Shown: positions 1 to 64,000 of the stretch, piece after piece | Layout of the letters: the number at the start of each line of letters is the position of its first letter | Position numbering within the stretch: the stretch's first letter is position 1 | Source: Streptantibioticus rubrisoli | GTDB taxonomy: Bacteria; Actinomycetota; Actinomycetes; Streptomycetales; Streptomycetaceae | Assembly (NCBI RefSeq): GCF_024436055.1 | Contig: NZ_JANFNH010000002.1 | Location: forward strand, 1 to 64,000 | Length of the DNA stretch: 64,000 bases | Direction: 5' to 3' | The notes under the pieces: model-generated | What the model was told of the DNA's origin: nothing | What the model saw: only the letters and a program-made list of their open reading frames with translations | The model's database searches: none | Program-made: the position numbers and the translations under genes

Positions 1-924
1 CGGGCCGCGGGCGGAACCGCCGACGTCACCCTGGAACCCTGCAACCACACCGGCCGTACCGGCCCCTGCGCCCAGGCGCTGATCGCCGACGGAGTCGCCC
101 GGGTCGTCCACGCCGTCGCCGACCCCACGCCCACCGCCACCGGCGGCGCCGCCACCCTGCGCGCCGCGGGCATCGACGTGGAGGGCGGTCTGCTCGCCGA
201 GGCCGCGGCCCGCGGCAACGAGGCATGGCTGACCGCCACTGAGCGCCAGTGGCCCTTCGTGACCTGGAAGTACGCCGCCACGCTGGACGGCCGCAGCGCC
301 GCCGCCGACGGAACCAGCCGCTGGATCACCGCGCCCCAGGCCCGGGCCGAGGTGCACCGGCTGCGCGCCGAGTCCGACGCGGTGCTGGTCGGCTCCGGCA
401 CCCTGCGCGCCGACGACCCGCACCTCGCGGTGCGCGGCGTCGACGGTGACATCACCCAGCCGCTGCGGGTCGTGGTGGACACCGAGGCCACCATCAGCCC
501 CGACGCACGGGTGCTGGACTCGGCCGCGCCCACCCTGGTGGCGGTCGCCGAGGACGCCGAAACCGGCCACCTCAACGCCGAGGTGCTCCGGCTGCCGCGG
601 GCCGCCGAGGGGCGCGGGCTCGACCCGTACGCCCTGCTCAGCGCGTTGTACCAGCGCGATGTGCGGTCCGTACTGCTGGAGGGCGGGCCCACCCTCGCGG
701 GTGCCTTCCTGGCGGCCGGGCTGGTCGACAAGGTCATCGGGTACATCGCCCCCGCACTGCTCGGCGCCGGGCCCGCCGCCCTCGCCGACGCCGGAATCCC
801 CACCATCGAACGGGCGTTGCGGCTCGATGTGGCCGACGTGCAGCCGATCGGCCCCGACATCCGCATCACCGCCTACCCGTCCCCCGACCACCTTCGGGTC
901 GCCGAAACCGCCAAGGAGAACTGA
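1..924 (+). CDS. ribD: RibD, bifunctional deaminase/reductase (5' end outside window)
   Basis: Catalyses two steps of riboflavin synthesis: deamination of diaminohydroxyphosphoribosylaminopyrimidine, then reduction of the ribosyl side chain. The reading frame is open from base 1, so the N-terminus is missing. The visible part begins in the deaminase domain with the zinc-ligand motif PCNHTGRTGPC. The reductase domain follows, with the typical WKYAATLDGRSA and LLEGGPTLAGAF segments. The stop lies directly before the ribE GTG, so the genes are coupled. An FMN riboswitch is usual upstream of such operons but would lie outside the window. Confidence 0.95.
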   Translation, partial: RAAGGTADVTLEPCNHTGRTGPCAQALIADGVARVVHAVADPTPTATGGAATLRAAGIDVEGGLLAEAAARGNEAWLTATERQWPFVTWKYAATLDGRSAAADGTSRWITAPQARAEVHRLRAESDAVLVGSGTLRADDPHLAVRGVDGDITQPLRVVVDTEATISPDARVLDSAAPTLVAVAEDAETGHLNAEVLRLPRAAEGRGLDPYALLSALYQRDVRSVLLEGGPTLAGAFLAAGLVDKVIGYIAPALLGAGPAALADAGIPTIERALRLDVADVQPIGPDIRITAYPSPDHLRVAETAKEN

Positions 925-1533
925 GTGTTCACCGGAATCGTCGAAGAACTGGGCGAGGTCGTCGCCGTGGCCGACCTGGGCGACGCCTCACGCTTCACCC
1001 TGCGCGGCCCGGTCGTCACCCAGGACGCCAAGCACGGCGACTCGATCGCGGTCAACGGCGTATGCCTCACGGTCGTGGAGACCGCGGACGGCGCCTTCAC
1101 CGCCGACGTGATGGCCGAAACGTTGCACCGCTCCAGCCTGGGCGCGCTGCGCACCGGCTCCCGGGTCAACCTGGAGCGGCCGATGGCGCTCGGCGGAAGG
1201 CTCGGCGGACACCTCGTCCAGGGGCACGTCGACGGCACCGGCACCATCGTGGAGCGCACCCCCGCCGAGCACTGGGAGATCGTCAAGGTCTCGCTGCCGA
1301 AGGAACTTTCGCGATACGTGGTGGAGAAGGGGTCGATCACGGTGGACGGCATCAGCCTCACCGTGGTCGAGGCGGCCGACGACTACTTCACCGTCAGCCT
1401 GATCCCCACCACGCTCTCGCTGACCACCCTCGGCATCAAGCAGCCCGGCGACCCGGTCAACCTCGAAGTGGACGTGCTCGCCAAGTACGTTGAGCGACTG
1501 CTGGGCGACAGAACCGGGGACGTGGCCAAGTGA
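925..1533 (+). CDS. ribE: Riboflavin synthase, alpha chain
   Basis: Dismutates two 6,7-dimethyl-8-ribityllumazine molecules into riboflavin and the pyrimidine substrate of lumazine synthase. The 202-residue length is normal. Two lumazine-binding barrels are visible, each opening with the family signature (MFTGIVEELGEV at the N-terminus, HLVQGHVDGTG in the second half). The GTG start follows AAGGAGAA and abuts the ribD stop. The TGA overlaps the GTG of the downstream transporter gene by four bases. Confidence 0.96.
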   Translation: MFTGIVEELGEVVAVADLGDASRFTLRGPVVTQDAKHGDSIAVNGVCLTVVETADGAFTADVMAETLHRSSLGALRTGSRVNLERPMALGGRLGGHLVQGHVDGTGTIVERTPAEHWEIVKVSLPKELSRYVVEKGSITVDGISLTVVEAADDYFTVSLIPTTLSLTTLGIKQPGDPVNLEVDVLAKYVERLLGDRTGDVAK

Positions 1534-2186
1534 GTGCCTTGAACTGGTTGTCCGGCCAGGCCTTCTCGGTGCTGGGACAGCACATCATCTGGTCCGACAT
1601 GATCGGCAACGTGCTCGGCCTGGCCGCGCTCGCGCTGGGCTGGCGCCGCTCGGTGTGGAGCTGGCCCGCGCAGTTGCTCTCCGGGCTGATCCTGGTCGTC
1701 GCGTACGCCACCGCCCACCTCAGCGGCGGCATCGGCAAGCAACTCGTGGTCATCACCGTGGCGTTGTGGGGCTGGGCGCGGTGGCGGCGCGGGCTGCGCG
1801 CCGAGGGCGATGTCGCGGTGCGCTTCGCCAGCTGGCGGGAGCGCGGCCTGCTGGCCGCCGGGTTGGCGCTCGGCACGCTGCTGGTCGGCGGGCTGTTCAC
1901 GGCGTACCCGGCACTGTCCTGGAACCCCTGGCCGGACGCCTACATATTCGTCGGCACCCTCGCCGCGATGGTGGCGCAGGCGCGTGGCTGGGTCGAGTTC
2001 TGGTTCGCCTGGCTCGCGGTGGACCTGGTCGGCGTACCGCTGGCGTTCAGCAGCGGCCTGGTCTTCTCCGCCCTCGTCTACGTCGTCTACTTCATTCTCG
2101 TGATCGCGGGCATGCGCGCCTGGTGGCTGCGCACCCGGGTGCTCCGGACCCGAACCGGGAGCGTATTGGAAGGAGCTGCCGCGTGA
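1530..2186 (+). CDS. ribM: PnuC-family transporter, probable riboflavin importer RibM
   Basis: A 218-residue polytopic membrane protein of the PnuC/NMN-transporter family, with about seven hydrophobic segments and the PnuC-like features [13 protein letters not shown] and [10 protein letters not shown]. PnuC proteins inside actinobacterial rib operons (the RibM group) take up riboflavin rather than nicotinamide riboside. Placement between ribE and ribBA supports that reading. The GTG overlaps the ribE stop. Substrate is inferred from context. Confidence 0.88.
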
Positions 2187-2281
2187 GCGTCGCGCTCGCG
2201 GCCGCCGGGCCGCACATGACAGTGAAAGCCGCGCCTTCGCGCCGCGAGGGCGGAGAAGCGAACACAGGGGGCACAGCATGA
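2183..2281 (+). CDS. Small 32-residue ORF coupled inside the rib operon
   Basis: A short reading frame filling the gap between ribM and ribBA. Its GTG overlaps the ribM TGA and sits 7 bases after a strong GGAAGGAG ribosome site. Its own TGA overlaps the ribBA ATG. Four-base overlaps on both sides suggest it is translated, either as a peptide or mainly to carry ribosomes into ribBA. The product (begins [15 protein letters not shown]) has no motif I recognise, and its low-complexity tail makes a stable fold doubtful. Confidence 0.5.
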
Positions 2282-3561
2282 CCGCGCTGCACAGCTGGTA
2301 CGACGGCGACGGGTTCGCCCTGGATCCCGTCGAGCGGGCGATCGCCGAGATCGCGGCCGGACGCCCGGTCGTGGTGGTGGACGACGAGGACCGGGAGAAC
2401 GAGGGCGACCTGGTCTTCGCCGCGGAGCTGGCCACCCCCGAACTCGTCGCCTTCATGATGACCGAGTGCCGCGGCCTGATCTGCGCCCCTTTGGAGGCTC
2501 CCGACCTGGACCGGCTCGACCTGCCGCAGATGGTGCAGCAGAACACCGAGTCGATGCGCACCGCCTTCACCGTCTCCGTCGACGTGGCCCCCGAACACGG
2601 CACCACCACCGGCATCTCCGCCGCCGACCGGGCCGCCACCTTGCGGATGCTCGCCAACCCCGACAGCGTGCCCACCGACTTCGTGCGCCCCGGACACATC
2701 TTCCCGCTGCGTGCCCGCTCCGGCGGTGTGCTCACCCGCGACGGACACACCGAGGCGGGGGTTGACCTGGCCCGACTGGCGGGGCTGCGTCCGGCCGCGG
2801 CCATCTGCGAGATCGCCAACGAGGACGGCACCATGGCCCGGCTGCCCGAACTGGTGCCGTTCGCCCGCAAGCACGGCCTGGTGATCATCTCCATCGCGGA
2901 CCTGATCGCCTACCGCAGGGCCAACGAGCCCACCGTGCGCCGTGAGGCGAGCACCTCGCTGCCCACCGAGTTCGGCGACTTCCGCGCCTACGGCTACCGC
3001 AGCACCGTCGACGGCGTGGAGCACATCGCGCTGGTGTACGGCGAGCTCGGCCAGGGCGAGGACGTGCTGGTGCGGATGCACTCCGAGTGCCTGACCGGCG
3101 ACGTCTTCCACTCGCTGCGCTGCGACTGCGGGCCGCAGTTGCAGGAGTCGATGCGAAGGGTGGCCGCCGAGGGCCGTGGCGTGGTGGTCTACCTGCGCGG
3201 GCACGAGGGCCGCGGCATCGGTCTGCTGCACAAGCTGCGCGCGTACGAGCTCCAGGAGCGCGGGCGCGACACGCTGGACGCCAACCTGGAACTCGGACTG
3301 CCCGCCGACTCCCGCGACTACGCCGCGGGCGCCCAGATCCTGGCCGACCTCGGCGTCAGATCGCTGCGGCTGCTGACCAACAACCCGCAGAAGGAGGCCG
3401 CGTTGACCGCACACGGTCTGCGGGTCACCGGCCGGGAGCCGATGCCGGTGCAGGCGGGGGAGCACAATCTGCGGTACCTGCGCACCAAGCGCGACCGGAT
3501 GGGCCATGAGCTGCCGTGGCTCGACGCCGCCGCGCCGACCGGCGCGTGCGGAAACCAGTGA
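2278..3561 (+). CDS. ribBA: Bifunctional DHBP synthase / GTP cyclohydrolase II
   Basis: Supplies both branch precursors of riboflavin. The N-terminal half makes 3,4-dihydroxy-2-butanone 4-phosphate from ribulose 5-phosphate, and the C-terminal half opens GTP. The first domain (about residues 15-215) shows the acidic loop [11 protein letters not shown] and [10 protein letters not shown]. The second shows the zinc-cysteine motif [15 protein letters not shown] and [13 protein letters not shown]. The 427-residue length fits the fused form. An AGGGGG ribosome site precedes the ATG, which overlaps the preceding small ORF. Confidence 0.96.
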
Positions 3562-3577
3562 CCGGCGTTTAGTTTTC

Positions 3578-3598
3578 CCCGGGGACACAGTCCCCTGG
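3578..3598 (+). other. Hairpin between ribBA and ribH
   Basis: GGGGAC-ACA-GTCCCC at about 3581-3595 forms a perfect 6-bp stem flanked by further C/G bases, in the 56-base gap before ribH. There is no T-run after it, so it is more likely a processing or attenuating element than a full terminator. Confidence 0.4.
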
Positions 3599-3617
3599 AC
3601 CCCACCTAAGGAGAGAC

Positions 3618-4103
3618 GTGAGCGGTAAGGGCGCCCCAGAGCTGAGCGTGAAGAACTGTGGTGACCTGCGGGTCGCCGTGGTCGCGGCGCAGTGGCACCA
3701 GCAGGTGATGGACGGACTGGTCGACGGTGCGCTGCGCGCACTGCACGAACTGGGCATCGACGAGCCGACCCTGCTGCGGGTACCCGGCAGCTTCGAACTC
3801 CCGGTCGTCGCCAAGGCGTTGGCCGGTCGCGGCTATGACGCGGTGGTCGCGCTCGGCGTGGTGATCCGTGGCGGCACCCCGCACTTCGACTACGTCTGCC
3901 AGGGGGTGACCACCGGGCTCACCCAGGTGTCGGTGGACACCGGAGTGCCGATCGGCTTCGGCGTGTTGACCTGCGACACCGAGGCGCAGGCGCTGGACCG
4001 CGCCGGACTGCCCGGCTCCGCTGAGGACAAGGGGCATGAGGCGGTCACCGCGGCGGTGGCGACGGCGGCGACTCTCCGGTCGGTTTCCGAGCCCTGGCGC
4101 TAA
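3618..4103 (+). CDS. ribH: 6,7-dimethyl-8-ribityllumazine synthase
   Basis: Condenses the RibA-branch pyrimidine with dihydroxybutanone phosphate to give the substrate of riboflavin synthase; members assemble into 60-mer or pentameric shells. The 161 residues show the family motifs [15 protein letters not shown] and the [16 protein letters not shown] region. A GTG start follows AAGGAGAGAC. Last gene of the rib cluster; hisE follows after about 34 bases. Confidence 0.95.
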
Positions 4104-4122
4104 CTGCCGGGGCCGCAGCACG

Positions 4123-4128
4123 TAGAGT
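4123..4128 (+). promoter_or_regulatory. -10 element for a probable leaderless hisE transcript
   Basis: TAGAGT matches the TANNNT -10 of the main Streptomyces sigma factor and ends 9 bases before the hisE ATG. A start site 6-8 bases downstream would fall at or just before the ATG, giving little or no leader. No Shine-Dalgarno sequence is seen before this ATG, which agrees. Confidence 0.45.
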
Positions 4129-4137
4129 GTGACCACC

Positions 4138-4410
4138 ATGGCCAACAAGACATTCGAGGAACTCTTCGCCGAGCTCCAGCACAAGGCCGCCACCGGCGAC
4201 CCGAACACGTCGCGTACCGCCGAACTGGTCAAGGCGGGCGTGCACACCATCGGCAAGAAGGTGGTCGAGGAGGCCGCCGAGGTGTGGATGGCCGCCGAGC
4301 ACGAGGGCACCGATCGCACCGCCGAGGAGATCTCCCAGCTGCTGTACCACCTTCAGGTGATGATGGTCGCCCGGGGAATCTCCCTGGACGATGTATACGC
4401 TCACCTGTAA
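4138..4410 (+). CDS. hisE: Phosphoribosyl-ATP pyrophosphatase
   Basis: Second step of histidine synthesis: hydrolyses PR-ATP to PR-AMP and pyrophosphate. Ninety residues, the usual size of the stand-alone enzyme, with the MazG-like signature [15 protein letters not shown] and EEISQLLYH supplying the metal-binding acidic residues. I chose ATG 4138 because the protein then begins MANKTFEEL as expected, although an in-frame codon exists slightly upstream. It pairs with hisG 48 bases downstream. Confidence 0.94.
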
Positions 4411-4458
4411 GCGTCCTCTGTCCGTACGCCACCAGCACTCATCGAAGGAAGCCTTCCC

Positions 4459-5307
4459 ATGCTGCGCATCGCCGTCCCCAACAAGGGTTCTCTGTCCGAG
4501 CCTGCGTCGGCGATGCTGCATGAGGCGGGCTACCGGCAGCGCAAGGACCGCAGGGAACTGGTGCTGGTCGACGCGGAGAACCAGGTCGAGTTCTTCTTCC
4601 TGCGCCCGCGGGACATCGCCGTGTACGTCGGCTCCGGCCGCCTCGACATCGGCATCACCGGCCGGGACCTGCTGCTGGACTCCGGCGCGCAGGCCGAGGA
4701 GATCATGCAGCTCGGCTTCGCCGCCTCCACGTTCCGGTACGCCACCCGGCCCGGCACCGCCAGCAGCGTCAAGGAGTTCGGCGGCATGACGATCGCCACC
4801 TCCTTCGCCGGACTGGTCGAGAAGCACCTCGCCGACAACGGGGTGGACGCCTCCGTGGTCCACCTCGACGGCGCCGTGGAGACCGCCATCCAGCTCGGCG
4901 TCGCCGAGATCATCGCGGACGTGGTGGAGACCGGCACCACGCTGCGCAACGCGGGCCTGGAGATCATCGGCGAGCCGATCCTGGAGTCCGAGGCGGTGGT
5001 CATCCGCCGCACCGGCGCGCCCACCGACGACCCCAAGGTCCAGCAGTTCCTCCGGCGGATGCAGGGCGTCCTGGTGGCCCGGCGGTACGTGATGATGGAC
5101 TACGACATCCGGGCCGAGAAGGTCGAGGCGGCGGTCGCCCTCACCCCGGGCCTTGAGTCGCCGACCATCTCCCCGCTGCACCACGAGGGCTGGGTCGCGG
5201 TCCGCTCCATGGTGCCGTCCCGCGACGCCCAGCGGATCATGGACGACCTGTACGAGCTGGGCGCCCGTGCCATTCTGACCACCGGCATCCACGCCTGCCG
5301 CCTGTGA
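4459..5307 (+). CDS. hisG: ATP phosphoribosyltransferase, long hexameric form
   Basis: Commits PRPP and ATP to histidine synthesis and is the feedback-regulated step. At 282 residues it is the long form that carries the C-terminal regulatory HisG_C domain (about residues 205-282) and does not need HisZ. The PRPP-binding region contains VVETGTTLRNAGL, preceded by GRLDIGITGRDLL. A clear AAGGAAG ribosome site precedes the ATG. Its stop overlaps the GTG of the next gene. Confidence 0.96.
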   Translation: MLRIAVPNKGSLSEPASAMLHEAGYRQRKDRRELVLVDAENQVEFFFLRPRDIAVYVGSGRLDIGITGRDLLLDSGAQAEEIMQLGFAASTFRYATRPGTASSVKEFGGMTIATSFAGLVEKHLADNGVDASVVHLDGAVETAIQLGVAEIIADVVETGTTLRNAGLEIIGEPILESEAVVIRRTGAPTDDPKVQQFLRRMQGVLVARRYVMMDYDIRAEKVEAAVALTPGLESPTISPLHHEGWVAVRSMVPSRDAQRIMDDLYELGARAILTTGIHACRL

Positions 5308-5804
5308 CCGCCGCCTCTCCCCGCACCGGGAAGCCAGCCGAGATGCCCGCTTGCGATCCGCTGCCCGAGTTGCCGGTGACCTTCCGGCCCACCAGGACCC
5401 GGGCGGTCCTGCTGTCGGTCGGCAGTGTGATGCTGGTCACGTTCACCGTCGTCGCGCTGGCGATGCCGGATCCCTGGGCGGCGACCGACCGCTCCACCAT
5501 GATCGGTACCGGGCTGCTGATCTTCGCCCTGCTGGTGCTGCTCAGCCGCCCCAGGGTGGTCGCCGACCGCGACGGCGTGACCGTCGTCAACCTCACCACC
5601 AGGCGCCGCCTGGAATGGGCCGAGGTGCTGCGCGTCAACCTGCGTGCGGGTGATCCATGGGTCTATCTCGACCTCGCCGACGGCACCAGCCTGGCCGCGA
5701 TGGGCATCCAGCCGGGAATGGCCAAGGAACAGGCGCTACGGCACGCCCGGCAGCTGCGCGCGCTCGCCGACGCGTACGGAACCGGCGGCCACGACCGCCG
5801 GTGA
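5304..5804 (+). CDS. PH-domain membrane protein
   Basis: A 166-residue protein with two hydrophobic segments near residues 30-52 and 63-80, followed by a bacterial PH-like domain containing RRRLEWAEVLRV. Proteins of this type commonly follow hisG in Streptomyces; their function is unknown. The GTG start overlaps the hisG TGA, so the gene is translationally coupled to the his genes. Confidence 0.8.
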   Translation: MTAASPRTGKPAEMPACDPLPELPVTFRPTRTRAVLLSVGSVMLVTFTVVALAMPDPWAATDRSTMIGTGLLIFALLVLLSRPRVVADRDGVTVVNLTTRRRLEWAEVLRVNLRAGDPWVYLDLADGTSLAAMGIQPGMAKEQALRHARQLRALADAYGTGGHDRR

Positions 5805-5951
5805 AACCGGACATAACGCCCTGATGGCGTGGGCGGGCCTCCCTTTGGGGGCCGCGGCTTGACTACTCTTGTGGTGCATGGCGCGTGGGCGCCCACCCCG
5901 CTACGCCGCGGGGGATACCGGAACGATCCAAGGAGTGACACCTAACCGGCG

Positions 5952-6023
5952 ATGGACGAATCGTCCTGTAGTACCTGCGCCGCCTCCGCTGTGAACGCTT
6001 CATGCGTGGTGGTGGCGGCATGA
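5952..6023 (+). CDS. Possible 23-residue leader ORF
   Basis: A tiny frame encoding a peptide that begins MDESSCSTCAAS and contains three cysteines. Its TGA overlaps the ATG of the next gene as ATGA. The nearest purine-rich site (AAGGAG at about 5930) is rather far upstream. The overlap is the only support; it could be a translated coupling leader or chance. Confidence 0.25.
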   Translation: MDESSCSTCAASAVNASCVVVAA

Positions 6024-7345
6024 GTTCCCTCCTGCTGCTCGGTGCGGCACTTCTCCTCATCCTCGCCAACGGGTTCTTCGTGGCCGCCGAGTTCGGCCTG
6101 GTCACCGTGGAACGGCCGGAGGCCGAGCGGGCCGCGGCGGGCGGGGACCGACGGGCCCGCAGTGTGGTCGCGGCCCTGCGCAAGCTCTCCTTCCAACTCT
6201 CCGGGACCCAGCTGGGCATCACCATCACCTCGCTGGTGGTCGGCATGCTCGCCGAGCCCGCGCTGGCCCGGCTGCTCACCGGCCCGCTCACCGCGATCGG
6301 GCTGCCGGACGCGGTGGCGCCCGGGGTGGCCGTGGTGCTGGGCATGATCGCCGCCTCGGCGGTGCAGATGGTCATCGGTGAGCTGGTGCCCAAGAACTGG
6401 GCCGTCTCCCGGCCGCTGCAGGTGGCCCGGATGGTGGCCGGCCCGCAGCGGGCGTTCTCCCGGGCCTTTCGGCCGGTCATCCAGATACTCAACTCGGCCG
6501 CCAACCGACTGGTGCGCGCCATGGGCGTGGAGCCCGCCGACGAGCTGGCGTCCGCCCGCACCCCCACCGAACTGGTGTCGCTGGCCCGCCACTCGGCGCG
6601 CGCCGGTGCCATCGAGGAGGACACCGCCGACCTTTTCGTGCGCACCATCAACCTCGGTGAGCTGACCGCCCAGTCGGTGATGACCGCACGGGTCAAGGTC
6701 AGTGCCCTGGACGACACCACGACCGCCGCCGACGTGCTCAACCTGACCAGGGCGACCGGTCTGTCCCGCTTCCCGGTCTACCGGGAGCGGCTGGACGAGG
6801 TGGTCGGCGTGGTCCACCTCAAGGACGCCCTCGCCGTCCCCGCCCATCTGCGGGCCACCACCCCGGTGGGCCGGATCGCGGTGGCCCCGCTGCTGGTCCC
6901 GGAGACGCTGCCGGTACAGCCGCTGCTGGAGCGGTTGCGCAGCGAGCAGCCGATGGCCGTGGTGGTCGACGAGTACGGCGGCACCGCGGGTGTGGTGACG
7001 CTGGAGGACATCGTGGAGGAACTGGTCGGCGAGGTGCGTGACGAGCACGACCACGAGGGCGCCGACACCCCCGAACTGGCGCAGGCCCCGGCCCAGGACG
7101 GCCACCCCGCGTGGGACGCGGACGGCAGCTGCCGGGCCGACGTGCTGGCCAGGATCGGGCTCGACGTGCCGCAGGGACCGTACGAGACGGTGGCCGGACT
7201 GGTCGCCGATCTGCTCGGCCGGATTCCGCGGCCCGGTGACATCGCCCGGCTGCCCGGCTGGGAGCTGCGGGTGCGCGAGGTGGTGCACCACCGGGCCGAA
7301 CGGATACGCCTGGTGCGCACCGGTGATGGGCAGGAGGAGGAGTGA
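6020..7345 (+). CDS. CNNM/CorC-type membrane protein with CBS pair (copy 1)
   Basis: Built as DUF21/CNNM transmembrane domain (about residues 1-195, ANGFFVAAEFGLV near the start, MVIGELVPKNW in the middle), a CBS pair, and a C-terminal CorC/HlyC transporter-associated domain. Proteins of this type act in Mg2+/Co2+ efflux or membrane repair; the old name haemolysin is misleading. An alternative ATG lies at 6002, but ATG 6020 gives the family N-terminus. Stop overlaps the next gene's ATG, so the two paralogues form an operon. Confidence 0.88.
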   Translation: MSSLLLLGAALLLILANGFFVAAEFGLVTVERPEAERAAAGGDRRARSVVAALRKLSFQLSGTQLGITITSLVVGMLAEPALARLLTGPLTAIGLPDAVAPGVAVVLGMIAASAVQMVIGELVPKNWAVSRPLQVARMVAGPQRAFSRAFRPVIQILNSAANRLVRAMGVEPADELASARTPTELVSLARHSARAGAIEEDTADLFVRTINLGELTAQSVMTARVKVSALDDTTTAADVLNLTRATGLSRFPVYRERLDEVVGVVHLKDALAVPAHLRATTPVGRIAVAPLLVPETLPVQPLLERLRSEQPMAVVVDEYGGTAGVVTLEDIVEELVGEVRDEHDHEGADTPELAQAPAQDGHPAWDADGSCRADVLARIGLDVPQGPYETVAGLVADLLGRIPRPGDIARLPGWELRVREVVHHRAERIRLVRTGDGQEEE

Positions 7346-8454
7346 TGAGTTTCCTCCAACTTCTGCTCGCGGTACTGCTGGTGCTGGGCAACGGGTTCTT
7401 CGTGGGCGCCGAGTTCGCCATGGTCTCGGTGCGGCGCAGCCAGGTCGAGCCGCTCGCGGAGCGGCAGCGGCGGGCCCGTACCGTGCTGCACGGGCTGGAG
7501 AGCCTGCCGCAGATGATGGCCGCCGCGCAGTTCGGCGTCACCGTCTGCTCGTTGACCCTCGGCGCGGTGGCCGAGCCCACTGTCGCGGCGCTGCTTGAGC
7601 CGGTGTTCGCCGCGGTGCGGGTGCCCGCGGAACTGGTGCATCCGATCGGCTATGTGATCGCGCTCGCCCTGGTGGTCTTCTTCCACCTGGTCATCGGCGA
7701 GTTGGTACCGAAGAACCTGGCGATGGCCGCGCCGGAGAAGACGGCGCTGTGGCTGGGGCCCGGACTGGTCGCCTTCGCCGGGCTGTTCCGGCCGGTGATC
7801 GTGGTGCTGGGCGCTTGCGCGCGGCTGGTGCTCAAGCTGTTCCGGGTGGAGCCGCGGGACGAGATCGAGGCGGCGTTCACCAGCGAGCAGCTCAGCCATC
7901 TGCTGGCGGACTCCCGGCAGGCTGGACTGCTCGATCCCGGCCACCTCGAACGCCTTGAGGACGCACTGGAGTTGGGCACCCGACCGGTCACCGACGTACT
8001 GCTGGAGCCGTCGGCGCTGGTGACGGTGGGGCCTGACGTCACACCGTTCGAGGTCGAGCAACTCACTGTCCGCACCGGGTACTCGCGCTTCCCGGTGGCC
8101 GGACCCGACGGGACGTTCCTCGGTTACCTCCACGTCAAGGACGTGCTGGAACTCCAGGAGACGGACGAGGGCGACCGCCCGGTCCCGCGCCGCCTGTGGC
8201 GCCCGATGACCACGCTACGGGCCGAACTCCCGCTGGACGACGCGCTGACCGCCATGCGGCGGGCGGCCTCCCACCTGGCGGCCGTCAGTGACGCTGACGG
8301 CCGCACGCTGGGCCTGGTGGCGCTGGAGGACGTGCTGGAGGTGCTGGTCGGCGAGGTACGGGACCCCGCCCACCGGGCGCCTACGGCCCGCAGGGCGCCG
8401 GAGCAGCCCGCCGCCGTGGCGGCTGATGTCACGTCGGGGGTGGCGGTGGGCTAG
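7345..8454 (+). CDS. CNNM/CorC-type membrane protein with CBS pair (copy 2)
   Basis: Paralogue of the preceding gene (LGNGFFVGAEFAMV, LVIGELVPKNL) but shorter, 369 residues. It has the DUF21 membrane domain and a CBS pair but ends soon after VEVLVGEV-type residues, lacking the C-terminal CorC domain of copy 1. AGGAGGAGG precedes the ATG. Such long/short pairs are usual in actinobacteria and may form heteromers; that is inference. Confidence 0.88.
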   Translation: MSFLQLLLAVLLVLGNGFFVGAEFAMVSVRRSQVEPLAERQRRARTVLHGLESLPQMMAAAQFGVTVCSLTLGAVAEPTVAALLEPVFAAVRVPAELVHPIGYVIALALVVFFHLVIGELVPKNLAMAAPEKTALWLGPGLVAFAGLFRPVIVVLGACARLVLKLFRVEPRDEIEAAFTSEQLSHLLADSRQAGLLDPGHLERLEDALELGTRPVTDVLLEPSALVTVGPDVTPFEVEQLTVRTGYSRFPVAGPDGTFLGYLHVKDVLELQETDEGDRPVPRRLWRPMTTLRAELPLDDALTAMRRAASHLAAVSDADGRTLGLVALEDVLEVLVGEVRDPAHRAPTARRAPEQPAAVAADVTSGVAVG

Positions 8455-8459
8455 AGCGC

Positions 8460-8498
8460 AGCCCCCGGCGGGGGCTCCAGGGGGCCGGAGCCCCCTGG
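8460..8498. terminator. Bidirectional terminator, two adjacent hairpins
   Basis: AGCCCCC-GGC-GGGGGCT (8460-8476) and CCAGGGGG-CCGGAG-CCCCCTGG (8477-8498) are perfect stems lying between convergent genes. An alternative longer pairing of GGGGGCTCC with GGAGCCCCC is also possible. Confidence 0.8.
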
Positions 8499-8505
8499 AA
8501 CCCCT

Positions 8506-10392
8506 CTATTCCAGTGGGGATTGGCCGGGGCCACGCCCCGAGAGGACTTCGCCGTAGGCCTGCATCAGGTCCGGAAGCCGAAGCGTGGACAGGTCCACGC
8601 GGGTGGGCGTGCCCCCGTACGTCGAGAGCCGCAGGTCGCGGTACGCGCAGCTCTTCTCGTACAACGTGCGCAGAAAGCGCCCGTTGCCCAGCTCGTCGAT
8701 CCAGCCCTGAGCCACCACATGGCCCGCGATGCTGCGCAGCTCGTCCAGGGCCTCCTCGTCCCAGCGGTCCCCGCCATCGGCGGCCAGTACCTCGCCGATC
8801 TTCGTCAGTTCCAGGGGCCGGTAACTGGGGAAGTCCACCCGGGTGGTGAACCGTGAGCTGAGACCGGGATTGGCGGCGAGCAGTCGGTCCATCCCCTCGG
8901 GGTATCCGGCGAGGATCACCACCAGCCGGTCCCGGTTGTCCTCGGCCCGCTTCAGCAGCACCTGCAACGCCTCTTCGCCATACGCGTCGCCCTTGCTGTA
9001 ACCGGAGTTGGACAGGCTGTACGCCTCGTCCACGAACAGTACGCCGCCCAGCGCGGAGTCGATGAGTTCATTGGCCTTGACCGCCGTCTGTCCCAGGAAC
9101 TCGCCGACCAGATCGGCCCGTTGGGCCTCCACCAGATGGTCGCCGCCGAGCAGCCCGAGCGCGAAGAAGACCCGGCCGAGGATCCGCGCCACCGTGGTCT
9201 TGCCGGTGCCCGACGGGCCGGAGAAGACGAAGTGCCGCTTCGGCGGCTGCACCGGCAGCCCCTGACCAGCCCGTAGCCGGGCCATCCGCAACTGCGCGGA
9301 GAGCGCCTTGACCTGCCGTTTGACCGGTTCCAGACCGACCATCCGCTCCAACTCGGCCAGCGCGTTGGCCAGTAGTACCGGATCCGGCGTGCCCAGGGGT
9401 ATCTCCGGTGGTATCGGGGCCACCGGCAGTACCGCCTTCTCCCGTACCGCGTCGTCGTCCACCGGTGCGGAGGCGGGGGAGGACCCCGCCGCCGCGGGGC
9501 TGTCGGACGTGCGGCCGGGGTCGGTGTCGGGGAGCGGGGCCTGGTCGCCGTCCGGTACGCCGTCGGGGCCGGACTGGCCGACTCCGGCGAGCGTCACGGT
9601 CGCCAGGTCCTGCGCCTCGTCCAGGCCGTCCTCCGCCTCGTTGATCGCCGCCAGCCGGGCGGCGGTGTCCATGAAGGTGGGATCCACCCGGTGCACCGCC
9701 CGGTACAGCGGCAGCGCGGCGGCGGAGCGGCCGGTGCCCTCGTAGGCGCGCCCCAGCCAGTAGCGCAGCTCCTTGCGCTGCGGCAGTTCGCTGCGGCAAC
9801 GCATCAGCGCGGCGGCCAGCAGTGGCTCGGCCTGCCCGCACATCTCCAGCCGTACCCGGGCCATGCCGCCGAACAGGCCCGCTTCTATGCCCAGCACGGG
9901 ATCGTCCAGCAGCGGCTCGGTGTGCCGCACCAGCTGCTCCCAGTCCTTTACCAGGTACGCCCGGCAGGCGTGCAGGAAGCGGACCTGAGGATCGGTGTCC
10001 ACCGGCGGGCACTCGGCCAACGCCCGGTCCAGATCGGCCACATGGCGGCCGTCCAGCCAGTGCGAGGCATGGGCCAGTAACAGGTCGCGCGGTGACTCCA
10101 GCACCGGCTGCACCCACCAGCCCAGCCAGTACCAGGAGTTGAGCGAGCGGTTGTGACGTTTGCGCTGCTCGCCGAACCGCTCCCGGTGCCGGTACATCCG
10201 CAGCAGGGCGGTGGAGGTGTCGGTGCGCAGGGCGTGCAGTCCCAGCCAGGCGTCGGCCATCCCGGGATCCTGCCGCACCGCCGCCCGGAACTCCTCCTCG
10301 GCGTGCGCGTACGCTCCCACCGTGCAGGCGTCGACGGCGCGCAGCCACGCCAGATCGGCGGGGCCGCCGGAGCGCTCAGTACCGAAGTTCAT
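8506..10392 (-). CDS. EccA-like AAA+ ATPase with N-terminal TPR region
   Basis: A 628-residue protein. The N-terminal half is helical and TPR-like (HAEEEFRAAVRQDPGMADAW), followed by a Pro/Ala/Asp-rich linker. The C-terminal half is a CbxX/CfxQ-class AAA+ domain with Walker A GPSGTGKTT, Walker B GGVLFVDEAYSL and a sensor region RLVVILAGYPEGMDRLL. This matches EccA of type VII secretion systems, but no other T7SS gene is visible nearby. I start at ATG 10392 because GGGGGA precedes it; longer in-frame starts lack a ribosome site. Confidence 0.85.
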   Translation of the reverse strand: MNFGTERSGGPADLAWLRAVDACTVGAYAHAEEEFRAAVRQDPGMADAWLGLHALRTDTSTALLRMYRHRERFGEQRKRHNRSLNSWYWLGWWVQPVLESPRDLLLAHASHWLDGRHVADLDRALAECPPVDTDPQVRFLHACRAYLVKDWEQLVRHTEPLLDDPVLGIEAGLFGGMARVRLEMCGQAEPLLAAALMRCRSELPQRKELRYWLGRAYEGTGRSAAALPLYRAVHRVDPTFMDTAARLAAINEAEDGLDEAQDLATVTLAGVGQSGPDGVPDGDQAPLPDTDPGRTSDSPAAAGSSPASAPVDDDAVREKAVLPVAPIPPEIPLGTPDPVLLANALAELERMVGLEPVKRQVKALSAQLRMARLRAGQGLPVQPPKRHFVFSGPSGTGKTTVARILGRVFFALGLLGGDHLVEAQRADLVGEFLGQTAVKANELIDSALGGVLFVDEAYSLSNSGYSKGDAYGEEALQVLLKRAEDNRDRLVVILAGYPEGMDRLLAANPGLSSRFTTRVDFPSYRPLELTKIGEVLAADGGDRWDEEALDELRSIAGHVVAQGWIDELGNGRFLRTLYEKSCAYRDLRLSTYGGTPTRVDLSTLRLPDLMQAYGEVLSGRGPGQSPLE

Positions 10393-10686
10393 CAGGTCCC
10401 CCACAACCGTGCCCCCGTGGCCTGTCAACGCCACCCCTGCGAACGGTCCTGTCGAACTGTGCTGATGTCGAACGGGCCTAGCCGCCAAGGAAGTTGGCGC
10501 GGGAGCGGACCGCGAAGCCGCCCCCTTCGGCATCGTACCTGCGGTGTTGCGCGGGGCAGAGAGCGGCGCACCGCTCTCTCAGGTTACGGATGGCGAACCG
10601 GCCGCCGCGGAAAGGCACTGGGCGGACCGTGACGCAGTGTGAGAACGAATCCGACTAAAGGGACATCCCATGGAGCCGGAACAGGA

Positions 10687-10773
10687 CGAAGCCCCCGGTC
10701 ACGGGGGAACAACCGGGGGCTTCGTGTCATCGGGCGGTCGGCTGCCGACCGCGCATTCAGAACGTAAGTCCTG
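10687..10773 (-). terminator. Cluster of three hairpins downstream of the uridine-kinase-like gene
   Basis: A 14-bp perfect stem (10686-10699 with 10712-10725), an 8-bp stem with a 3-base loop (10734-10741 with 10745-10752), and a 6-bp stem (10758-10763 with 10768-10773). The longest probably terminates the minus-strand gene upstream. The whole 484-base gap (10393-10876) otherwise holds no convincing gene. Confidence 0.6.
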
Positions 10774-10876
10774 TACGCCCCCCAGGTCAAGCCGCCACCG
10801 GACACTTGGTGCCAGACGTTCCGCCTTCGCAGCTCACCGGCCGCGTATTGTCACCGTGCGTAAGGAGCAAGGGCGT

Positions 10877-11479
10877 TCAGGATCGACACATCGGCCCCGG
10901 GAGTACCTCATATCCATCCGACCTCTGCAGTACCAGCAGATCGGCGAAAGGACGAGACGGATCGGCCGCGAAGTGATCGGCCTCGGCCCGCGCCCAGCCG
11001 TGCCAGAAGTCACGCAGGTCCGGGCCGTCGCGGTGCCGCCCCCGCTCCCAGGCGCGCTCCCGGGGAAACTCCATCCACACCAGTCCCGCCAGTAACGGCC
11101 GCACCTCCTGTCGCCCGGCCCCGACGCCCTCGATCAGCACCACCGGCGCGCACGGCACCGAAGCGAACGAGGCGAACCGGGCCGCGGTCCAGTCGTAGAC
11201 CGCGTACCGCGCCGCGGCCCCCCGGGCCAGCGGCTCCAGCACCTGCTCACGCAGCCGCCCGGTCCACCCGAAGAGCTCCTCATGGGTGGCGAGGTCGTCC
11301 AGACGCACCACGGGCGCCCCGTCGAGCGCGGCGGCCAGCCGGGCGGCGAAGGTGCTCTTGCCGGAACCGGCGTGCCCGTCCACCGCGACCAGCCGCACCG
11401 GGCCGCAGGACGGCGGCAGCGCGCGCAGCTGGGTGGCGAGCCGGGACAGGGTGGGGGAGGGGGCATCGGGTTGGTCCAT
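10877..11479 (-). CDS. Uridine kinase-like P-loop protein
   Basis: A 200-residue P-loop NTPase with Walker A GHAGSGKSTFAARLAAAL close to the N-terminus and the kinase-like VVLIEGVGAGRQE segment, as in uridine/pantothenate kinase-type proteins. The substrate cannot be told from sequence. Monocistronic, divergent from the Xaa-Pro peptidase gene. Confidence 0.8.
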   Translation of the reverse strand: MDQPDAPSPTLSRLATQLRALPPSCGPVRLVAVDGHAGSGKSTFAARLAAALDGAPVVRLDDLATHEELFGWTGRLREQVLEPLARGAAARYAVYDWTAARFASFASVPCAPVVLIEGVGAGRQEVRPLLAGLVWMEFPRERAWERGRHRDGPDLRDFWHGWARAEADHFAADPSRPFADLLVLQRSDGYEVLPGPMCRS

Positions 11480-11544
11480 CGCGATCAGCCTACGGCGCGT
11501 CCCGGGACGGCCCCGATGCGCCCTGGACGGGCGGCGATTACGGT

Positions 11545-12675
<1,131 letters not shown>

Positions 12676-12764
12676 GCCCAGGGGATGGCCCAACCGCCCT
12701 ACCCGGTACGACAGTTGTCCGACAGAACCGACCCGACGCGTCACCGACAAGGGGGTTCCGCCAT

Positions 12765-14135
12765 ATGACAAGACCCACGACCCGCCGCACCGTCCTGGTC
12801 ACCGCGCTCGCCGCCGCCACCACCGCCGCGACGCGCGCTTCCGCCGAGCCACGCGGCACCAAGGGGCTGGCGGCCACCCCCGCACCCGGCTCGGAGGCGG
12901 CCTCCGTGGACTACCACGCCTGGACCTCGTACACCGACTGGCGCTGCGGAGCCGGGCGGGGCACCAGGGCGGTACCCGGGCGCCGCCCCGGCATCGTGCT
13001 GGACCGTCCGCTCGGCACCGTCGAGTACACCGACCCGCACACCAAGACCACCAGCACCTGGGAGTACGCCACCTGGACCTCCCCGGTGCGCACCCTGCCG
13101 TTCGGCGCCACCGAACTGGTCGCCTCCTGGAACGCCCGCACCCCCCAAGGCACCTGGCTGCAGGCCGAGTTGAACGGAACCTACAGCGATGGCGGCTCCA
13201 CACCGTGGTACGTGATGGGCCGTTGGGCGTCCGGCGACGGCGACATCAAGCGCACCTCGGTGGACGGCCAGGACGACGGCAAGAGCGGCATCTCCACCGA
13301 CACCTTCGCCATCGACACCCCGGCGGGCGGGCTGCGGCTGGTCTCCTACCGGCTGCGGCTGACCCTCTACCGCCGCCCGCGCACCCACCTCACCCCGACC
13401 GTCTGGCGGATCGGCGCCATGGCCTCCGCCGTCCCCGACCGGTTCACGGTGCCCGCGTCCAAGCCCGGCGAGGGCGCCGGACACGAACTGCGGGTACCGC
13501 GCTACTCGCAGGAGATCCACAAGGGCCAGTACCCCGAGTACAACAACGGTGGCGAGGCCTGGTGCAGCCCGACCTCCTCGCAGATGGTGATCGAGTACTG
13601 GGGACGCCGACCCACCCCCGCCCAACTCGCCTGGGTCAACCCGGCGTTCGCCGACCCGCAGGTCGACCAGGCGGCCCGGTACACCTACGACTGGCAGTAC
13701 CAGGGCTGCGGCAACTGGCCGTTCAACGCCGCGTACGCGGCGAGCTACCCCGGGATGCAAGCGGTGATCACCCGACTGCGCTCGCTGAACGACGTGGAAC
13801 GGCTGATCCGGCACGGCATCCCGGTGATAACGTCCCAGTCCTTCCTCGCCTCGGAACTCGACGGCGCGGGCTACGGCACCGCGGGCCATCTGATGTGCGT
13901 GGTCGGCTTCACACCAACCGGCGACGTGATCGCCAACGACCCGTTCAGCCCCGACGACGCGGCGGTCCGACACGTCTACAAACGCCGCCAGTTCGAGAAC
14001 ATCTGGCTACGGACGAAGCGCTACAACGCGAAGGGCCAGGTGGTGGGCGGTACGGGCGGTGTTTGCTACCTCTACTGGCCCACCGAGATCACACCTGGTC
14101 AGAGGGCTGCACTGGCTCACGTCGGCGTCCGCTGA
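12765..14135 (+). CDS. Secreted C39-type peptidase family protein
   Basis: A 456-residue protein with an N-terminal export signal of Tat type (TRRTVLVTALAAATTAATRA, cleavage likely after ASA). The C-terminal half carries a papain-fold/C39-like domain with the candidate nucleophile in GEAWCSPTSSQMVIEYWG and a histidine in GTAGHLMCVVGF. The N-terminal half is a beta-rich region of unknown role. Cell-wall or protein substrates are possible; none can be assigned. Confidence 0.8.
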   Translation: MTRPTTRRTVLVTALAAATTAATRASAEPRGTKGLAATPAPGSEAASVDYHAWTSYTDWRCGAGRGTRAVPGRRPGIVLDRPLGTVEYTDPHTKTTSTWEYATWTSPVRTLPFGATELVASWNARTPQGTWLQAELNGTYSDGGSTPWYVMGRWASGDGDIKRTSVDGQDDGKSGISTDTFAIDTPAGGLRLVSYRLRLTLYRRPRTHLTPTVWRIGAMASAVPDRFTVPASKPGEGAGHELRVPRYSQEIHKGQYPEYNNGGEAWCSPTSSQMVIEYWGRRPTPAQLAWVNPAFADPQVDQAARYTYDWQYQGCGNWPFNAAYAASYPGMQAVITRLRSLNDVERLIRHGIPVITSQSFLASELDGAGYGTAGHLMCVVGFTPTGDVIANDPFSPDDAAVRHVYKRRQFENIWLRTKRYNAKGQVVGGTGGVCYLYWPTEITPGQRAALAHVGVR

Positions 14136-14145
14136 CCCAAACGTA

Positions 14146-14178
14146 GGGCCCCTCTCCAGCGCATCGGAGAGGGGCTAC
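14146..14178 (+). terminator. Intrinsic terminator after the C39-type gene
   Basis: GCCCCTCTCC (14148-14157) pairs perfectly with GGAGAGGGGC (14166-14175) around an 8-base loop, shortly followed by TTTT. It lies 12 bases after the stop codon. Confidence 0.85.
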
Positions 14179-14255
14179 GATTTTCGCCTCAGCGACGCCA
14201 GGGAGCGTCCAGGGATCCGTCTGCGTCGGCTGTGCCAACCCCGCCGCGCCACACC

Positions 14256-14425
14256 TCAGTCCACACAATCCGCACCTACCGCCCGGCATCCGGTGGGAAC
14301 GATCACGTCGCGGCCGTGGTACCGAAGCGGGCGATGGGCTTGAAGTACGGCCGGTACATCATCCGCGAGCGCCTCAGCCATGTCGGCATCGGCTTCAAGT
14401 CCGCGCAGTTGCTCTGGCCTGTCAC
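14256..14425 (+). pseudogene. GH16 glycosidase fragment
   Basis: About 56 codons in one frame that match the middle of the complete GH16 gene at 16617-17438. Compare KYGRYIIRERLSHVGIGF here with KYGRYEIRERVSHVGVGF there; both continue GFKSAQLLWPV. There is no start, signal peptide or catalytic motif. The match ends where the left inverted-repeat arm begins, so this is a remnant of a duplicated copy. Confidence 0.75.
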
Positions 14426-14670
14426 CCTTAGGCGCTGGTGAGGTGGACCTTAAGCCGACCATAAGGAACGCTCAGAGGGTGCTTGGCCTGGTGATTCGCC
14501 GGGCGGTCCCGGCTAACGTGGCGGTCGCCGCGATACGAAAGCCAAGTGCCTCCCTGTTGGCTTCCCCCCACTTGTTTCGCGGCCTTGCTTGGTCTCGCGG
14601 GCCCGGTGCTGGACGGGGGCATCGGGCCCGCGAGAGCGCGCGATCCTCGGCGCGGGCAAGTGCTCGATGC
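14424..14670 (-). repeat. Left arm of a roughly 240-bp inverted repeat
   Basis: Read on the minus strand this matches 17488-17728 on the plus strand at about four bases in five by eye, with small indels. The best-conserved blocks are GGCCGCGAAACAA, ACCGCCCGGCGAATCA and TTATGGTCGGCTTAAGGT. The arm contains its own 12-bp palindrome (CTCGCGGGCCCG and its complement). The two arms enclose the dehydratase and GH16 genes. Confidence 0.8.
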
Positions 14671-14929
14671 CCGGCATTGGCGAATGCGCAGGGCCGACGA
14701 TGCAGTCCAACGCCCTGCTTCGCGGAGCGATGCCGACAACTACGGTATGTGGCAGGGTCGTTGTGATCACACGCGGCTTTGATGAGGCGCTTCCGGCGCT
14801 GCCCAACGACGGGGGGAAGCATGCGCCCTCCACAGTTCCCGGGCAGGGCCCCCAGGATTTGTCCGCGGTCGGGCCGGGAGTTGGCCGGACGGCGCCACAC
14901 CGTCCTGCCGTGCTGCTTGCCTCGCCCGA
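14671..14929. other. Gap of 259 bases without a recognisable gene
   Basis: Several short frames cross this stretch on both strands but none has a ribosome site, motif or codon pattern that convinces me. It separates the left repeat arm from the dehydratase stop. Confidence 0.5.
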
Positions 14930-15871
14930 CTACAGGTCCGAGGGGTTGGTGTTCGCCCCGCACAGGACGATGGCGACCTGCTCGCCGTCGTCCGGTGTGT
15001 AGGCGCCACTCATCAGCCCGGCCAGAGCCGTGGCCGTGCCGTGCTCAACCGCCAAACGTCGGTGGTCCCACAACGCTTGGCGAGCCCGCACGATCTCCGC
15101 GTCGGGTACGAGGACTGATTCGACGTGACCATGCTGCGCCGCGTGCAGGGCCATCTTCGAGGCGCGTCGGGCGCCAAGGGAATCAGCGGCAATTGAGTCG
15201 ACCGGCACATCAACTACCCGCCCTGCCCGCAAGGCGGCGTTCAGCGCACGGCAGTTCTCCGGCTCGACCGCCACCGTCCGCACCCCATGCTCGGCTGCTG
15301 CCGTGGCGACACCAGCGAACAGGCCACCACCGCCGACCGCGACAACCACCGTGTCCAGGCCCGGGATCTGCTGCCGGATCTCCTCCAGCACCGTCCCGGC
15401 CCCGGCGGCGATCAGCGGATGATCGTAGGCGTGCGACGCCAAAGCCCCTGAGTTCTCAGCAAACTCGGCACAAGCCGCCGCAGCCTCGGCGTACTCCGCT
15501 CCTACCAGCCGCACCTCCGCCCCGTAGGAGCGGAGCCGCTCGACCTTCACCGCGGGGGCGGTCTCCGGCAGAAACACCGTCGCCCGCACCCCGTGCTGCC
15601 GGGCCGCCCATGCACAGGCCAGCCCGGCGTTCCCGCCCGAAGCGATCGTGACCCCTGCCTCTGGCAGCGCCCCCGCCTCCCGACGCGCCAGGAGGAAGTT
15701 CACCGCACCGCGTGCCTTGAAACTGCCCGTGTGTTGCATGAACTCCAACGCCAGCCATACGCGGGCCCCCGCAAAGGTGCCCGGGTCGACCGCTGCGACC
15801 GCCACAGGACGAACCTGCCCAGCGATCCGGTCGGCGGCCTGCTTGACGTCGCCGTAGGCAAGAGGGATCAC
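14930..15871 (-). CDS. Threonine/serine dehydratase (PLP, fold type II)
   Basis: Converts threonine or serine to the 2-oxo acid and ammonia. The PLP lysine lies in TGSFKARGAVNFLL (about residue 50), the asparagine loop in SGGNAGLACAWAA, and the glycine-rich phosphate cradle in VVVAVGGGGLFAGVA. At 313 residues it lacks an ACT regulatory domain, so it resembles catabolic or stand-alone enzymes. GTG start with AAGGAGCGATC before it. It lies inside the inverted-repeat segment. Confidence 0.9.
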   Translation of the reverse strand: MIPLAYGDVKQAADRIAGQVRPVAVAAVDPGTFAGARVWLALEFMQHTGSFKARGAVNFLLARREAGALPEAGVTIASGGNAGLACAWAARQHGVRATVFLPETAPAVKVERLRSYGAEVRLVGAEYAEAAAACAEFAENSGALASHAYDHPLIAAGAGTVLEEIRQQIPGLDTVVVAVGGGGLFAGVATAAAEHGVRTVAVEPENCRALNAALRAGRVVDVPVDSIAADSLGARRASKMALHAAQHGHVESVLVPDAEIVRARQALWDHRRLAVEHGTATALAGLMSGAYTPDDGEQVAIVLCGANTNPSDL

Positions 15872-16616
15872 GATCGCTCCTTACGTCAGGACCAGGCGAT
15901 GAGCTGGCCCGTCGTGGTGTCAGGCCCAGGAAGAGCGCAAACGCGATCCTTCGCTGGCCCGGCGGTCGACGCCTCCTACGCTGCTGACGAAGACCGTGGG
16001 CGAGCTTGGTCGACGGGGCCCTCGGCAACTACCGCCCGGAGCACGGGACTCGGCTTGCGGTCGAGTTCCGGCTGCCGGGCCGCCTGTCAGCGGCTCTGTC
16101 GGAGTGGCTGCCGCGCCGGTACGCCCGGAGCCTCGATCACCCGCCGTCCACGCAACTCCATGTCGCCGAGGTTATCTTGCGGGAACGGGGTTGCCAGCAG
16201 CAGCCCCACCACCTCCGCAATCGACGCGGCGCCCGCTACGTATGCGGGGCCATCTGCACTGCCGTGGCCTTGGGCGTCGGCTCCCACCATGCAGCGCACC
16301 GGGCTGCGTACACGGATGGCACCGCACCGCCCGGCGGTTCACTGCCCGGGACACGAGGCTGGAGCAGCATCGAGTGCCGCGCCCGCGCTGCGAGCTGCTG
16401 ACGCTGTTCCGTGCGCACGCTCACGACGACATCGAGTGCCGGAACGCCGCGTGCGGCACCCTGTTGAGCCCGGCGAAGCTGTTTCCAGCACACCAAGGCG
16501 GTGGCCGCCGCGAACGCGAAACCCGCGACCGCGACCGCCGTACCTGCTACCCCGCCGCCTGATCGGCCGATCTACCTGCGCCGTCTACCAGCCGATACCA
16601 GCGGCAGGAGGTGCTG
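15872..16616. other. Degenerate 745-base region between dehydratase and GH16
   Basis: No complete gene. On the minus strand a frame near 16570-16440 reads like a hydrophobic anchor followed by CWKQLRRAQQGAARG, but a stop cuts it off upstream and no start remains. Another minus frame near 16290-16090 reads DNLGDMELRGRRVIEAP. Both look like decayed coding sequence. Confidence 0.45.
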
Positions 16617-17438
16617 GTGCGTCGTTTTGCTGTTGTGTCGCTGGCTGTCCTCGGGCTGCTGGGCATCTTCGCGCCGCCCGCCCAGGCGCGCACACCCGGC
16701 TTCCGCCTGATTTTCAGCGACGCCTTCAACATCCCCACGAAGCTCGGCTCCTTCCGGGACTGCGACCACAACACCGACACCCCGCAGGCGTACTGTGGCG
16801 GCCTCGACGGGAGCGTCAGCGCGAACTGGTGGGCGTACCCAGCAGGTTGGCCGGACACCGCCACTGAGTGGGGCTACCGGGTCGGCGGCTACTACCACCC
16901 CGAGGACACCGTGTGGATCGCGCCCAGCGCGTGGGGCGACGGCCAGATGCACATCCGCATGTACCGGCCAGCGGATGGTGGCCCGGTACACTCCGCGACG
17001 GTGGTGCCGAAGAAGGCCATGCGGCTGAAGTACGGCCGGTACGAGATCCGGGAGCGTGTCTCCCATGTCGGGGTCGGGTTCAAGTCCGCGCAGTTGCTCT
17101 GGCCGGTCGGCGGCGGCGGCTGTTCGGAGATCGACTTCCCGGAGAACAGCCACGACGTCGCCCCGTCCGCCTACGACCACCCGGCCGATTGCGGGCCGCA
17201 GGACTGGTTCGACACTCGCGTGGCGTGGACGGCCTGGCACACCTACACGATCACGTGGCTGCCCTCCGGTGTGGCCTTCGGCCTCGACGGTCGGGTCATC
17301 GGCGTCAGCCGCTACTCGCCGAGGACGCCCATGGATTGGGATATCCAAAACGAGTCGTCGCTGGACGGCGAGACCGCCCGGCCTGGCTCGTGGGACCAGA
17401 TCGACATCAGCTACGTGCGCGTCTGGTCCTACTCCTGA
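16617..17438 (+). CDS. Secreted GH16-family glycoside hydrolase
   Basis: A 273-residue exported protein: signal peptide MRRFAVVSLAVLGLLGIFAP with likely cleavage after AQA, then a concanavalin-like beta-sandwich. The GH16 catalytic signature is SEIDFPEN, with both glutamates and the central aspartate present. Substrate (beta-glucan, agar or related) cannot be told. GTG 16617 is chosen over GTG 16611 because GGCAGGAG lies 6 bases upstream of the former and abuts the latter. Confidence 0.82.
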   Translation: MRRFAVVSLAVLGLLGIFAPPAQARTPGFRLIFSDAFNIPTKLGSFRDCDHNTDTPQAYCGGLDGSVSANWWAYPAGWPDTATEWGYRVGGYYHPEDTVWIAPSAWGDGQMHIRMYRPADGGPVHSATVVPKKAMRLKYGRYEIRERVSHVGVGFKSAQLLWPVGGGGCSEIDFPENSHDVAPSAYDHPADCGPQDWFDTRVAWTAWHTYTITWLPSGVAFGLDGRVIGVSRYSPRTPMDWDIQNESSLDGETARPGSWDQIDISYVRVWSYS

Positions 17439-17487
17439 GTTTCCCCGCCCCGATGCCGCCGGTGACGAGGGCCGTGCTCGGTGGGGC

Positions 17488-17728
17488 TTGCCCGTGCCGA
17501 GGGTCGCGGGCCATCGCGCGGGCCCGGCACCGTCGTCCAGCGCACCGGGCCCGCGAGATCAAGCTAAGGCCGCGAAACAAAGTGGGGGGAAGCCTAGGGA
17601 GGCATCGGCTTTCGCGTCGCGGCAACCGTCACGCTAGCCGGTACCGCCCGGCGAATCAGCAGGCCAGACAGCGAACAGGTGATCCTTATGGTCGGCTTAA
17701 GGTTCGGCTCACCAGCGCATAAGGGGGA
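17488..17728 (+). repeat. Right arm of a roughly 240-bp inverted repeat
   Basis: Counterpart of 14424-14670 in opposite orientation. It runs from the GH16 terminator region to the ribosome site of the remnant ORF that follows. In the frame with FRVAATVTLAGTARRISRP, several differences from the left arm are synonymous or conservative, which hints at former coding function. Confidence 0.8.
17517..17555 (+). terminator. Terminator-like hairpin after GH16, inside the right repeat arm
   Basis: CGCGGGCCCGG (17517-17527) pairs with CCGGGCCCGCG (17545-17555) across a 17-base loop. The same palindrome is present in the left repeat arm. Confidence 0.5.
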
Positions 17729-17733
17729 CGACC

Positions 17734-17960
17734 ATGACCGACCGCGCCCCCGAGGACTGGCGCAGCTTTGGCGCAGCTTGGACGCACCGCTCGGGTAGGC
17801 CAGTTGGAGGCCGATCCTGGGCCACTGCTCGGCCACTGCTCCCGCTGCGGACAAGCAGCGTGGCTCGGCGAGGCCAGGTGGCGGCACGACGGCACCGTCT
17901 GTCGACATGACTGGCGTTCCACCGTGTTCGTGCCCGAGGCACCACAGACTCATCACCAAT
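17734..17960 (+). pseudogene. Frame-shifted zinc-ribbon protein remnant
   Basis: ATG 17734 follows a good AAGGGGGACGACC ribosome site and reads MTDRAPEDWRSFGAAW, then loses sense. Another frame of the same stretch reads GHCSRCGQAAWLGEARWRH and continues TVCRHDW, a plausible zinc ribbon. One indel between the two would restore a single protein, so I call it a broken gene. Family unknown. Confidence 0.5.
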
Positions 17961-18119
17961 CCGTCACGCTGGCACCATGGCTTAGCCAAGTCCCAGAGGT
18001 GCAGCCGACGCCTCATCAGAGTCGGTGAGCGAAATCCGAGCACCGAGGGGCCCGATGAGCCGCCGTCTCGCCGCAAGCGCCACGGGGGGACGGCCCCGGC
18101 CGGACAGTGGCAGTCCGAG

Positions 18120-18187
18120 ACTTCGGAGAACGGCGGGATGAATCCCCGTGGTCGGGGTAGCCGCCGTTCGACAGACCCCCGAAGTCC
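18120..18187 (+). other. Nested inverted repeats before the STAS gene
   Basis: Three concentric stems: GACTTCGG (18120-18127) with CCGAAGTC (18180-18187), AACGGCGG (18130-18137) with CCGCCGTT (18162-18169), and CCCCG (18145-18149) with CGGGG (18154-18158). A small competing hairpin, TCCGA-GACT-TCGGA, uses the left outer arm. The structure overlaps the promoter listed next, so it may act as DNA. Confidence 0.6.
18137..18161 (+). promoter_or_regulatory. Sigma-B-type promoter for the STAS gene
   Basis: GGAT-N15-GGGTAG fits the Streptomyces sigma-B-group pattern GNNT-N14-16-GGGTA(C/T) except for the last base. It ends 38 bases before the TTG start and lies inside the nested palindrome. Confidence 0.5.
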
Positions 18188-18199
18188 GGAGGTACCGAC

Positions 18200-18628
18200 T
18201 TGTCATCCGAAACCGCGCCGCTGTCCGTTGATGTGGTCGTACGTCAGCCCGACGTGGCGGTGGTGTCGATCGGCGGCGATCTCGATATGGACACCGCGAC
18301 CGAACTGCACTACCAGTTGGCCAACCAAATCGCCCACGGGCGCCGCAATCTGGTGCTCGATCTCTCGGCCGTTCCCTTCATGGACTCCTCGGGCCTCAAC
18401 ATCATCCTGCGAACGTTGCAGGAGGCGCGGCGCATTGAGGGAAGTGTGCAGGTGGTGGCACCGACGCCCGCGGTGCGCAGAATCCTGGAACTGACTGGTG
18501 TGGCGCTGGCCATGCCGATCCGCGACACGGTGGACGCGGCGGTGCTCGGGGTGGCGGAAGCGGTCGAGGCCGCCAGTCGCGGTGCGTTGGAGGATGGAGA
18601 GGCCGTCATAGGCGGTTCCGAAAGCTGA
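18200..18628 (+). CDS. STAS-domain anti-anti-sigma factor
   Basis: A 142-residue RsbV/SpoIIAA-like protein. The phosphoacceptor serine is in PFMDSSGLNIIL (about residue 74), preceded by the strand RRNLVLDLSAV. In partner switching the unphosphorylated form binds an RsbW-type anti-sigma kinase and frees the sigma factor. TTG start with GGAGG 7 bases upstream. It is the first gene of the stress locus; a C-terminal tail of about 30 residues has no known role. Confidence 0.88.
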   Translation: MSSETAPLSVDVVVRQPDVAVVSIGGDLDMDTATELHYQLANQIAHGRRNLVLDLSAVPFMDSSGLNIILRTLQEARRIEGSVQVVAPTPAVRRILELTGVALAMPIRDTVDAAVLGVAEAVEAASRGALEDGEAVIGGSES

Positions 18629-18733
18629 GTTGCGGGGAGCCGCGATGTCACGGGGTAGAGCTGGCGAGGCTGTTGTGGTTGACCATGCCGGTCCGCTTCG
18701 CCACCTACCACCCCAACGTCCGCACCCATCAGA

Positions 18734-18758
18734 GCATGTACACGTTGGGGCCGGGTAG
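18734..18758 (+). promoter_or_regulatory. Sigma-B-type promoter for the DUF5133 gene
   Basis: GCAT-N15-GGGTAG, the same -35 and spacing as the promoter before the rsbR-like gene. It ends 52 bases before the chosen TTG start. Confidence 0.5.
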
Positions 18759-18810
18759 GCGCAGCGGCAATGAACGGGCGGTAGTTGTCGGGAGTGGAAG
18801 GGAGTCGGTC

Positions 18811-19071
18811 TTGCTCAAACCTCATCCGCTGGTGCTTCGCGCCCTGTTGGAACGGTACGAGTCCCTGGCCGCAGCGGTGGGGGCCGCTGCCGAATCCGTC
18901 GAGGCGCGGCGTGAACTGGAGGACGTGACTTACACGTTGTGTGTGTCGACGGGTACCCGGGACGTGGAGGCCGCGGTCGCGGCGGCGCGGACCATGTTGG
19001 AGGAGGCGTTCGCGGTGACCGTGGCGCCCCGGAGCGAGTCGCGGCGGCCGTCGACCACCACTGCTGCCTGA
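18811..19071 (+). CDS. DUF5133-type small protein
   Basis: An 86-residue soluble protein with the family pattern LLERYESL, then RRELEDVTYTLCVSTGTR, and a C-terminal helix rich in alanine. Related proteins are frequent in Streptomyces and often lie near stress or sigma-factor genes; function unknown. The frame is open far upstream, but TTG 18811 follows GGAAGGGAG and gives the expected N-terminus MLKPHPLVLR. Confidence 0.75.
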   Translation: MLKPHPLVLRALLERYESLAAAVGAAAESVEARRELEDVTYTLCVSTGTRDVEAAVAAARTMLEEAFAVTVAPRSESRRPSTTTAA

Positions 19072-19146
19072 TGTGATGTCCGCGCGCCAGCGGTGGGAAG
19101 CGGACACCGCGGCAGCGGACGGGAGTGGTCAGGCGGCTTCGATCCT

Positions 19147-20283
19147 TCAGGCGGCTTCGATCCTCGGGAAGACGAACTCGTCGAGGAACAGCCCCAGGGC
19201 CATGGCGACGGGGATGGCGACCAGGGCGCCGGTGATGCCGAGCAGCGCCCCACCGATGAGAACGGCGACGACGGTGACGATGGGATGGACGTCCACGGCG
19301 AACCTCATCACCCGTGGAATGATCAGGTAGTCCTCGGCCAGCCGGAAGAGCAGGTAGAACACGGCGGTGGCGATGGCGAGGGTCAGGGAGACTGAGAGCG
19401 CCACCAGGCTGACGGCGAGTCCGCCGATGGTGGCTCCCACCATCGGCACCAGGTCCATCAGGGCCACGAGGACACCGAGCGCCGCCGGGTAGGGGATGTC
19501 GGTCGCCATGCACCAGGCGAACGTGGCCAGCCCGGCGATCCCGGAGGTGGCCAGGTTGCCCAGCATGTACCGACCGGTGCGGATGATGATCTCCTCGGCG
19601 AGGGCCTCCACCCGCTCACGACGGCTGCCGGGGACGAACCGGTGGCAGAACCGCTTTATCTGCGGCAAGCCCACCATGAAGTACAGCGTGACGACCACGA
19701 CCACGACGGTCGCCGTCACCGTGCTGATCACCATGCGGCCCGCGCCGAGCAGGCCGTCGAGGATGCCGGATCCGCCGTCTGAGAGCTGTTGCTTCGCCTT
19801 GTCGACGAGGTGGTAGCGGTCCTCCAGGTGCCCCAACGTGGAGTGATGGTCGTGTAGTTGCTGAAGCCAGCCCGGTACGGCGCGGACGAAGGCGATGAAC
19901 TCGTCCGTGACGGGCGGCACGACCAGGGCCACGAAACCCGCCAGCACAGTGGCGACGGCGGCCACCACCAGCGCCACGGCCCAGCCCCTGCGCAGCCGGT
20001 GCCGTACCAGCCAGCGGACGATCGGGTCAAGACTGATCGCCACGAACAGCGACAGGAGGAGCAGGACCAGCAGTTCGCTGATGCGGATGACCTCCTGGGC
20101 CAGGGAGTAGGCCAGCACACCGCCGAGGGTGATGTGGAAGCCTGTCGCGAACCACGTCCCCGCGCCGCCCTCGCGGTCCAGCCGCGCCCCCAGCGCTCCC
20201 GCATATCGAGGCCTCCGCCGCCTGGGAGCCGGAAGGGAACGCCCGTTGACCGGCAGACCGCTGCGACCACTTTCATGCGCCAT
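19147..20283 (-). CDS. AI-2E family membrane transporter
   Basis: A 378-residue polytopic protein of the AI-2 exporter/TqsA family. It has about eight hydrophobic segments in the usual arrangement of two N-terminal helices, a long loop, and a C-terminal block containing PYPAALGVLVALMDLVPMVG and the IPRVM region. AI-2 itself is unlikely to be the substrate; some relatives are Na+/H+ antiporters. An 18-bp direct repeat (GGCTTCGATCCT) spans its 3' end. Confidence 0.85.
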   Translation of the reverse strand: MAHESGRSGLPVNGRSLPAPRRRRPRYAGALGARLDREGGAGTWFATGFHITLGGVLAYSLAQEVIRISELLVLLLLSLFVAISLDPIVRWLVRHRLRRGWAVALVVAAVATVLAGFVALVVPPVTDEFIAFVRAVPGWLQQLHDHHSTLGHLEDRYHLVDKAKQQLSDGGSGILDGLLGAGRMVISTVTATVVVVVVTLYFMVGLPQIKRFCHRFVPGSRRERVEALAEEIIIRTGRYMLGNLATSGIAGLATFAWCMATDIPYPAALGVLVALMDLVPMVGATIGGLAVSLVALSVSLTLAIATAVFYLLFRLAEDYLIIPRVMRFAVDVHPIVTVVAVLIGGALLGITGALVAIPVAMALGLFLDEFVFPRIEAA

Positions 20284-20452
20284 CAGGGTGTCCTGATTGT
20301 CGAGGTGATCGGTAGGGATTCGGTGACCCGCTCGCCATCGTCAGACCGTCGCGGCGTTTGCCGGTCAGCTTGGCCGGTGGGTCCGGTGCCGCCCTGGTGC
20401 TTCGCCCACCGATGCGGCTGGCGCGTCCGCCGGTGCCCGTCCCCGTCAACCG

Positions 20453-21319
20453 TCAGGCGTCCGCCAGCAGTTGCTTGTGCAGCAGTTCGAGTGTGCGGGT
20501 GAGGAGGCGCGAGATATGCATTTGGGACAGGCCGAGTTCGGCGCCAATGGCGGCTTGGGTCATGTCGGCGCCGAAGCGCAGGGCGAGGATGGTGCGTTCG
20601 CGTTCGGGGAGTTGGGCGATGAGGGGCTTGAGGGCGGTGACGTTCTCCACGCCTTCGAGCCCGGGATCCTCGTAGCCGAGGCGGTGGATCCAGGAGGTGC
20701 CCTCGTCCTCGTCGGTCGTGGCCTCCGCGTCGATGGAGCTGGCGGTGTAGGCGTTGGCCGCGAGCTGGGCTTCGAGTACCTCCTCCTCGGTGATTCCCAG
20801 CCGCTCGGCCAGTTCGGCGGTGGTGGGAGTGCGGTCGAGTTCGGCGGCCATGGCGTCGCTGGTCTTGGCCATCTCGATGCGCAGTTCCTGCAGGCGTCGC
20901 GGCACCCGTACCGACCAGCTGGTGTCGCGGAAGAAGCGCTTCATCTCGCCGATGATGGTGGGCAGGGCGAAAGTGATGAACTCCACGCCGTAATCGGGGT
21001 CGAACCGGTCGACCGCCTTGATCAGCCCGATCGTTCCGACCTGGAGGATGTCGTCCATCTGGTCGGCCCGGTTGGCGAAGCGCTTCGCGGCGAACCGCAC
21101 CAACGCCATGTTCAGCTCGACGAGCGAGTTGCGGACGTACTGGTATTCCTCCGTGCCCTCTTCCAGCACCGCCAGGCGGGCCAGCATCGCCCGTGAGACT
21201 TCACGCAACTCCGAGGGATCCGCCTTGTTTTCAGCCAGCAGGGTGGTGAGCTGCTCAGGCGTCGTGTCGCGCGTACCCGCGATGTCTGGAGCGGCCTTCT
21301 CCGCGAGCTGCCCCGGCAT
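20453..21319 (-). CDS. Sigma-B/F-family RNA polymerase sigma factor
   Basis: A 288-residue group-3 sigma factor. Region 2 contains NRADQMDDILQVGTIGLIKA and the -10 recognition helix around FITFALPTIIGEMKRFFRD. Region 3 contains RTPTTAELAERLGI. Region 4 ends with a helix-turn-helix, TQAAIGAELGLSQMHISRLL. I start at ATG 21319, which follows GGGAGGG by 7 bases and yields MPGQLAEKAAP. The gene faces a sigma-B-type promoter, so it is probably autoregulated. The partner-switch genes around it are its likely controllers. Confidence 0.93.
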   Translation of the reverse strand: MPGQLAEKAAPDIAGTRDTTPEQLTTLLAENKADPSELREVSRAMLARLAVLEEGTEEYQYVRNSLVELNMALVRFAAKRFANRADQMDDILQVGTIGLIKAVDRFDPDYGVEFITFALPTIIGEMKRFFRDTSWSVRVPRRLQELRIEMAKTSDAMAAELDRTPTTAELAERLGITEEEVLEAQLAANAYTASSIDAEATTDEDEGTSWIHRLGYEDPGLEGVENVTALKPLIAQLPERERTILALRFGADMTQAAIGAELGLSQMHISRLLTRTLELLHKQLLADA

Positions 21320-21362
21320 GATCACCCTCCCGTCGATCCGAAGTCGATGGACGCGTTCACGC

Positions 21363-21386
21363 CTACCCAACGTCACGCACGCAAAC
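21363..21386 (-). promoter_or_regulatory. Sigma-B-type promoter of the sigma gene
   Basis: On the minus strand GTTT-N14-GGGTAG, with the full GTTT -35. It ends 43 bases before the ATG. This predicts positive autoregulation. Confidence 0.65.
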
Positions 21387-21442
21387 CGCCGCTCAGCGGT
21401 TTTCGGCCAGTCCACATCGCCGCGCCGCTCGATCGGGACTGT

Positions 21443-21478
21443 TCCAATGGCGGCTCCAATGGCGGCTCCAATGGCGGC
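21443..21478. repeat. Three perfect 12-bp tandem repeats
   Basis: TCCAATGGCGGC occurs three times head to tail in the region upstream of the sigma gene promoter. Role unknown; replication slippage or a binding-site array are both possible. Confidence 0.85.
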
Positions 21479-21658
21479 CGTCGGACTCGCGGACATCACC
21501 AATTGGGCATCACCCGCGAAGCCATCACGTTTTTCAGCCTTCCCGGAAACCTGTGCGTCGCAAGAGCGGCGGTACCGTCCGGTTGCGGGTATGAGCGGTG
21601 CCGCACGGGAAGGGCGCAGTGGTATGGGTCCGGTCAGATTCCTCCGCTGGGGTTACTG

Positions 21659-21700
21659 AGGCCCCCGGACGAAGGAAAGAGGCCCCCGCACGAAGGAAAG
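21659..21700 (+). repeat. 21-bp tandem duplication carrying a ribosome site
   Basis: Two copies of AGGCCCCCGGACGAAGGAAAG, differing at one base, directly before the stress-protein ATG. Each copy includes a GAAGGAAAG-like Shine-Dalgarno core; only the second is close enough to be used. Confidence 0.85.
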
Positions 21701-21710
21701 GGGAAACGGC

Positions 21711-22007
21711 ATGAGCGAAGTGAACGGTGTCGTCGGGGTTTACAGTTCCATGAGGGAAGTGGAGGACGCGGTACGGGCTTTGCTGCGGCAGGGAATTCCG
21801 GCCGAGCAACTGTCGGTCATCGGACAGGACTTAACGAGTGAGACGCGGGTGCACGGCTTCGTCACCACCGGGGACGTGGCCAGGTCCGGGGCGAAGACGG
21901 GGGCATGGTTGGGTGGGCTGTTCGGGCTGCTGTCCGGTGCGGCGCTTTTGTTGGTGCCGGGCGCCGGACCGCTCCTGGCCCCGGCGCCCAGGCGGGAGTC
22001 GAGGTGA
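21711..22007 (+). CDS. General-stress-protein-17M-like protein, truncated
   Basis: Ninety-eight residues. The N-terminus is the GSP17M-like alpha/beta domain (GVVGVYSSMREVEDAVRALL), followed by the glycine/alanine hydrophobic stretch GAWLGGLFGLLSG. Full-length members continue well beyond this. Here the frame runs into PAPRRESR and stops, while a shifted frame at about 22000-22087 reads HVEHHDDLVPAQLASAVR. The gene has probably lost an internal segment; whether a short product is still useful is unclear. Confidence 0.65.
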   Translation: MSEVNGVVGVYSSMREVEDAVRALLRQGIPAEQLSVIGQDLTSETRVHGFVTTGDVARSGAKTGAWLGGLFGLLSGAALLLVPGAGPLLAPAPRRESR

Positions 22008-22087
22008 TGCGCGAGCTGACGGCCGCCGCACACGTCGAGCACCACGACGACCTGGTGCCCGCCCAACTCGCCAGCGCCGTGCGCTAG

Positions 22088-22485
22088 GTCGCCAAACCGG
22101 TCCGCCGGTCGGGGGCGGACCGCGGACCCCGCTGCGCCGCCCCGCCCCGCCACGCCGTCCGCCGTCAACGCCGTCAACACCGTTAGCGCCGCAAGGTGTC
22201 GCGGGCCCGGTACGCGTTCCCGCTTCCTGTCGTGGCTTCCTGCCGCCGCCCCGTGGCGATCGGCCGCTGTGGTCCGGGCGTTGGCGATGCGGCTGACGCC
22301 ATCGCGCCGTCTTTGCGAACAGTTGCCGTTTGACAACTATGGCGGTGAGGCAACAGAGTTACGGCGTCACAGGTGTGCAGGGAAGGATCTTGAATGTTCC
22401 GGTGGGCGGGGGAGCGTCCTCGCGCCGGCCGGCCGCAGGGTGCGGATGTGCGCCGGGTGGTGGCAGCGGACGGGGAACTCGTTGG
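22088..22485. other. 398-base intergenic region
   Basis: Between the truncated stress gene and the MarR stop. I see no gene with a ribosome site, no promoter of the sigma-B type and no strong hairpin. Confidence 0.5.
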
Positions 22486-22965
22486 TCAGGCGGAGTGCGC
22501 GTCAGCGGTCTCGTCGTGGATCTGTGAGGCGGCGGCGACGCAGAAGGCCTCCAGGCCCTGCAGGAGCGCGGTTCGCTTCCGGGCGGGCATCTGTGCGAGG
22601 ACGGCCTGCAGTTCACGCTCGCGGCGGGAGCGCAGATCGTCCAGGAAGGCCCGGCCTCGACTGCTGAGGTGCAGCCGCAGTTCCCGGCGGCTGGTGCTGT
22701 GCGGTGCGCGCTCGACGAAGCCCACCGCCTGGAGGCGGTCGCACAGTCGGCTCGTGGACGGGGGAGTGGAACTCAGCGCGTCGGCGAGGGTCCGCAGGTT
22801 GATTCCCTCGTTGTGTTCGAGGATGAACAGCACGCGTAGCTGGGACACGGACACCGGTGCGGTCGATGCCCGACCCCACAGGACCTCCAGCAGTTCGGCG
22901 GCCTCTGAGGCCACGCGCGCCACCTCATCGGGCTGTCGACGTGAAGGGGAGGCAGTCACGGGCAC
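22486..22965 (-). CDS. MarR-family transcriptional regulator (copy 1)
   Basis: A 159-residue winged-helix regulator. The DNA-binding core is LRTLADALSSTPPSTSRLCD followed by the wing RRELRLHLSSRG. It resembles the MarR gene at 30708-31193 (shared SRLCDRL, GRxxLDD and AAxxxG-type positions), so the two bracket the stressosome block. Divergent from the PP2C gene at 23113, which it may control. GTG start, weak ribosome site. Confidence 0.88.
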   Translation of the reverse strand: MPVTASPSRRQPDEVARVASEAAELLEVLWGRASTAPVSVSQLRVLFILEHNEGINLRTLADALSSTPPSTSRLCDRLQAVGFVERAPHSTSRRELRLHLSSRGRAFLDDLRSRRERELQAVLAQMPARKRTALLQGLEAFCVAAASQIHDETADAHSA

Positions 22966-23112
22966 ACTCTCGCAGGCTCATCGGGTGCTGTCAGCCGGTG
23001 CAGTCGGCTGGCTGGCTACCAACAATAAATACCGGTAAGCCCGGACCAAGCGACAAGGCTTACCTCGCGGGTGCGATTGCCCTCCTGGCAAAAGAATGGC
23101 TTATCCAACATC

Positions 23113-24279
23113 GTGAACAGATTCGAGGCAGCCGAGCGGGCTCTGCGGACGGCGGCTCCCCACCAGTTGCCGGACGCCGTCAGCGCGGTGCTGACCGACC
23201 GCTACGCGGCCAAGTCCGTCGACTTTCTCCTGGTGGACTACGGGCTGACCGTCCTGCAGCCGGTGACCGCGCTGCCGCACTCCGCGGAACCCGTGCCGGT
23301 GCACAACAGTCCCGCCGGTCGGGCGTTCGGCACGCAGCGGGCGGTCGTCGAGGAGGTCGACGGCGAAGGGGTGGTGACGGTCCACTGCCCGGTGACCGTA
23401 CGCGGTGACCGGCTCGGCGTGCTCTCCGTCGCGCTGCCCGCCGACACCTGCACGCCGGACCGGCTGGCCGAACTCGCGGACGTGGCCCAGGTGCTGGGAC
23501 ACGAGGTCATCGTCGCGGAGCGGGACACGGACCTGTACCTGCGGGCGCGCCGCAGGGACCGGCTGACCCTCGCGGCGGAGATGCAGTGGCAGCTGCTTCC
23601 GGGCCGCTCCTACGCCCGGCCCGAGTACGAACTGGGCGCCCATCTGGAACCGGCCTACGCGATCTTCGGCGACAACTTCGACTGGTCGGCGACCGAGGAC
23701 CGGCTGATGCTGTACGTCACCAACGGGATGGGTGAGGGTATAGAGGCCGCCCTGCTGACCAATCTGGCGATCAACGCGCTGCGCAACGCCCGGCGTGCCG
23801 GCCTGTCGATCGCGGACCAGGCCGCCCTGGCGGACCAGGCGGTCTACGCGCACTACCGCGGGGCGTCGTACCTGTCGGTGCTCATGGTGGACTTCGATCT
23901 CGCCACCGGCCGGGCGCGGGTCGTCGACGCCGGGTCGCCGCGGATGTGGCGGCTGCGGCGCGGTGGTGCCGCGCAGCCCGTCTCCTTCGAGGCGCAGCTG
24001 CCGTTGGGGATGTTCGAGGAGACCGACTACGTCGCGGAGGACTTCCGGGTGGAGCCCGGCGACCGGCTGGTGTTCGTCAGCGACGGCGTGTACGAGGCCG
24101 CCTCGCCCTCGGGCGAACGCTACGGTGAGCGGGCGCTGGCCCGGGCCATCGCCGCAACCCAGCTGCTGTCGGCGGCCGAGGTGCCGCGCGAGGTGCTCAG
24201 GCAACTCGCGGGCCACCGCGGCAGACCGGCGCCGCACGACGACGCCTTGGTGGTGTGCCTCGACTGGCACGGACGGTAG
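23113..24279 (+). CDS. PP2C/SpoIIE-type protein, paralogue A, with altered metal site
   Basis: A 388-residue protein: an N-terminal GAF-like region (about residues 20-150) ending in LYLRARRRDRLTLAAEMQWQ, then a SpoIIE/RsbU phosphatase domain. The motif normally reading DGMGxG is TNGMGEG here, so a metal-binding aspartate is asparagine. The later aspartates (FVSDGVYEA, HDDALVV) are present. It may be weak or inactive. An in-frame GTG at 23071 is possible; I prefer 23113 by comparison with the paralogue at 28662. Confidence 0.82.
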   Translation: MNRFEAAERALRTAAPHQLPDAVSAVLTDRYAAKSVDFLLVDYGLTVLQPVTALPHSAEPVPVHNSPAGRAFGTQRAVVEEVDGEGVVTVHCPVTVRGDRLGVLSVALPADTCTPDRLAELADVAQVLGHEVIVAERDTDLYLRARRRDRLTLAAEMQWQLLPGRSYARPEYELGAHLEPAYAIFGDNFDWSATEDRLMLYVTNGMGEGIEAALLTNLAINALRNARRAGLSIADQAALADQAVYAHYRGASYLSVLMVDFDLATGRARVVDAGSPRMWRLRRGGAAQPVSFEAQLPLGMFEETDYVAEDFRVEPGDRLVFVSDGVYEAASPSGERYGERALARAIAATQLLSAAEVPREVLRQLAGHRGRPAPHDDALVVCLDWHGR

Positions 24280-24342
24280 GCGGACGCGGCCCGAAACCCG
24301 CCCGCGGCACGATGCTGGACCCCGGGGCAGGGACTCTCCACG

Positions 24343-24367
24343 GCATAGCGCTTGTCAAACGGGGTAC
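24343..24367 (+). promoter_or_regulatory. Sigma-B-type promoter for the stressosome operon
   Basis: GCAT-N15-GGGTAC, an exact match to the pattern, ending about 92 bases before the rsbR-like GTG. Confidence 0.6.
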
Positions 24368-24459
24368 GACTCCGACGCCGAAGCTTGCCGTATGACAAGA
24401 AACGCACGACGTTCCGGTAGCGGGGGACGGGAACGGCGGGCACGGAGGGGAGACAGCGG

Positions 24460-24822
24460 GTGCCGGAGCACGAGACGGTAGGGCAGTGGTCGCCGTCCCG
24501 GGAGGTCGGGGACTTCCTTCACCGCTGCCGTGAACAGATCGCCCAGCGGTGGGCGGACGCGACGCTGTTCCGCACGGTGTTCACCGTCTCCAGAGACGAG
24601 GCGGTGGAAGCCTGCAAGGCCGTGATCGACGCCTTGTCCGTGGTGGCCGCCACCGAGCGGATCGAGGAGATCGAAGCACCGGGGTTCGCGGCGGTCCACC
24701 CCGGCATCGACCTCGGCTCGGTCGTCACCCGTGCCACCCTCGCCGACGCCCTGGCGCTCGCCCTGCGGCGGCAGGGCGCGGGCGCCGTCGTCGGCGCGCC
24801 CACGGAGGTGGACCTGTCGTGA
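24460..24822 (+). CDS. RsbR-type N-terminal domain protein (RsbRD_N-like)
   Basis: A 120-residue helical protein that looks like the non-haem globin-like sensor half of RsbRD (EQIAQRWADATLFRTVF) without the STAS half. In B. subtilis, RsbR paralogues join both parts; here the STAS part is supplied by the next gene, whose GTG overlaps this stop. GGAGGGGAG precedes the GTG start. Likely a stressosome sensor subunit; the ligand is unknown. Confidence 0.72.
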   Translation: MPEHETVGQWSPSREVGDFLHRCREQIAQRWADATLFRTVFTVSRDEAVEACKAVIDALSVVAATERIEEIEAPGFAAVHPGIDLGSVVTRATLADALALALRRQGAGAVVGAPTEVDLS

Positions 24823-25238
24823 CGCGCCCGTTGCCAGCGGCGGCTGGGACACACGTCCCGGTACTCACCCTGGACGACGTGCTGTTGGTGACCGTCCAGC
24901 GGAACCTCGATGACCGGGCCGCCGAGTGGCTGCGACAGGACATCGCGCGCGCGGTGACGGAGAGCACCGCGACCGGTGTGGTGATCGACGTCTCAGGAGT
25001 GGAGGTCGTCGATTCCTTCCTGGGACGGGTGCTCGCCGACATCGCCCCCACCGTCAAGCTGCTGGCGGCGCAGACCGTGCTGGCCGGAATCCGCCCCGCG
25101 GTGGCGGTCACGCTGGTGGAACTCGGCCTGACGCTGCCAGGTCTGCGCACCGCCCTCCACATCGAGCAGGCGCTGCGCCTGGTGCGAGAACCATGCGGGG
25201 CGCACGATGACACGAACCCACGACAAGGGGGCGTGTGA
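24819..25238 (+). CDS. rsbS: RsbS-like STAS scaffold protein
   Basis: A 139-residue STAS protein. It has the core pattern LDDVLLVTVQRNLDD, and the phosphoacceptor region VSGVEVVDSFLGRVLADIA with serine at the RsbS position. In stressosomes RsbS is the substrate of RsbT and holds RsbT inactive until stress. Overlaps both neighbours by four bases. Confidence 0.86.
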   Translation: MTRPLPAAAGTHVPVLTLDDVLLVTVQRNLDDRAAEWLRQDIARAVTESTATGVVIDVSGVEVVDSFLGRVLADIAPTVKLLAAQTVLAGIRPAVAVTLVELGLTLPGLRTALHIEQALRLVREPCGAHDDTNPRQGGV

Positions 25239-25678
25239 TGCACGTTCCCAGTACCGTTGCCGCAAGGTTGCCGATCGCCTCGGACATGGACCTGACCTGG
25301 ATCAGGCAGTACGTGCGACAGGTCACCGCTGAGCTCGGCTTCGGACTGGTCCAGCAGACGAAGCTGGTCACCGCGGCCAGCGAGCTGGCGCGCAACGCCC
25401 TGGTACACGGCGGAGGCGGTGAGATGGAGGTCACGCAGGTGGCACGCGGCCGGGTGCGTGGTCTGCGCCTGGTGTTCAGTGACTCCGGCCCCGGGATCGC
25501 CGACACCGAACTCGCCCTGTCCGACGGCTACACCTCCGGCGGAGGGCTGGGTCTGGGGCTGGGCGGCGCCCGGCGACTGGTACACGAGTTCACCCTCGAC
25601 AGCCGTCCGGGCCAGGGCACCACCGTGACCATCACCGCCTGGGCCTCCGAGCCCCCCGCGCCCCGCAAGGCGGTGTGA
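25238..25678 (+). CDS. rsbT: RsbT-like serine kinase
   Basis: A 146-residue GHKL/HATPase kinase. The N-box is TAASELARNALVHGGGG, the G1 box FSDSGPGIAD and the G2 region GGGLGLGLGGARRLV. RsbT phosphorylates RsbS and RsbR, is then released, and activates a PP2C phosphatase such as RsbU. ATG 25238 and a GTG one codon earlier both fit; the rsbS stop overlaps them. Confidence 0.88.
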   Translation: MHVPSTVAARLPIASDMDLTWIRQYVRQVTAELGFGLVQQTKLVTAASELARNALVHGGGGEMEVTQVARGRVRGLRLVFSDSGPGIADTELALSDGYTSGGGLGLGLGGARRLVHEFTLDSRPGQGTTVTITAWASEPPAPRKAV

Positions 25679-26721
25679 TGACTCGGGTCTGGGACGTGCC
25701 GGTGCACGACTCAACCCAGGCACACGACGTCCGCGTCGCGGTTGAGGCGGCGTGCGACCATGTGGGGCTGGGCGCTGACCGCACCGCCGACGCGGACCTG
25801 GCGGCCACCGAACTCGCCACCAACCTGCTCAGACACGCCGGTGGCGGGCGGATCCTGATCGACACCGCCGACGACGGGCGACCCGTGGTGCAGATGCTGG
25901 CCGTCGACCACGGGCCGGGCATCCGCGACGTCGCCGCCGCCCTGCGTGACGGCTACTCCACCACCACCTCGCTGGGCGCGGGCCTCGGGGCGTGCCGCCG
26001 TATCGCCGACACCTTCGACCTGCACACCGCCCCCGGCCGCGGCACGGTGGTCCTCGTCCGGATGGCCGACCGCCGCACCACTCGGCGGGCTGAGGCGGCA
26101 CCGGCCGTGCGACCGGTGCGCGTCGGCGGCGTCCATGTGCCGCTGGTGGGGGAGACCTGTGGCGACGCGTGGGCGTGCGTACCCGGCCGGGACCGGTTGA
26201 CCCTGGTGCTGGCCGATGGCCTCGGCCACGGTCCCGAGGGGGCGAGGGCTTCCGCCGCCGCCGTGGACGAGCTGCGCCGTGTGCCCGACCTGCCACCGGT
26301 GGAGATGCTGCGGCGACTGGACGACGCGCTGCGCGGGACCCGCGGAGCCGCCGTCGCCCTGGCCCAACTCGCCCAGCACACCGGCCACATGCTGTTCGCG
26401 GGCGTCGGCAACGTCGGCGCGCGCCTGCGTACGGAACGCGGCTGGCAGCCGTTGCTCTCGCGCCCGGGGATCGTCGGCGCCTACCGCCCGGCCGTCGTCC
26501 CCGAGCGCCAACTGCCCTGGAAGGACGGCGGTCTGCTGATCCTGCACAGCGACGGCCTCCCCAGCCGCTGGGCCCCGCCTGAGGACTCGTACCTGGACCA
26601 CCGGGACCCCGCCGTGATCGCCGCGGTCGTCCTGCGCGACGCCAGTAGTTCAGCACGCCCAGCGCGTGACGACACTACGGTGGCCGTCATGGCCTCCACA
26701 CCACGGGACCGCCCGCTATGA
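25678..26721 (+). CDS. HATPase-PP2C fusion (RsbT-like kinase joined to RsbX-like phosphatase)
   Basis: A 347-residue two-domain protein. Residues 1-130 form a GHKL ATPase with N-box ATELATNLLRHAGGG and G1 box DHGPGIRD. Residues 145-340 form a PP2C domain with LADGLGHG, LHSDGLPSR and RDDTTVAVM, so all metal aspartates are present. RsbX removes phosphate from RsbS and RsbR to reset the stressosome, and this domain probably does so. The kinase half may compete with or balance RsbT. Confidence 0.84.
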   Translation: MTRVWDVPVHDSTQAHDVRVAVEAACDHVGLGADRTADADLAATELATNLLRHAGGGRILIDTADDGRPVVQMLAVDHGPGIRDVAAALRDGYSTTTSLGAGLGACRRIADTFDLHTAPGRGTVVLVRMADRRTTRRAEAAPAVRPVRVGGVHVPLVGETCGDAWACVPGRDRLTLVLADGLGHGPEGARASAAAVDELRRVPDLPPVEMLRRLDDALRGTRGAAVALAQLAQHTGHMLFAGVGNVGARLRTERGWQPLLSRPGIVGAYRPAVVPERQLPWKDGGLLILHSDGLPSRWAPPEDSYLDHRDPAVIAAVVLRDASSSARPARDDTTVAVMASTPRDRPL

Positions 26722-28607
26722 CCCCTACCCGCGCCTGGACTGTCGCCAGCGCCTGCGACGCGGCACTCGCCCGTAGCGCCGTGGCGCGCCTCGCCGCGGC
26801 CGCGGGCATGCCCACCGTCGAACGCGCCCGGCTGCTGGCCGGGTTGAGCGCGCGGTTGAGGCGGTGTCTCGAACAGCCCGCGGCGGCCTGGCAGTTGGTG
26901 TTCGAGGTGATCTGCGCCCCACCGCACGGTGAAACCGGACGGTTCCGGCTCAGCCTGCGTCCGACCGGCCAGAACCGGTCGGACGCGTCCTGGCAGACGG
27001 TCGTCGAATGTCCCGACCCCGAGGCCGCTGCCCGCGAGGCCACGCAGCCGGACGTTCCGCTCGCCGAGGCGCTGCTCCTCGCGGACGACGACACCGCCGC
27101 GCTCCTGGACCACCTGGACGAGCAGGAGCGGCTGGTCAGTGTCCACCGGGAGGAACTGCACCAGACCAATCAGGGAGTCCTCGCCCTCCACGCCGAACTG
27201 GACGCGGCCGACCGGACGCAGCGCGAGCTGCTCGCCGCGGAGAAGGCCGCCCGTGCGGAGGCGGAGGGCGCCCGCCACCGGCTGACCTTCCTCGCCGACG
27301 CCAGCGCGGCCCTGACCGCCTCGCTCAGCCACCGGGAGATCCTCCGCCGCCTGCCGGAACTCCTCGTACCGCAACACGCGCGCACCGCCGAGGTGTGGCT
27401 GTTCGATGACGACGGTCCCGACACGCGTGCTCCGCATCCCGCGGCCGCCGTCGTCGCCGCACGCACCGGGCGCCCGCAGTACGCCGCGGACCACCCCGGC
27501 CACCTGCCGGGCGTCGAGAACCTGCCGCCCTCCGCGCTGGCCCCCAATGTGCCCCTTCTGTGTCTGCCGCTGACGGCCCGCCGCTCCACGCTCGGAGTTC
27601 TGACGCTCACCGCGCCGGGCGACCGCTTCGACAGGGACAACACCGTCATGCTCATCGAACTCGCCCGCCGAGCCGGGATCGCGATCGACCACGCCCTGCG
27701 GTACGAGCACAACCGCGACATCGCCGAAACACTGCAGCGCACCCTGCTCACCGAACTGCCGGTCACCGCGGGACTCCAACTGGCCGCGCGCTACCTGCCC
27801 GCCACCCACGGACTGAACATCGGCGGCGACTGGTATGACGCGTTCGCCCAGCCGGACGGCAGCCTGATCGCCGTCATCGGCGATGTGACCGGGCACGGCC
27901 TGCACGCGGCGGTCATGATGGGGCAACTGCGCAACGCGCTGCGCGCCTACGCCGTGGACGGCGACTCGCCGGGACGGCTCCTGACCCGGCTGCACCACTT
28001 CCTCCACCACCTGGAGCCCGACCTGTGCGCCACCGCGGCCATCGCCCGCTTCCGGCCCGGTGACCCCACCGTCACCTGGGCGGCAGCGGGCCACCCGCCG
28101 CCCGTGGTGCGTACCTGCGAGGGACGGGTACGGGTCCTGGACGCCAAGCCCGGGGCCATGCTCGGCATTCCGCTCGGGCAGGGCATCAAGGACCACACGG
28201 TGGAACTCCCGCCCGGCTCGACCCTCGCCCTTTACACCGACGGCCTGGTCGAACGCCGCAGGCAGGGGATCGACCCGGGCATCGCCCGCCTCGGCGCGGT
28301 GCTGGCCGGGCTCGGCTCGGCGGAACTGGCCCGGGACCTGGACGGGGCGGCCGAGGCCGTACTGGGGCGCATGCTGCACGACTGCGACCGTGAGGACGAC
28401 GTGTGCCTCCTGCTCTGCCACACCGGTTCGGAACCGGTCGTCACCCCTGCCGCACCGGATCCGCACAGGCGTCCTCGCCAACCGGCGGCAAACGCACCGG
28501 GCCCGCAGCGGTCGGCCACCTCACCTCCGCCCACCAGCGAGACGGCGGGCGAGGACGCGAACGGGGCCTGGGCACCACCGCTGGTCGCCGACGACGCACA
28601 GGACTGA
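26718..28607 (+). CDS. GAF-PP2C phosphatase with coiled-coil N-terminus
   Basis: A 629-residue protein. The first 190 residues are helical, with a probable coiled coil around residues 130-190 (rich in Ala, Glu, Arg). A GAF domain follows (about 195-330), then a SpoIIE/RsbU phosphatase domain (about 345-560) with GGDWYDAF, IGDVTGHGLHAAV, YTDGLVERR and EDDVCLL all intact. This is the likely output phosphatase acting on STAS proteins. A Pro-rich tail ends the protein. Start overlaps the preceding stop. Confidence 0.86.
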   Translation: MTPTRAWTVASACDAALARSAVARLAAAAGMPTVERARLLAGLSARLRRCLEQPAAAWQLVFEVICAPPHGETGRFRLSLRPTGQNRSDASWQTVVECPDPEAAAREATQPDVPLAEALLLADDDTAALLDHLDEQERLVSVHREELHQTNQGVLALHAELDAADRTQRELLAAEKAARAEAEGARHRLTFLADASAALTASLSHREILRRLPELLVPQHARTAEVWLFDDDGPDTRAPHPAAAVVAARTGRPQYAADHPGHLPGVENLPPSALAPNVPLLCLPLTARRSTLGVLTLTAPGDRFDRDNTVMLIELARRAGIAIDHALRYEHNRDIAETLQRTLLTELPVTAGLQLAARYLPATHGLNIGGDWYDAFAQPDGSLIAVIGDVTGHGLHAAVMMGQLRNALRAYAVDGDSPGRLLTRLHHFLHHLEPDLCATAAIARFRPGDPTVTWAAAGHPPPVVRTCEGRVRVLDAKPGAMLGIPLGQGIKDHTVELPPGSTLALYTDGLVERRRQGIDPGIARLGAVLAGLGSAELARDLDGAAEAVLGRMLHDCDREDDVCLLLCHTGSEPVVTPAAPDPHRRPRQPAANAPGPQRSATSPPPTSETAGEDANGAWAPPLVADDAQD

Positions 28608-28661
28608 CCGACCGAGCACCCGACTATGGGCCCGAAACGCCCCGAACAGGACGTGGACGCT

Positions 28662-29879
28662 GTGACCGACGCTGAACGGCGAACGACCGCCGAGGCCGTA
28701 CTGCGCGCGGCCGCGCCGCACGCACTGATCCCCGCCGCGCAAGGTCTGCTGGCGGATCGGGCGGGCGCGCGGTCCGTCACGTTGCTGATGGCCGACTACG
28801 GTTCGGCGGTGCTGCAACCCGTGCCGCAACCGCCGGAGGGCGCCGAACAACTGCCCGCTCACCACGGTCCGCCCGGTCGGGCCTTCTCGGCCCAGACACC
28901 CGTGGTGGAGGGCACCGACGACCCGGCCGTCGTCCTGGCCCATCTACCGGTCACCGTGCGGGGCGACCGGTTGGGAGTGCTCCGCGTCGAACTGCCCCGA
29001 GCCAACGCCGACGCCGCCGCCCTCGCCGAGTTGGCCGAGTTCGCCACCGCCTTGGGCCACGAACTGCTCACCGCGGACCGGGACACGGACCTGTATCTGC
29101 GAGCCCGCCGCCGCAAGCGCCTGACGCTCGCCGCGGAAATGCAGTGGCAGTTGCTGCCCGGCCGGGGCTGCGCCCGCGACGAGTACGTCCTCGGGGCCCA
29201 CCTGGAGCCCGCCTACGCCATCGGCGGCGACAACTTCGACTGGTCCACCAGCGCCGACCACCTCATCGTCACCCTCACCGACGGCATGGGTCAGGGAATG
29301 GACGCGTCACTGCTGACCAGCCTGACCGTCAACGCGCTGCGCAACGCGCGCCGCGCCGGGGTCGGCCTCGCTGACCAGGCCAGCCTCGCCGACCAGGCGG
29401 TCTACGCCCAGTACCGGGGCCTGGCCTACGCGTCCACCGTGCTTCTGCGCTTCGACCTCGACACCGGTCTGGTCCACGCCGTCGACGCGGGCTCCCCGCG
29501 GGTGTTCCGCCAGCGCGGCGCGAGCGTCGAACTCGTCGAATTGGAAGGCCAGTTGCCGCTCGGCATGTTCGAGGAGACCCAGTACGAGGAGCAGACCTTC
29601 CACGTCGTCCCGGGCGACCGGCTGGTCATCGTCAGCACCGGTGTGCACGGCGCGCGCTCGGCGGAAGGCGTGTTGTACGGCGAACGGGCACTGTCGCGCT
29701 CGATCAGCGCGTCCCGGCTCGCCACCCCGCACGAGACGGCCCGGGCGGTGGTCCACGGACTCGTCGAGCACTTCGGCAGCGACGACCTCGTCGCCGACGC
29801 CGCGGTGATCTGCCTGGACTGGAAGGGCCGGGTCAGCACCCAGCGCACCGATCCGCGGCCTTCGTCCGTATCCACCTGA
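28662..29879 (+). CDS. PP2C/SpoIIE-type protein, paralogue B, probably catalytically impaired
   Basis: A 405-residue paralogue of the gene at 23113, colinear over nearly its whole length (both share DTDLYLRARRR, AAEMQWQLLPGR and ADQAVYA). It keeps TDGMGQG, but the later motifs read VSTGVHGA and LVADAAVICLD where active enzymes have aspartates (DGxxE, DDxT). It is therefore likely a pseudophosphatase. GTG 28662 has AGGA upstream; ATG 28626 is an alternative. Gap of 54 bases from the preceding phosphatase gene. Confidence 0.8.
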   Translation: MTDAERRTTAEAVLRAAAPHALIPAAQGLLADRAGARSVTLLMADYGSAVLQPVPQPPEGAEQLPAHHGPPGRAFSAQTPVVEGTDDPAVVLAHLPVTVRGDRLGVLRVELPRANADAAALAELAEFATALGHELLTADRDTDLYLRARRRKRLTLAAEMQWQLLPGRGCARDEYVLGAHLEPAYAIGGDNFDWSTSADHLIVTLTDGMGQGMDASLLTSLTVNALRNARRAGVGLADQASLADQAVYAQYRGLAYASTVLLRFDLDTGLVHAVDAGSPRVFRQRGASVELVELEGQLPLGMFEETQYEEQTFHVVPGDRLVIVSTGVHGARSAEGVLYGERALSRSISASRLATPHETARAVVHGLVEHFGSDDLVADAAVICLDWKGRVSTQRTDPRPSSVST

Positions 29880-29926
29880 GCGCTTGGGCATCGCGTAACC
29901 ACGGCTGCTCGCCCTGTGATCACAAC

Positions 29927-29950
29927 GAGTTGGCACTGGTCGGTGGGTAG
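29927..29950 (+). promoter_or_regulatory. Sigma-B-type promoter for the RsbW-like gene
   Basis: GAGT-N14-GGGTAG. A second overlapping match (GGGT-N14-GGGTAG, 29945-29968) lies just downstream. Either would give a leader of about 60-80 bases. Confidence 0.5.
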
Positions 29951-30032
29951 TGCCACGTGGGCGGGTAGACGCTCACGTACCAGGGCCGCCGGACACTCAC
30001 TTGGAGGATCGAGAGAGGGGCGGGTAACTGCC

Positions 30033-30464
30033 ATGGCCGCGATTGGGGTAGTCGACAGCCATATGCCGTTGCTGAGTTGGCGCAGGGCCTACGGAGCCCG
30101 CGACCCGGATGCCATCGCCGCGGCGCGTGACTTCGCTGTGGAGTTCTTGGAGCATGCCCGGCGCGTCCTGCGCGCCCCGCTCGCCGACCGGGTCTTTCAG
30201 GACGTCCAACTCGTGGTCAGTGAACTGGTGACCAACACCGCCAAGTACGCTCCGGGTCCGTGCGCGGTGAGCCTGGCCCTGGCGCCTGGTGGGATCGACG
30301 TCACGGTCTGCGACAGCAACCCCAGTGTGCCGCGGTCCGCGCCGCAGGACCCGGACCGCGTGGGCCGGCACGGCTTGGAGATCGCCGCCGCGCTCTCCGA
30401 GTACATGTTCACGTGGCGCCACGCCGCCGGTAAGTGCGTTCGTGCCCGTATTGCTCTGAGTTGA
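30033..30464 (+). CDS. RsbW-like HATPase (anti-sigma kinase type)
   Basis: A 143-residue GHKL ATPase domain with N-box LVVSELVTNTAKYAPG and G1-like VTVCDSNPSVP, followed by DRVGRHGLEIAAALSE. Proteins of this kind in Streptomyces either bind a sigma factor directly (RsbW) or serve other partner switches. Its position in the locus makes it the best local candidate for the anti-sigma factor. ATG 30033 chosen; the frame is open upstream. Confidence 0.8.
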   Translation: MAAIGVVDSHMPLLSWRRAYGARDPDAIAAARDFAVEFLEHARRVLRAPLADRVFQDVQLVVSELVTNTAKYAPGPCAVSLALAPGGIDVTVCDSNPSVPRSAPQDPDRVGRHGLEIAAALSEYMFTWRHAAGKCVRARIALS

Positions 30465-30530
30465 CATGGTTTGGATGTGGGGCATACACCAGCCGGGCGC
30501 CACATCGGTCCCCGCGCACCGGCCTGGCCC

Positions 30531-30555
30531 GCTTACCTCCCGGTTCCTTGGGTAC
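30531..30555 (+). promoter_or_regulatory. Sigma-B-type promoter for MarR copy 2
   Basis: GCTT-N15-GGGTAC, an exact match, about 153 bases before the chosen ATG. Confidence 0.5.
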
Positions 30556-30707
30556 GGCGCCAGGACGCGAACAAGTGCCTGCCTCGACTTCAGCGGAGAG
30601 AGTTCCTGTGCCGTACCGTGATGGCATCGCTGCCGGTGAGATGGGATTGGCCCGGTCGCATGCGGGCCGCCGCGCCACGTACAGCCCTGGCGGAGGATGA
30701 GTGGCCC

Positions 30708-31193
30708 ATGGGCTTTGGCCAGATTCCGGGGCCGCGTCCAGAGGAGTCCGCCGAGCGGATATCCGGTGCCGTGCAAGAGCTCGTCGCGGTGTGGTCGAAC
30801 GCCTTCCATCACGCGGCCCCACGCGTTTCCACCCTGCAACTGCGGGCGCTGGAAGCCGTGGAGCACCAGCACAAGCCCAACCTGACCGGTCTGGCAACCG
30901 AGTTGGAGATCGGCATGCCCACTGCCAGCCGCCTGTGCGACCGCCTGGAGGCGGCAGGGTTCCTGGAACGTTCCGTTCAGCCGCGCAACCGGCGGGAGGT
31001 GCTGCTGGCGGTCACCAGGCAGGGCAGGCGGCTGCTTGACGACGTGGCGGCACGACGGCGTAGATCGCTGGCGGCCGTCCTCACGGCGATGGATCCCGAC
31101 GACCGTGCGGCGCTTGTCCGGGCGTTGCAGGCTTTCCTGGCCGCGTCCGCGACGGCACGGGCCCGAGGGACGCGCGGCGCCGGGAACGACTAG
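30708..31193 (+). CDS. MarR-family transcriptional regulator (copy 2)
   Basis: A 161-residue winged-helix protein with the recognition region LATELEIGMPTASRLCDRLE and wing RREVLLAVTRQG. Paralogue of the MarR gene at 22486-22965. I start at ATG 30708, with GGAGGA about 12 bases upstream; other in-frame ATG codons lie further upstream. Ends the stress locus. Confidence 0.85.
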   Translation: MGFGQIPGPRPEESAERISGAVQELVAVWSNAFHHAAPRVSTLQLRALEAVEHQHKPNLTGLATELEIGMPTASRLCDRLEAAGFLERSVQPRNRREVLLAVTRQGRRLLDDVAARRRRSLAAVLTAMDPDDRAALVRALQAFLAASATARARGTRGAGND

Positions 31194-31277
31194 GCCTCTT
31201 CCGGGCGGGGTGCACGCGAAGCCGACGCCGCGGGCGCGCACGGCAACCGTTGACACGGGCAGCGAGCCCGGGCCGCG

Positions 31278-31484
31278 TCAGGTGGCCCACACCCCGCTGC
31301 CGCCGCCGCGCCACTCCACGAAGGCGGGGTTGTCCATGTCCACGTCGCGCAGCCCGGCGCGGCGCATGAACTCCTCCAGATCCTCCATCCTGCGGGCCTT
31401 GCCCGCCGACTCACCGTGGATCTTCACCAGCCGCATCCCCTCCATCAGGGGATGCACGACAACCGGGGGCTGCTGCTTGGTCAT
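31278..31484 (-). CDS. Small conserved-looking protein, 68 residues
   Basis: Soluble, starts MTKQQPPVVVHPLMEG, with a central helix (EDLEEFMRRAGL) and a C-terminal VEWRGGGSGVW. Codon use is typical and the frame is uninterrupted. I recall similar small proteins in Streptomyces genomes but know no function. Confidence 0.65.
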   Translation of the reverse strand: MTKQQPPVVVHPLMEGMRLVKIHGESAGKARRMEDLEEFMRRAGLRDVDMDNPAFVEWRGGGSGVWAT

Positions 31485-31558
31485 GGCTCCAGCGTGCGGC
31501 GCCCGGCGACGCGCCGCATCTCAGCCGCGCCCGGTCAGCCTCCCGCGGTCGCCCCGGT

Positions 31559-32221
31559 TCACTGGGCGATGCCCAGCACCTGTTCCGCTGTCGTCCAGTC
31601 GTGGGCGATCGCCTGCTGGGCGGCGGACAGGGTGACCTGGTTCTTGCAGACGGCGCTGTGCAGTCGGGCCTCGACCTTGTCCTTGTCGTTGTTGGGGCCC
31701 GAGCCGGGGGCGTGACCCGGGGACGGGGGCTCGACCCACAGGTTGCGCGCGTCGTTGGGGTCGCCACCGAGTTCCAGGCTGACCAGGTGGTCGTACTCCG
31801 CGTCGCGCAGCGACTGGGTGTAGCCGTACGACTTGGCGTTGGCATCCTTCTCCCGGCTGGTGATGCCCACCGGCGGGCGGATGCCGGAGGTGTAGCCGGA
31901 GCGGCAGATGGTGGCGGCCAGCGTCGCCTGGGTGGCCTTGGGATTGAGCGCGCCCGGGGTGCAGGACGGGTCGGGCAGCGGCTGGTCGTGCTCGTAGCGG
32001 TAGCGGCAGGAGCCCGGGGCGGGCTGCGGCTGCACGCGGTAGGCGGGCTGGAGGCCCGGCCCCTGCGGGATCGAGCCGCCGTGGCCCGAAGGCGCCGCCG
32101 CGGTCGGCGCGGCGCCCTTGTCGCCGTTGCCCTGCTGGCCCGTTGAGCCCTTCGAGCTGGAACAGGACGCGATCAGCACCGCCGATGCCAGGACCAGCAG
32201 CGCGCGTCGGATGGTGGACAC
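31559..32221 (-). CDS. Lipoprotein with HNH-like (His-Me finger) region
   Basis: A 220-residue exported protein with a lipobox (VLIASCSSS, cysteine about residue 20) and a low-complexity linker. The C-terminal domain contains EYDHLVSLELGGDPNDARNLW, the pattern of secreted His-Me-finger nucleases. Whether it cuts nucleic acid is untested; the second catalytic histidine is not obvious. GTG start with GGGAGGGGAAG before it. Confidence 0.75.
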   Translation of the reverse strand: MSTIRRALLVLASAVLIASCSSSKGSTGQQGNGDKGAAPTAAAPSGHGGSIPQGPGLQPAYRVQPQPAPGSCRYRYEHDQPLPDPSCTPGALNPKATQATLAATICRSGYTSGIRPPVGITSREKDANAKSYGYTQSLRDAEYDHLVSLELGGDPNDARNLWVEPPSPGHAPGSGPNNDKDKVEARLHSAVCKNQVTLSAAQQAIAHDWTTAEQVLGIAQ

Positions 32222-32605
32222 GGTGACTTCCCCTCCCGGCCGGGCGATCGGACCGCTCCGAGGCTGCCCGCACCCTGTTGTCCGGAATCCGCCGGTGCGA
32301 CGCCGCGCCCCCTACCTGCTACGGCGGGTCATCGTACGCCGGAGCCGCCCCCCGCGGACAACTGGCGGATCATCAGCCGCTCGCGGCGCTACCAGCCCGA
32401 CGCCGCCGGTGGTGGGTGCTCCGGGGCGTTGCCCACCCCCCGTGACGGACGGCCCCTGATCGGGCATACTCCAACCGCCACAAGCCGCTGATCAGCCAGG
32501 ACCGCAACCCGGTGGGCGATCATCGGCATTGGGTAATCCATCGCGGCGGCGTCGGCCACCCCCCTGCGTCCGCCGCCGACCCGCCCGACAGGGAGGAGTG
32601 CCGCC
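32222..32605. other. 384-base divergent intergenic region
   Basis: Between the lipoprotein and acyl-CoA dehydrogenase genes. It must hold promoters for both, but no clear -35/-10 pair stands out. No gene seen. Confidence 0.5.
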
Positions 32606-33778
32606 ATGCCATTCGACGGCCCGCAGCTGGTCGAACGACAACTGCCCACCGAGGAGGCCCGCGATCTTCTCGGACTCACCCGCGACCTCGCGACGCGGGA
32701 GATCCGGCCCCGGGCCGCCGAGGAGGAGGACGCGGGGACCTTTCCGCGGGAGATCTTCGCCACCATCGGCGCCGCCGGTCTGCTCGGGCTGCCGTACCCG
32801 GAGGAGCACGGCGGCGGTGAGCAGCCGTACGAGGTGTACCTCCAGGTGCTCGAAGAGCTCGCGGCGGCGCGGCTCACCGTGGGTCTCGGTACCAGCGTGC
32901 ACACCCTGGCCTGTCATGCCGTCGCCGAGTTCGGCACCAAGGAGCAGCGCGCCGAACACCTTCCGGCCATGCTCGGCGGCTCACTGCTCGGCGCGTACTG
33001 CCTGTCGGAACCGGCCTCCGGCTCCGACGCCGCCAGCCTGCGCACCCGCGCGGTGCGCGACGGCGACGACTGGGTGATCAACGGTACGAAGGCGTGGATC
33101 ACCCACGGCGGGGTGGCCGACTTCTACACCGTGCTGGCCCGCACCGGCGGCGAGGGCCCGCGCGGCATCACCGCCTTCCTGGTGCCGGGCGACGCGCAGG
33201 GGCTGAGCGCCGCCGCGCCGGAACGGAAGATGGGGCTCAAGGGCTCGCCCACCGCCCAGCTGCACTTCGACGGCGTACGGGTACCGGACGCCCGGCGCAT
33301 CGGCGAGGAGGGCCAGGGCTTCACCATCGCGCTGTCCGCCCTCGACTCCGGCCGCCTGGGCATCGCCGCCTGCGCCATCGGCGTCGCGCAGGCCGCGCTC
33401 GACGAGGCGCTGGCGTTCACCGCGCAGCGGCAGCAGTTCGGGCGTCCGCTGGTGGACTTCCAGGGCCTGCGGTTCCTGCTCGCCGACATGGCGACCGGCA
33501 TCGAGGCGGGCCGGGCGCTGTACCTGGCCGCCGCCCGGTTGCGGGATGCCGGCCGGCCGTTCAGCAAGCAGGCGGCGATGGCCAAGCTGCACTGCACGGA
33601 CACCGCGATGCGGGTCACCACCGACGCGGTCCAACTCCTCGGCGGATACGGCTACACGGCCGACTTCCCGGTCGAGCGCTACATGCGCGAGGCCAAGGTG
33701 CTGCAGATCGTCGAGGGCACCAACCAGATCCAACGCATGGTCATCGCCCGCCACTTGGCGGGACCGGAGACCCGCTAG
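32606..33778 (+). CDS. Acyl-CoA dehydrogenase
   Basis: FAD flavoenzyme introducing the alpha-beta double bond in acyl-CoA thioesters. The 390 residues show the usual signatures: AYCLSEPASGSDAASLRT for flavin binding, TGxKAW-type NGTKAWITHGG, and the C-terminal QLLGGYGYTADFPVERYMRE followed by VEGTNQIQRMVIARHL, whose EGT carries the probable catalytic base. Chain-length preference cannot be told. GGGAGGAG precedes the ATG. Confidence 0.93.
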   Translation: MPFDGPQLVERQLPTEEARDLLGLTRDLATREIRPRAAEEEDAGTFPREIFATIGAAGLLGLPYPEEHGGGEQPYEVYLQVLEELAAARLTVGLGTSVHTLACHAVAEFGTKEQRAEHLPAMLGGSLLGAYCLSEPASGSDAASLRTRAVRDGDDWVINGTKAWITHGGVADFYTVLARTGGEGPRGITAFLVPGDAQGLSAAAPERKMGLKGSPTAQLHFDGVRVPDARRIGEEGQGFTIALSALDSGRLGIAACAIGVAQAALDEALAFTAQRQQFGRPLVDFQGLRFLLADMATGIEAGRALYLAAARLRDAGRPFSKQAAMAKLHCTDTAMRVTTDAVQLLGGYGYTADFPVERYMREAKVLQIVEGTNQIQRMVIARHLAGPETR

Positions 33779-33780
33779 GC

Positions 33781-33868
33781 GCTCCGCTGGGGTGCGGTGA
33801 TGTGCCGCCGGTCGTCCGCGGCACCGTTGTGGCTGGTCGCGCGGTTCCCCGCGCCCCTTCAGGGCGCC
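33781..33868 (+). repeat. Dispersed extragenic repeat, copy 1
   Basis: Shares about 90 bases with 61758-61850, including GGTGCGGTGATGTG, TCCGCGGCACCGTTGTGGCT and TTCCCCGCGCCCCTTC. Both copies follow a stop codon and end in a short GC hairpin. Sequences like this recur in Streptomyces intergenic regions. Confidence 0.75.
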
Positions 33869-33884
33869 GGGGTCCAGAGGGTCC

Positions 33885-33918
33885 GGGGGATCCGGGGGCG
33901 CCAGCCCCCGGAATCCCC
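33885..33918. terminator. Bidirectional terminator
   Basis: CCGGGGGC (33892-33899) pairs with GCCCCCGG (33904-33911); the flanking GGGGAT and ATCCCC extend the stem with one bulge. It lies between convergent genes. Confidence 0.75.
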
Positions 33919-33925
33919 AACTGCC

Positions 33926-34321
33926 TCATCGCCGTGGGCGGTTGGCGTGCGAGAACGGCTGGGTCCGCCAGTCAAGCCCCTCGGGAAGGGTCAGCAGTGA
34001 CGCCACGTCCTGCTCGTCCGCCCCGTCCTCGGCGATCGGTGCCGCGTCCTCCACCGCGCTGCCGGAGCCCGCGCACACCGTGAGCCCGAAGGGGTTCCAC
34101 GGGGTCGCGCACAGGGCGTGCTCCGGCAGCACGTCCTCGTCCGCGAGCAGGGCGATGGGGCGAGCGCACTGCGGGCACTGCACCCGGAAGATCCCGTAGC
34201 CCTCGTCGCCCCCGTCGCCGAACGCCTCCCCGGCGTCCTCCTCCACTCCGCCGTCGACGTCCTGCGTGACGTCCTCTGCGAAATCCTCGTCGAGTACCGG
34301 TTGCCGCTTGCCTGCGCGCAT
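33926..34321 (-). CDS. Hypothetical acidic protein, 131 residues
   Basis: Very acidic N-terminal half, then RVQCPQCARPIALLADEDVLPEH, which contains a CxxC pair suggestive of half a zinc ribbon, and a conserved-looking TLPEGLDWRTQPF near the end. Start chosen at ATG 34321 after GGGGGAGATCC. No function known. Confidence 0.65.
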   Translation of the reverse strand: MRAGKRQPVLDEDFAEDVTQDVDGGVEEDAGEAFGDGGDEGYGIFRVQCPQCARPIALLADEDVLPEHALCATPWNPFGLTVCAGSGSAVEDAAPIAEDGADEQDVASLLTLPEGLDWRTQPFSHANRPRR

Positions 34322-34495
34322 GGTGGATCTCCCCCTGTGACACCTTCTGGTGGGACGGTCGGACCCGTGGCCACGACCTGAGCTGAGCATTTCCCGTCGC
34401 CCCCGGCCGATAATCGCAACGCCCGCGACGACCGGTGGCACGGACTGTGGCGTTAATCACACGAGGGGGCGCACGGGGCGCAAGGGTTCGGCTCG

Positions 34496-34526
34496 TTGTG
34501 CCAGAGCGGCTTTGGGGCAGTAGGTT
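34496..34526 (+). promoter_or_regulatory. Promoter for the AsnC-family gene, probably leaderless
   Basis: TTGTGC-N19-TAGGTT; the -10 ends 8 bases before the GTG start, so transcription would begin at or near the start codon. No ribosome site precedes this GTG. Confidence 0.5.
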
Positions 34527-34534
34527 GATCGGCT

Positions 34535-34975
34535 GTGGAGGAGTTGGACCGGCAGATCGTGGAATTGCTCGTCGCGGACGGGCGGATGAGCTACACCGAC
34601 CTGGGCAGGGCCACCGGCCTGTCCACCTCGGCGGTGCACCAGCGGGTACGGCGGCTGGAGCAGCGCGGAGTGATCCGCGGCTATGCCGCGATCGTCGACC
34701 CGGAAGCGGTCGGTCTGCCGCTGACCGCGTTCATCTCGGTAGCGCCGTTCGACCCCAGCGCGCCCGACGACATCGCGGACCGGCTCGCCGACGTACCGGA
34801 GATCGAGGCCTGCCACAGCGTCGCCGGTGAGGAGAACTACATCCTCAAGGTGCGCGTCGCCACCCCCGGCGCCCTGGAACACCTGCTGGCCCGGATCCGC
34901 AGCCTGGCGGGCGTGTCGACCCGTACCACCGTCGTGCTGTCCACCCCCTACGAGGCCCGGCCGCCGCACCTGTGA
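34535..34975 (+). CDS. Lrp/AsnC-family regulator
   Basis: A 146-residue regulator: helix-turn-helix at the N-terminus (SYTDLGRATGLSTSAVHQRV), then the RAM/AsnC ligand-binding domain with VAGEENYILKVRVATPGALEHLL. Effector is probably an amino acid. The amidohydrolase gene 47 bases downstream may be its target. Confidence 0.92.
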   Translation: MEELDRQIVELLVADGRMSYTDLGRATGLSTSAVHQRVRRLEQRGVIRGYAAIVDPEAVGLPLTAFISVAPFDPSAPDDIADRLADVPEIEACHSVAGEENYILKVRVATPGALEHLLARIRSLAGVSTRTTVVLSTPYEARPPHL

Positions 34976-35022
34976 GCCACCCTGGCGCAGGCGCACGGAG
35001 CGCGGGCGCCAGACTGGTGACC

Positions 35023-36657
35023 ATGAACGAGCGCACCCCGGGAACCGTGCTGTTGCGCGGCGGCACCGTCTACAGCCCAGCCGACCCCTTCGCCACCGCC
35101 ATGGTCGTGGAGGGCGGCGCCATCGCCTGGATCGGTTCCGAAGGCGCGGCCGACGGCTTCGCCGACTCGGTGGACGAGGTCGTGCGCCTTGACGGCGCGC
35201 TCGTCACTCCGGCGTTCACCGACGCCCACGTACACACCACGGCCACCGGTCTGGCACTGACCGGTCTGGACCTGTCCGCCGCCCGCGACCACGGCGACGC
35301 GCTCGCCCGGGTCACCGCGTACGCGGCCGAGCACCCTGGACACCGGGTGCTGCTCGGCCACGGCTGGGACGCGGCCCGCTGGCCCGAGCCCCGCATCCCG
35401 ACCCGGGCCGAACTCGACGCCGCCACCGGGGGACGGCCCCTGTACCTGACCCGTGCGGACATGCACTCCGCCGTGGTGACCACCGCGATGCTCGACCTCG
35501 CCCCGGGCGTCGAGGAGCTGACCGGCTACCACCCCACCGGACCGCTGACCCGCGACGCCCACCACGCGGTGCGCCGCGCCGCGCAGGACGCCGTCGCGCC
35601 CGAGCAGCGCCGGGCCGCCCAGCGTGCCGCGTTGCGCCGGGCCGCCTCGCTCGGCATCGGCGCGCTGCACGAGTGCGCGGGGCCGCGGATCAGCGGCGAG
35701 GACGACCTGACCGCACTGCTGCGGCTGGCCGCCGAGGAGCCAGGCCCACGGGTGCTGGCCTACTGGGCGGAGGCGGCGCTGCCCGGCACGGACGGCGTGC
35801 TGGACCGGGTGCGCGAACTCGGCGCGCTGGGGGCGGCCGGTGACCTGTTCGCCGACGGAGCGCTGGGCTCGCACACCGCGTGCCTGCACCAGCCGTACGC
35901 GGACGCCGAGCACACCACCGGCAGCGCCTACCTGACCGCCGAACAGATCGCCCAGCACGTGGGCGCCTGCACCGAGGCCGGGTTGCAGGCCGGGTTCCAC
36001 GCCATCGGCGACGCCGCGATCACCGCGGTGATCGCGGGTGTACGGGCCGCCGCCGAGCGCCTGGGCGTCGACCGGGTGCGGGCGGCCAGGCACCGGGTGG
36101 AGCACGCCGAGATGCTGGACGAGGACACCATCGCGGCCTTCGCCGACCTCGGCCTGGTCGCCTCCGTCCAGCCCGCCTTCGACGCGGCCTGGGGCGGGGA
36201 GGACGGGATGTACGCCGCCCGGCTCGGCGCCGAGCGGGCCCGCACCCTCAACCCATACGCGGCGATGCTGCGGGCCGGGGTGCCGCTGGCGCTGGGCTCG
36301 GACAGCCCGGTCACCCCGCTGGACCCATGGGGGACCGTGCGGGCCGCCGCCTTCCACCGCACGCCCGAGCACCGGGTCTCGGTGCGCGCCGCCTTCACCG
36401 CGCACACCCGCGGCGGCTGGCGGGCGGCCCGCCGCGACGACGCCGGCGTGCTGGTGCCGGGCGCTCCGGCGGACTACGCGGTCTGGCGGGCGGGCGAGCT
36501 GGTGGTCCAGGCGCCCGACGAGCGGGTCGCGAACTGGTCGACCGATCCCCGCTCCGGCACCCCTGGCCTGCCCGATCTGACTCCGGGCGAGCCGCTGCCG
36601 CGCTGTGTGCGGACGGTGGTCGGCGGGCGCACGGTCTTCGAGCGGCCGAACGAGTGA
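35023..36657 (+). CDS. Amidohydrolase of the YtcJ-like group (amidohydrolase 3)
   Basis: A 544-residue metal-dependent hydrolase. Metal ligands are visible in TPAFTDAHVHTTATG (HxH) and GFHAIGDAAI, with the late aspartate in LGSDSPVTPLDPW. The beta-sandwich halves flank a TIM barrel. Substrate not assignable; YtcJ-type enzymes act on imides, formamides or similar bonds. ATG 35023 chosen within a longer open frame. Confidence 0.88.
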   Translation: MNERTPGTVLLRGGTVYSPADPFATAMVVEGGAIAWIGSEGAADGFADSVDEVVRLDGALVTPAFTDAHVHTTATGLALTGLDLSAARDHGDALARVTAYAAEHPGHRVLLGHGWDAARWPEPRIPTRAELDAATGGRPLYLTRADMHSAVVTTAMLDLAPGVEELTGYHPTGPLTRDAHHAVRRAAQDAVAPEQRRAAQRAALRRAASLGIGALHECAGPRISGEDDLTALLRLAAEEPGPRVLAYWAEAALPGTDGVLDRVRELGALGAAGDLFADGALGSHTACLHQPYADAEHTTGSAYLTAEQIAQHVGACTEAGLQAGFHAIGDAAITAVIAGVRAAAERLGVDRVRAARHRVEHAEMLDEDTIAAFADLGLVASVQPAFDAAWGGEDGMYAARLGAERARTLNPYAAMLRAGVPLALGSDSPVTPLDPWGTVRAAAFHRTPEHRVSVRAAFTAHTRGGWRAARRDDAGVLVPGAPADYAVWRAGELVVQAPDERVANWSTDPRSGTPGLPDLTPGEPLPRCVRTVVGGRTVFERPNE

Positions 36658-37341
36658 CGGCCGCGGCGGCCGTACCGCCGAACGATGCCCACTCGGCCTG
36701 TCGCCAGCTGGCCGACGGTCCCGCACTGACCTGCTGATTTGCCGAATTGCCGCAGGTCACACGGGTGTTGACAGGCTGCGGTCGCGGGCGAGTAGGTTCG
36801 GCCGAGTCCACCAGGACGACCGACCGGGATCCTCCGTGTCTTCCGTCTACCGCCGCTGGGCCATGGGGTGGCGCGCCGCACGGGCGCTCCGCCGCTGGGA
36901 GCCAGGTCCAGCTCCCGCGGCACGGAACGCGGCCCCTCACCGCTCGCGGGCGGGCCAGGGGGGAAGGGTGCCGCCCGGGCGGCAGGTGCGACCCGGGTGG
37001 GGCCCGGACGTCCAGTAGACAACGGCTCTCGGTCGATCCGCAGCCAGCGGTTCCCAGGTCGGCCCGAAGGGCGTTCCGGGTCCCCATCCGCAGTCCTTCA
37101 CCACACCGCCCGGCAACGCGGCGGACGCGGCGCCCAAGGCCCGCACGGAATCGCGGAGCGGAACGTTCCATTTGCCGCGGAAAGGGTCGGCAAAACCCGC
37201 CCTTCCCAAGGCTTTGCGCCCCGGCGGCGACGGCGGGCGCCCAGTCGTTGTACGGTCACTGCACGACCATCGCGACTCAGTGTCCCCGGAAGCGCCTCAG
37301 CTTCCGTCCGCAACGAAACGTCGCCCGTACGCAGAAGAGGA
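36658..37341 (+). other. 684-base region upstream of lnt
   Basis: No gene is convincing; the lnt frame stays open to 36868, but the extra residues are low-complexity Arg/Pro/Gly and have no ribosome site. A TTGACA-N19-TAGGTT promoter match at 36768-36798 suggests a long leader of more than 500 bases for lnt. Confidence 0.5.
36768..36798 (+). promoter_or_regulatory. Possible housekeeping promoter of the lnt-ppm1 operon
   Basis: Perfect TTGACA -35 and TAGGTT -10, although the 19-base spacer is longer than the best 17-18. Confidence 0.45.
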
Positions 37342-39003
37342 ATGGCCGCGACCGTGCCACCGCGACCCGACACCGCCACCGCTCGCCCCGTGGACGGTGC
37401 CCTCGACGCGCCCGAAACCGGCACCCGGCCCGAACCCGAACACCGACCAGGGCGCCTGCGGCGGCTGGCGGGGGCGGCCCGCGCCGACTGGCGGCGCACC
37501 GCCCTCGCGGCGGCCAGCGGGCTGGCCCTGACGGCGGCCTTCCCGCCCTACGACCTGTGGCCGCTGTCCGTCGCGGCGGTCGCCGCCCTGGCGCTGCTCA
37601 CCCATGGCCGTACCGCCCGACAGGCGGCCTGGACCGGGTTCGCCTTCGCGTTCCCGTTCCTCGTCTGGCTGCTGCAGTGGCTGCACGTGGTCGGCTGGGA
37701 CGCGGTCATCGGGCTGTCCGTCATCGAGGCCGCCTTCTTCGTGCCGCTGGGCGCCGGGCTGGCGCTGACCTCGCGGCTGCGCTGCTGGCCGCTGTGGGGC
37801 GCATGCCTGTGGGTCGCGGAGGAACTGGTCAGGGACCGGGTGCCGTTCGGCGGCTTCCCGTGGGGTCGGCTGGCGTTCGCCAACGCGGGCTCGCCGTTCA
37901 CTCCGCTCGCCGCACTCGGCGGCGCCCCGCTGATCACCTTCGGCGTCGCGCTGTGCGGCGGGCTGCTGGCCGCCGCGGTGCTCGCCGGGTGGCACTCGCG
38001 CGGCCGGGGCGGGCGGGCGGTCACCGCGCTGGGCGCCGCCGTGCTGGCCCTGGCGGTGGGCGTCTGCGGTTACGCGGTCCCGGTGCCGACCAACGCCGAC
38101 GGTCAGCTGAAGGTCGCCGTGGTCCAGGGCAACGTGGCTCAGCCGGGAATGCACTTCCTCGGCCGCCCGATGATGATCCTCAACAACCACGTCAACGCCA
38201 CCTTGCAACTCGCCCGTGACGTCAGGGCGGGCCGCGCCCCCAAGCCGGACCTGGTGATCTGGCCGGAGAACTCCTCCGACCTGGACCCGTTCAGCTACCC
38301 GCAGGCGTACGGCGCGATCACCCAGGCGGTACGCACGATCGGCGTGCCGGTGCTGGTCGGCGCCCTGGTCGACGGGCCGGACGCGGACCACGTGCAGAAC
38401 GAGGGCATCCTGTGGGACCCGGCCACCGGCCCCGGCGCCTCGTACACCAAGCAGCATCCGGTGCCGTTCGGTGAGTACGTACCGTTCCGCAAGGAGCTGA
38501 CCAAGGTCATCCACCGGCTGGACGAGATCCCGCGCGACTTCTACCCGGGCAGGCACACCGGTGTGATGACGATGGGCGGCGCCCGGCTCGGCGATGTGAT
38601 CTGCTTCGAGGTCGCCTACGACGGGATCGTCCGCGACACGGTGAACGCGGGCGCGCGTGCCCTTGTCGTACAGACCAACAACGCCACCTATGGGCGAACC
38701 GGTCAACCCGAGCAGCAACTCGCGATGTACCGGCTGCGGGCGGTCGAGCACGGCCGGGCGGTCGTCGCGGCGGCAACCAGCGGAATCAGCGCGCTAGTTG
38801 AGCCGGACGGCACCGTCAAGCAGCAAAGCAAGGAATTCACCCGGGAGGTGCTCAATGTGAACCTCCCGCTACGCGATGGAACCACCGTGGCCGACAGGAT
38901 CGGCGCGGTACCCGAGTGGACTCTCGCTATGGTGGGCGTCCTGTCCTGCGCCGCCGCGATCTGGCTTGGCAGGCGGGGACGTACGGAGGATAAGGGGAAG
39001 TAG
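37342..39003 (+). CDS. lnt: Apolipoprotein N-acyltransferase
   Basis: Adds the third acyl chain to the N-terminal cysteine of lipoproteins. The 553-residue protein has about six to eight membrane helices, then a nitrilase-like domain with the Glu-Lys-Cys triad in LVIWPENSSDLD, YTKQHPVPFGEYVPFR and DVICFEVAYDG. ATG 37342 after AAGAGG. Overlaps the mannosyltransferase gene by one base; in mycobacteria the two activities are fused as Ppm1. Confidence 0.94.
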   Translation: MAATVPPRPDTATARPVDGALDAPETGTRPEPEHRPGRLRRLAGAARADWRRTALAAASGLALTAAFPPYDLWPLSVAAVAALALLTHGRTARQAAWTGFAFAFPFLVWLLQWLHVVGWDAVIGLSVIEAAFFVPLGAGLALTSRLRCWPLWGACLWVAEELVRDRVPFGGFPWGRLAFANAGSPFTPLAALGGAPLITFGVALCGGLLAAAVLAGWHSRGRGGRAVTALGAAVLALAVGVCGYAVPVPTNADGQLKVAVVQGNVAQPGMHFLGRPMMILNNHVNATLQLARDVRAGRAPKPDLVIWPENSSDLDPFSYPQAYGAITQAVRTIGVPVLVGALVDGPDADHVQNEGILWDPATGPGASYTKQHPVPFGEYVPFRKELTKVIHRLDEIPRDFYPGRHTGVMTMGGARLGDVICFEVAYDGIVRDTVNAGARALVVQTNNATYGRTGQPEQQLAMYRLRAVEHGRAVVAAATSGISALVEPDGTVKQQSKEFTREVLNVNLPLRDGTTVADRIGAVPEWTLAMVGVLSCAAAIWLGRRGRTEDKGK

Positions 39004-39788
39004 TGAACAACGGCGACGGCGTCACCCAAGGCGGCGCCCAGGGGCGGCAGTTCGGCCCGCTCGGCAGGGTTCTGGTCATCATCCCGACCTACAACGAAGC
39101 CGAGAACATCAAGCCGATCGTCGCCCGGGTACGCGAGTCCGTGCCCGAGGCGCACCTGTTGATCGCTGATGACAACAGCCCGGACGGCACCGGCAAGATC
39201 GCCGATGAGATCGCCTCCGAGGACGACCAGGTCAAGGTGCTGCACCGCAAGGGCAAGGAAGGCCTCGGTGCCGCGTACCTCGCGGGCTTCCGCTGGGGCA
39301 TCGACAACGGCTACGGCGTGCTGGTGGAGATGGACGCCGACGGCTCCCACCAGCCGGAGGAGCTGCCGCGGCTGCTGACCGCGCTGAAGAACGCCGACCT
39401 GGTGCTGGGCTCCCGCTGGGTGCCGGGCGGCCGGGTGGTGAACTGGCCGAAGTCCCGCGAGTTCCTCTCGCGCGGCGGCAGCACCTACTCGCGCCTGATG
39501 CTGGGCGTCCCGATCCGGGACGTGACCGGCGGCTACCGGGCCTTCCGCAAGGAGACCCTGGAGGGCCTGGGCATGGACGAGGTGGCCTCGGCGGGCTACT
39601 GCTTCCAGGTCGACCTGGCCTGGCGCGCGGTCCAGAAGGGCTTCCACGTGGTCGAGGTGCCGATCACCTTCGTGGAGCGCGAGCGCGGCGACAGCAAGAT
39701 GAGCCGCAACATCGTCGTGGAGGCCCTGTGGCGGGTCACCACCTGGGGCGTCAACTCCCGGCTCAACCGCCTCCGCGGCCGCAAGTGA
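39003..39788 (+). CDS. ppm1: Polyprenol-phosphate mannose synthase
   Basis: GT2 glycosyltransferase transferring mannose from GDP-mannose to polyprenyl phosphate, the donor for extracytoplasmic protein O-mannosylation and lipoglycans. The 261 residues show LVIIPTYNEAENI, the DDNSPDGT motif, and VEMDADGSHQPEELPRLL with the metal-binding DAD. There is no C-terminal membrane domain, so it probably docks on Lnt, encoded just upstream. Confidence 0.94.
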   Translation: MNNGDGVTQGGAQGRQFGPLGRVLVIIPTYNEAENIKPIVARVRESVPEAHLLIADDNSPDGTGKIADEIASEDDQVKVLHRKGKEGLGAAYLAGFRWGIDNGYGVLVEMDADGSHQPEELPRLLTALKNADLVLGSRWVPGGRVVNWPKSREFLSRGGSTYSRLMLGVPIRDVTGGYRAFRKETLEGLGMDEVASAGYCFQVDLAWRAVQKGFHVVEVPITFVERERGDSKMSRNIVVEALWRVTTWGVNSRLNRLRGRK

Positions 39789-39970
39789 GGCGGTCAGGCG
39801 CGTAGCGCCTGACCGGCGGGGCCGCGGGGGTGCGGTGCCCGCGGCGGCTGCCGGTCTCCGTTGTCGTGGTCGCTCGCCGTCGTGGCGGAATGTCCTTTCC
39901 GCCGCGGCGGCGAGTACCCGTGGTACGTCCCGAGCCGCACCCGAGCCGCGGCCCTGCGGGCCCAAGATCG

Positions 39971-39997
39971 GCGCCGCCGAAAGCACTTCGGCGGCGC
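39971..39997 (+). terminator. 11-bp hairpin before fxsA
   Basis: GCGCCGCCGAA (39971-39981) pairs perfectly with TTCGGCGGCGC (39987-39997) around AGCAC. It ends 16 bases before the fxsA ATG, so it is either the ppm1 terminator or a leader element of fxsA. Confidence 0.6.
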
Positions 39998-40013
39998 CAG
40001 GCACAATTGGGGT

Positions 40014-40568
40014 ATGACCTTCGGCGTACCTGACCCGTCCCGTCCCTCGCGGCCCGCTCGCTCCCGCCTGCGGCCCGTCGTGCCGCTGGTGGTGGCGGTG
40101 TGGGCGGTGCTGGAGATCTGGCTGCTGACCGTGGTGGCCGGGGCGATCGGCGGCGGCACGGTGCTGCTCCTGCTGCTCGCCGGTTTCGTGGTCGGCGGCT
40201 ACGCGGTCAAGCGGGCCGGGCGGCGCGCCTGGCAGGGGCTGACCGGAGCGCTGCGGTCCGGGGAACCCGCGGCGAGCGCGGACGGTGCCGGGGCGGAGAT
40301 GCTCGGCGGTCTGCTGATCATGGTCCCGGGCTTCCTGTCGGACGCGGCCGGGCTGCTGTGCCTGTTCCCGCCCACCCGCAAGGCGCTGACCGCAGTGGCG
40401 GGAAGGCTGCTGCGGCGGTCCACCCCGGGGTCGCTCGGCGACACGTTCCAGCAGGCGCGGATGCGCTGGCCGGACGGCAAGGTGGTGCAGGGCGAGGTGA
40501 TCAGGGACGGTGGCTCGCCGTCGTCGCAGCCCCCGCGCGACGCCGCCCGGCCACCGCTCACTCCGTAA
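40014..40568 (+). CDS. fxsA: FxsA-family membrane protein
   Basis: A 184-residue protein with three hydrophobic segments (PVVPLVVAVWAVLEIWLLTVV, then a second and third around LLLLLAGFVVGG and LLIMVPGFLSDAAGLL). The last contains the FxsA-typical P-G-x-x-x-D pattern. E. coli FxsA affects F-plasmid exclusion of phage T7; its role in actinobacteria is unknown. The C-terminal tail is polar. Confidence 0.85.
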   Translation: MTFGVPDPSRPSRPARSRLRPVVPLVVAVWAVLEIWLLTVVAGAIGGGTVLLLLLAGFVVGGYAVKRAGRRAWQGLTGALRSGEPAASADGAGAEMLGGLLIMVPGFLSDAAGLLCLFPPTRKALTAVAGRLLRRSTPGSLGDTFQQARMRWPDGKVVQGEVIRDGGSPSSQPPRDAARPPLTP

Positions 40569-40651
40569 CGTATGCGGACCGGACCGGACGGACCGTGACG
40601 GACCGGACCGTGACGTACGCGAACCGTCACAATACCGAGACGGCAATACCG

Positions 40652-40702
40652 AGACGACCCGGGCGGCGGCACACGTACCGTGTGCCGCCGCCCGGGTCGT
40701 CT
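40652..40702. terminator. Exceptionally strong bidirectional terminator, 24-bp perfect stem
   Basis: Positions 40652-40675 pair perfectly with 40679-40702 around a 3-base TAC loop; the stem starts AGACGACCC. It lies between convergent fxsA and rbpA. Confidence 0.9.
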
Positions 40703-40718
40703 GTCGCTGTGTGCCTGG

Positions 40719-41093
40719 TCAGGCGGACTTGCGGTTGTCGCGCGGGTGCACCGCGATGTTCATGCCGCCGGATCGAAGTACCGCCAGCCGCTCGGCCAGC
40801 ACCTCTTCGAGCTCCTCACGGGTACGGCGCTCCATGAGCATGTCCCAGTGCGTACGCGCGGGCTTGGTCTTCTTCTCCTCGGGGCCCTCTCCATCCACCA
40901 AAAGCGCCTGGGCACCGCAGGCGCGGCACTCCCACTCCGGAGGAATCTCGGCCTCCATAGAGAACGGCATCTCAAAGCGATGTCCGTTCTGACATGCGTA
41001 CTCCACCGTCTGGCGCGGGGCCAGATCGATGCCGCGGTCGGTCTCGTAGCTGGTCGCCCCGAGTCGCGTGCCGCGGAGAGCTCGCTCACTCAT
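40719..41093 (-). CDS. rbpA: RNA polymerase-binding protein RbpA
   Basis: Actinobacteria-specific factor binding the principal sigma factor and RNA polymerase and stabilising open complexes; linked to rifampicin tolerance. The 124 residues have the zinc-related core EYACQNGHRFEMPFSMEAE and WECRACGAQALL, then the sigma-interaction helix WDMLMERRTREELEEVLAER. A sigma-R promoter lies upstream. Confidence 0.96.
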   Translation of the reverse strand: MSERALRGTRLGATSYETDRGIDLAPRQTVEYACQNGHRFEMPFSMEAEIPPEWECRACGAQALLVDGEGPEEKKTKPARTHWDMLMERRTREELEEVLAERLAVLRSGGMNIAVHPRDNRKSA

Positions 41094-41154
41094 GAATCGT
41101 GCCTCCCGGGCTTGTCGCCCACAGGACAGGTGTCGCTGTCGTCGTCATCCGGTC

Positions 41155-41180
41155 AACGTCCGGTCGGCGGTGAAGATTCC
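41155..41180 (-). promoter_or_regulatory. Sigma-R-type promoter of rbpA
   Basis: On the minus strand GGAAT-N18-GTT, exactly the consensus of the thiol-stress sigma factor, 61 bases before the ATG. S. coelicolor rbpA is known to have a sigma-R promoter. Confidence 0.75.
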
Positions 41181-41442
41181 CGATTCGGACATCTGCCCGT
41201 CCGACGCCCACCGCCCCCCTCAGGGAGGCGCCATGCGCCGCAGGGATGTCTTCTCTTCGCCCTCACTGGAAGCGCTACGCGCCGCAGCACCGCCTGTTCG
41301 TGCCGCCCTTTGTTGTACCCGCCGCCGCCCGTTTTGTCACATCTGACAGGAGATATCACCCGTCGTTTTTGCATTGTTAGCGCGCAGTAACGGTCCATCC
41401 GGCTGGTCAACCGCGTACACTACTCCCCTTCTACCCAAAGGG
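41181..41442. other. 262-base intergenic region, locally AT-richer
   Basis: Between the rbpA promoter and the MFS stop. It contains a locally AT-richer stretch around 41335-41380 that could hold a second rbpA promoter. No gene seen. Confidence 0.4.
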
Positions 41443-42876
41443 CTAAATCAGGCCAGGCGCCGAACGGCCCACCGCGGCCACCGCGCGCCGTACCGGTACC
41501 CGCGCCAGCAGCACGAACCCCACCGCGAAGAACACCACGAGCGAGACGATCGCGTAGCGGTAGTCCCCGGTGAGCTGGAACGCCAGGCCGAACAGCAGCG
41601 GACCCAGCCAGCTCGTGCCCCGGTCGCTCATCTGGTACACGGCGAAGTACTCGGCCTCCTTGCCCTCCGGGATCAGATGCGAGAACAGCGACCGGGACAG
41701 CGCCTGACTGCCGCCCATCACCATCCCGATCGCGCTGGCCAGCACGAAGAACCAGGCCGGACGCCCCGCGGGCAGGAAGAACCCGGCCGTCACCGTGGCG
41801 GTCCAGGCCACCAGTGAGCACAGCAGGGTCCGCTTCGCCCCGTAGCGCCGGGCCAGCCGTCCCATCAGCAGCGCGCCCACCACCGCCAGCACCTGGACCA
41901 GCAGTACCGCCGCGATCAACGTGGTCTGACTCAGCCCCAGTTGCTGGGACCCGTACAGCGAGGCCTGCGAAATCACCGTCTGGACGCCGTCGTTGTAGAC
42001 GAGGTAGGCCAGCAGGAAGGCCAGCGTCAGCGGGTAGTGACGCAACTCACGTGCCGTCGAGACCAGTTGCCGCCACCCCTGGCCGAGCGCCGCCCCGGAC
42101 TCCGCCTGGGCCAGGGACCGGTCCCGCAGCCGCCGCAGCGGTATGACCGCGAACACCGCCCACCACAGCCCGGCCGACGCCATGCAGATCCGTACCGCCA
42201 TGCCCTGGGAGACGCCGAAGGAGCCGTGGTTCAAGAACAGCGCCAGATTCGCCACCAGCACGATCGCACCGGCCACATAGCCCGCGGCCCAGCCGCGTGA
42301 GGAGACCGTGTCCCGCTCGTCGGGCTCGGCGATCTGCGGCAGGAAGGAGTTGTAGACCACGATCGAGGCCCCGTAGCTGACCACCGCCACGATCAGCAGT
42401 GCCCCGCCCAGCAGATAGCGGTTTCCGGCCAGGAAGAAGAAACCGGTGGTGGCGCCCGCGCCGAGGTAGGCGAACAGCGCCAGCACCGGCTTCTTCCGGC
42501 CGGTACGGTCCGCGACCGCCGCGGCCAACGGCATCACGAACACCGACAGCAGCACCGCCGCCGAGACGGTGTACGAGAAGAACGAGCCCGCGCGGACCGG
42601 AACGCCCAGCGGATGCACATAGCCGTGCGCGTCGGCCGCCGCCTTGGCCACCTCGGTCAGATACGGCCCGAGGAAGACGGTCAACACGCTGGTGGAGAAG
42701 ACCGTGATCGCGAAGTCGTAGAAGTACCAACCCCGTTGCTCGCGCCGCCGCTCCTCGGGTGAGCGGCCGACGGCCGGTGCCGTCACGGTCGTGGTGGAGC
42801 CCAGTCTGTCCTGCCCGTCCAACGCTGTCCCCTCGTCGCCCCCGTGGTCCTCGACCTCGGGCCCGGCCGTTGTCAC
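41443..42876 (-). CDS. MFS transporter, Atg22/UMF1-like
   Basis: A 477-residue protein with twelve predicted membrane helices. The N-terminal cytoplasmic stretch is followed by WYFYDFAITVFSTSVLTVFLGPYL, characteristic of the UMF1/Atg22 group of vacuolar-efflux-like MFS proteins; another marker is VVYNSFLPQIAEPDERD. Substrate may be amino acids; unproven. GTG start 15 bases after the GDPD stop, so co-transcribed with it. Confidence 0.88.
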   Translation of the reverse strand: MTTAGPEVEDHGGDEGTALDGQDRLGSTTTVTAPAVGRSPEERRREQRGWYFYDFAITVFSTSVLTVFLGPYLTEVAKAAADAHGYVHPLGVPVRAGSFFSYTVSAAVLLSVFVMPLAAAVADRTGRKKPVLALFAYLGAGATTGFFFLAGNRYLLGGALLIVAVVSYGASIVVYNSFLPQIAEPDERDTVSSRGWAAGYVAGAIVLVANLALFLNHGSFGVSQGMAVRICMASAGLWWAVFAVIPLRRLRDRSLAQAESGAALGQGWRQLVSTARELRHYPLTLAFLLAYLVYNDGVQTVISQASLYGSQQLGLSQTTLIAAVLLVQVLAVVGALLMGRLARRYGAKRTLLCSLVAWTATVTAGFFLPAGRPAWFFVLASAIGMVMGGSQALSRSLFSHLIPEGKEAEYFAVYQMSDRGTSWLGPLLFGLAFQLTGDYRYAIVSLVVFFAVGFVLLARVPVRRAVAAVGRSAPGLI

Positions 42877-42891
42877 AGACCGTGTCGGGGC

Positions 42892-43671
42892 TCAGCCCTC
42901 CGGCCAGGCCCCCCGCTCGGCCAGCACGGCGCGCAGCGTCTCGATCTGGTCGGTCATGATGCCATCCACACCCAGGTCGAGCAGCATGCCCATCCGCTCG
43001 CGGTCGTTCACGGTCCACACATGCACCTGAAGACCCCTGCGATGGGCGGCGCGCAGGAACCGCCGGTCCACCACCCGCACGCCCGACTGGAACTCCGGCA
43101 CCTGGACGCACACCGCGGCGTTCAGCGCGGCGGGCGCGGGCAGCCACCCGCCGAAGCTCAGCAGCCGCAGCGCCGCGACCCCCCGCACGCCGAGCGAGGT
43201 CGCCAGCCGCTCACCGGCGAGCGCCCGCACCCGGTCCACCCGGGCCTGGGAGAACGACCCCACGCAGACCCGGTCCCAGGCGCCCGCCCGGTCTATGGCC
43301 CGCACCAGCGGCTCGATCGCCGCGGCGGCCTTCACGTCCACGTTGAACCGGGCCTCGGGAAAGGCGTCCAGCAGCTCATGGAAGAGCGGAACCGGCTCGC
43401 GGCCCGCCACCCGAGCGGCGCGCACCTCCCGCCACGGCAGCTCGGCGATGGCTCCGCGGGCGTCGGTGACCCGGTCCAGCGTCGCGTCATGGAAGGCGAC
43501 GAGCTCGCCGTCGGACGTGGCGTGCACGTCGGTCTCCAGATAGCGGTAGCCGAGGTCGACCGCGCGCCGGAAGGCGGTCAGCGTGTTCTCCAGGCCGTCC
43601 GCCGTTCCGCCGCGGTGGGCGAAGGCGAGTGGTCCCGGCTGGTCGAGGAATGGGTGACGGTGTGCGCTCAC
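42892..43671 (-). CDS. Glycerophosphodiester phosphodiesterase
   Basis: A 259-residue GDPD-family TIM-barrel enzyme releasing glycerol 3-phosphate from phospholipid head groups. The general acid-base histidine and ligands lie in LAFAHRGGTADGLENTL and YLETDVHATSDGELVAFHD. No signal peptide, so cytoplasmic. Probably one transcript with the downstream MFS gene. Confidence 0.9.
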   Translation of the reverse strand: MSAHRHPFLDQPGPLAFAHRGGTADGLENTLTAFRRAVDLGYRYLETDVHATSDGELVAFHDATLDRVTDARGAIAELPWREVRAARVAGREPVPLFHELLDAFPEARFNVDVKAAAAIEPLVRAIDRAGAWDRVCVGSFSQARVDRVRALAGERLATSLGVRGVAALRLLSFGGWLPAPAALNAAVCVQVPEFQSGVRVVDRRFLRAAHRRGLQVHVWTVNDRERMGMLLDLGVDGIMTDQIETLRAVLAERGAWPEG

Positions 43672-43689
43672 ACCAGGCAGTATGGCGCG

Positions 43690-44382
43690 CTACGCACACG
43701 CGTTCGCCGGTGCCTCCGCTTCCCGGGCCACCACTGTGCCCCGGCCCGTCCCGTCCAGCGCGAACACGCCGAGGAACAGCTGGGCCAGCGGGCCGATCGC
43801 CAGCGCGTACGCGACCGTACCCGCACCCACCGAACCGCCGAGCAGGAACCCCGTGACCAGCACCGCGACCTCGATCGCGGTGCGTACCAGCCGGATGGAT
43901 CGGCCGGTGCGCCGGTGCAGCCCGGTCATCAGCCCGTCGCGCGGTCCCGGTCCGAAGCGGGCCGAGATGTAAAGGCCGGTCGCGATGGCGTTGAGCACGA
44001 TCGCGGCGGTGAGCAGCGGCACCCGCACCGTCAGCGAGTGCGGCACCGGCACCAGACGCAGTGTCGCGTCCAGGGAGAGCCCGATCAGGAAGACGTTGGA
44101 GACCGTGCCCAGGCCCGGCAGTTGCCGCAGCGGCCACCACAGCAGCAGCACCAGCGCCCCGGTGAGGATCGACACCGTGCCGATGCTCAACCCGCTGTGC
44201 CGGGCGACGCCCTGGTGCAGCACGTCCCATGGGTCCAGGCCGAGCCCGGCACGGACCAGCAGAGCGTCGCTCGCGCCGTACAGCACGAGCCCGACATAGA
44301 GGTGGACAAGTCGACGGCCGATGCGCGAACCCTTGCGGATCAGACGGGGAACACGCGGATGGGAGAGACGGGAAACGAGCAA
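43690..44382 (-). CDS. YczE-family membrane protein
   Basis: A 230-residue protein with about five helices and the YczE pattern GASDALLVRAGLGLDPWDVL and FGPGPRDGLMTGLH. TTG start 8 bases after AGGGGGG. YczE-like genes are typically divergent from a MocR regulator, exactly as here. In Bacillus YczE affects bacillaene/surfactin biology; function in this organism unknown. Confidence 0.85.
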   Translation of the reverse strand: MLVSRLSHPRVPRLIRKGSRIGRRLVHLYVGLVLYGASDALLVRAGLGLDPWDVLHQGVARHSGLSIGTVSILTGALVLLLWWPLRQLPGLGTVSNVFLIGLSLDATLRLVPVPHSLTVRVPLLTAAIVLNAIATGLYISARFGPGPRDGLMTGLHRRTGRSIRLVRTAIEVAVLVTGFLLGGSVGAGTVAYALAIGPLAQLFLGVFALDGTGRGTVVAREAEAPANACA

Positions 44383-44481
44383 AGCGGATACCCCCCTGGT
44401 GAAGTGGCTGGCTTCGTGTCACTCTGAAGTACGGCCATGGTCCAATTCCACGGCCAATCCAGGGAAGGTGGACTGGTTCTG
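44383..44481. promoter_or_regulatory. Divergent control region for yczE-like and mocR genes
   Basis: Ninety-nine bases, AT-richer than the surroundings, with TGGTCCAATTCC, GGCCAATCC and GGACTGG as related blocks that could be MocR operators. Both promoters must lie here. Confidence 0.45.
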
Positions 44482-45981
44482 ATGGCGCAGTGGACCGCGG
44501 CGGTGAGCGCCGCGCAACTGGCCCGGCTGCTGGCCCCCCACGGTGAGCGGGGCGGGCGCGGTGACGGCCGCCGGGTCCCGGCGTACCGGGGGCTCGCGGA
44601 CGGGGTACGGCTGCTGGTGCTCGAAGGCCGGGTACCGGTCGCCGCCCGGCTGCCCGCCGAGCGGGAGCTGGCGGTGGCCCTCGGCGTCAGCCGTACCACG
44701 GTGGCCGCGGCGTACGAGGCGCTGCGCGCCGACGGGTTCGTCAAGTCCCGCCGCGGCGCGGGCAGTTGGACCGCCGTCCCGGACGGCCGCCCGGTGCCCG
44801 CCGGAGGCCTGGAGCCACTGCCGCCGGAAGCCGCCGCGTCGGTGATCGACCTTGGCTGCGCGGCGCTCCCGGCCCCCGAGCCCTGGCTCACCCGGGGCAT
44901 CGAGGGCGCGCTCGCCGAACTGCCCGCGTACGCCGCCACGCACGGCGACTACCCGGCAGGCATCCCCGCGCTGCGCGAGGCGATCGCCGACCGCTACACC
45001 GAGCGCGGTGTGCCCACCATGCCCGAGCAGATCATGGTGACCACCGGCGGCATGGGCGCGGTGGCCGCCGCCGCCCGGCTGTTCGCCGGACGCGGCGAGC
45101 GGATCGCGGTGGAGGCGCCCAGCTACGCCAATGTGCTGCAACTGTTCCGGGAGAACGGCGCCCGCCTCGTCCCCGTGGCGATGGCCGACGGTCTGGCGGG
45201 CTGGGACCTGGCCGCGTGGCGCCGCGTCATGCGGGATGTCGCGCCGTGCATGGCCTATGTGATCCCCGACTTCCACAACCCCACCGGTGCGCTGGTCGGC
45301 GACGACCAGCGGCGCGAGCTGGTCGAGACGGCACGGGCGGCGGGCGTCGCGCTGGTCGCCGACGAGACGATGGCCGAGCTGTCCATCGACCCCGAGGGCG
45401 GGATGCCGCGCCCGCTCGCCGCGTACGACCGCGGTGGCGGCACGGTGGTCACGGTCGGCTCGGCGAGCAAGGCGTTCTGGGCGGGGCTGCGGATCGGCTG
45501 GGTACGGGCGGCGCCCGAGTTGATCCGCCGGATGGTGGCCGCCCGGGCCTATCTGGACCTGGGTTCACCGGTGGTGGAGCAGCTCGCGGTGGTGTGGCTG
45601 ATGCGCGGCGAGGGCTGGTCGGAGGCGGTGGCGCTGCGCCGGGCGCTGGCCCGGACCAACCGCGACGCACTGGTGGACGCGCTGCGCAGGCGCACCCCCG
45701 ACTGGGAGTTCGAGGTCCCCGCGGGCGGTCTGACCATGTGGGTGCGCACCGGCGACGTCTCCGGCTCCCGGCTCGCCGTGACGGGGGAGCAGTACGGGGT
45801 ACGGGTGCCCTCTGGTCCACGCTTCGGCGTGGACGGCGCGTTCGAGGGCTACGTCCGCCTGCCCTTCTCGGCGTCCGCTTCGGTCGCCGACGAGGCGGTC
45901 TCCCGGCTGGCCGCCGCCGCGGAGGCGGTACGGGCCGGGGGGCCGATCGACCTGCAGACGGCGGGGTCCTTGGTGGCGTGA
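44482..45981 (+). CDS. MocR-family regulator (GntR helix plus aminotransferase domain)
   Basis: A 499-residue PLP-dependent regulator. The N-terminal winged helix (residues 30-105) has LPAERELAVALGVSRTTVAAAYEAL. The aminotransferase-like domain has YVIPDFHNPTGALVGDDQRR and the PLP lysine in VTVGSASKAFWAGLRIGW. It probably controls the divergent yczE gene (the YczR arrangement). ATG 44482 gives the expected MAQWTAAVSAAQL start; an ATG at 44437 is also in frame. Confidence 0.9.
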   Translation: MAQWTAAVSAAQLARLLAPHGERGGRGDGRRVPAYRGLADGVRLLVLEGRVPVAARLPAERELAVALGVSRTTVAAAYEALRADGFVKSRRGAGSWTAVPDGRPVPAGGLEPLPPEAAASVIDLGCAALPAPEPWLTRGIEGALAELPAYAATHGDYPAGIPALREAIADRYTERGVPTMPEQIMVTTGGMGAVAAAARLFAGRGERIAVEAPSYANVLQLFRENGARLVPVAMADGLAGWDLAAWRRVMRDVAPCMAYVIPDFHNPTGALVGDDQRRELVETARAAGVALVADETMAELSIDPEGGMPRPLAAYDRGGGTVVTVGSASKAFWAGLRIGWVRAAPELIRRMVAARAYLDLGSPVVEQLAVVWLMRGEGWSEAVALRRALARTNRDALVDALRRRTPDWEFEVPAGGLTMWVRTGDVSGSRLAVTGEQYGVRVPSGPRFGVDGAFEGYVRLPFSASASVADEAVSRLAAAAEAVRAGGPIDLQTAGSLVA

Positions 45982-46051
45982 GCCATCCCCGCGACGGCGC
46001 GGGTCCTTCTCGGTGGCGTGAGCCCTTCCCGGCGGGGCGCGGGTCCTTCTC
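45972..46051. repeat. Two 40-bp tandem repeats over the mocR stop codon
   Basis: Units 45972-46011 and 46012-46051, each beginning GGTGGCGTGAGCC and ending GCGCGGGTCCTTCTC, differ at only a few bases. The mocR stop lies in the first. A partial third unit precedes it inside the gene. Confidence 0.85.
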
Positions 46052-46163
46052 GGGCTGCGGCGGGTTCCAACGGGGCCTGGGGCTTGCCCCCCGGGGCCCA
46101 ACCGCCGCAACGGCGATCAACTTCAGCGGCGCAGCCTCGCGGTACCGAACCGGTCGCAACCGG

Positions 46164-47708
46164 TCAACTTCCCCCGTTTTCCCGGGACTTGCTCAGGGAG
46201 ACGGTCCGCGGGTCGCTGGTGCGGAGCACCCCCAGGACCGCCTGCCGGTGCGCGTCCGCCGCGTCCTCGTCGTACGGATCCGGCGTAGCCGGAACCTGCA
46301 CCCGCTGAACGGGACCGTCGCCGAGCCGGGCGTACCCGCGCCCGGCCGGAATGTGCGCCGCGGGCGTGGTACACGGCGGCGCGCCCAGCGCGGCCCTCAC
46401 CTGCGCGGCGGTCAACGCCCCGAGCGCCACCCGGGCGTTGGCGTGCCGCAACACAGCGGAGCCCAGCGCGTCCAGCCCCTCCGCCTGTTCGCCGACGGCG
46501 ACCGCGACGCCCGCCGCGCGACCGTGCCGCAGCGGCACCTCCAGCAGCCGCAGCGGATCCGTACGCCCCTCCGCCTCGGCCAGTTGGCACAGTCCGGTCG
46601 GCCGGTCCACGATGATCCACAGCGGCCGCCGGGTGTCCGGCGGCGCGGGCCGCCCAGCCTGCCGGGCCCGGCTGACCGCGATCAGCCGCCGCTCCGTCTC
46701 GTGCGCCGCCCACTCCAGCGTGGCCAGCACCCCCGCCAGCCCGCTCTCCACCGCGAGCACCCCAGGGCGCCCGGACAGGAACAGATACTCACCGGTCCCG
46801 CCGCCGTCGACGGCCAGCAGGTCACCGTGGTGGAGGGCCTGCAGGGCGATGGACCGCAGCAGTGTGGTGACGCCGCTGCCGGCGCGGCCGACCGCCAGCA
46901 GATGCGGTTCGGTCGAGCGCGGCCCGGTCCGCCACACCACCGGCGGCGCGTCCCGCACGGTGCCGTCGACCCGTACCGGGATGGTGCGGCGCGCGGAGGC
47001 CGCGTCGGTGAAGCCGAGCACCGTCTCACCGGGTGCGGTGACGAACCGCTGGGCGGCGATGGCGGTGGGCAGCGGCGGCAGCGCGGTGAGGGTGAGGTGG
47101 TTCTCCTCCTCGTTCCAGTCGAACCGGTACTCCCGACCCCGCCCGGCCTTGGCGTGCAGCAACTGCTCGACGCGGGCCCGCGCTTCGGGCTCGCCGTCGG
47201 TGAAGTACGCCGGGTAGCGCAGCCGCAGCGAGACCAGCCGTCCCTGGGCGAACTCGTACCCGACGAAGGCGTGCCGCCAGTCGCCCTCGTGCCGGTAGAG
47301 CGGCCGGGGGTCGCCCTCCGCGGTCAGATACGGCACCAGGGCCTCGTAGATGCACCGCAGCCGGACGCGCTCGGCCTCGCTGGGCCCCTCCGGCGACTGC
47401 AGGCGGTCCCGGCCGAGCCACGCGGCCGAGCCCATCAGCGAGATTCCCACCAGGACCGGGCCGTACGGCAGCAGCGCGACGACGAACAGCGTGGCGGCGG
47501 AGACGAACAGCGTGGTGTTCCTGCGGTCCCTGGGCGCGGTGGACCACCAGCGGTGCAGCCAGGCGGCCTGGCGGCGCAGTCCCCGGGTGATGGTGATGAC
47601 GGGGTGCAGGACGTCGGTGGCGCCTTCGGCGGCGAACCGTGCCAGGTCGCGGCCACGGTCCCAGGCGGGCCGGTTGCTCAGGATGCCGGGCAGGGGGCGC
47701 CGGACCAC
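46164..47708 (-). CDS. FtsK/TraB-like membrane ATPase without the P-loop lysine
   Basis: A 514-residue protein: two membrane helices around residues 65-100 (NTTLFVSAATLFVVALLPYG), a middle domain, and a C-terminal RecA-like domain. The Walker A position reads LAVGRAGSGVTTLLRSIALQ, so lysine is replaced by valine. A Walker B-like PLWIIVDRPTG strand and an arginine-rich finger region are present. It is followed by the small membrane proteins in the same operon order, suggesting one membrane complex. Function unknown. Confidence 0.72.
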   Translation of the reverse strand: MVRRPLPGILSNRPAWDRGRDLARFAAEGATDVLHPVITITRGLRRQAAWLHRWWSTAPRDRRNTTLFVSAATLFVVALLPYGPVLVGISLMGSAAWLGRDRLQSPEGPSEAERVRLRCIYEALVPYLTAEGDPRPLYRHEGDWRHAFVGYEFAQGRLVSLRLRYPAYFTDGEPEARARVEQLLHAKAGRGREYRFDWNEEENHLTLTALPPLPTAIAAQRFVTAPGETVLGFTDAASARRTIPVRVDGTVRDAPPVVWRTGPRSTEPHLLAVGRAGSGVTTLLRSIALQALHHGDLLAVDGGGTGEYLFLSGRPGVLAVESGLAGVLATLEWAAHETERRLIAVSRARQAGRPAPPDTRRPLWIIVDRPTGLCQLAEAEGRTDPLRLLEVPLRHGRAAGVAVAVGEQAEGLDALGSAVLRHANARVALGALTAAQVRAALGAPPCTTPAAHIPAGRGYARLGDGPVQRVQVPATPDPYDEDAADAHRQAVLGVLRTSDPRTVSLSKSRENGGS

Positions 47709-47799
47709 ATGGACTCCAAGGCGGGCGGAAGCGGTGCGGGGTGGGCGGCGGGCCGCCCGGAGCGGGGGAGAACCGCTCCGGGCGGACGGTGTGGTCCGG

Positions 47800-47994
47800 T
47801 TAGATCTTGATTCCGCTGATGAGGCTGGCCAGGCTGGCTCCGCCCGCCTTGATGCTCGGCGCGATCGCGGAACTGGCGAGATAGAAGCCGAAGAGTGCGC
47901 AGACGAGGGCGTGGGACACCTTCAGTCCGTCCTTACGGAAGAACAGGAAGACGATGACACCGAGCAGTAGCACGCCCGACATGGTGAGGATCAT
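47800..47994 (-). CDS. Small membrane protein, 64 residues
   Basis: Two hydrophobic segments: LTMSGVLLLGVIVFLFF and HALVCALFGFYLASSAIA. Starts with GGAGAAACCCC before the ATG, which overlaps the stop of the upstream 38-residue ORF. Co-oriented with the FtsK-like gene 91 bases downstream. Function unknown. Confidence 0.72.
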   Translation of the reverse strand: MILTMSGVLLLGVIVFLFFRKDGLKVSHALVCALFGFYLASSAIAPSIKAGGASLASLISGIKI

Positions 47995-48107
47995 GGGGTT
48001 TCTCCAGTTGGGGTGGGGGCGGTCACCATGAGTTCTTCCAGGATTACAAAAAGTAATAATCGCTTAAAGATGCCGTTCAGGTGACTTATTCGCTTTTTCA
48101 CCGCCAT
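47991..48107 (-). CDS. Tiny basic/hydrophobic ORF, 38 residues
   Basis: Begins MAVKKRISHLNGIFKRLLLF, with a basic amphipathic start and a hydrophobic FVILEELMV centre. AGAAAGGGG precedes the ATG, and the stop overlaps the next ATG as ATGA. DNA here is unusually AT-rich for the window. Too short for homology-based judgement. Confidence 0.5.
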   Translation of the reverse strand: MAVKKRISHLNGIFKRLLLFVILEELMVTAPTPTGETP

Positions 48108-48325
48108 GGCCCCTTTCTGGAAAGCTGCGCCGCCGCCAGCATTTCCGGGTTCGGGTCGGACCATGTGCCCGCCGGGTGCGGCCACGCGAAAGCCGCCCGT
48201 CCGGGTGAAACGGCCTCAGCCAGCGCACCCGTGTGATCGTCGCCCCGCTCCGGGGGCGGCGGAGCGACCATGCATATGGTGAGGCGGCACCCAGTCGCAC
48301 CTGACGAACCCAGGAGCCGGTAGAG

Positions 48326-48745
48326 ATGACGCAGCCCACACCCGAGAACGGGACCGAACCCGCGCACGACCCCGAGGTCATCCAGCTCGCGGCCAAGGTC
48401 TTCGACCTGGCCCGACAGGGCGCCACCGACACCCTGGCCGCCTATGTGGACGCGGGCGTTCCGGCGAACCTGTCCAATGACAAGGGCGACACCCTGGTGA
48501 TGCTCGCCGCCTACCACGGCCACCCGAGGACGGTCGCCGCGCTGCTCGCCCGGGGCGCCGACCCCGACCGGCCCAACGACCGGGGGCAGACCCCGCTGGC
48601 CGGAGCGGTCTTCAAGGGCGAGGAAGAGGTGGTACGGGAGCTTTTCGAGGCGGGCGCTGATCCGAACGCGGGCACGCCGTCCGCGATCGAGACCGCCCGG
48701 ATGTTCGGCAAGGACGCGCTGGTCGCGCTCTTCGAGGGCCGCTGA
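48326..48745 (+). CDS. Ankyrin-repeat protein
   Basis: A 139-residue soluble protein with three ankyrin repeats: the patterns GDTLVMLAAYHGHPRTVAAL and GQTPLAGAVFKGEEEVVREL are clear, with a weaker first and a final partial one. It probably mediates a protein-protein contact; partner unknown. AGGAGC before the ATG. Confidence 0.88.
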   Translation: MTQPTPENGTEPAHDPEVIQLAAKVFDLARQGATDTLAAYVDAGVPANLSNDKGDTLVMLAAYHGHPRTVAALLARGADPDRPNDRGQTPLAGAVFKGEEEVVRELFEAGADPNAGTPSAIETARMFGKDALVALFEGR

Positions 48746-48748
48746 CCG

Positions 48749-49546
48749 TCAGACCCGGAAGGTGACCGTCACCGGCGCGTGGTCCGACCAGCGCAGCGTG
48801 TAGTCCGCGGCCCGCTCCACCACCGCGCGGTCGGCTCGCGCCGCGATGCCGGGGGTGGCGACGACGTAGTCGATCCGCCATCCGGCGTCGTTGTCGAACG
48901 CCTTGCCGCGGTAGGACCACCACGAGTACGGTCCGGCGACGTCCGGATGCAGGGCGCGCACCACGTCCACGTACCCCGCCTCGTCGAAGACCCGGGAGAG
49001 CCAGGCGCGCTCCTCCGGCAGGAAGCCGGAGTTCTTGGTGTTCGCCTTCCAGTTCTTCAGGTCCGCCTCGCGGTGCGCGATGTTCCAGTCACCGCACACC
49101 AGCGCCTCGCGCCCCTCGGCGGCGGTGCGGGCCCGCAGATCGACCAGGTAGTCGAGGAACTCCTTGCAGAAGCGGTCCTTCTCCGCCTGCCGCTCGGTGC
49201 CCACCTCACCGGAGGGCAGATACAAGCTGGCCACCGTCACACCGGGCAGATCCACCTCGACATAGCGCCCCGAGGTGTCGAACTCGGCCGAGCCAAAGCC
49301 CACCCGCACCCGTTCCGGTTCCTGCCGCGAGTACACCGCCACGCCCGACCGGCCCTTGGCTGAAGACGGTGCGTGGACGGTGTGCCAGCCCTCCGGTTCC
49401 CGTACCTCGGCGGGCAGTTGAGCCAGTTCCGCGCGCACCTCCTGCAGGCACACCACATCGGCACCGGTCGCCGTCAGCCAGGGGCCGAACCCCTTCTTCG
49501 CGGCGGCACGCAGGCCGTTGACGTTCACGGTGGTGACGGTGAACAC
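48749..49546 (-). CDS. xth: Exodeoxyribonuclease III
   Basis: A 265-residue AP endonuclease/3'-exonuclease of base-excision repair. Motifs: TVTTVNVNGLRAA, ADVVCLQEVRAE (metal Glu), LVCGDWNIAHREADLKNWK (Asp-Asn), RIDYVVAT and the catalytic histidine in RWSDHAPV. GTG start with AGGAGC 6 bases upstream. Convergent with the ankyrin gene, 3 bases apart. Confidence 0.94.
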   Translation of the reverse strand: MFTVTTVNVNGLRAAAKKGFGPWLTATGADVVCLQEVRAELAQLPAEVREPEGWHTVHAPSSAKGRSGVAVYSRQEPERVRVGFGSAEFDTSGRYVEVDLPGVTVASLYLPSGEVGTERQAEKDRFCKEFLDYLVDLRARTAAEGREALVCGDWNIAHREADLKNWKANTKNSGFLPEERAWLSRVFDEAGYVDVVRALHPDVAGPYSWWSYRGKAFDNDAGWRIDYVVATPGIAARADRAVVERAADYTLRWSDHAPVTVTFRV

Positions 49547-49609
49547 AACACGCTCCTGGATCGCGGACAAACGCCGCGCCAGCCTACTCGACGGCCGTTT
49601 CGGCCCCCG

Positions 49610-49615
49610 TACCAT
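49610..49615 (+). promoter_or_regulatory. -10 element for a probable leaderless GNAT transcript
   Basis: TACCAT ends 6 bases before the GTG at 49622, placing the start site at the start codon. No ribosome site precedes that GTG. Confidence 0.4.
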
Positions 49616-49621
49616 GCCCGG

Positions 49622-50143
49622 GTGGACATACGAGCGGTGATGCGCGCGGTGCGCTACGACCACCCGGACGCGGTGGCGCTGACCGAGCGGGTGCAGCAGG
49701 AGTACGTGCAGCGGTACGGCGAGCCGGACCTCACGCCGATGGACCCGGCGCAGTTCGACCCGCCGGGCGGGCTGTTCCTGGTCTGCTACCTCGACGGCGA
49801 GCCGGTGGCCACCGGCGGCTGGCGCGCCCAGGACGCCGCCGGCGACGGCCACGAGGACGGGGACGCGGAGCTGAAGCGGATGTACGTGGTCCCGCAAGCC
49901 CGCGGCCGCGGTCTGGCCCGACGGGTGCTGGCCGAACTGGAGGCCAGCGCGGCCGCGGCGGGACGGCGGCGGATGGTGCTGGAGACCGGAGAGCTGCAGC
50001 CCGAGGCGATAACGCTGTACACCTCGTGCGGATATGCGCCGGTGGCGGGATTCGGCGTGTACCGGGACGCGCCGCTCGCCGTACACCTGGGCCGTCCGCT
50101 GCCCGCCGCGAGGGCCTTGCCGGAGCGGTCCGAGGCCCGTTAG
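49622..50143 (+). CDS. GNAT-family N-acetyltransferase
   Basis: A 173-residue acetyltransferase; acetyl-CoA loop in KRMYVVPQARGRGLARRVL and the substrate-side TLYTSCGYAPV. ATG 49640 is an alternative start. Substrate unknown. Confidence 0.85.
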   Translation: MDIRAVMRAVRYDHPDAVALTERVQQEYVQRYGEPDLTPMDPAQFDPPGGLFLVCYLDGEPVATGGWRAQDAAGDGHEDGDAELKRMYVVPQARGRGLARRVLAELEASAAAAGRRRMVLETGELQPEAITLYTSCGYAPVAGFGVYRDAPLAVHLGRPLPAARALPERSEAR

Positions 50144-50157
50144 CGTCCGGACGCACC

Positions 50158-51159
50158 ATGACCTTCGCCACCGCGCCGATGACGGCCGAGCACATCCCCG
50201 AGTCCGCCGCCCTCCTCGACCGCTGGTACACCCGGTCCCGTAGACCACGCGGCTATCCGGCGCCGGAAAACCCTTACGGGATCGAGGAGTTGCTGGTGAA
50301 ACTGCTCGCCGCGCCGGGCGCGCAGGCGGTCGTGGCGCGCGGCGGCCGGGGCAGGCTGGGCGGCTACCTCGTCGTCGCCCCCGACCAGCCGGGCGGCGAC
50401 GAGCGGCCGGACGAGCACCGCGATCCGCGCTCGGCGCTGGTCGCCCACGGCGGCCACGCGCTGCAGCCGGGCCGGGAACAAGAGGCGCTGCGCGCGCTGT
50501 ACGCGGCGGTCGCCGAACGGTTCGTGGCGGACGGCCGGTTGGTGCACCACGTCGATCTGCCCGCCGACGACACCGTGGCGTCGGCCTGGTTCCGGCTCGG
50601 CTTCGGTCTTGAGCGGATGCGCGGGCTGCTGCCGGTACGGGCGAGCGGCCGCCAGCCGCGCGGGGTGGACGGCCTGTCCATCCGCCGGGCCAGCGGCGCG
50701 GACCTGGGGCCGATAGGCCGGATGGCCGTGGAGTCGGCCGAGCACCGGCGGCATGCGGCCGTCTTCCAACCGCAGTCGCCCGAAGCGCTCGACCGGCTGC
50801 GCACCCGCTACGCCGATGCGCTCACCGCCTCGGACAGCGCGGCCTGGCTCGCGGTGCGCCGGGGCGAGGAGGCCGGAATGGTGGTGCTCACCCCGGCACA
50901 GCCGGGGCCGTTCACCCCGCAGTCGGCGGTGGAGTTGGCCGAGGCGTACGTCGAACCGGACGCGCGCGGCGAAGGGGTCAGCCGGGTGCTGCTGGCCACC
51001 GCGCTGGCTTGGGCGTACGACCGCGGCTACCGCCATATGGCGGCCAACTGGCCGACCGCCTCCCCGCTGGCGGCGGGACACTGGCCGGCGTTCGGCTTCA
51101 CCCCGGTCGCCTACCGGCTGTGCCGGGTGATCGACTCCCGTATGGCGCCGGGCGGTTGA
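50158..51159 (+). CDS. Protein with two GNAT domains
   Basis: A 333-residue protein: first GNAT-like domain (residues 1-170) degenerate in the acetyl-CoA loop, second (residues 180-330) with ELAEAYVEPDARGEGVSRVL and NWPTASPLAAGHWPAFGFT. Tandem GNAT proteins of this kind often keep activity in one domain only. Substrate unknown. Confidence 0.8.
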   Translation: MTFATAPMTAEHIPESAALLDRWYTRSRRPRGYPAPENPYGIEELLVKLLAAPGAQAVVARGGRGRLGGYLVVAPDQPGGDERPDEHRDPRSALVAHGGHALQPGREQEALRALYAAVAERFVADGRLVHHVDLPADDTVASAWFRLGFGLERMRGLLPVRASGRQPRGVDGLSIRRASGADLGPIGRMAVESAEHRRHAAVFQPQSPEALDRLRTRYADALTASDSAAWLAVRRGEEAGMVVLTPAQPGPFTPQSAVELAEAYVEPDARGEGVSRVLLATALAWAYDRGYRHMAANWPTASPLAAGHWPAFGFTPVAYRLCRVIDSRMAPGG

Positions 51160-52011
51160 TCACGGCGCGAGGCGCATGGTGCGGAAGTCGCCTACCGGGC
51201 GGAAGCCGAGACGCTGGTACAGCGCGTTGCTGGTGGAGTTGGCCAGGTCGGTGAAGAGCAACACCTCGCGCGCCCCGGCGTCCAGCGCCCGGCGGCGGAC
51301 CAGCGAGGTCACCTGGGACGCGTAGCCGCGCCCGCGCGACGGCTCGGGGGTGAACACCGGGCCGATCCGCACCGTGCCCGCCACCTGCCGGGTGGCTCCG
51401 GCCAGCGAGACCGGCCGCCCGCCGTCCTCCCACAGCGACACCCCGCCGTAGCCGAGCCGGTCGTCGACGGCCCGGTCCGCGCGGTACGGCTGGGGCTCGC
51501 CGATCACCTGAGCGAACCGGGTCCACCACTCGACCAGGAGCGCGCGGTCGTCCGGTCCGGCTACCCGCCCGCCCTGCCCCCGGGCCGGTGGCGGCGGCGC
51601 CAACTCACCCAGCCGGTAGAGGCGTTCGCCGCGGGCCACGGTCGGCCGGGCGCGGGTGGCCCGCTGCCAGGCGGCACCGAACGCCTCCGCCGTGGCAACC
51701 GGTCCGGCGACACCCGGCAGGGCTGGATCCGCGGCCGCGTACAGGTCAACCAGCGGCGCCAGGGCCCGGGTTGGCAGCTCGGTCAGCAGCAGGTGGTGCG
51801 GCGGGGTGCGCACCAGGGCACCGGTGACCGCGCCGTGCGCACCGGTCCACCAGCCGAACTCCGGAGCACCGTCGCCGAAGGCGCCCGGTCCCTGCTGGCG
51901 CAGCCGGGCGCAGACCGTCAACTGCACGGTGTGGTGGACGGGCCGGGAGCGCAGGAAGTCCCGGGCCGCCGCGTCAAACTCCGTCACATCAGTGGTAGTT
52001 GTCCATGGCAT
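51160..52011 (-). CDS. GNAT-family N-acetyltransferase, long form
   Basis: A 283-residue protein whose C-terminal GNAT domain has the acetyl-CoA motif RIGPVFTPEPSRGRGYASQV and TDLANSTSNALYQRLGFRPV. The N-terminal half resembles the regulatory half of acetyltransferases of this length. Convergent, directly abutting the preceding gene. ATG 52011 chosen, giving MPWTTTTDVTEF. Confidence 0.8.
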   Translation of the reverse strand: MPWTTTTDVTEFDAAARDFLRSRPVHHTVQLTVCARLRQQGPGAFGDGAPEFGWWTGAHGAVTGALVRTPPHHLLLTELPTRALAPLVDLYAAADPALPGVAGPVATAEAFGAAWQRATRARPTVARGERLYRLGELAPPPPARGQGGRVAGPDDRALLVEWWTRFAQVIGEPQPYRADRAVDDRLGYGGVSLWEDGGRPVSLAGATRQVAGTVRIGPVFTPEPSRGRGYASQVTSLVRRRALDAGAREVLLFTDLANSTSNALYQRLGFRPVGDFRTMRLAP

Positions 52012-52157
52012 ACCGCATCGTGGCGCATACAGGGAGTTGCCGTCATCCAAATTCCGTGGCGCTACTGAGAGTTGCGCACCTGCATCTGCACGGGCCTTTG
52101 CATGTGCAGCGCGCTATCATTCCGGCCGGTGAGAACCGCACGTCCCAGGAGGTATCT

Positions 52158-52403
52158 GTGCGCCGCACATACAACGGCATGGCAGCTAGTGAACTCCAGG
52201 GCGCCATCTGGCAGAAAAGCAGGCACAGCAACTCCCAGGGGACCTGCGTCGAGTTGGCCCGGCTGCCCGGTGGCGATGTCGCGGTACGCAACTCCCGTTT
52301 TCCCGAGGGACCCGCGCTGATATACACGCGCGCCGAGATCGAGGCGCTGCTTCTCGGGGTGAAGGACGGGGAGTTCGACCATCTGGTCCAGGGCGCTCCG
52401 TAG
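52158..52403 (+). CDS. DUF397 protein
   Basis: An 81-residue protein with the DUF397 pattern GAIWQKSRHSNSQGTCVELA and VAVRNSRFPEGPALIYTRAE. In Streptomyces these small proteins pair with WhiJ-like XRE regulators. GTG start 6 bases after CCAGGAGG. Confidence 0.88.
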   Translation: MRRTYNGMAASELQGAIWQKSRHSNSQGTCVELARLPGGDVAVRNSRFPEGPALIYTRAEIEALLLGVKDGEFDHLVQGAP

Positions 52404-52492
52404 AATCCGGTATTCCGCGGATGGCCGAGGCGGCGGCGGAAGCCGTGCGGTGGAGCGAAGCGGAACCTGAAACCGGGGCTAAGTGGAATCAG

Positions 52493-52984
52493 TCAGTTGG
52501 ACGGGGCGGGGAAGAGCGCCCAGACGACCTTCCCGGCTCCCGTCAGGGGGTGCCACCCCCATGTCTCACAGCATGACGCGACCAGATGCAGCCCCCGGCC
52601 CGACTCCGCGACGAAGTCGGGCGTCCTGGGTACCGGTCCCTGGCTGTTGGGATCGCGTACCGAAACCACCACCCGTGACGTCCAGCGCGCGAGGCCGAGC
52701 CGGACCACGGCTGGTGGGGAAGTCTGCGCGGCCGTCGGGTGCGGCCCCGTGTCCGTCCCGACGCCGTGCCGCAGCGCGTTGGTGACGAGTTCCGATGCCA
52801 CCAGCGCGACGTTGTCCACCAGTTCGCACAACCCCCACCGGCGAAGTGTGGTGCAGGTGAAGTGCCGTGCCTCCCGCACCGATTCATAGGCGGCGGGCAG
52901 CTCACAGGCCGACGACGCCAGTCTCTCGGACGGGCGCACCACGTCCCATAAGGGCGCGAGCGCCACCGAGCCGTCACTTCTCAT
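52493..52984 (-). CDS. HATPase-domain regulatory protein (RsbW-like fold)
   Basis: A 163-residue protein with N-box LVASELVTNALRHGVG, and the G2-like ESGRGLHLVASCCE. Typical member of the WhiJ/DUF397/HATPase neighbourhoods. It shares the fold, not the close sequence, of the kinase at 30033. ATG 52984 chosen over GTG 52993 because of GAGGTG spacing. Confidence 0.82.
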   Translation of the reverse strand: MRSDGSVALAPLWDVVRPSERLASSACELPAAYESVREARHFTCTTLRRWGLCELVDNVALVASELVTNALRHGVGTDTGPHPTAAQTSPPAVVRLGLARWTSRVVVSVRDPNSQGPVPRTPDFVAESGRGLHLVASCCETWGWHPLTGAGKVVWALFPAPSN

Positions 52985-53208
52985 GACCGACACCTCGGGC
53001 TGTTGTGGGCCTGGTCGACGAGTGCACGGTTCACATCGTCCCCAACCGGCAGGCAGGATGCAAGAGCGGATGCACGTGCAGATGCCGGGTTGGCATATGC
53101 ACGGGCAGACTCATGTGCACCGTTCGGTCACGCCTGGCGGGAAGCGGAGTCTGCGGAGGCCGGAAGGTGACAGACTTCGCCTGTGCCATGGATGGAGGGG
53201 CCAACCAC

Positions 53209-54075
53209 ATGACGACAGATCAGCCGGGAAGCGGATCGGTGGTCCGCCGGATCCTTCTCGGCTCCCAACTGCGCCGATTGCGGGAGTCGAAGGGCGTCAG
53301 CCGAGAGGACGCCGGGTACTCGATCAGGGCGTCCGAATCCAAGATCAGCCGCATGGAGCTGGGGCGGGTGAGCTTCAAGGAGCGTGATGTCGCCGACCTG
53401 CTCACGCTCTACGGGGTAACCGACCAGTCCGACCGCGACGCGTTGCTCGCGCTGGCCAGGGAGGCCAACGTCGCGGGCTGGTGGCACTCCTACGGTGATG
53501 TGCTGCCCGGCTGGTTCCAGACATATGTGGGCCTGGAGGAGTCCGCGTCCCACATCCTCACCTTTGAAGTGCAGTTCATACACGGGCTGTTGCAGACCGA
53601 CGACTACGCCCGCGCGGTCGTCCGGCTCGGTCAGCCGAACGCCTCCGACGACGAGGTCGAGCGCCGCGTCGACCTGCGGATGCGCCGCCAGAAGATCCTC
53701 ACCGGAGAGCGCCCGCCGCACCTGGTCGTGGTGCAGGACGAGGCCGCGCTGCGCAGGCCGTTCGGTGGGCCCGAGGTGATGCGCGGACAGTTGCGGCGGC
53801 TGCTCGAACTCAGCGAACACCCCGATGTGTCGCTGCAGGTGGTGCCCTTCGAGTTCGGCGGCCACGCGGCGGAGTGCGGGGCGTTCACCATGCTGCGCTT
53901 CCCCGAGAGCGATCTGCCGGACGTGGTGTACCTGGAACAGCTCACCAGCGCCCTCTACCTCGACAAGCGCGACGAAGTGGCGCAGTACGCCCGGCTGATG
54001 GACCGGTTGCGCACCGAGGGGCTCACCCAGGCGGGCACCCGCGACCTGCTACGGACCATCCTGCGGGAAACCTGA
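53209..54075 (+). CDS. XRE-family regulator with DUF5753 domain (WhiJ-like)
   Basis: A 288-residue protein: helix-turn-helix in the first 70 residues (QLRRLRESKGVSREDAGYSI), then a DUF5753 ligand-like domain including HGLLQTDDYARAVV, the usual RQKILTGERPP motif and DVVYLEQLTSALYLD. WhiJ-like regulators with DUF397 partners influence development and antibiotic production. ATG 53209 follows GGAGGGG; ATG 53188 is also possible. Confidence 0.88.
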   Translation: MTTDQPGSGSVVRRILLGSQLRRLRESKGVSREDAGYSIRASESKISRMELGRVSFKERDVADLLTLYGVTDQSDRDALLALAREANVAGWWHSYGDVLPGWFQTYVGLEESASHILTFEVQFIHGLLQTDDYARAVVRLGQPNASDDEVERRVDLRMRRQKILTGERPPHLVVVQDEAALRRPFGGPEVMRGQLRRLLELSEHPDVSLQVVPFEFGGHAAECGAFTMLRFPESDLPDVVYLEQLTSALYLDKRDEVAQYARLMDRLRTEGLTQAGTRDLLRTILRET

Positions 54076-54176
54076 TACGCCAACGGTGATCCACAACTTC
54101 CCTGCGGCATCAGTACGATGACTCGGCATCAGGTCCACGGGGGGTGTGTCCACCAGGTCCGCGTGAAAGGGATGGC

Positions 54177-55634
54177 ATGTCCTATTCGTCCGAGCTGGCG
54201 CTCCAGTACATCGACGGGCAGTGGAAGCCCGGTAGCGGCTCCTGGGAGATCATCGACTTCAACCCCTACAGCGGGGAGAAGATCGCATCCATCACCGTCG
54301 CCACCGTGGCCGAGGTCGACCAGGCCTACCGTGCCGCCGAGCGCGCGCAGAAGGAGTGGGCCCAGGTCAACCCGTACACCCGGCGGCTGGTCTTCGAGCG
54401 GGCGCTCAGGATCGTGGAGGACCGTGAGCGCGAGATCACCGAGATCATCATCGACGAACTCGGCGGCACCCACGTCAAGGCCGGATTCGAACTGGCCCTG
54501 ACCAAGGACATGTTCCGAGAGGCGATGCAGCTGTCGCTGCGACCCGAGGGGCGGATCCTGCCGTCACCGGTGGACGGCAGGGAGAACCGGCTCTACCGGC
54601 TGCCGGTGGGCGTCATCGGGATCATCAGCCCGTTCAACTTCCCGCTGTTCCTGTCGTTGAAGTCGGTCGCCCCCGCCCTCGCGCTGGGCAACGCTGTGGT
54701 GCTCAAGCCGCATCAGAACACCCCGATCGTCGGCGGCACGCTGATCGCGAGAATCATGGAGGAGGCGGGGCTTCCGCCGGGGCTGCTGAACGTCGTGGTC
54801 ACCGACATCGCCGAGATCGGTGACGCGCTCATCGAGCACCCGGTGCCGAAGGTCATCTCCTTCACCGGCTCGGAGAAGGTCGGCCGCCATGTCGCCCAGG
54901 TCGCCGCGGGCCACTTCAAACGCACCGTGCTGGAGATGGGCGGCAACAGCGCGCTGATCGTGCTGGATGACGCCGACCTGGACTACGCGGTGGACGCCGC
55001 GGTCTTCAGCCGCTTCGCCCACCAGGGCCAGGTGTGCATGGCGGCCAACCGGGTATTGGTGGACCGCTCGGTGGAGAAGGAGTTCACCGAGCGGTTCGTC
55101 GCGAAGATCCGTGGCCTGCGGGTCGGCGACCCCAAGGACCCAGCCACCCACATCGGTCCGCTGATCAACCCCAACCAGGCCGACGCCATCGAGGCGCAGA
55201 TCACCCAGGCCATCGACGGCGGCGCCACCGCCCTGCTGCGCGGTCGCACCGATGGCACGCTGATGGAGCCCTCGGTGCTGACCGGGGTACCCGCGGACGC
55301 GCCCATCCTGTCCACGGAGATCTTCGGGCCGGTGGTACTGGTGGTCCCGTTCGACGGCGAGGACGAGGCGGTACGGATCGCCAACGACACACCGTTCGGC
55401 CTCAGCGGCGCCGTGCACACCGGTGACATCGAACGCGGCGTGCGGGTGGCGCAGCGGATCGACACCGGGATGATCCACGTCAACGACGGGACCATCGCCG
55501 ACGAGCCGATCGTCCCCTTCGGCGGGGAGAAGGCCTCGGGCGTGGGACGGCTGGGCGGCGACTCCACCATCGAGGCGTTCACCACGCTCAAGTGGATCTC
55601 CGTCCAACACGGGCGCAGCGCCTTCCCGTTCTGA
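54177..55634 (+). CDS. Aldehyde dehydrogenase (benzaldehyde/vanillin-type)
   Basis: A 485-residue NAD(P)-dependent enzyme. Catalytic cysteine in HQGQVCMAANRVLVD, general-base glutamate in TVLEMGGNSALIVL, and the nucleotide-binding SFTGSEKVGRHV. The sequence style is nearest to aromatic aldehyde dehydrogenases; substrate not certain. AAAGGGA precedes ATG 54177. Confidence 0.9.
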   Translation: MSYSSELALQYIDGQWKPGSGSWEIIDFNPYSGEKIASITVATVAEVDQAYRAAERAQKEWAQVNPYTRRLVFERALRIVEDREREITEIIIDELGGTHVKAGFELALTKDMFREAMQLSLRPEGRILPSPVDGRENRLYRLPVGVIGIISPFNFPLFLSLKSVAPALALGNAVVLKPHQNTPIVGGTLIARIMEEAGLPPGLLNVVVTDIAEIGDALIEHPVPKVISFTGSEKVGRHVAQVAAGHFKRTVLEMGGNSALIVLDDADLDYAVDAAVFSRFAHQGQVCMAANRVLVDRSVEKEFTERFVAKIRGLRVGDPKDPATHIGPLINPNQADAIEAQITQAIDGGATALLRGRTDGTLMEPSVLTGVPADAPILSTEIFGPVVLVVPFDGEDEAVRIANDTPFGLSGAVHTGDIERGVRVAQRIDTGMIHVNDGTIADEPIVPFGGEKASGVGRLGGDSTIEAFTTLKWISVQHGRSAFPF

Positions 55635-55653
55635 TCCCGGGTGTTCCCGGGAT
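55634..55653. terminator. Bidirectional terminator between convergent genes
   Basis: ATCCCGGG-TGTT-CCCGGGAT, a perfect 8-bp stem placed between the dehydrogenase and decarboxylase stop codons. Confidence 0.8.
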
Positions 55654-57033
55654 TCAGTGGTGGAAGCCCGGCTGTTCCTCGGCGCCGGACAGATGGCGGC
55701 GCTGGATGTCGGCGAGTGCCGCCTTCAGGTCGCCGAGGAGCAGTTCGGCGAGGTCGCGGCTGACTCCGTGCCGTACCACCACGCGCTGTACGACGACGTC
55801 CTGCCGGTCGGCGGGCAGCGGGTACGTGGGCACCTGCCAGCCGCGCAGCCGTAGCCGCTCCGACAGGTCGTACAGGGTCCAGTCACCGTGCGGGCGCGCC
55901 AGCGTCCAACACACCACCGGCAGACCGGATCTGCCGTCGTGCAGCACGCTGAACGGCCCCAGTTCGGCGACGGCGTCGGCGAGTTGGGTCGCGACCCGGG
56001 CGCAGGCGCTCTGCACCGAGGTGTAGCCCTCGCGGCCCAGCCGTACCAGGTTGTAGTACTGGGCGATCACCTCGCCACCGGGACGGCTGAAGTTGAGGGC
56101 GAAGGTCGGCATGTCGCCGCCCAGGTAGTCGACGTGGAAGACCAGTTCTTCCGGCAGGTACTCGGCGTCCCGCCAGACCACCCAGCCGACGCCGAGCGGC
56201 GACAGACCGAACTTGTGGCCCGAGGCGTTGATGGACTTCACCCGCGCCAGCCGGAAGTCCCACTCCAGGCCGGGCTCCAGGAACGGCGCGACGAAGCCGC
56301 CGCTGGCCGCGTCCACGTGCACCGGGATGTCGAATCCGGTGCGCTGCTCCAACTCGTCGAGCGCACGGCTGACTTCGGCGACCGGCTCGTACTCGCCGTT
56401 GAAGGTGACGCCGAGGGTGCACACCACACCGATGGTGTTCTCGTCGCAGTACTCGGCCAGTTGCTCCGGCCGCATGGTGAGATTGTTCGGCAGCAGCGGG
56501 ATCTGCCGCAGCTCCACGTCGAAGTAGCGGCCGAACTTCTCCCAGCACACCTGCACCGGACCGCACACCAGGTTGGGCCGCTCCACCGGCTGCCCCGCCG
56601 CGCGCCGCTTCGCCCGCCAGCGGCGCTGCATCGCCAGTCCTGCCAGCATGGCCGCCTCGCTGGAGCCGGTGGTGGAGCAACCCACCGCGGACGCGCCGTC
56701 CGGGGCGTGCCACAGGTCGGCCAGCACGTGTACGCAGCGGGACTCGATCTCCGCCGTCTGCGGGTACTCGTCCTTGTCGACCAGGTTCTTGTCCAGCGTC
56801 TCGGACATCAGCTCCCGAACCTCGGGCTCCGACCAGGTGGTGCAGAACGTGGCGAGGTTCTGCCGGGAGTTGCCGTCCAGCAGCAGCTCGTCGCGGATCA
56901 GCTGGTACGCCGCCCGGGCGGGCATGGTGCCCTCGGGGATGCGGTAGCGGGGGAGCGGCTCGAACGCTCCGGGCAGCGCGTACAGGTCGTCGGGTGCGTA
57001 TTGCCGCGCTTGGTCGACGCGGTGCAGTGGCAT
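55654..57033 (-). CDS. gad: Glutamate decarboxylase
   Basis: Converts glutamate to GABA and CO2, consuming a proton. The 459 residues carry GCSTTGSSEAAMLAGLAM, the cofactor-ring site VHVDAASGGFVAPF and the PLP lysine in SINASGHKFGLSPLG. AGGAGG before ATG 57033. No glutamate/GABA antiporter is adjacent, so an acid-resistance role is not implied. Confidence 0.93.
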   Translation of the reverse strand: MPLHRVDQARQYAPDDLYALPGAFEPLPRYRIPEGTMPARAAYQLIRDELLLDGNSRQNLATFCTTWSEPEVRELMSETLDKNLVDKDEYPQTAEIESRCVHVLADLWHAPDGASAVGCSTTGSSEAAMLAGLAMQRRWRAKRRAAGQPVERPNLVCGPVQVCWEKFGRYFDVELRQIPLLPNNLTMRPEQLAEYCDENTIGVVCTLGVTFNGEYEPVAEVSRALDELEQRTGFDIPVHVDAASGGFVAPFLEPGLEWDFRLARVKSINASGHKFGLSPLGVGWVVWRDAEYLPEELVFHVDYLGGDMPTFALNFSRPGGEVIAQYYNLVRLGREGYTSVQSACARVATQLADAVAELGPFSVLHDGRSGLPVVCWTLARPHGDWTLYDLSERLRLRGWQVPTYPLPADRQDVVVQRVVVRHGVSRDLAELLLGDLKAALADIQRRHLSGAEEQPGFHH

Positions 57034-57232
57034 GGCACAACCTCCTGGTGGTGGTTTCCATCCTGCCCGGGGCGGCTGGTGGTCATCCGTTAGCAATGCC
57101 GACAAGCTCAGATCTTCCTCAAGGAATCATGAACCGCATTTGCCGCGGAAGACCGGCGGGTACCGTCACTGGAGTTGTTGTCTTACCCATGGACCCCGCT
57201 CAATTAGCCCCGGTTAAGGAGACCTTGACGGC

Positions 57233-58207
57233 ATGCGTGACGTTCTCCGGGAAGCGGTCCGCGTCACCGATGCCGTAAAGGCGTCGATTTCCGCGGACCT
57301 GCGTGCGCACCCTGGGCTCGGAGACGTCACTCCCGATTCTGACCTGCGCTTCTACACCCAGACCGGCGCCAAGCACCTGCGCAATCATCTGCCCGCCGCG
57401 GTGCTGGAACGGTTGACGGCATGGCGCCGGGAACCGGATCCCTGGTTGACGGTGTCGAACCTGCCAGAAACGGAGGAATGGATTCCGACGCCGGACAACG
57501 GATTCTGCGATGAATCCGCCCTCACCGTTCCCAATCTGGTCCACTTCGGCATGCTGCAACTGCTCGGTCTGACGCCGATGGCCTACCGCTGGGAGAACGA
57601 GGGACGGCTCATCCGCAACGTCGCGCCACGGCCCGGATCCGGGCGGGCGCTCACCTCCTGGGGCTACTCTGCACCGCTCGACTGGCACACCGACGACTCG
57701 ATCCTCGACCACACCGACGGAGCCGAGGCGTCGATAGCGATACCGCACTTCCTGTCCTTCTACGGGATGCGCAACGTGGAGCAGGTCCCCACCGACCTGC
57801 TGCCGCTCACCGAGGTGCTCGCCGCCCTGCCCCAGTGGGTCATCGACGACCTGCGGCTGCCGGAGTTCCTGGTGACCGCCCCGGAGTCCTACGCGGCCAG
57901 CGCCGACGGCGGCCCGATGACCCGCGAGGGCGTGCCACTGCTGTGGACGCTGCCCGACGGCCAGGACGCCGTACGGTACGGGCCGGGCCGGATCACCGGA
58001 CTGACGCTGCGCGCCACCCGGGCGCTGAGCCAGTTCGAGCGGCGGCTGGGCGAGTTGGACGGCACCGCGGTACTGGTCGGTGCCGGTGACTTCCATGTCT
58101 TCGACAACCGCCGGGTGCTGCACCGCCGAGTCCCGTTCCAGCCTGCCGCACAGGGGACGGCACGCTGGCTGCGGCGCTGCTACGCGCAAAGCCGCGGGGG
58201 GCAGTAG
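57233..58207 (+). CDS. Fe(II)/2-oxoglutarate oxygenase, VioC/KDO-like hydroxylase
   Basis: A 324-residue TauD-superfamily enzyme. Iron ligands: HxD in DWHTDDSILDH and the distal histidine in NRRVLHRRVPF, followed by the 2-oxoglutarate arginine region ARWLRRCYAQ. Layout resembles amino-acid hydroxylases (arginine, asparagine or lysine type). Divergent from gad and upstream of lysX. AAGGAG precedes the ATG by 11 bases. Substrate unproven. Confidence 0.82.
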   Translation: MRDVLREAVRVTDAVKASISADLRAHPGLGDVTPDSDLRFYTQTGAKHLRNHLPAAVLERLTAWRREPDPWLTVSNLPETEEWIPTPDNGFCDESALTVPNLVHFGMLQLLGLTPMAYRWENEGRLIRNVAPRPGSGRALTSWGYSAPLDWHTDDSILDHTDGAEASIAIPHFLSFYGMRNVEQVPTDLLPLTEVLAALPQWVIDDLRLPEFLVTAPESYAASADGGPMTREGVPLLWTLPDGQDAVRYGPGRITGLTLRATRALSQFERRLGELDGTAVLVGAGDFHVFDNRRVLHRRVPFQPAAQGTARWLRRCYAQSRGGQ

Positions 58208-58459
58208 CGCGGTGTGTTGCCGGGCGGCCGTCGGCGCGGATGCCGGCGGCCGCCTTCCGGCTTCCGCCGGGCCGCGATCCGCCAGACAGGTCCCTTCCGC
58301 GGGACCGCGCGGAACGCCATGCCGGGGTGTGCTGTGCGAAGCGGCCTCCACGTCGCTACCGTGCTGGTGGTGACCTGTGTCCGGGCCGACAGCACTGGGC
58401 CCGGCCGGATACCGCGCCCTCCGGGGAACGCCCCCCGGACCGCCACCGCCAGGAGGGCC

Positions 58460-61400
58460 ATGAGCGACGCCGAGAGCAAGACCCGGTCCGGCCCGCTGCG
58501 GCGCGCGGCCATGCGCGTGCCCGCCTGGTCCGGCGGGTTCTTCGGCCTGCTCGGCACCGCCTGCGCGCTGTCCGCGCTGGTCAGCCCGGTGCGCTGGCTG
58601 CTCTCGCCGGTGCTGGACGTGATCGACGACTGGATCGTCCCGGCCTCGCCCAACCTCGCCTACGCCGTCTTCCTGCTGCTGCTCGCCGGGGCACTGCTCG
58701 CCCGCAAGCGGGTCGCATGGTGGGTGGTCACCTTCTACACCGGCCTGGTGCTGCTCGCCGAGGTCCTCACCATCGACCTGGTCGGCCCGGTGGAGGCCGG
58801 CGTCTCGCTGCTGATCACCGGCTCGATCATGACCGCGCTGCTGCTGTCCCGCTCGGCGTTCGCGGCCCGGGTACGGCGCGGCGCCTTCTGGCGGGCGCTG
58901 GGCGTACTGGCCCTGGGACTGGCCGTCGCGGTGCTGCTCGGCTGGGGCCTGGTGGAACTCTTCCACGGCGGACTGCCCGCCTCCGAACGGCTGCCGTGGG
59001 CCGCCAACCGGGTGTTCGGCGGACTGATCAGCGGGCACCGCTTCCCCCAGCACCCCCCGATGGCGGTGAGCTTCCTGCTCGGGCTGTTCGGCGCCCTGGC
59101 GCTGCTCAACGCGGCAGCGGTGCTGTTCCGTTCACAACGCGCGCAGGCCTCGCTGCACGGCGACGAGGAGGCCCGGATCCGCGCGCTGCTGGCCCGCTAC
59201 GGCGCCCACGACTCGCTCGGCTACTTCGCCACCCGCCGCGACAAGGCGGTGGTCTTCGCGCCCAGCGGTGGCGCCGCGGTCACCTACCGGGTCGAGGCGG
59301 GCGTCTGCCTGGCCAGCTCCGACCCGGTCGGCGACCGCGGCGGCTGGGACGCGGCCATCGAGGCATGGCTGGCCCTGGCCCGCAAGTACGCCTGGGTCCC
59401 GGCCGTCATGGGGGCCAGCGAGGAGGGCGCCAAGGCCTACGCGCGCGCCGGTCTGAACGCGCTGCAACTCGGCGACGAGGCGGTGCTGGAGACCGCCCGC
59501 TTTGACCTGGCCGGACGCGACATGCGGGTCACCCGGCAGGCCGTCGGCCGGGTCCGCCGCGCCGGCATGTCCTGCCGGATCCGCCGTCACGGCGCGTTGG
59601 CACCGGAGGAGATGGCGCGGGTCATCGCGCTGGCCGACGCCTGGCGGGACACCGAGGTGGAACGCGGCTTCTCGATGGCCCTCGGCCGTCTCGGCGACCC
59701 GGCGGACGCCGACTGCCTGCTCGCCGAGGCGGTCAACACCGAGGGGCGGACCGTGGCCCTGCTGTCCTTCGTGCCCTGGGGATCGGACGGCATCTCGCTG
59801 GACGTGATGCGCCGGGACCGCTCCGCACCCAACGGGGTGATGGAGTTCCTGGTCGCCGAGATCGCCGAACGGGCGCCACGGCTGGGCATCAAACGCGTCT
59901 CGCTCAACTTCGCGGTGTTCCGCGCCGTCTTCGAACAGGGCGCGCGGATCGGCGCGGGACCCGTGCTGCGGCTGTGGCGCCGGATGCTGCTGTTCTTCTC
60001 CAAGTGGTGGCAGCTGGAGGCGCTGTACCGGTCGAACGTGAAGTACAAGCCGGACTGGTACCCGCGGTTCCTGTGCTTCGCCGAAGGCCGCCAGGTGGCC
60101 AGGATCGGTCTGGCCGCCGGGATCGCCGAAGGTTTCGTGGACTTCCCGCGCTTCGGCCGCCGCTGGCACCAGGGAGTGCGCCCGCCGGTCAGCGCCGAGC
60201 CGCTGCCACCGCTCACCGAGGTGCCCGGCGGCGCGCCCGACGAGACCGCCGCCCGCGCCGCAGACGAACTCGCGGCGCTGCCGGAACAGGTCCGGGTGCG
60301 CCGCCACAAGCTGGACCGGCTCATCGCGGGAGGCGTCGAGCCGTACCCGGTGGACGCCGCCAGGACCCACACCCTCGCCGAGGTCCGGGCCGCCCACCGC
60401 GACCTGCTGCCCGGCACCCGCACCGGTGAGCGGGTCGCCGTCACCGGTCGGCTGATGATGCGCCGAGACTTCGGCGGAGTGGTGTTCGCGGTGCTGCGTG
60501 ACTGGTCAGCCGACCTGCAAGTAGCCCTCACCAGGGCGGACTTGGGCGCCGCGGAACTGGCCAGGTTCACCGCCGACACCGACCTCGGCGACCACATCGA
60601 GGTACGCGGTGAGGTCGGCACCAGCGAGAAGGGCGAACTGTCGGTCTTCGCCACCTCCTGGCGGCTGACCGCCAAGTGCCTGCGCCCGCTGCCGGACAAG
60701 CGCCGGGGTCTGACCGACCCCGAGGCCCGGGTGCGCCAGCGCTACGTGGACCTGGTCATCCGCCCCGAGGCCCGCGAGGTGGTACGGGCCCGCAGCGCGG
60801 CCGTCCAGGCGCTGCGCCAGGGCCTGCTGGACCGGGGCTTCCTGGAGGTGGAGACCCCGATGCTGCAGCAGATCCACGGCGGCGCCAACGCCCGGCCGTT
60901 CACCACCCACATCAACGCCTACGGCCTCGACCTCTATCTGCGGATCGCGCCCGAGCTGTACCTCAAGCGGCTGTGCGTGGGCGGCGTGGAGAAGGTCTTC
61001 GAGATGGGCCGCACCTTCCGCAACGAGGGCACCTCCTACAAGCACAACCCCGAGTTCACCATGCTGGAGGCGTACCAGGCGTTCGCCGACTACCGCGTGA
61101 TGCTGGACCTGACCCGCGAGTTGGTGCAGTCCGCCGCCATCGCGGCCAACGGCGCGCAGATCGCCCGTAGAACCGCGGCCGACGGCACCGTGACCGAGCA
61201 CGACATCTCCGGCGACTGGCCGGTCAAACCGGTCTACACGGCGATCTCCGAGGCGCTCGGCGAACAGGTCGGCCCGGACGCCGACACCCTCGCGCTGATG
61301 CGGCTGTGCGACCGGGCCGAGGTGCCGTACGCACCGGGCACCAGCCACGGCGAACTGGTGCTTGAGATGTACGAGCGGCTGGTCGAGGAGCGCACCACAC

Positions 61401-61756
61401 TGCCCACCTTCTACACCGACTTCCCCACCGAGGTCTCCCCCCTCACCCGCCAGCACCGCACCGATCCACGGCTGGCCGAGCGCTGGGACCTGGTCGCCTT
61501 CGGTACCGAACTGGGCACCGCCTACTCGGAGTTGATCAACCCGGTGGAGCAGCGCAGACGGCTCACCGAGCAGTCACTGAAGGCGGCCGGTGGCGACCTT
61601 GAGGCGATGGAGGTGGACGACGACTTCCTGACCGCGCTGGAGTACGCCATGCCGCCGACCGGCGGCCTGGGCATCGGAGTCGACCGGCTGGTGATGTTCC
61701 TGACCGGCCTGACGATCCGTGAGACACTGCCCTTCCCGCTGGTACGGCGCCGCTGA
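58460..61756 (+). CDS. lysX: LysX: lysyl-phosphatidylglycerol synthase fused to lysyl-tRNA synthetase
   Basis: A 1098-residue fusion. Residues 1-220 hold about six membrane helices, residues 230-560 a DUF2156/MprF-like aminoacyl-transferase domain, and the rest a class II lysyl-tRNA synthetase with OB fold and catalytic core (motif 2 FEMGRTFRNEGTSYKHNPEF, motif 3 GGLGIGVDRLVMFL). It charges tRNA and passes lysine to phosphatidylglycerol, lowering membrane charge and aiding resistance to cationic peptides. AGGAGGGCC before ATG 58460. Confidence 0.94.
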   Translation: MSDAESKTRSGPLRRAAMRVPAWSGGFFGLLGTACALSALVSPVRWLLSPVLDVIDDWIVPASPNLAYAVFLLLLAGALLARKRVAWWVVTFYTGLVLLAEVLTIDLVGPVEAGVSLLITGSIMTALLLSRSAFAARVRRGAFWRALGVLALGLAVAVLLGWGLVELFHGGLPASERLPWAANRVFGGLISGHRFPQHPPMAVSFLLGLFGALALLNAAAVLFRSQRAQASLHGDEEARIRALLARYGAHDSLGYFATRRDKAVVFAPSGGAAVTYRVEAGVCLASSDPVGDRGGWDAAIEAWLALARKYAWVPAVMGASEEGAKAYARAGLNALQLGDEAVLETARFDLAGRDMRVTRQAVGRVRRAGMSCRIRRHGALAPEEMARVIALADAWRDTEVERGFSMALGRLGDPADADCLLAEAVNTEGRTVALLSFVPWGSDGISLDVMRRDRSAPNGVMEFLVAEIAERAPRLGIKRVSLNFAVFRAVFEQGARIGAGPVLRLWRRMLLFFSKWWQLEALYRSNVKYKPDWYPRFLCFAEGRQVARIGLAAGIAEGFVDFPRFGRRWHQGVRPPVSAEPLPPLTEVPGGAPDETAARAADELAALPEQVRVRRHKLDRLIAGGVEPYPVDAARTHTLAEVRAAHRDLLPGTRTGERVAVTGRLMMRRDFGGVVFAVLRDWSADLQVALTRADLGAAELARFTADTDLGDHIEVRGEVGTSEKGELSVFATSWRLTAKCLRPLPDKRRGLTDPEARVRQRYVDLVIRPEAREVVRARSAAVQALRQGLLDRGFLEVETPMLQQIHGGANARPFTTHINAYGLDLYLRIAPELYLKRLCVGGVEKVFEMGRTFRNEGTSYKHNPEFTMLEAYQAFADYRVMLDLTRELVQSAAIAANGAQIARRTAADGTVTEHDISGDWPVKPVYTAISEALGEQVGPDADTLALMRLCDRAEVPYAPGTSHGELVLEMYERLVEERTTLPTFYTDFPTEVSPLTRQHRTDPRLAERWDLVAFGTELGTAYSELINPVEQRRRLTEQSLKAAGGDLEAMEVDDDFLTALEYAMPPTGGLGIGVDRLVMFLTGLTIRETLPFPLVRRR

Positions 61757-61757
61757 G

Positions 61758-61850
61758 CGCTTCCGCTGGGGGTGCGGTGATGTGCGGTTTGGGATCGTCC
61801 GCGGCACCGTTGTGGCTGCTCGCGCAGTTCCCCGCGCCCCTTCGGGGCGC
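61758..61850 (+). repeat. Dispersed extragenic repeat, copy 2
   Basis: Matches 33781-33868 and ends in the hairpin GCGCCCC-TTC-GGGGCGC (61834-61850). Located just after the lysX stop, so it may serve as a terminator. Confidence 0.75.
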
Positions 61851-61857
61851 TACCGGG

Positions 61858-62748
61858 CTAACCCAGCGCCGCGGCCTGCTCGTACAGGTCGCGCACCCGC
61901 TCGCCGAACACGCTGCTGTACGACACGTCCGGCGTCGAACCGCCGTTGCGGTAGCCGCCGATGACCCCCACCACCGAACCGCCGCCCGACGGACCGGCGT
62001 TGGCCAGCCAGGGGCTGCCGCTGGTGCCCGAGGTGAAGCCGGGGCACTCGACGCGCAGTTGGTCCACCCCGCGGCGGGTCGCGGGGCGCGCCGTGCCGTC
62101 GCAAGAGATCGCGTCGTCGGCGTTGCGCGGATAGCCGACCAGGCGGATCGGGCCGCTGTCCCGGCCGGTGGACAGCGGGTTGCCGCCCACCACGTCCTGG
62201 ATGTTCCGCCCGTCCAGCGGATCGACCACCAGGAACGCCACATCGGCCGAGGTGTCGGTGGCGTTGGCCCACTCCGGCGCCACCAGGGCGCTGCGCACCC
62301 GCCACAGCCCCGCCGGACTGCGCCCGTTGCGGTAGCCCGGTGCGAAACCGAGCCCGGTGCGGTAGCCGCCGCCCGCGCCGCCGTGCACACAGTGCGCCGC
62401 GGTGATCACCAGATCGCGGTGCGGGCTGTCCACCACGCTGCCGGTGCAGTAGTGGTGCGGCTGGCCGTTGAGCGAGAAGACCGCGCCCACCCGGTAGTCG
62501 GGCGGAAAGGTGCTGGTCGGCACCGGACTTGCCGCGCGCAGCACCGCCACCCTGTTCCGCGGTGCGGGGGTGCGCCGGGGGCGGTGCGGCGCGTGCGAGG
62601 GGGAGCGGTGGGGCCTGGCCGGGGGGCGGGCGGCGGGGCCGCTGATGGCGGCCGACGAGAACAGGGCCGTGGCCAGACAGGCGAGTACGACGCCACCCGC
62701 GCGCGCTGCCGCAGCCGTGCCGATCCGCTCCACCGCTGGCCCTCCCAT
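61858..62748 (-). CDS. Secreted trypsin-like serine protease
   Basis: A 296-residue exported protein with a signal peptide (residues about 1-40), a Pro/Arg-rich propeptide, and a chymotrypsin-fold domain: LVITAAHCVHGG (His), TSADVAFLVVD (Asp) and FTSGTSGSPWLAN (Ser). Two cysteine pairs fit disulfides. Probably degrades extracellular protein. Confidence 0.88.
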   Translation of the reverse strand: MGGPAVERIGTAAAARAGGVVLACLATALFSSAAISGPAARPPARPHRSPSHAPHRPRRTPAPRNRVAVLRAASPVPTSTFPPDYRVGAVFSLNGQPHHYCTGSVVDSPHRDLVITAAHCVHGGAGGGYRTGLGFAPGYRNGRSPAGLWRVRSALVAPEWANATDTSADVAFLVVDPLDGRNIQDVVGGNPLSTGRDSGPIRLVGYPRNADDAISCDGTARPATRRGVDQLRVECPGFTSGTSGSPWLANAGPSGGGSVVGVIGGYRNGGSTPDVSYSSVFGERVRDLYEQAAALG

Positions 62749-62893
62749 GACCTCTGGTTAAGGCAGATGATCCGACGGTGTACGCCGCGGTCAGCGCTGG
62801 ACACTCCAGAAGTCACCCGCACGGTGGAGATCGAAATCTCGTCCAGGTCACCCGAAGGCGGGCCGGGACGGGTAGGGGATGGCACCGGCCGGG

Positions 62894-62982
62894 CTGGGTG
62901 GGAAAGGCGCTGCGCTGGGTGGGTGGGAAAGACGCTGCGCTGGGTGGGTGGGAAAGACGCTGCGCTGGGCGGGTGGGAAAAG
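62894..62982 (+). repeat. G-rich 25-bp tandem repeat, about 3.8 copies
   Basis: Two exact units of CTGGGTGGGTGGGAAAGACG (continuing CTGCG) at 62915-62939 and 62940-62964, with a shorter first and a partial last unit. Each has three GGG runs, so the plus strand could form G-quadruplexes. It stands right before the stop of the baeRF-like gene. Confidence 0.88.
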
Positions 62983-62984
62983 AA

Positions 62985-64000
62985 TCAGTACCGCAGGCTG
63001 AGGGCAAGCCCCGTGCCGTCCACGGCCCCCGACGGCACGAACGTGACCTCCCCGCCGTGCTCCAACTGCCGCTCGACCAGCTCGTCCACCGCGTCCTGGA
63101 CGACCGTCCCCCGCGCGTCCGGCCGGATCTCGCCCTCGTCCCCGGTGACGACGTTCACCCGCTCCCCGTCGACCCGTGCGGCCACGTGGTACGACTCGTC
63201 GACCACGAGGTGCCGGCCCCGGCCCTGGTTCACCAGGCTCCACGCCTCCTCCAGGCTGCCCGCGTACCGCTTCTCGCTGCGGGCGGCGTCCAGCGCGTCC
63301 AGCGCGGTACGGACCCGCTTGGCGTGCGCGCGCTCCCACGCCGTCCGCAGCGCCTCGGACAGCGCCGCGGCGGACGCCTTCTCGTACCCGGCCGCCTCGG
63401 TGTCCGTCTCGGGATCGGCCAGGGCGTCGCGGTGCCGGGTCAGCTCGCGCATCCGGCGCAGGTGCGCCTGCATGCCGACCAGGAACACCGGCCTGCGCCG
63501 ACGCTCCAGCGCCTGCCCCAGCGCGTCGTCCACCGCCCGGATGAACCGCTGCACCCGCTCCGTGCGGTAGGCCGCCCGCGGTTCGCTCGGGCGCACCGCG
63601 ACACCGCCCTTGAGCGGCGCCTCGCCCTCCGGTCCCTGCGCGCTGAGCGGGAAGCCGTACTCGGTCACCTCGTGCAGCCACAGCGGCGAGCCGTCCCACA
63701 GCCGGGTGGGCTTCTCGGCCAGCACCAGCGCCCAGTACGGCTCCAGCATGTTGGCGGCCGCCACCAGGTTGCGGGTGAGGAAGGTGGTGCCGAACACCAC
63801 CTGCTCGGTCACCGGCTGCGGCAGCACCCAGGTGTGGTGCTCGCCCGGCGCCACATGCAGCACCAGCCCCTCACCGGAGGTCTGCTCACGCTCCCACTCC
63901 AACTCCTCGACCGCGGAGTCCAACTGCTTTTGCAGGTCCGCGCGGCGGGAGTGGGTGATCTCCGGATCGTCATCGGCTTGTTTCCGGGCCTGTGCCACCA
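62985..64000 (-). CDS. baeRF-like (bacterial archaeo-eukaryotic release factor) protein, 5' end outside window
   Basis: The frame is open to the window edge, so the N-terminus is missing. The visible 337 residues resemble baeRF-type proteins: VLHVAPGEHHTWVLPQPVTE, then FLTRNLVAAANMLEPYWALVLAE, then a C-terminal eRF1-like domain around AWSLVNQGRGRHLVVDE and VQDAVDELVERQL. Roles are unclear (ribosome- or stress-related in proposals). Confidence 0.72.
   Translation of the reverse strand, partial: VAQARKQADDDPEITHSRRADLQKQLDSAVEELEWEREQTSGEGLVLHVAPGEHHTWVLPQPVTEQVVFGTTFLTRNLVAAANMLEPYWALVLAEKPTRLWDGSPLWLHEVTEYGFPLSAQGPEGEAPLKGGVAVRPSEPRAAYRTERVQRFIRAVDDALGQALERRRRPVFLVGMQAHLRRMRELTRHRDALADPETDTEAAGYEKASAAALSEALRTAWERAHAKRVRTALDALDAARSEKRYAGSLEEAWSLVNQGRGRHLVVDESYHVAARVDGERVNVVTGDEGEIRPDARGTVVQDAVDELVERQLEHGGEVTFVPSGAVDGTGLALSLRY

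Follow-up and report, generated by a model that had tools for sequence, protein, structure and literature searches.

An rsbR gene with an in-frame internal deletion heads a stressosome operon with a fused GHKL-PP2C phosphatase in Streptantibioticus rubrisoli

The RSTX module is found in several phyla, with the RsbX gene placed directly after rsbT and its product described as a single-domain PP2C (PMC9237108). In Mycobacterium marinum, the binding of RsbS was abolished once the STAS domain of RsbR had been removed (PMC8115616), and Bacillus subtilis strains without RsbR paralogues showed constitutive signalling (PMC3944199). We examined an operon of S. rubrisoli in a window of 64,000 nucleotides (the whole stretch of DNA that was analysed) and compared it with these systems and with the loci of related genomes. 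The operon is very probably a standard actinobacterial RSTX module with a fused RsbX and an RsbU-like output, in which rsbR is internally deleted, so that RsbT would be unsequestered and signalling either constitutive or lost.

The operon comprises five consecutive genes on the + strand (24460-28607) with successive overlaps of 4, 1, 1 and 4 bases, as an earlier note on this DNA had claimed (five genes overlapping by four bases or fewer). The same note had placed the beginning of the first gene at 24343, which is wrong because that frame contains a stop before 24460; the true start is the GTG at 24460, behind a GGAGG, and the same residue is the start in the sister species. The source genome is a draft of 7.26 Mb in 103 contigs, and the operon lies inside a 356-kb contig. 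The closest relative that bears the operon is Streptomyces sp. RPT161 (loci L033 and L077), referred to here as the sister. The operon genes and the two genes flanking them are the following:

23071..24279, + strand: conserved PP2C-like protein, upstream context; second metal-ligand Asp changed to Asn
24460..24822, + strand: rsbR remnant, 120 aa; RsbR codons 1-78 joined in frame to about the last 41 codons, 178 codons missing
24691..24699, + strand: deletion junction within the rsbR remnant, residues 78-80 (A-V-H)
24819..25238, + strand: rsbS, STAS protein; Ser66 corresponds to Ser59 of B. subtilis; GTGA shared with the end of the rsbR remnant
25238..25678, + strand: rsbT, GHKL switch kinase; N, G1 and G2 box residues intact
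25678..26721, + strand: putative RsbX-type feedback phosphatase (hybrid); RsbT-like GHKL at about 12-130, PP2C/SpoIIE at about 160-340
26718..28607, + strand: RsbU-like output phosphatase; N-terminal beta-alpha-alpha-beta-beta, long coiled coil, GAF, and PP2C with metal ligands intact
28626..29879, + strand: PP2C-like paralogue, downstream context; metal ligands SDG changed to STG and DD to AD

The Pfam matches, in gene order, were RsbRD_N (weak), STAS, HATPase, HATPase_c_2 with SpoIIE, and GAF with SpoIIE. The first product had been described as an RsbRD_N-like protein, and this stands only in part: the RsbRD_N match is real but weak (28.8 bits) and covers positions 3-68 of the 104 of the profile, so the sensor domain is not complete, while the sister RsbR covers positions 3-103 with 63 bits and has a STAS domain in addition. 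The 120-aa product aligned to the sister RsbR (298 aa) in two pieces, residues 1-80 with its N terminus (89%) and residues 79-118 with its C terminus (77.5%). Because of the partial profile match and this two-piece match, the product is to be read not as an intact RsbRD_N protein but as an RsbR reduced by deletion to its two ends. It gave no STAS match and keeps only about the last 41 residues of RsbR, and a C-terminal STAS domain with Thr phosphosites is therefore missing. The difference in length between the remnant and the RsbR of Streptomyces sp. RPT161 amounts to 178 codons, in frame, and the deleted stretch takes in the final third of RsbRD_N, the linker, almost the whole of STAS and both phosphosites. 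The residues equivalent to the known phosphosites were conserved in 98 of 99 relatives (T186) and in all 99 (S/T223). In the AlphaFold model of the remnant, residues 11-70 formed helices with pLDDT values of 71-88, and from residue 71 on the values fell to 34-51. The end of the remnant gene and the start of rsbS share 4 bases, and the same is true in the sister. The earlier note had interpreted this arrangement as a sensor domain detached from STAS. Such a detachment, as a design, does not survive the comparison: the product is an RsbR that has lost 178 internal codons in frame and keeps the last piece of STAS, and the relatives have a fused RsbR. A common module in a damaged copy had taken on the look of a modularly redesigned stressosome, and a tempting misreading is thereby corrected.

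The two sites of the sister RsbR that match the breakpoints both read TCGTGC, a 6-bp direct repeat, and we infer that the deletion arose at this short repeat, which is a typical site for such deletions. The same repeat, together with the draft state of the genome and its 103 contigs, could also speak for an assembly artefact, in which rsbR would be intact in the strain and the deletion would have been made by the assembler. The site is nevertheless inside the 356-kb contig, two other species have comparable in-frame internal deletions in their gene at the RsbX position, and a 6-bp repeat is well below the k-mers usually used for assembly, which are far longer; we thus regard an artefact as very improbable.

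The detached sensor was also rejected as a conserved split form by the survey of the family. The RsbRD_N profile matched in 92 out of 200 family genomes, and all the matching open frames had at least 206 aa except that of the source strain (133 aa). With the remnant as query, matches were obtained in 98 out of 395 family genomes, and the whole query was spanned in one stretch only in the source strain; no other protein joined across the same junction was found among the matching genomes of either search (92 of 200 with the profile, 98 of 395 with the protein query). RsbR was full length (279-321 aa) in 80 out of 80 named loci, and also in all 99 RsbR loci that were extracted for alignment. A further 20 loci included one rsbR with a single nonsense codon (L176) and one broken by an assembly gap of N (L175); these short RsbRs were considered as designed splits and rejected, because of the stop codon and the gap, respectively. 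A true split stressosome, in which the 120-aa protein would be a functional free-standing sensor acting on a core made of RsbS only, would agree with the preserved frame, the good ribosome site, the kept coupling to rsbS, a low dN/dS (0.115) over the N-terminal part of the remnant, and the absence of rate acceleration in the retained part. Such a sensor is, however, hard to believe in, since its second half is a STAS tail and not a separate domain, the last third of RsbRD_N (only 3-68 of 104 being matched) and the STAS body are missing, the C-terminal part is modelled at low confidence, no relative surveyed has this form, and the deletion of STAS abolished RsbR-RsbS binding in M. marinum (PMC8115616). 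Finally, no second RsbR was found in the source genome by RsbRD_N or STAS profile search: there is one RsbRD_N protein, RsbS is single-copy, and the other STAS proteins are small or of transporter size.

The remaining assignments of the earlier note (RsbS, RsbT, a GHKL-PP2C fusion and a GAF-PP2C protein) were borne out by Pfam matches and motifs, and PDB matches back RsbS and the RsbX-like PP2C. RsbS has a single STAS domain (PF01740, E-value 7e-13) with the Ser59 equivalent (Ser66) conserved in 98 out of 98 sequences, as expected for an RsbS, and its best PDB sequence matches were the RsbS structures 6jhk and 6qcm. RsbT is a stand-alone GHKL protein encoded directly after rsbS, with the N, G1 and G2 box residues conserved in 98 out of 98, the features of an RsbT. 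The PP2C domain of the 26718-28607 product is of the RsbU type, with the RsbU domain of Rv1364c as the top match in both sequence and structure (Z 25.9, rmsd 3.1 over 226 residues), and by sequence and model we assign this GAF-PP2C protein as the RsbU-type output phosphatase. No Pfam match to RsbU_N, the RsbT-binding domain of an RsbU, was obtained in it at an E-value of 1; its first 110 residues adopt a beta-alpha-alpha-beta-beta order in the model and bear only a weak likeness to the RsbT profile (29% probability). We did not retain this N-terminal domain as a degenerate GHKL, the match being this weak and the list of structure matches being filled by the PP2C domain.

The fusion of a kinase domain to the phosphatase is real, and the N, G1 and G2 boxes and the PP2C aspartates of the hybrid are all intact, but it is not peculiar to this operon. 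The order RsbR-RsbS-RsbT-hybrid was conserved across the relatives examined, and it recurred, with an RsbRD_N-STAS RsbR and a HATPase-SpoIIE hybrid confirmed by Pfam, in plasmid-borne loci from Deinococcus, Phaeobacter, Sphingomonas and Streptomyces fungicidicus. Judging from these sequences, such modules usually have the hybrid at the RsbX position, and it is widespread and present in several phyla. Its GHKL part is RsbT-like (99.3% in profile comparison), and its PP2C matched, among solved structures, only 3zt9 (the stressosome phosphatase of Moorella) and 3w40 (B. subtilis RsbX); it therefore has the sequence features of an RsbX, namely a SpoIIE-type PP2C nearest to RsbX, the metal Asp residues and a gene within the RST cluster. 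Some Streptomyces hybrids carry extra residues that form a Gly/Pro/Ala-rich linker, in which no Pfam domain was detected. Since both catalytic domains have intact motifs and kinase-phosphatase fusions exist in partner switching (the RsbU-RsbW type Rv1364c, PDB 3ke6), the hybrid of the intact relatives could instead be a second output arm, a kinase and phosphatase for another STAS protein as in Rv1364c. We hold this to be unlikely, though worth some weight: the slot directly after rsbT is the RsbX slot in RSTX modules (PMC9237108), the PP2C matches the RsbX structures 3zt9 and 3w40 and no RsbU, and an RsbU-type PP2C is already encoded by the next gene. This alternative bears only on what the hybrid does and does not conflict with the rsbR deletion. 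No paper describing a GHKL-RsbX fusion in a stressosome operon was found in the literature searched, which is not proof of absence; a fusion that is common and yet without a dedicated study in that literature deserves biochemistry in species with an intact operon.

With the hybrid taken as RsbX, the intact relatives would work much as the Bacillus pathway does: the STAS core of RsbR and RsbS would hold RsbT, which under stress would phosphorylate the core, depart and activate the GAF-PP2C phosphatase. The PP2C of the hybrid would most likely reset RsbS-P and RsbR-P, and its GHKL domain would dock on, or re-phosphorylate, a STAS partner. In the source strain, the remnant keeps the start of the sensor, the STAS tail and the overlap that couples rsbS translation to it, and it has lost the RsbS-contacting body of STAS as well as both Thr phosphosites. 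The remnant should not bind RsbS, because removal of STAS abolishes this binding in M. marinum (PMC8115616), and would thus be unable to enter a stressosome; assembly of a large RsbR-RsbS core able to bind RsbT is likewise not expected, as the STAS of RsbR is missing. RsbS alone would presumably hold RsbT poorly, and RsbT, once free, would leave the GAF-PP2C phosphatase on without a signal, unless the module is decaying. The M. marinum result and the constitutive signalling of B. subtilis without RsbR together predict a constitutive or decaying pathway and not a redesigned one, and the source strain probably has a stressosome that is broken or always on, not one of new design. As a natural RsbR deletion in a genome where no further RsbR was detected, and with an intact operon in a close relative, it could serve to test the restraint of RsbT by RsbS alone outside Bacillus.

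The retained pieces of RsbR showed no excess change (branch ratio of 1.06 relative to the sister, dN/dS near 0.2), which fits both a recent deletion and a remnant still under selection. RsbS (2.6x), RsbT (2.9x) and the hybrid (1.7x) changed faster on the source-strain branch than on the sister branch, with 33 polarised changes as compared with 13 (P 0.005). Relaxed selection on RsbS, RsbT and the hybrid after the loss of RsbR is only suggested by these rates, because the downstream PP2C was also faster on the source-strain branch (2.1x) and the GAF-PP2C protein gave no significant contrast (P 0.12). In other species, loci of this type, which likewise lie beside the upstream PP2C paralogue, showed loss or shortening of the hybrid, of RsbS or of the GAF-PP2C gene; in particular, in-frame internal deletions have reduced the hybrid of S. 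toyocaensis (L132) and that of Streptomyces sp. 1-11 (L153) to remnants of about 115-125 residues. Given these recurrent losses and shortenings, including the two hybrid deletions, internal deletion appears to be a recurring fate of the operon, and the pattern suggests that this locus type decays repeatedly, in numbers too small to claim selection. Three of about four deletions are in frame, too few to test for a bias. The in-frame deletion could be adaptive, freeing RsbT from RsbR while keeping the rsbS-rsbT-rsbX coupling, so that a switch once gated by stress would become constitutive or be gated by the hybrid; we think this improbable. If it were true, the repeated in-frame deletions (of rsbR here and, in two other Streptomyces, of the gene at the RsbX position) would mark a common route of stressosome rewiring.

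Among the known systems, the RSTX module (PMC9237108) shares with this operon the gene order, RsbS, RsbT, a phosphatase right after rsbT, the close spacing and a downstream output gene; it differs in its single-domain RsbX, where the operon and its relatives have an N-terminal GHKL, and RsbR is internally deleted here. The B. subtilis RsbR, RsbS, RsbT, RsbU and RsbX are alike in their functional parts and phosphosite residues, although in B. subtilis RsbX is separate and at the end of the operon, RsbU_N stands where the operon here has a coiled coil and GAF, and the operon includes a sigma factor. Rv1364c of M. tuberculosis also joins a SpoIIE-type PP2C and a GHKL kinase on one polypeptide that acts in partner switching, but it differs in domain order and partners (RsbU-RsbW type) and is not known to occupy the RsbX position of an RST operon. 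The operon of S. fungicidicus plasmid p1 (CNQ36_RS32305 to RS32285) is alike in its five genes, their order, the type of overlap and the fused 'ATP-binding SpoIIE family protein phosphatase', and differs in its intact RsbR of 296 aa, with both RsbRD_N and STAS.

The whole locus is enclosed by two MarR-type regulators that are related to each other, an arrangement shared by the sister locus of Streptomyces sp. RPT161, the closest relative with the operon. The genes around the operon were:

22486-22965, minus strand, MarR-type regulator
23071-24279, PP2C paralogue upstream of the operon
28626-29879, PP2C paralogue downstream of the operon
29916-30464, RsbW-like HATPase gene
30471-31193, plus strand, MarR-type regulator

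The two PP2C paralogues shared about 58% identity (cross-match to the sister's copies), and the metal ligands lost differed between them: the upstream paralogue carried an Asp to Asn change at the second-motif ligand, also found in 27 of 29 relatives, while the window copy of the downstream paralogue had SDG changed to STG and DD to AD. The pair seems to be conserved, both members having the look of phosphatases that are altered or inactive.

The GHKL-PP2C hybrid was enlarged in one Streptomyces group by about 150 or more Gly/Pro/Ala-rich residues between kinase and phosphatase (e.g. loci L078:10744-12243 and L087:10744-12276, and similar loci). The gene had an in-frame internal deletion in Streptomyces toyocaensis (L132:10465-10809) and Streptomyces sp. 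1-11 (L153:10747-11112), the initial 52–69 residues being fused to the final ~60. Streptomyces spinosus (L133) kept rsbR and rsbT and lacked rsbS, the hybrid and the GAF-PP2C gene. In genome G094, rsbR (L176, 3939-4799) was full-length apart from a single in-frame stop codon separating the sensor part from the STAS part, which is either a natural nonsense mutation or a sequencing error.

Finally, residues 1-110 of the GAF-PP2C protein (window 26718-27062) had no Pfam match. The structure model predicted a beta-alpha-alpha-beta-beta fold for them. Their similarity to the RsbT profile was weak (29% probability); this similarity hints at a degenerate GHKL domain that may replace RsbU_N at the N terminus.
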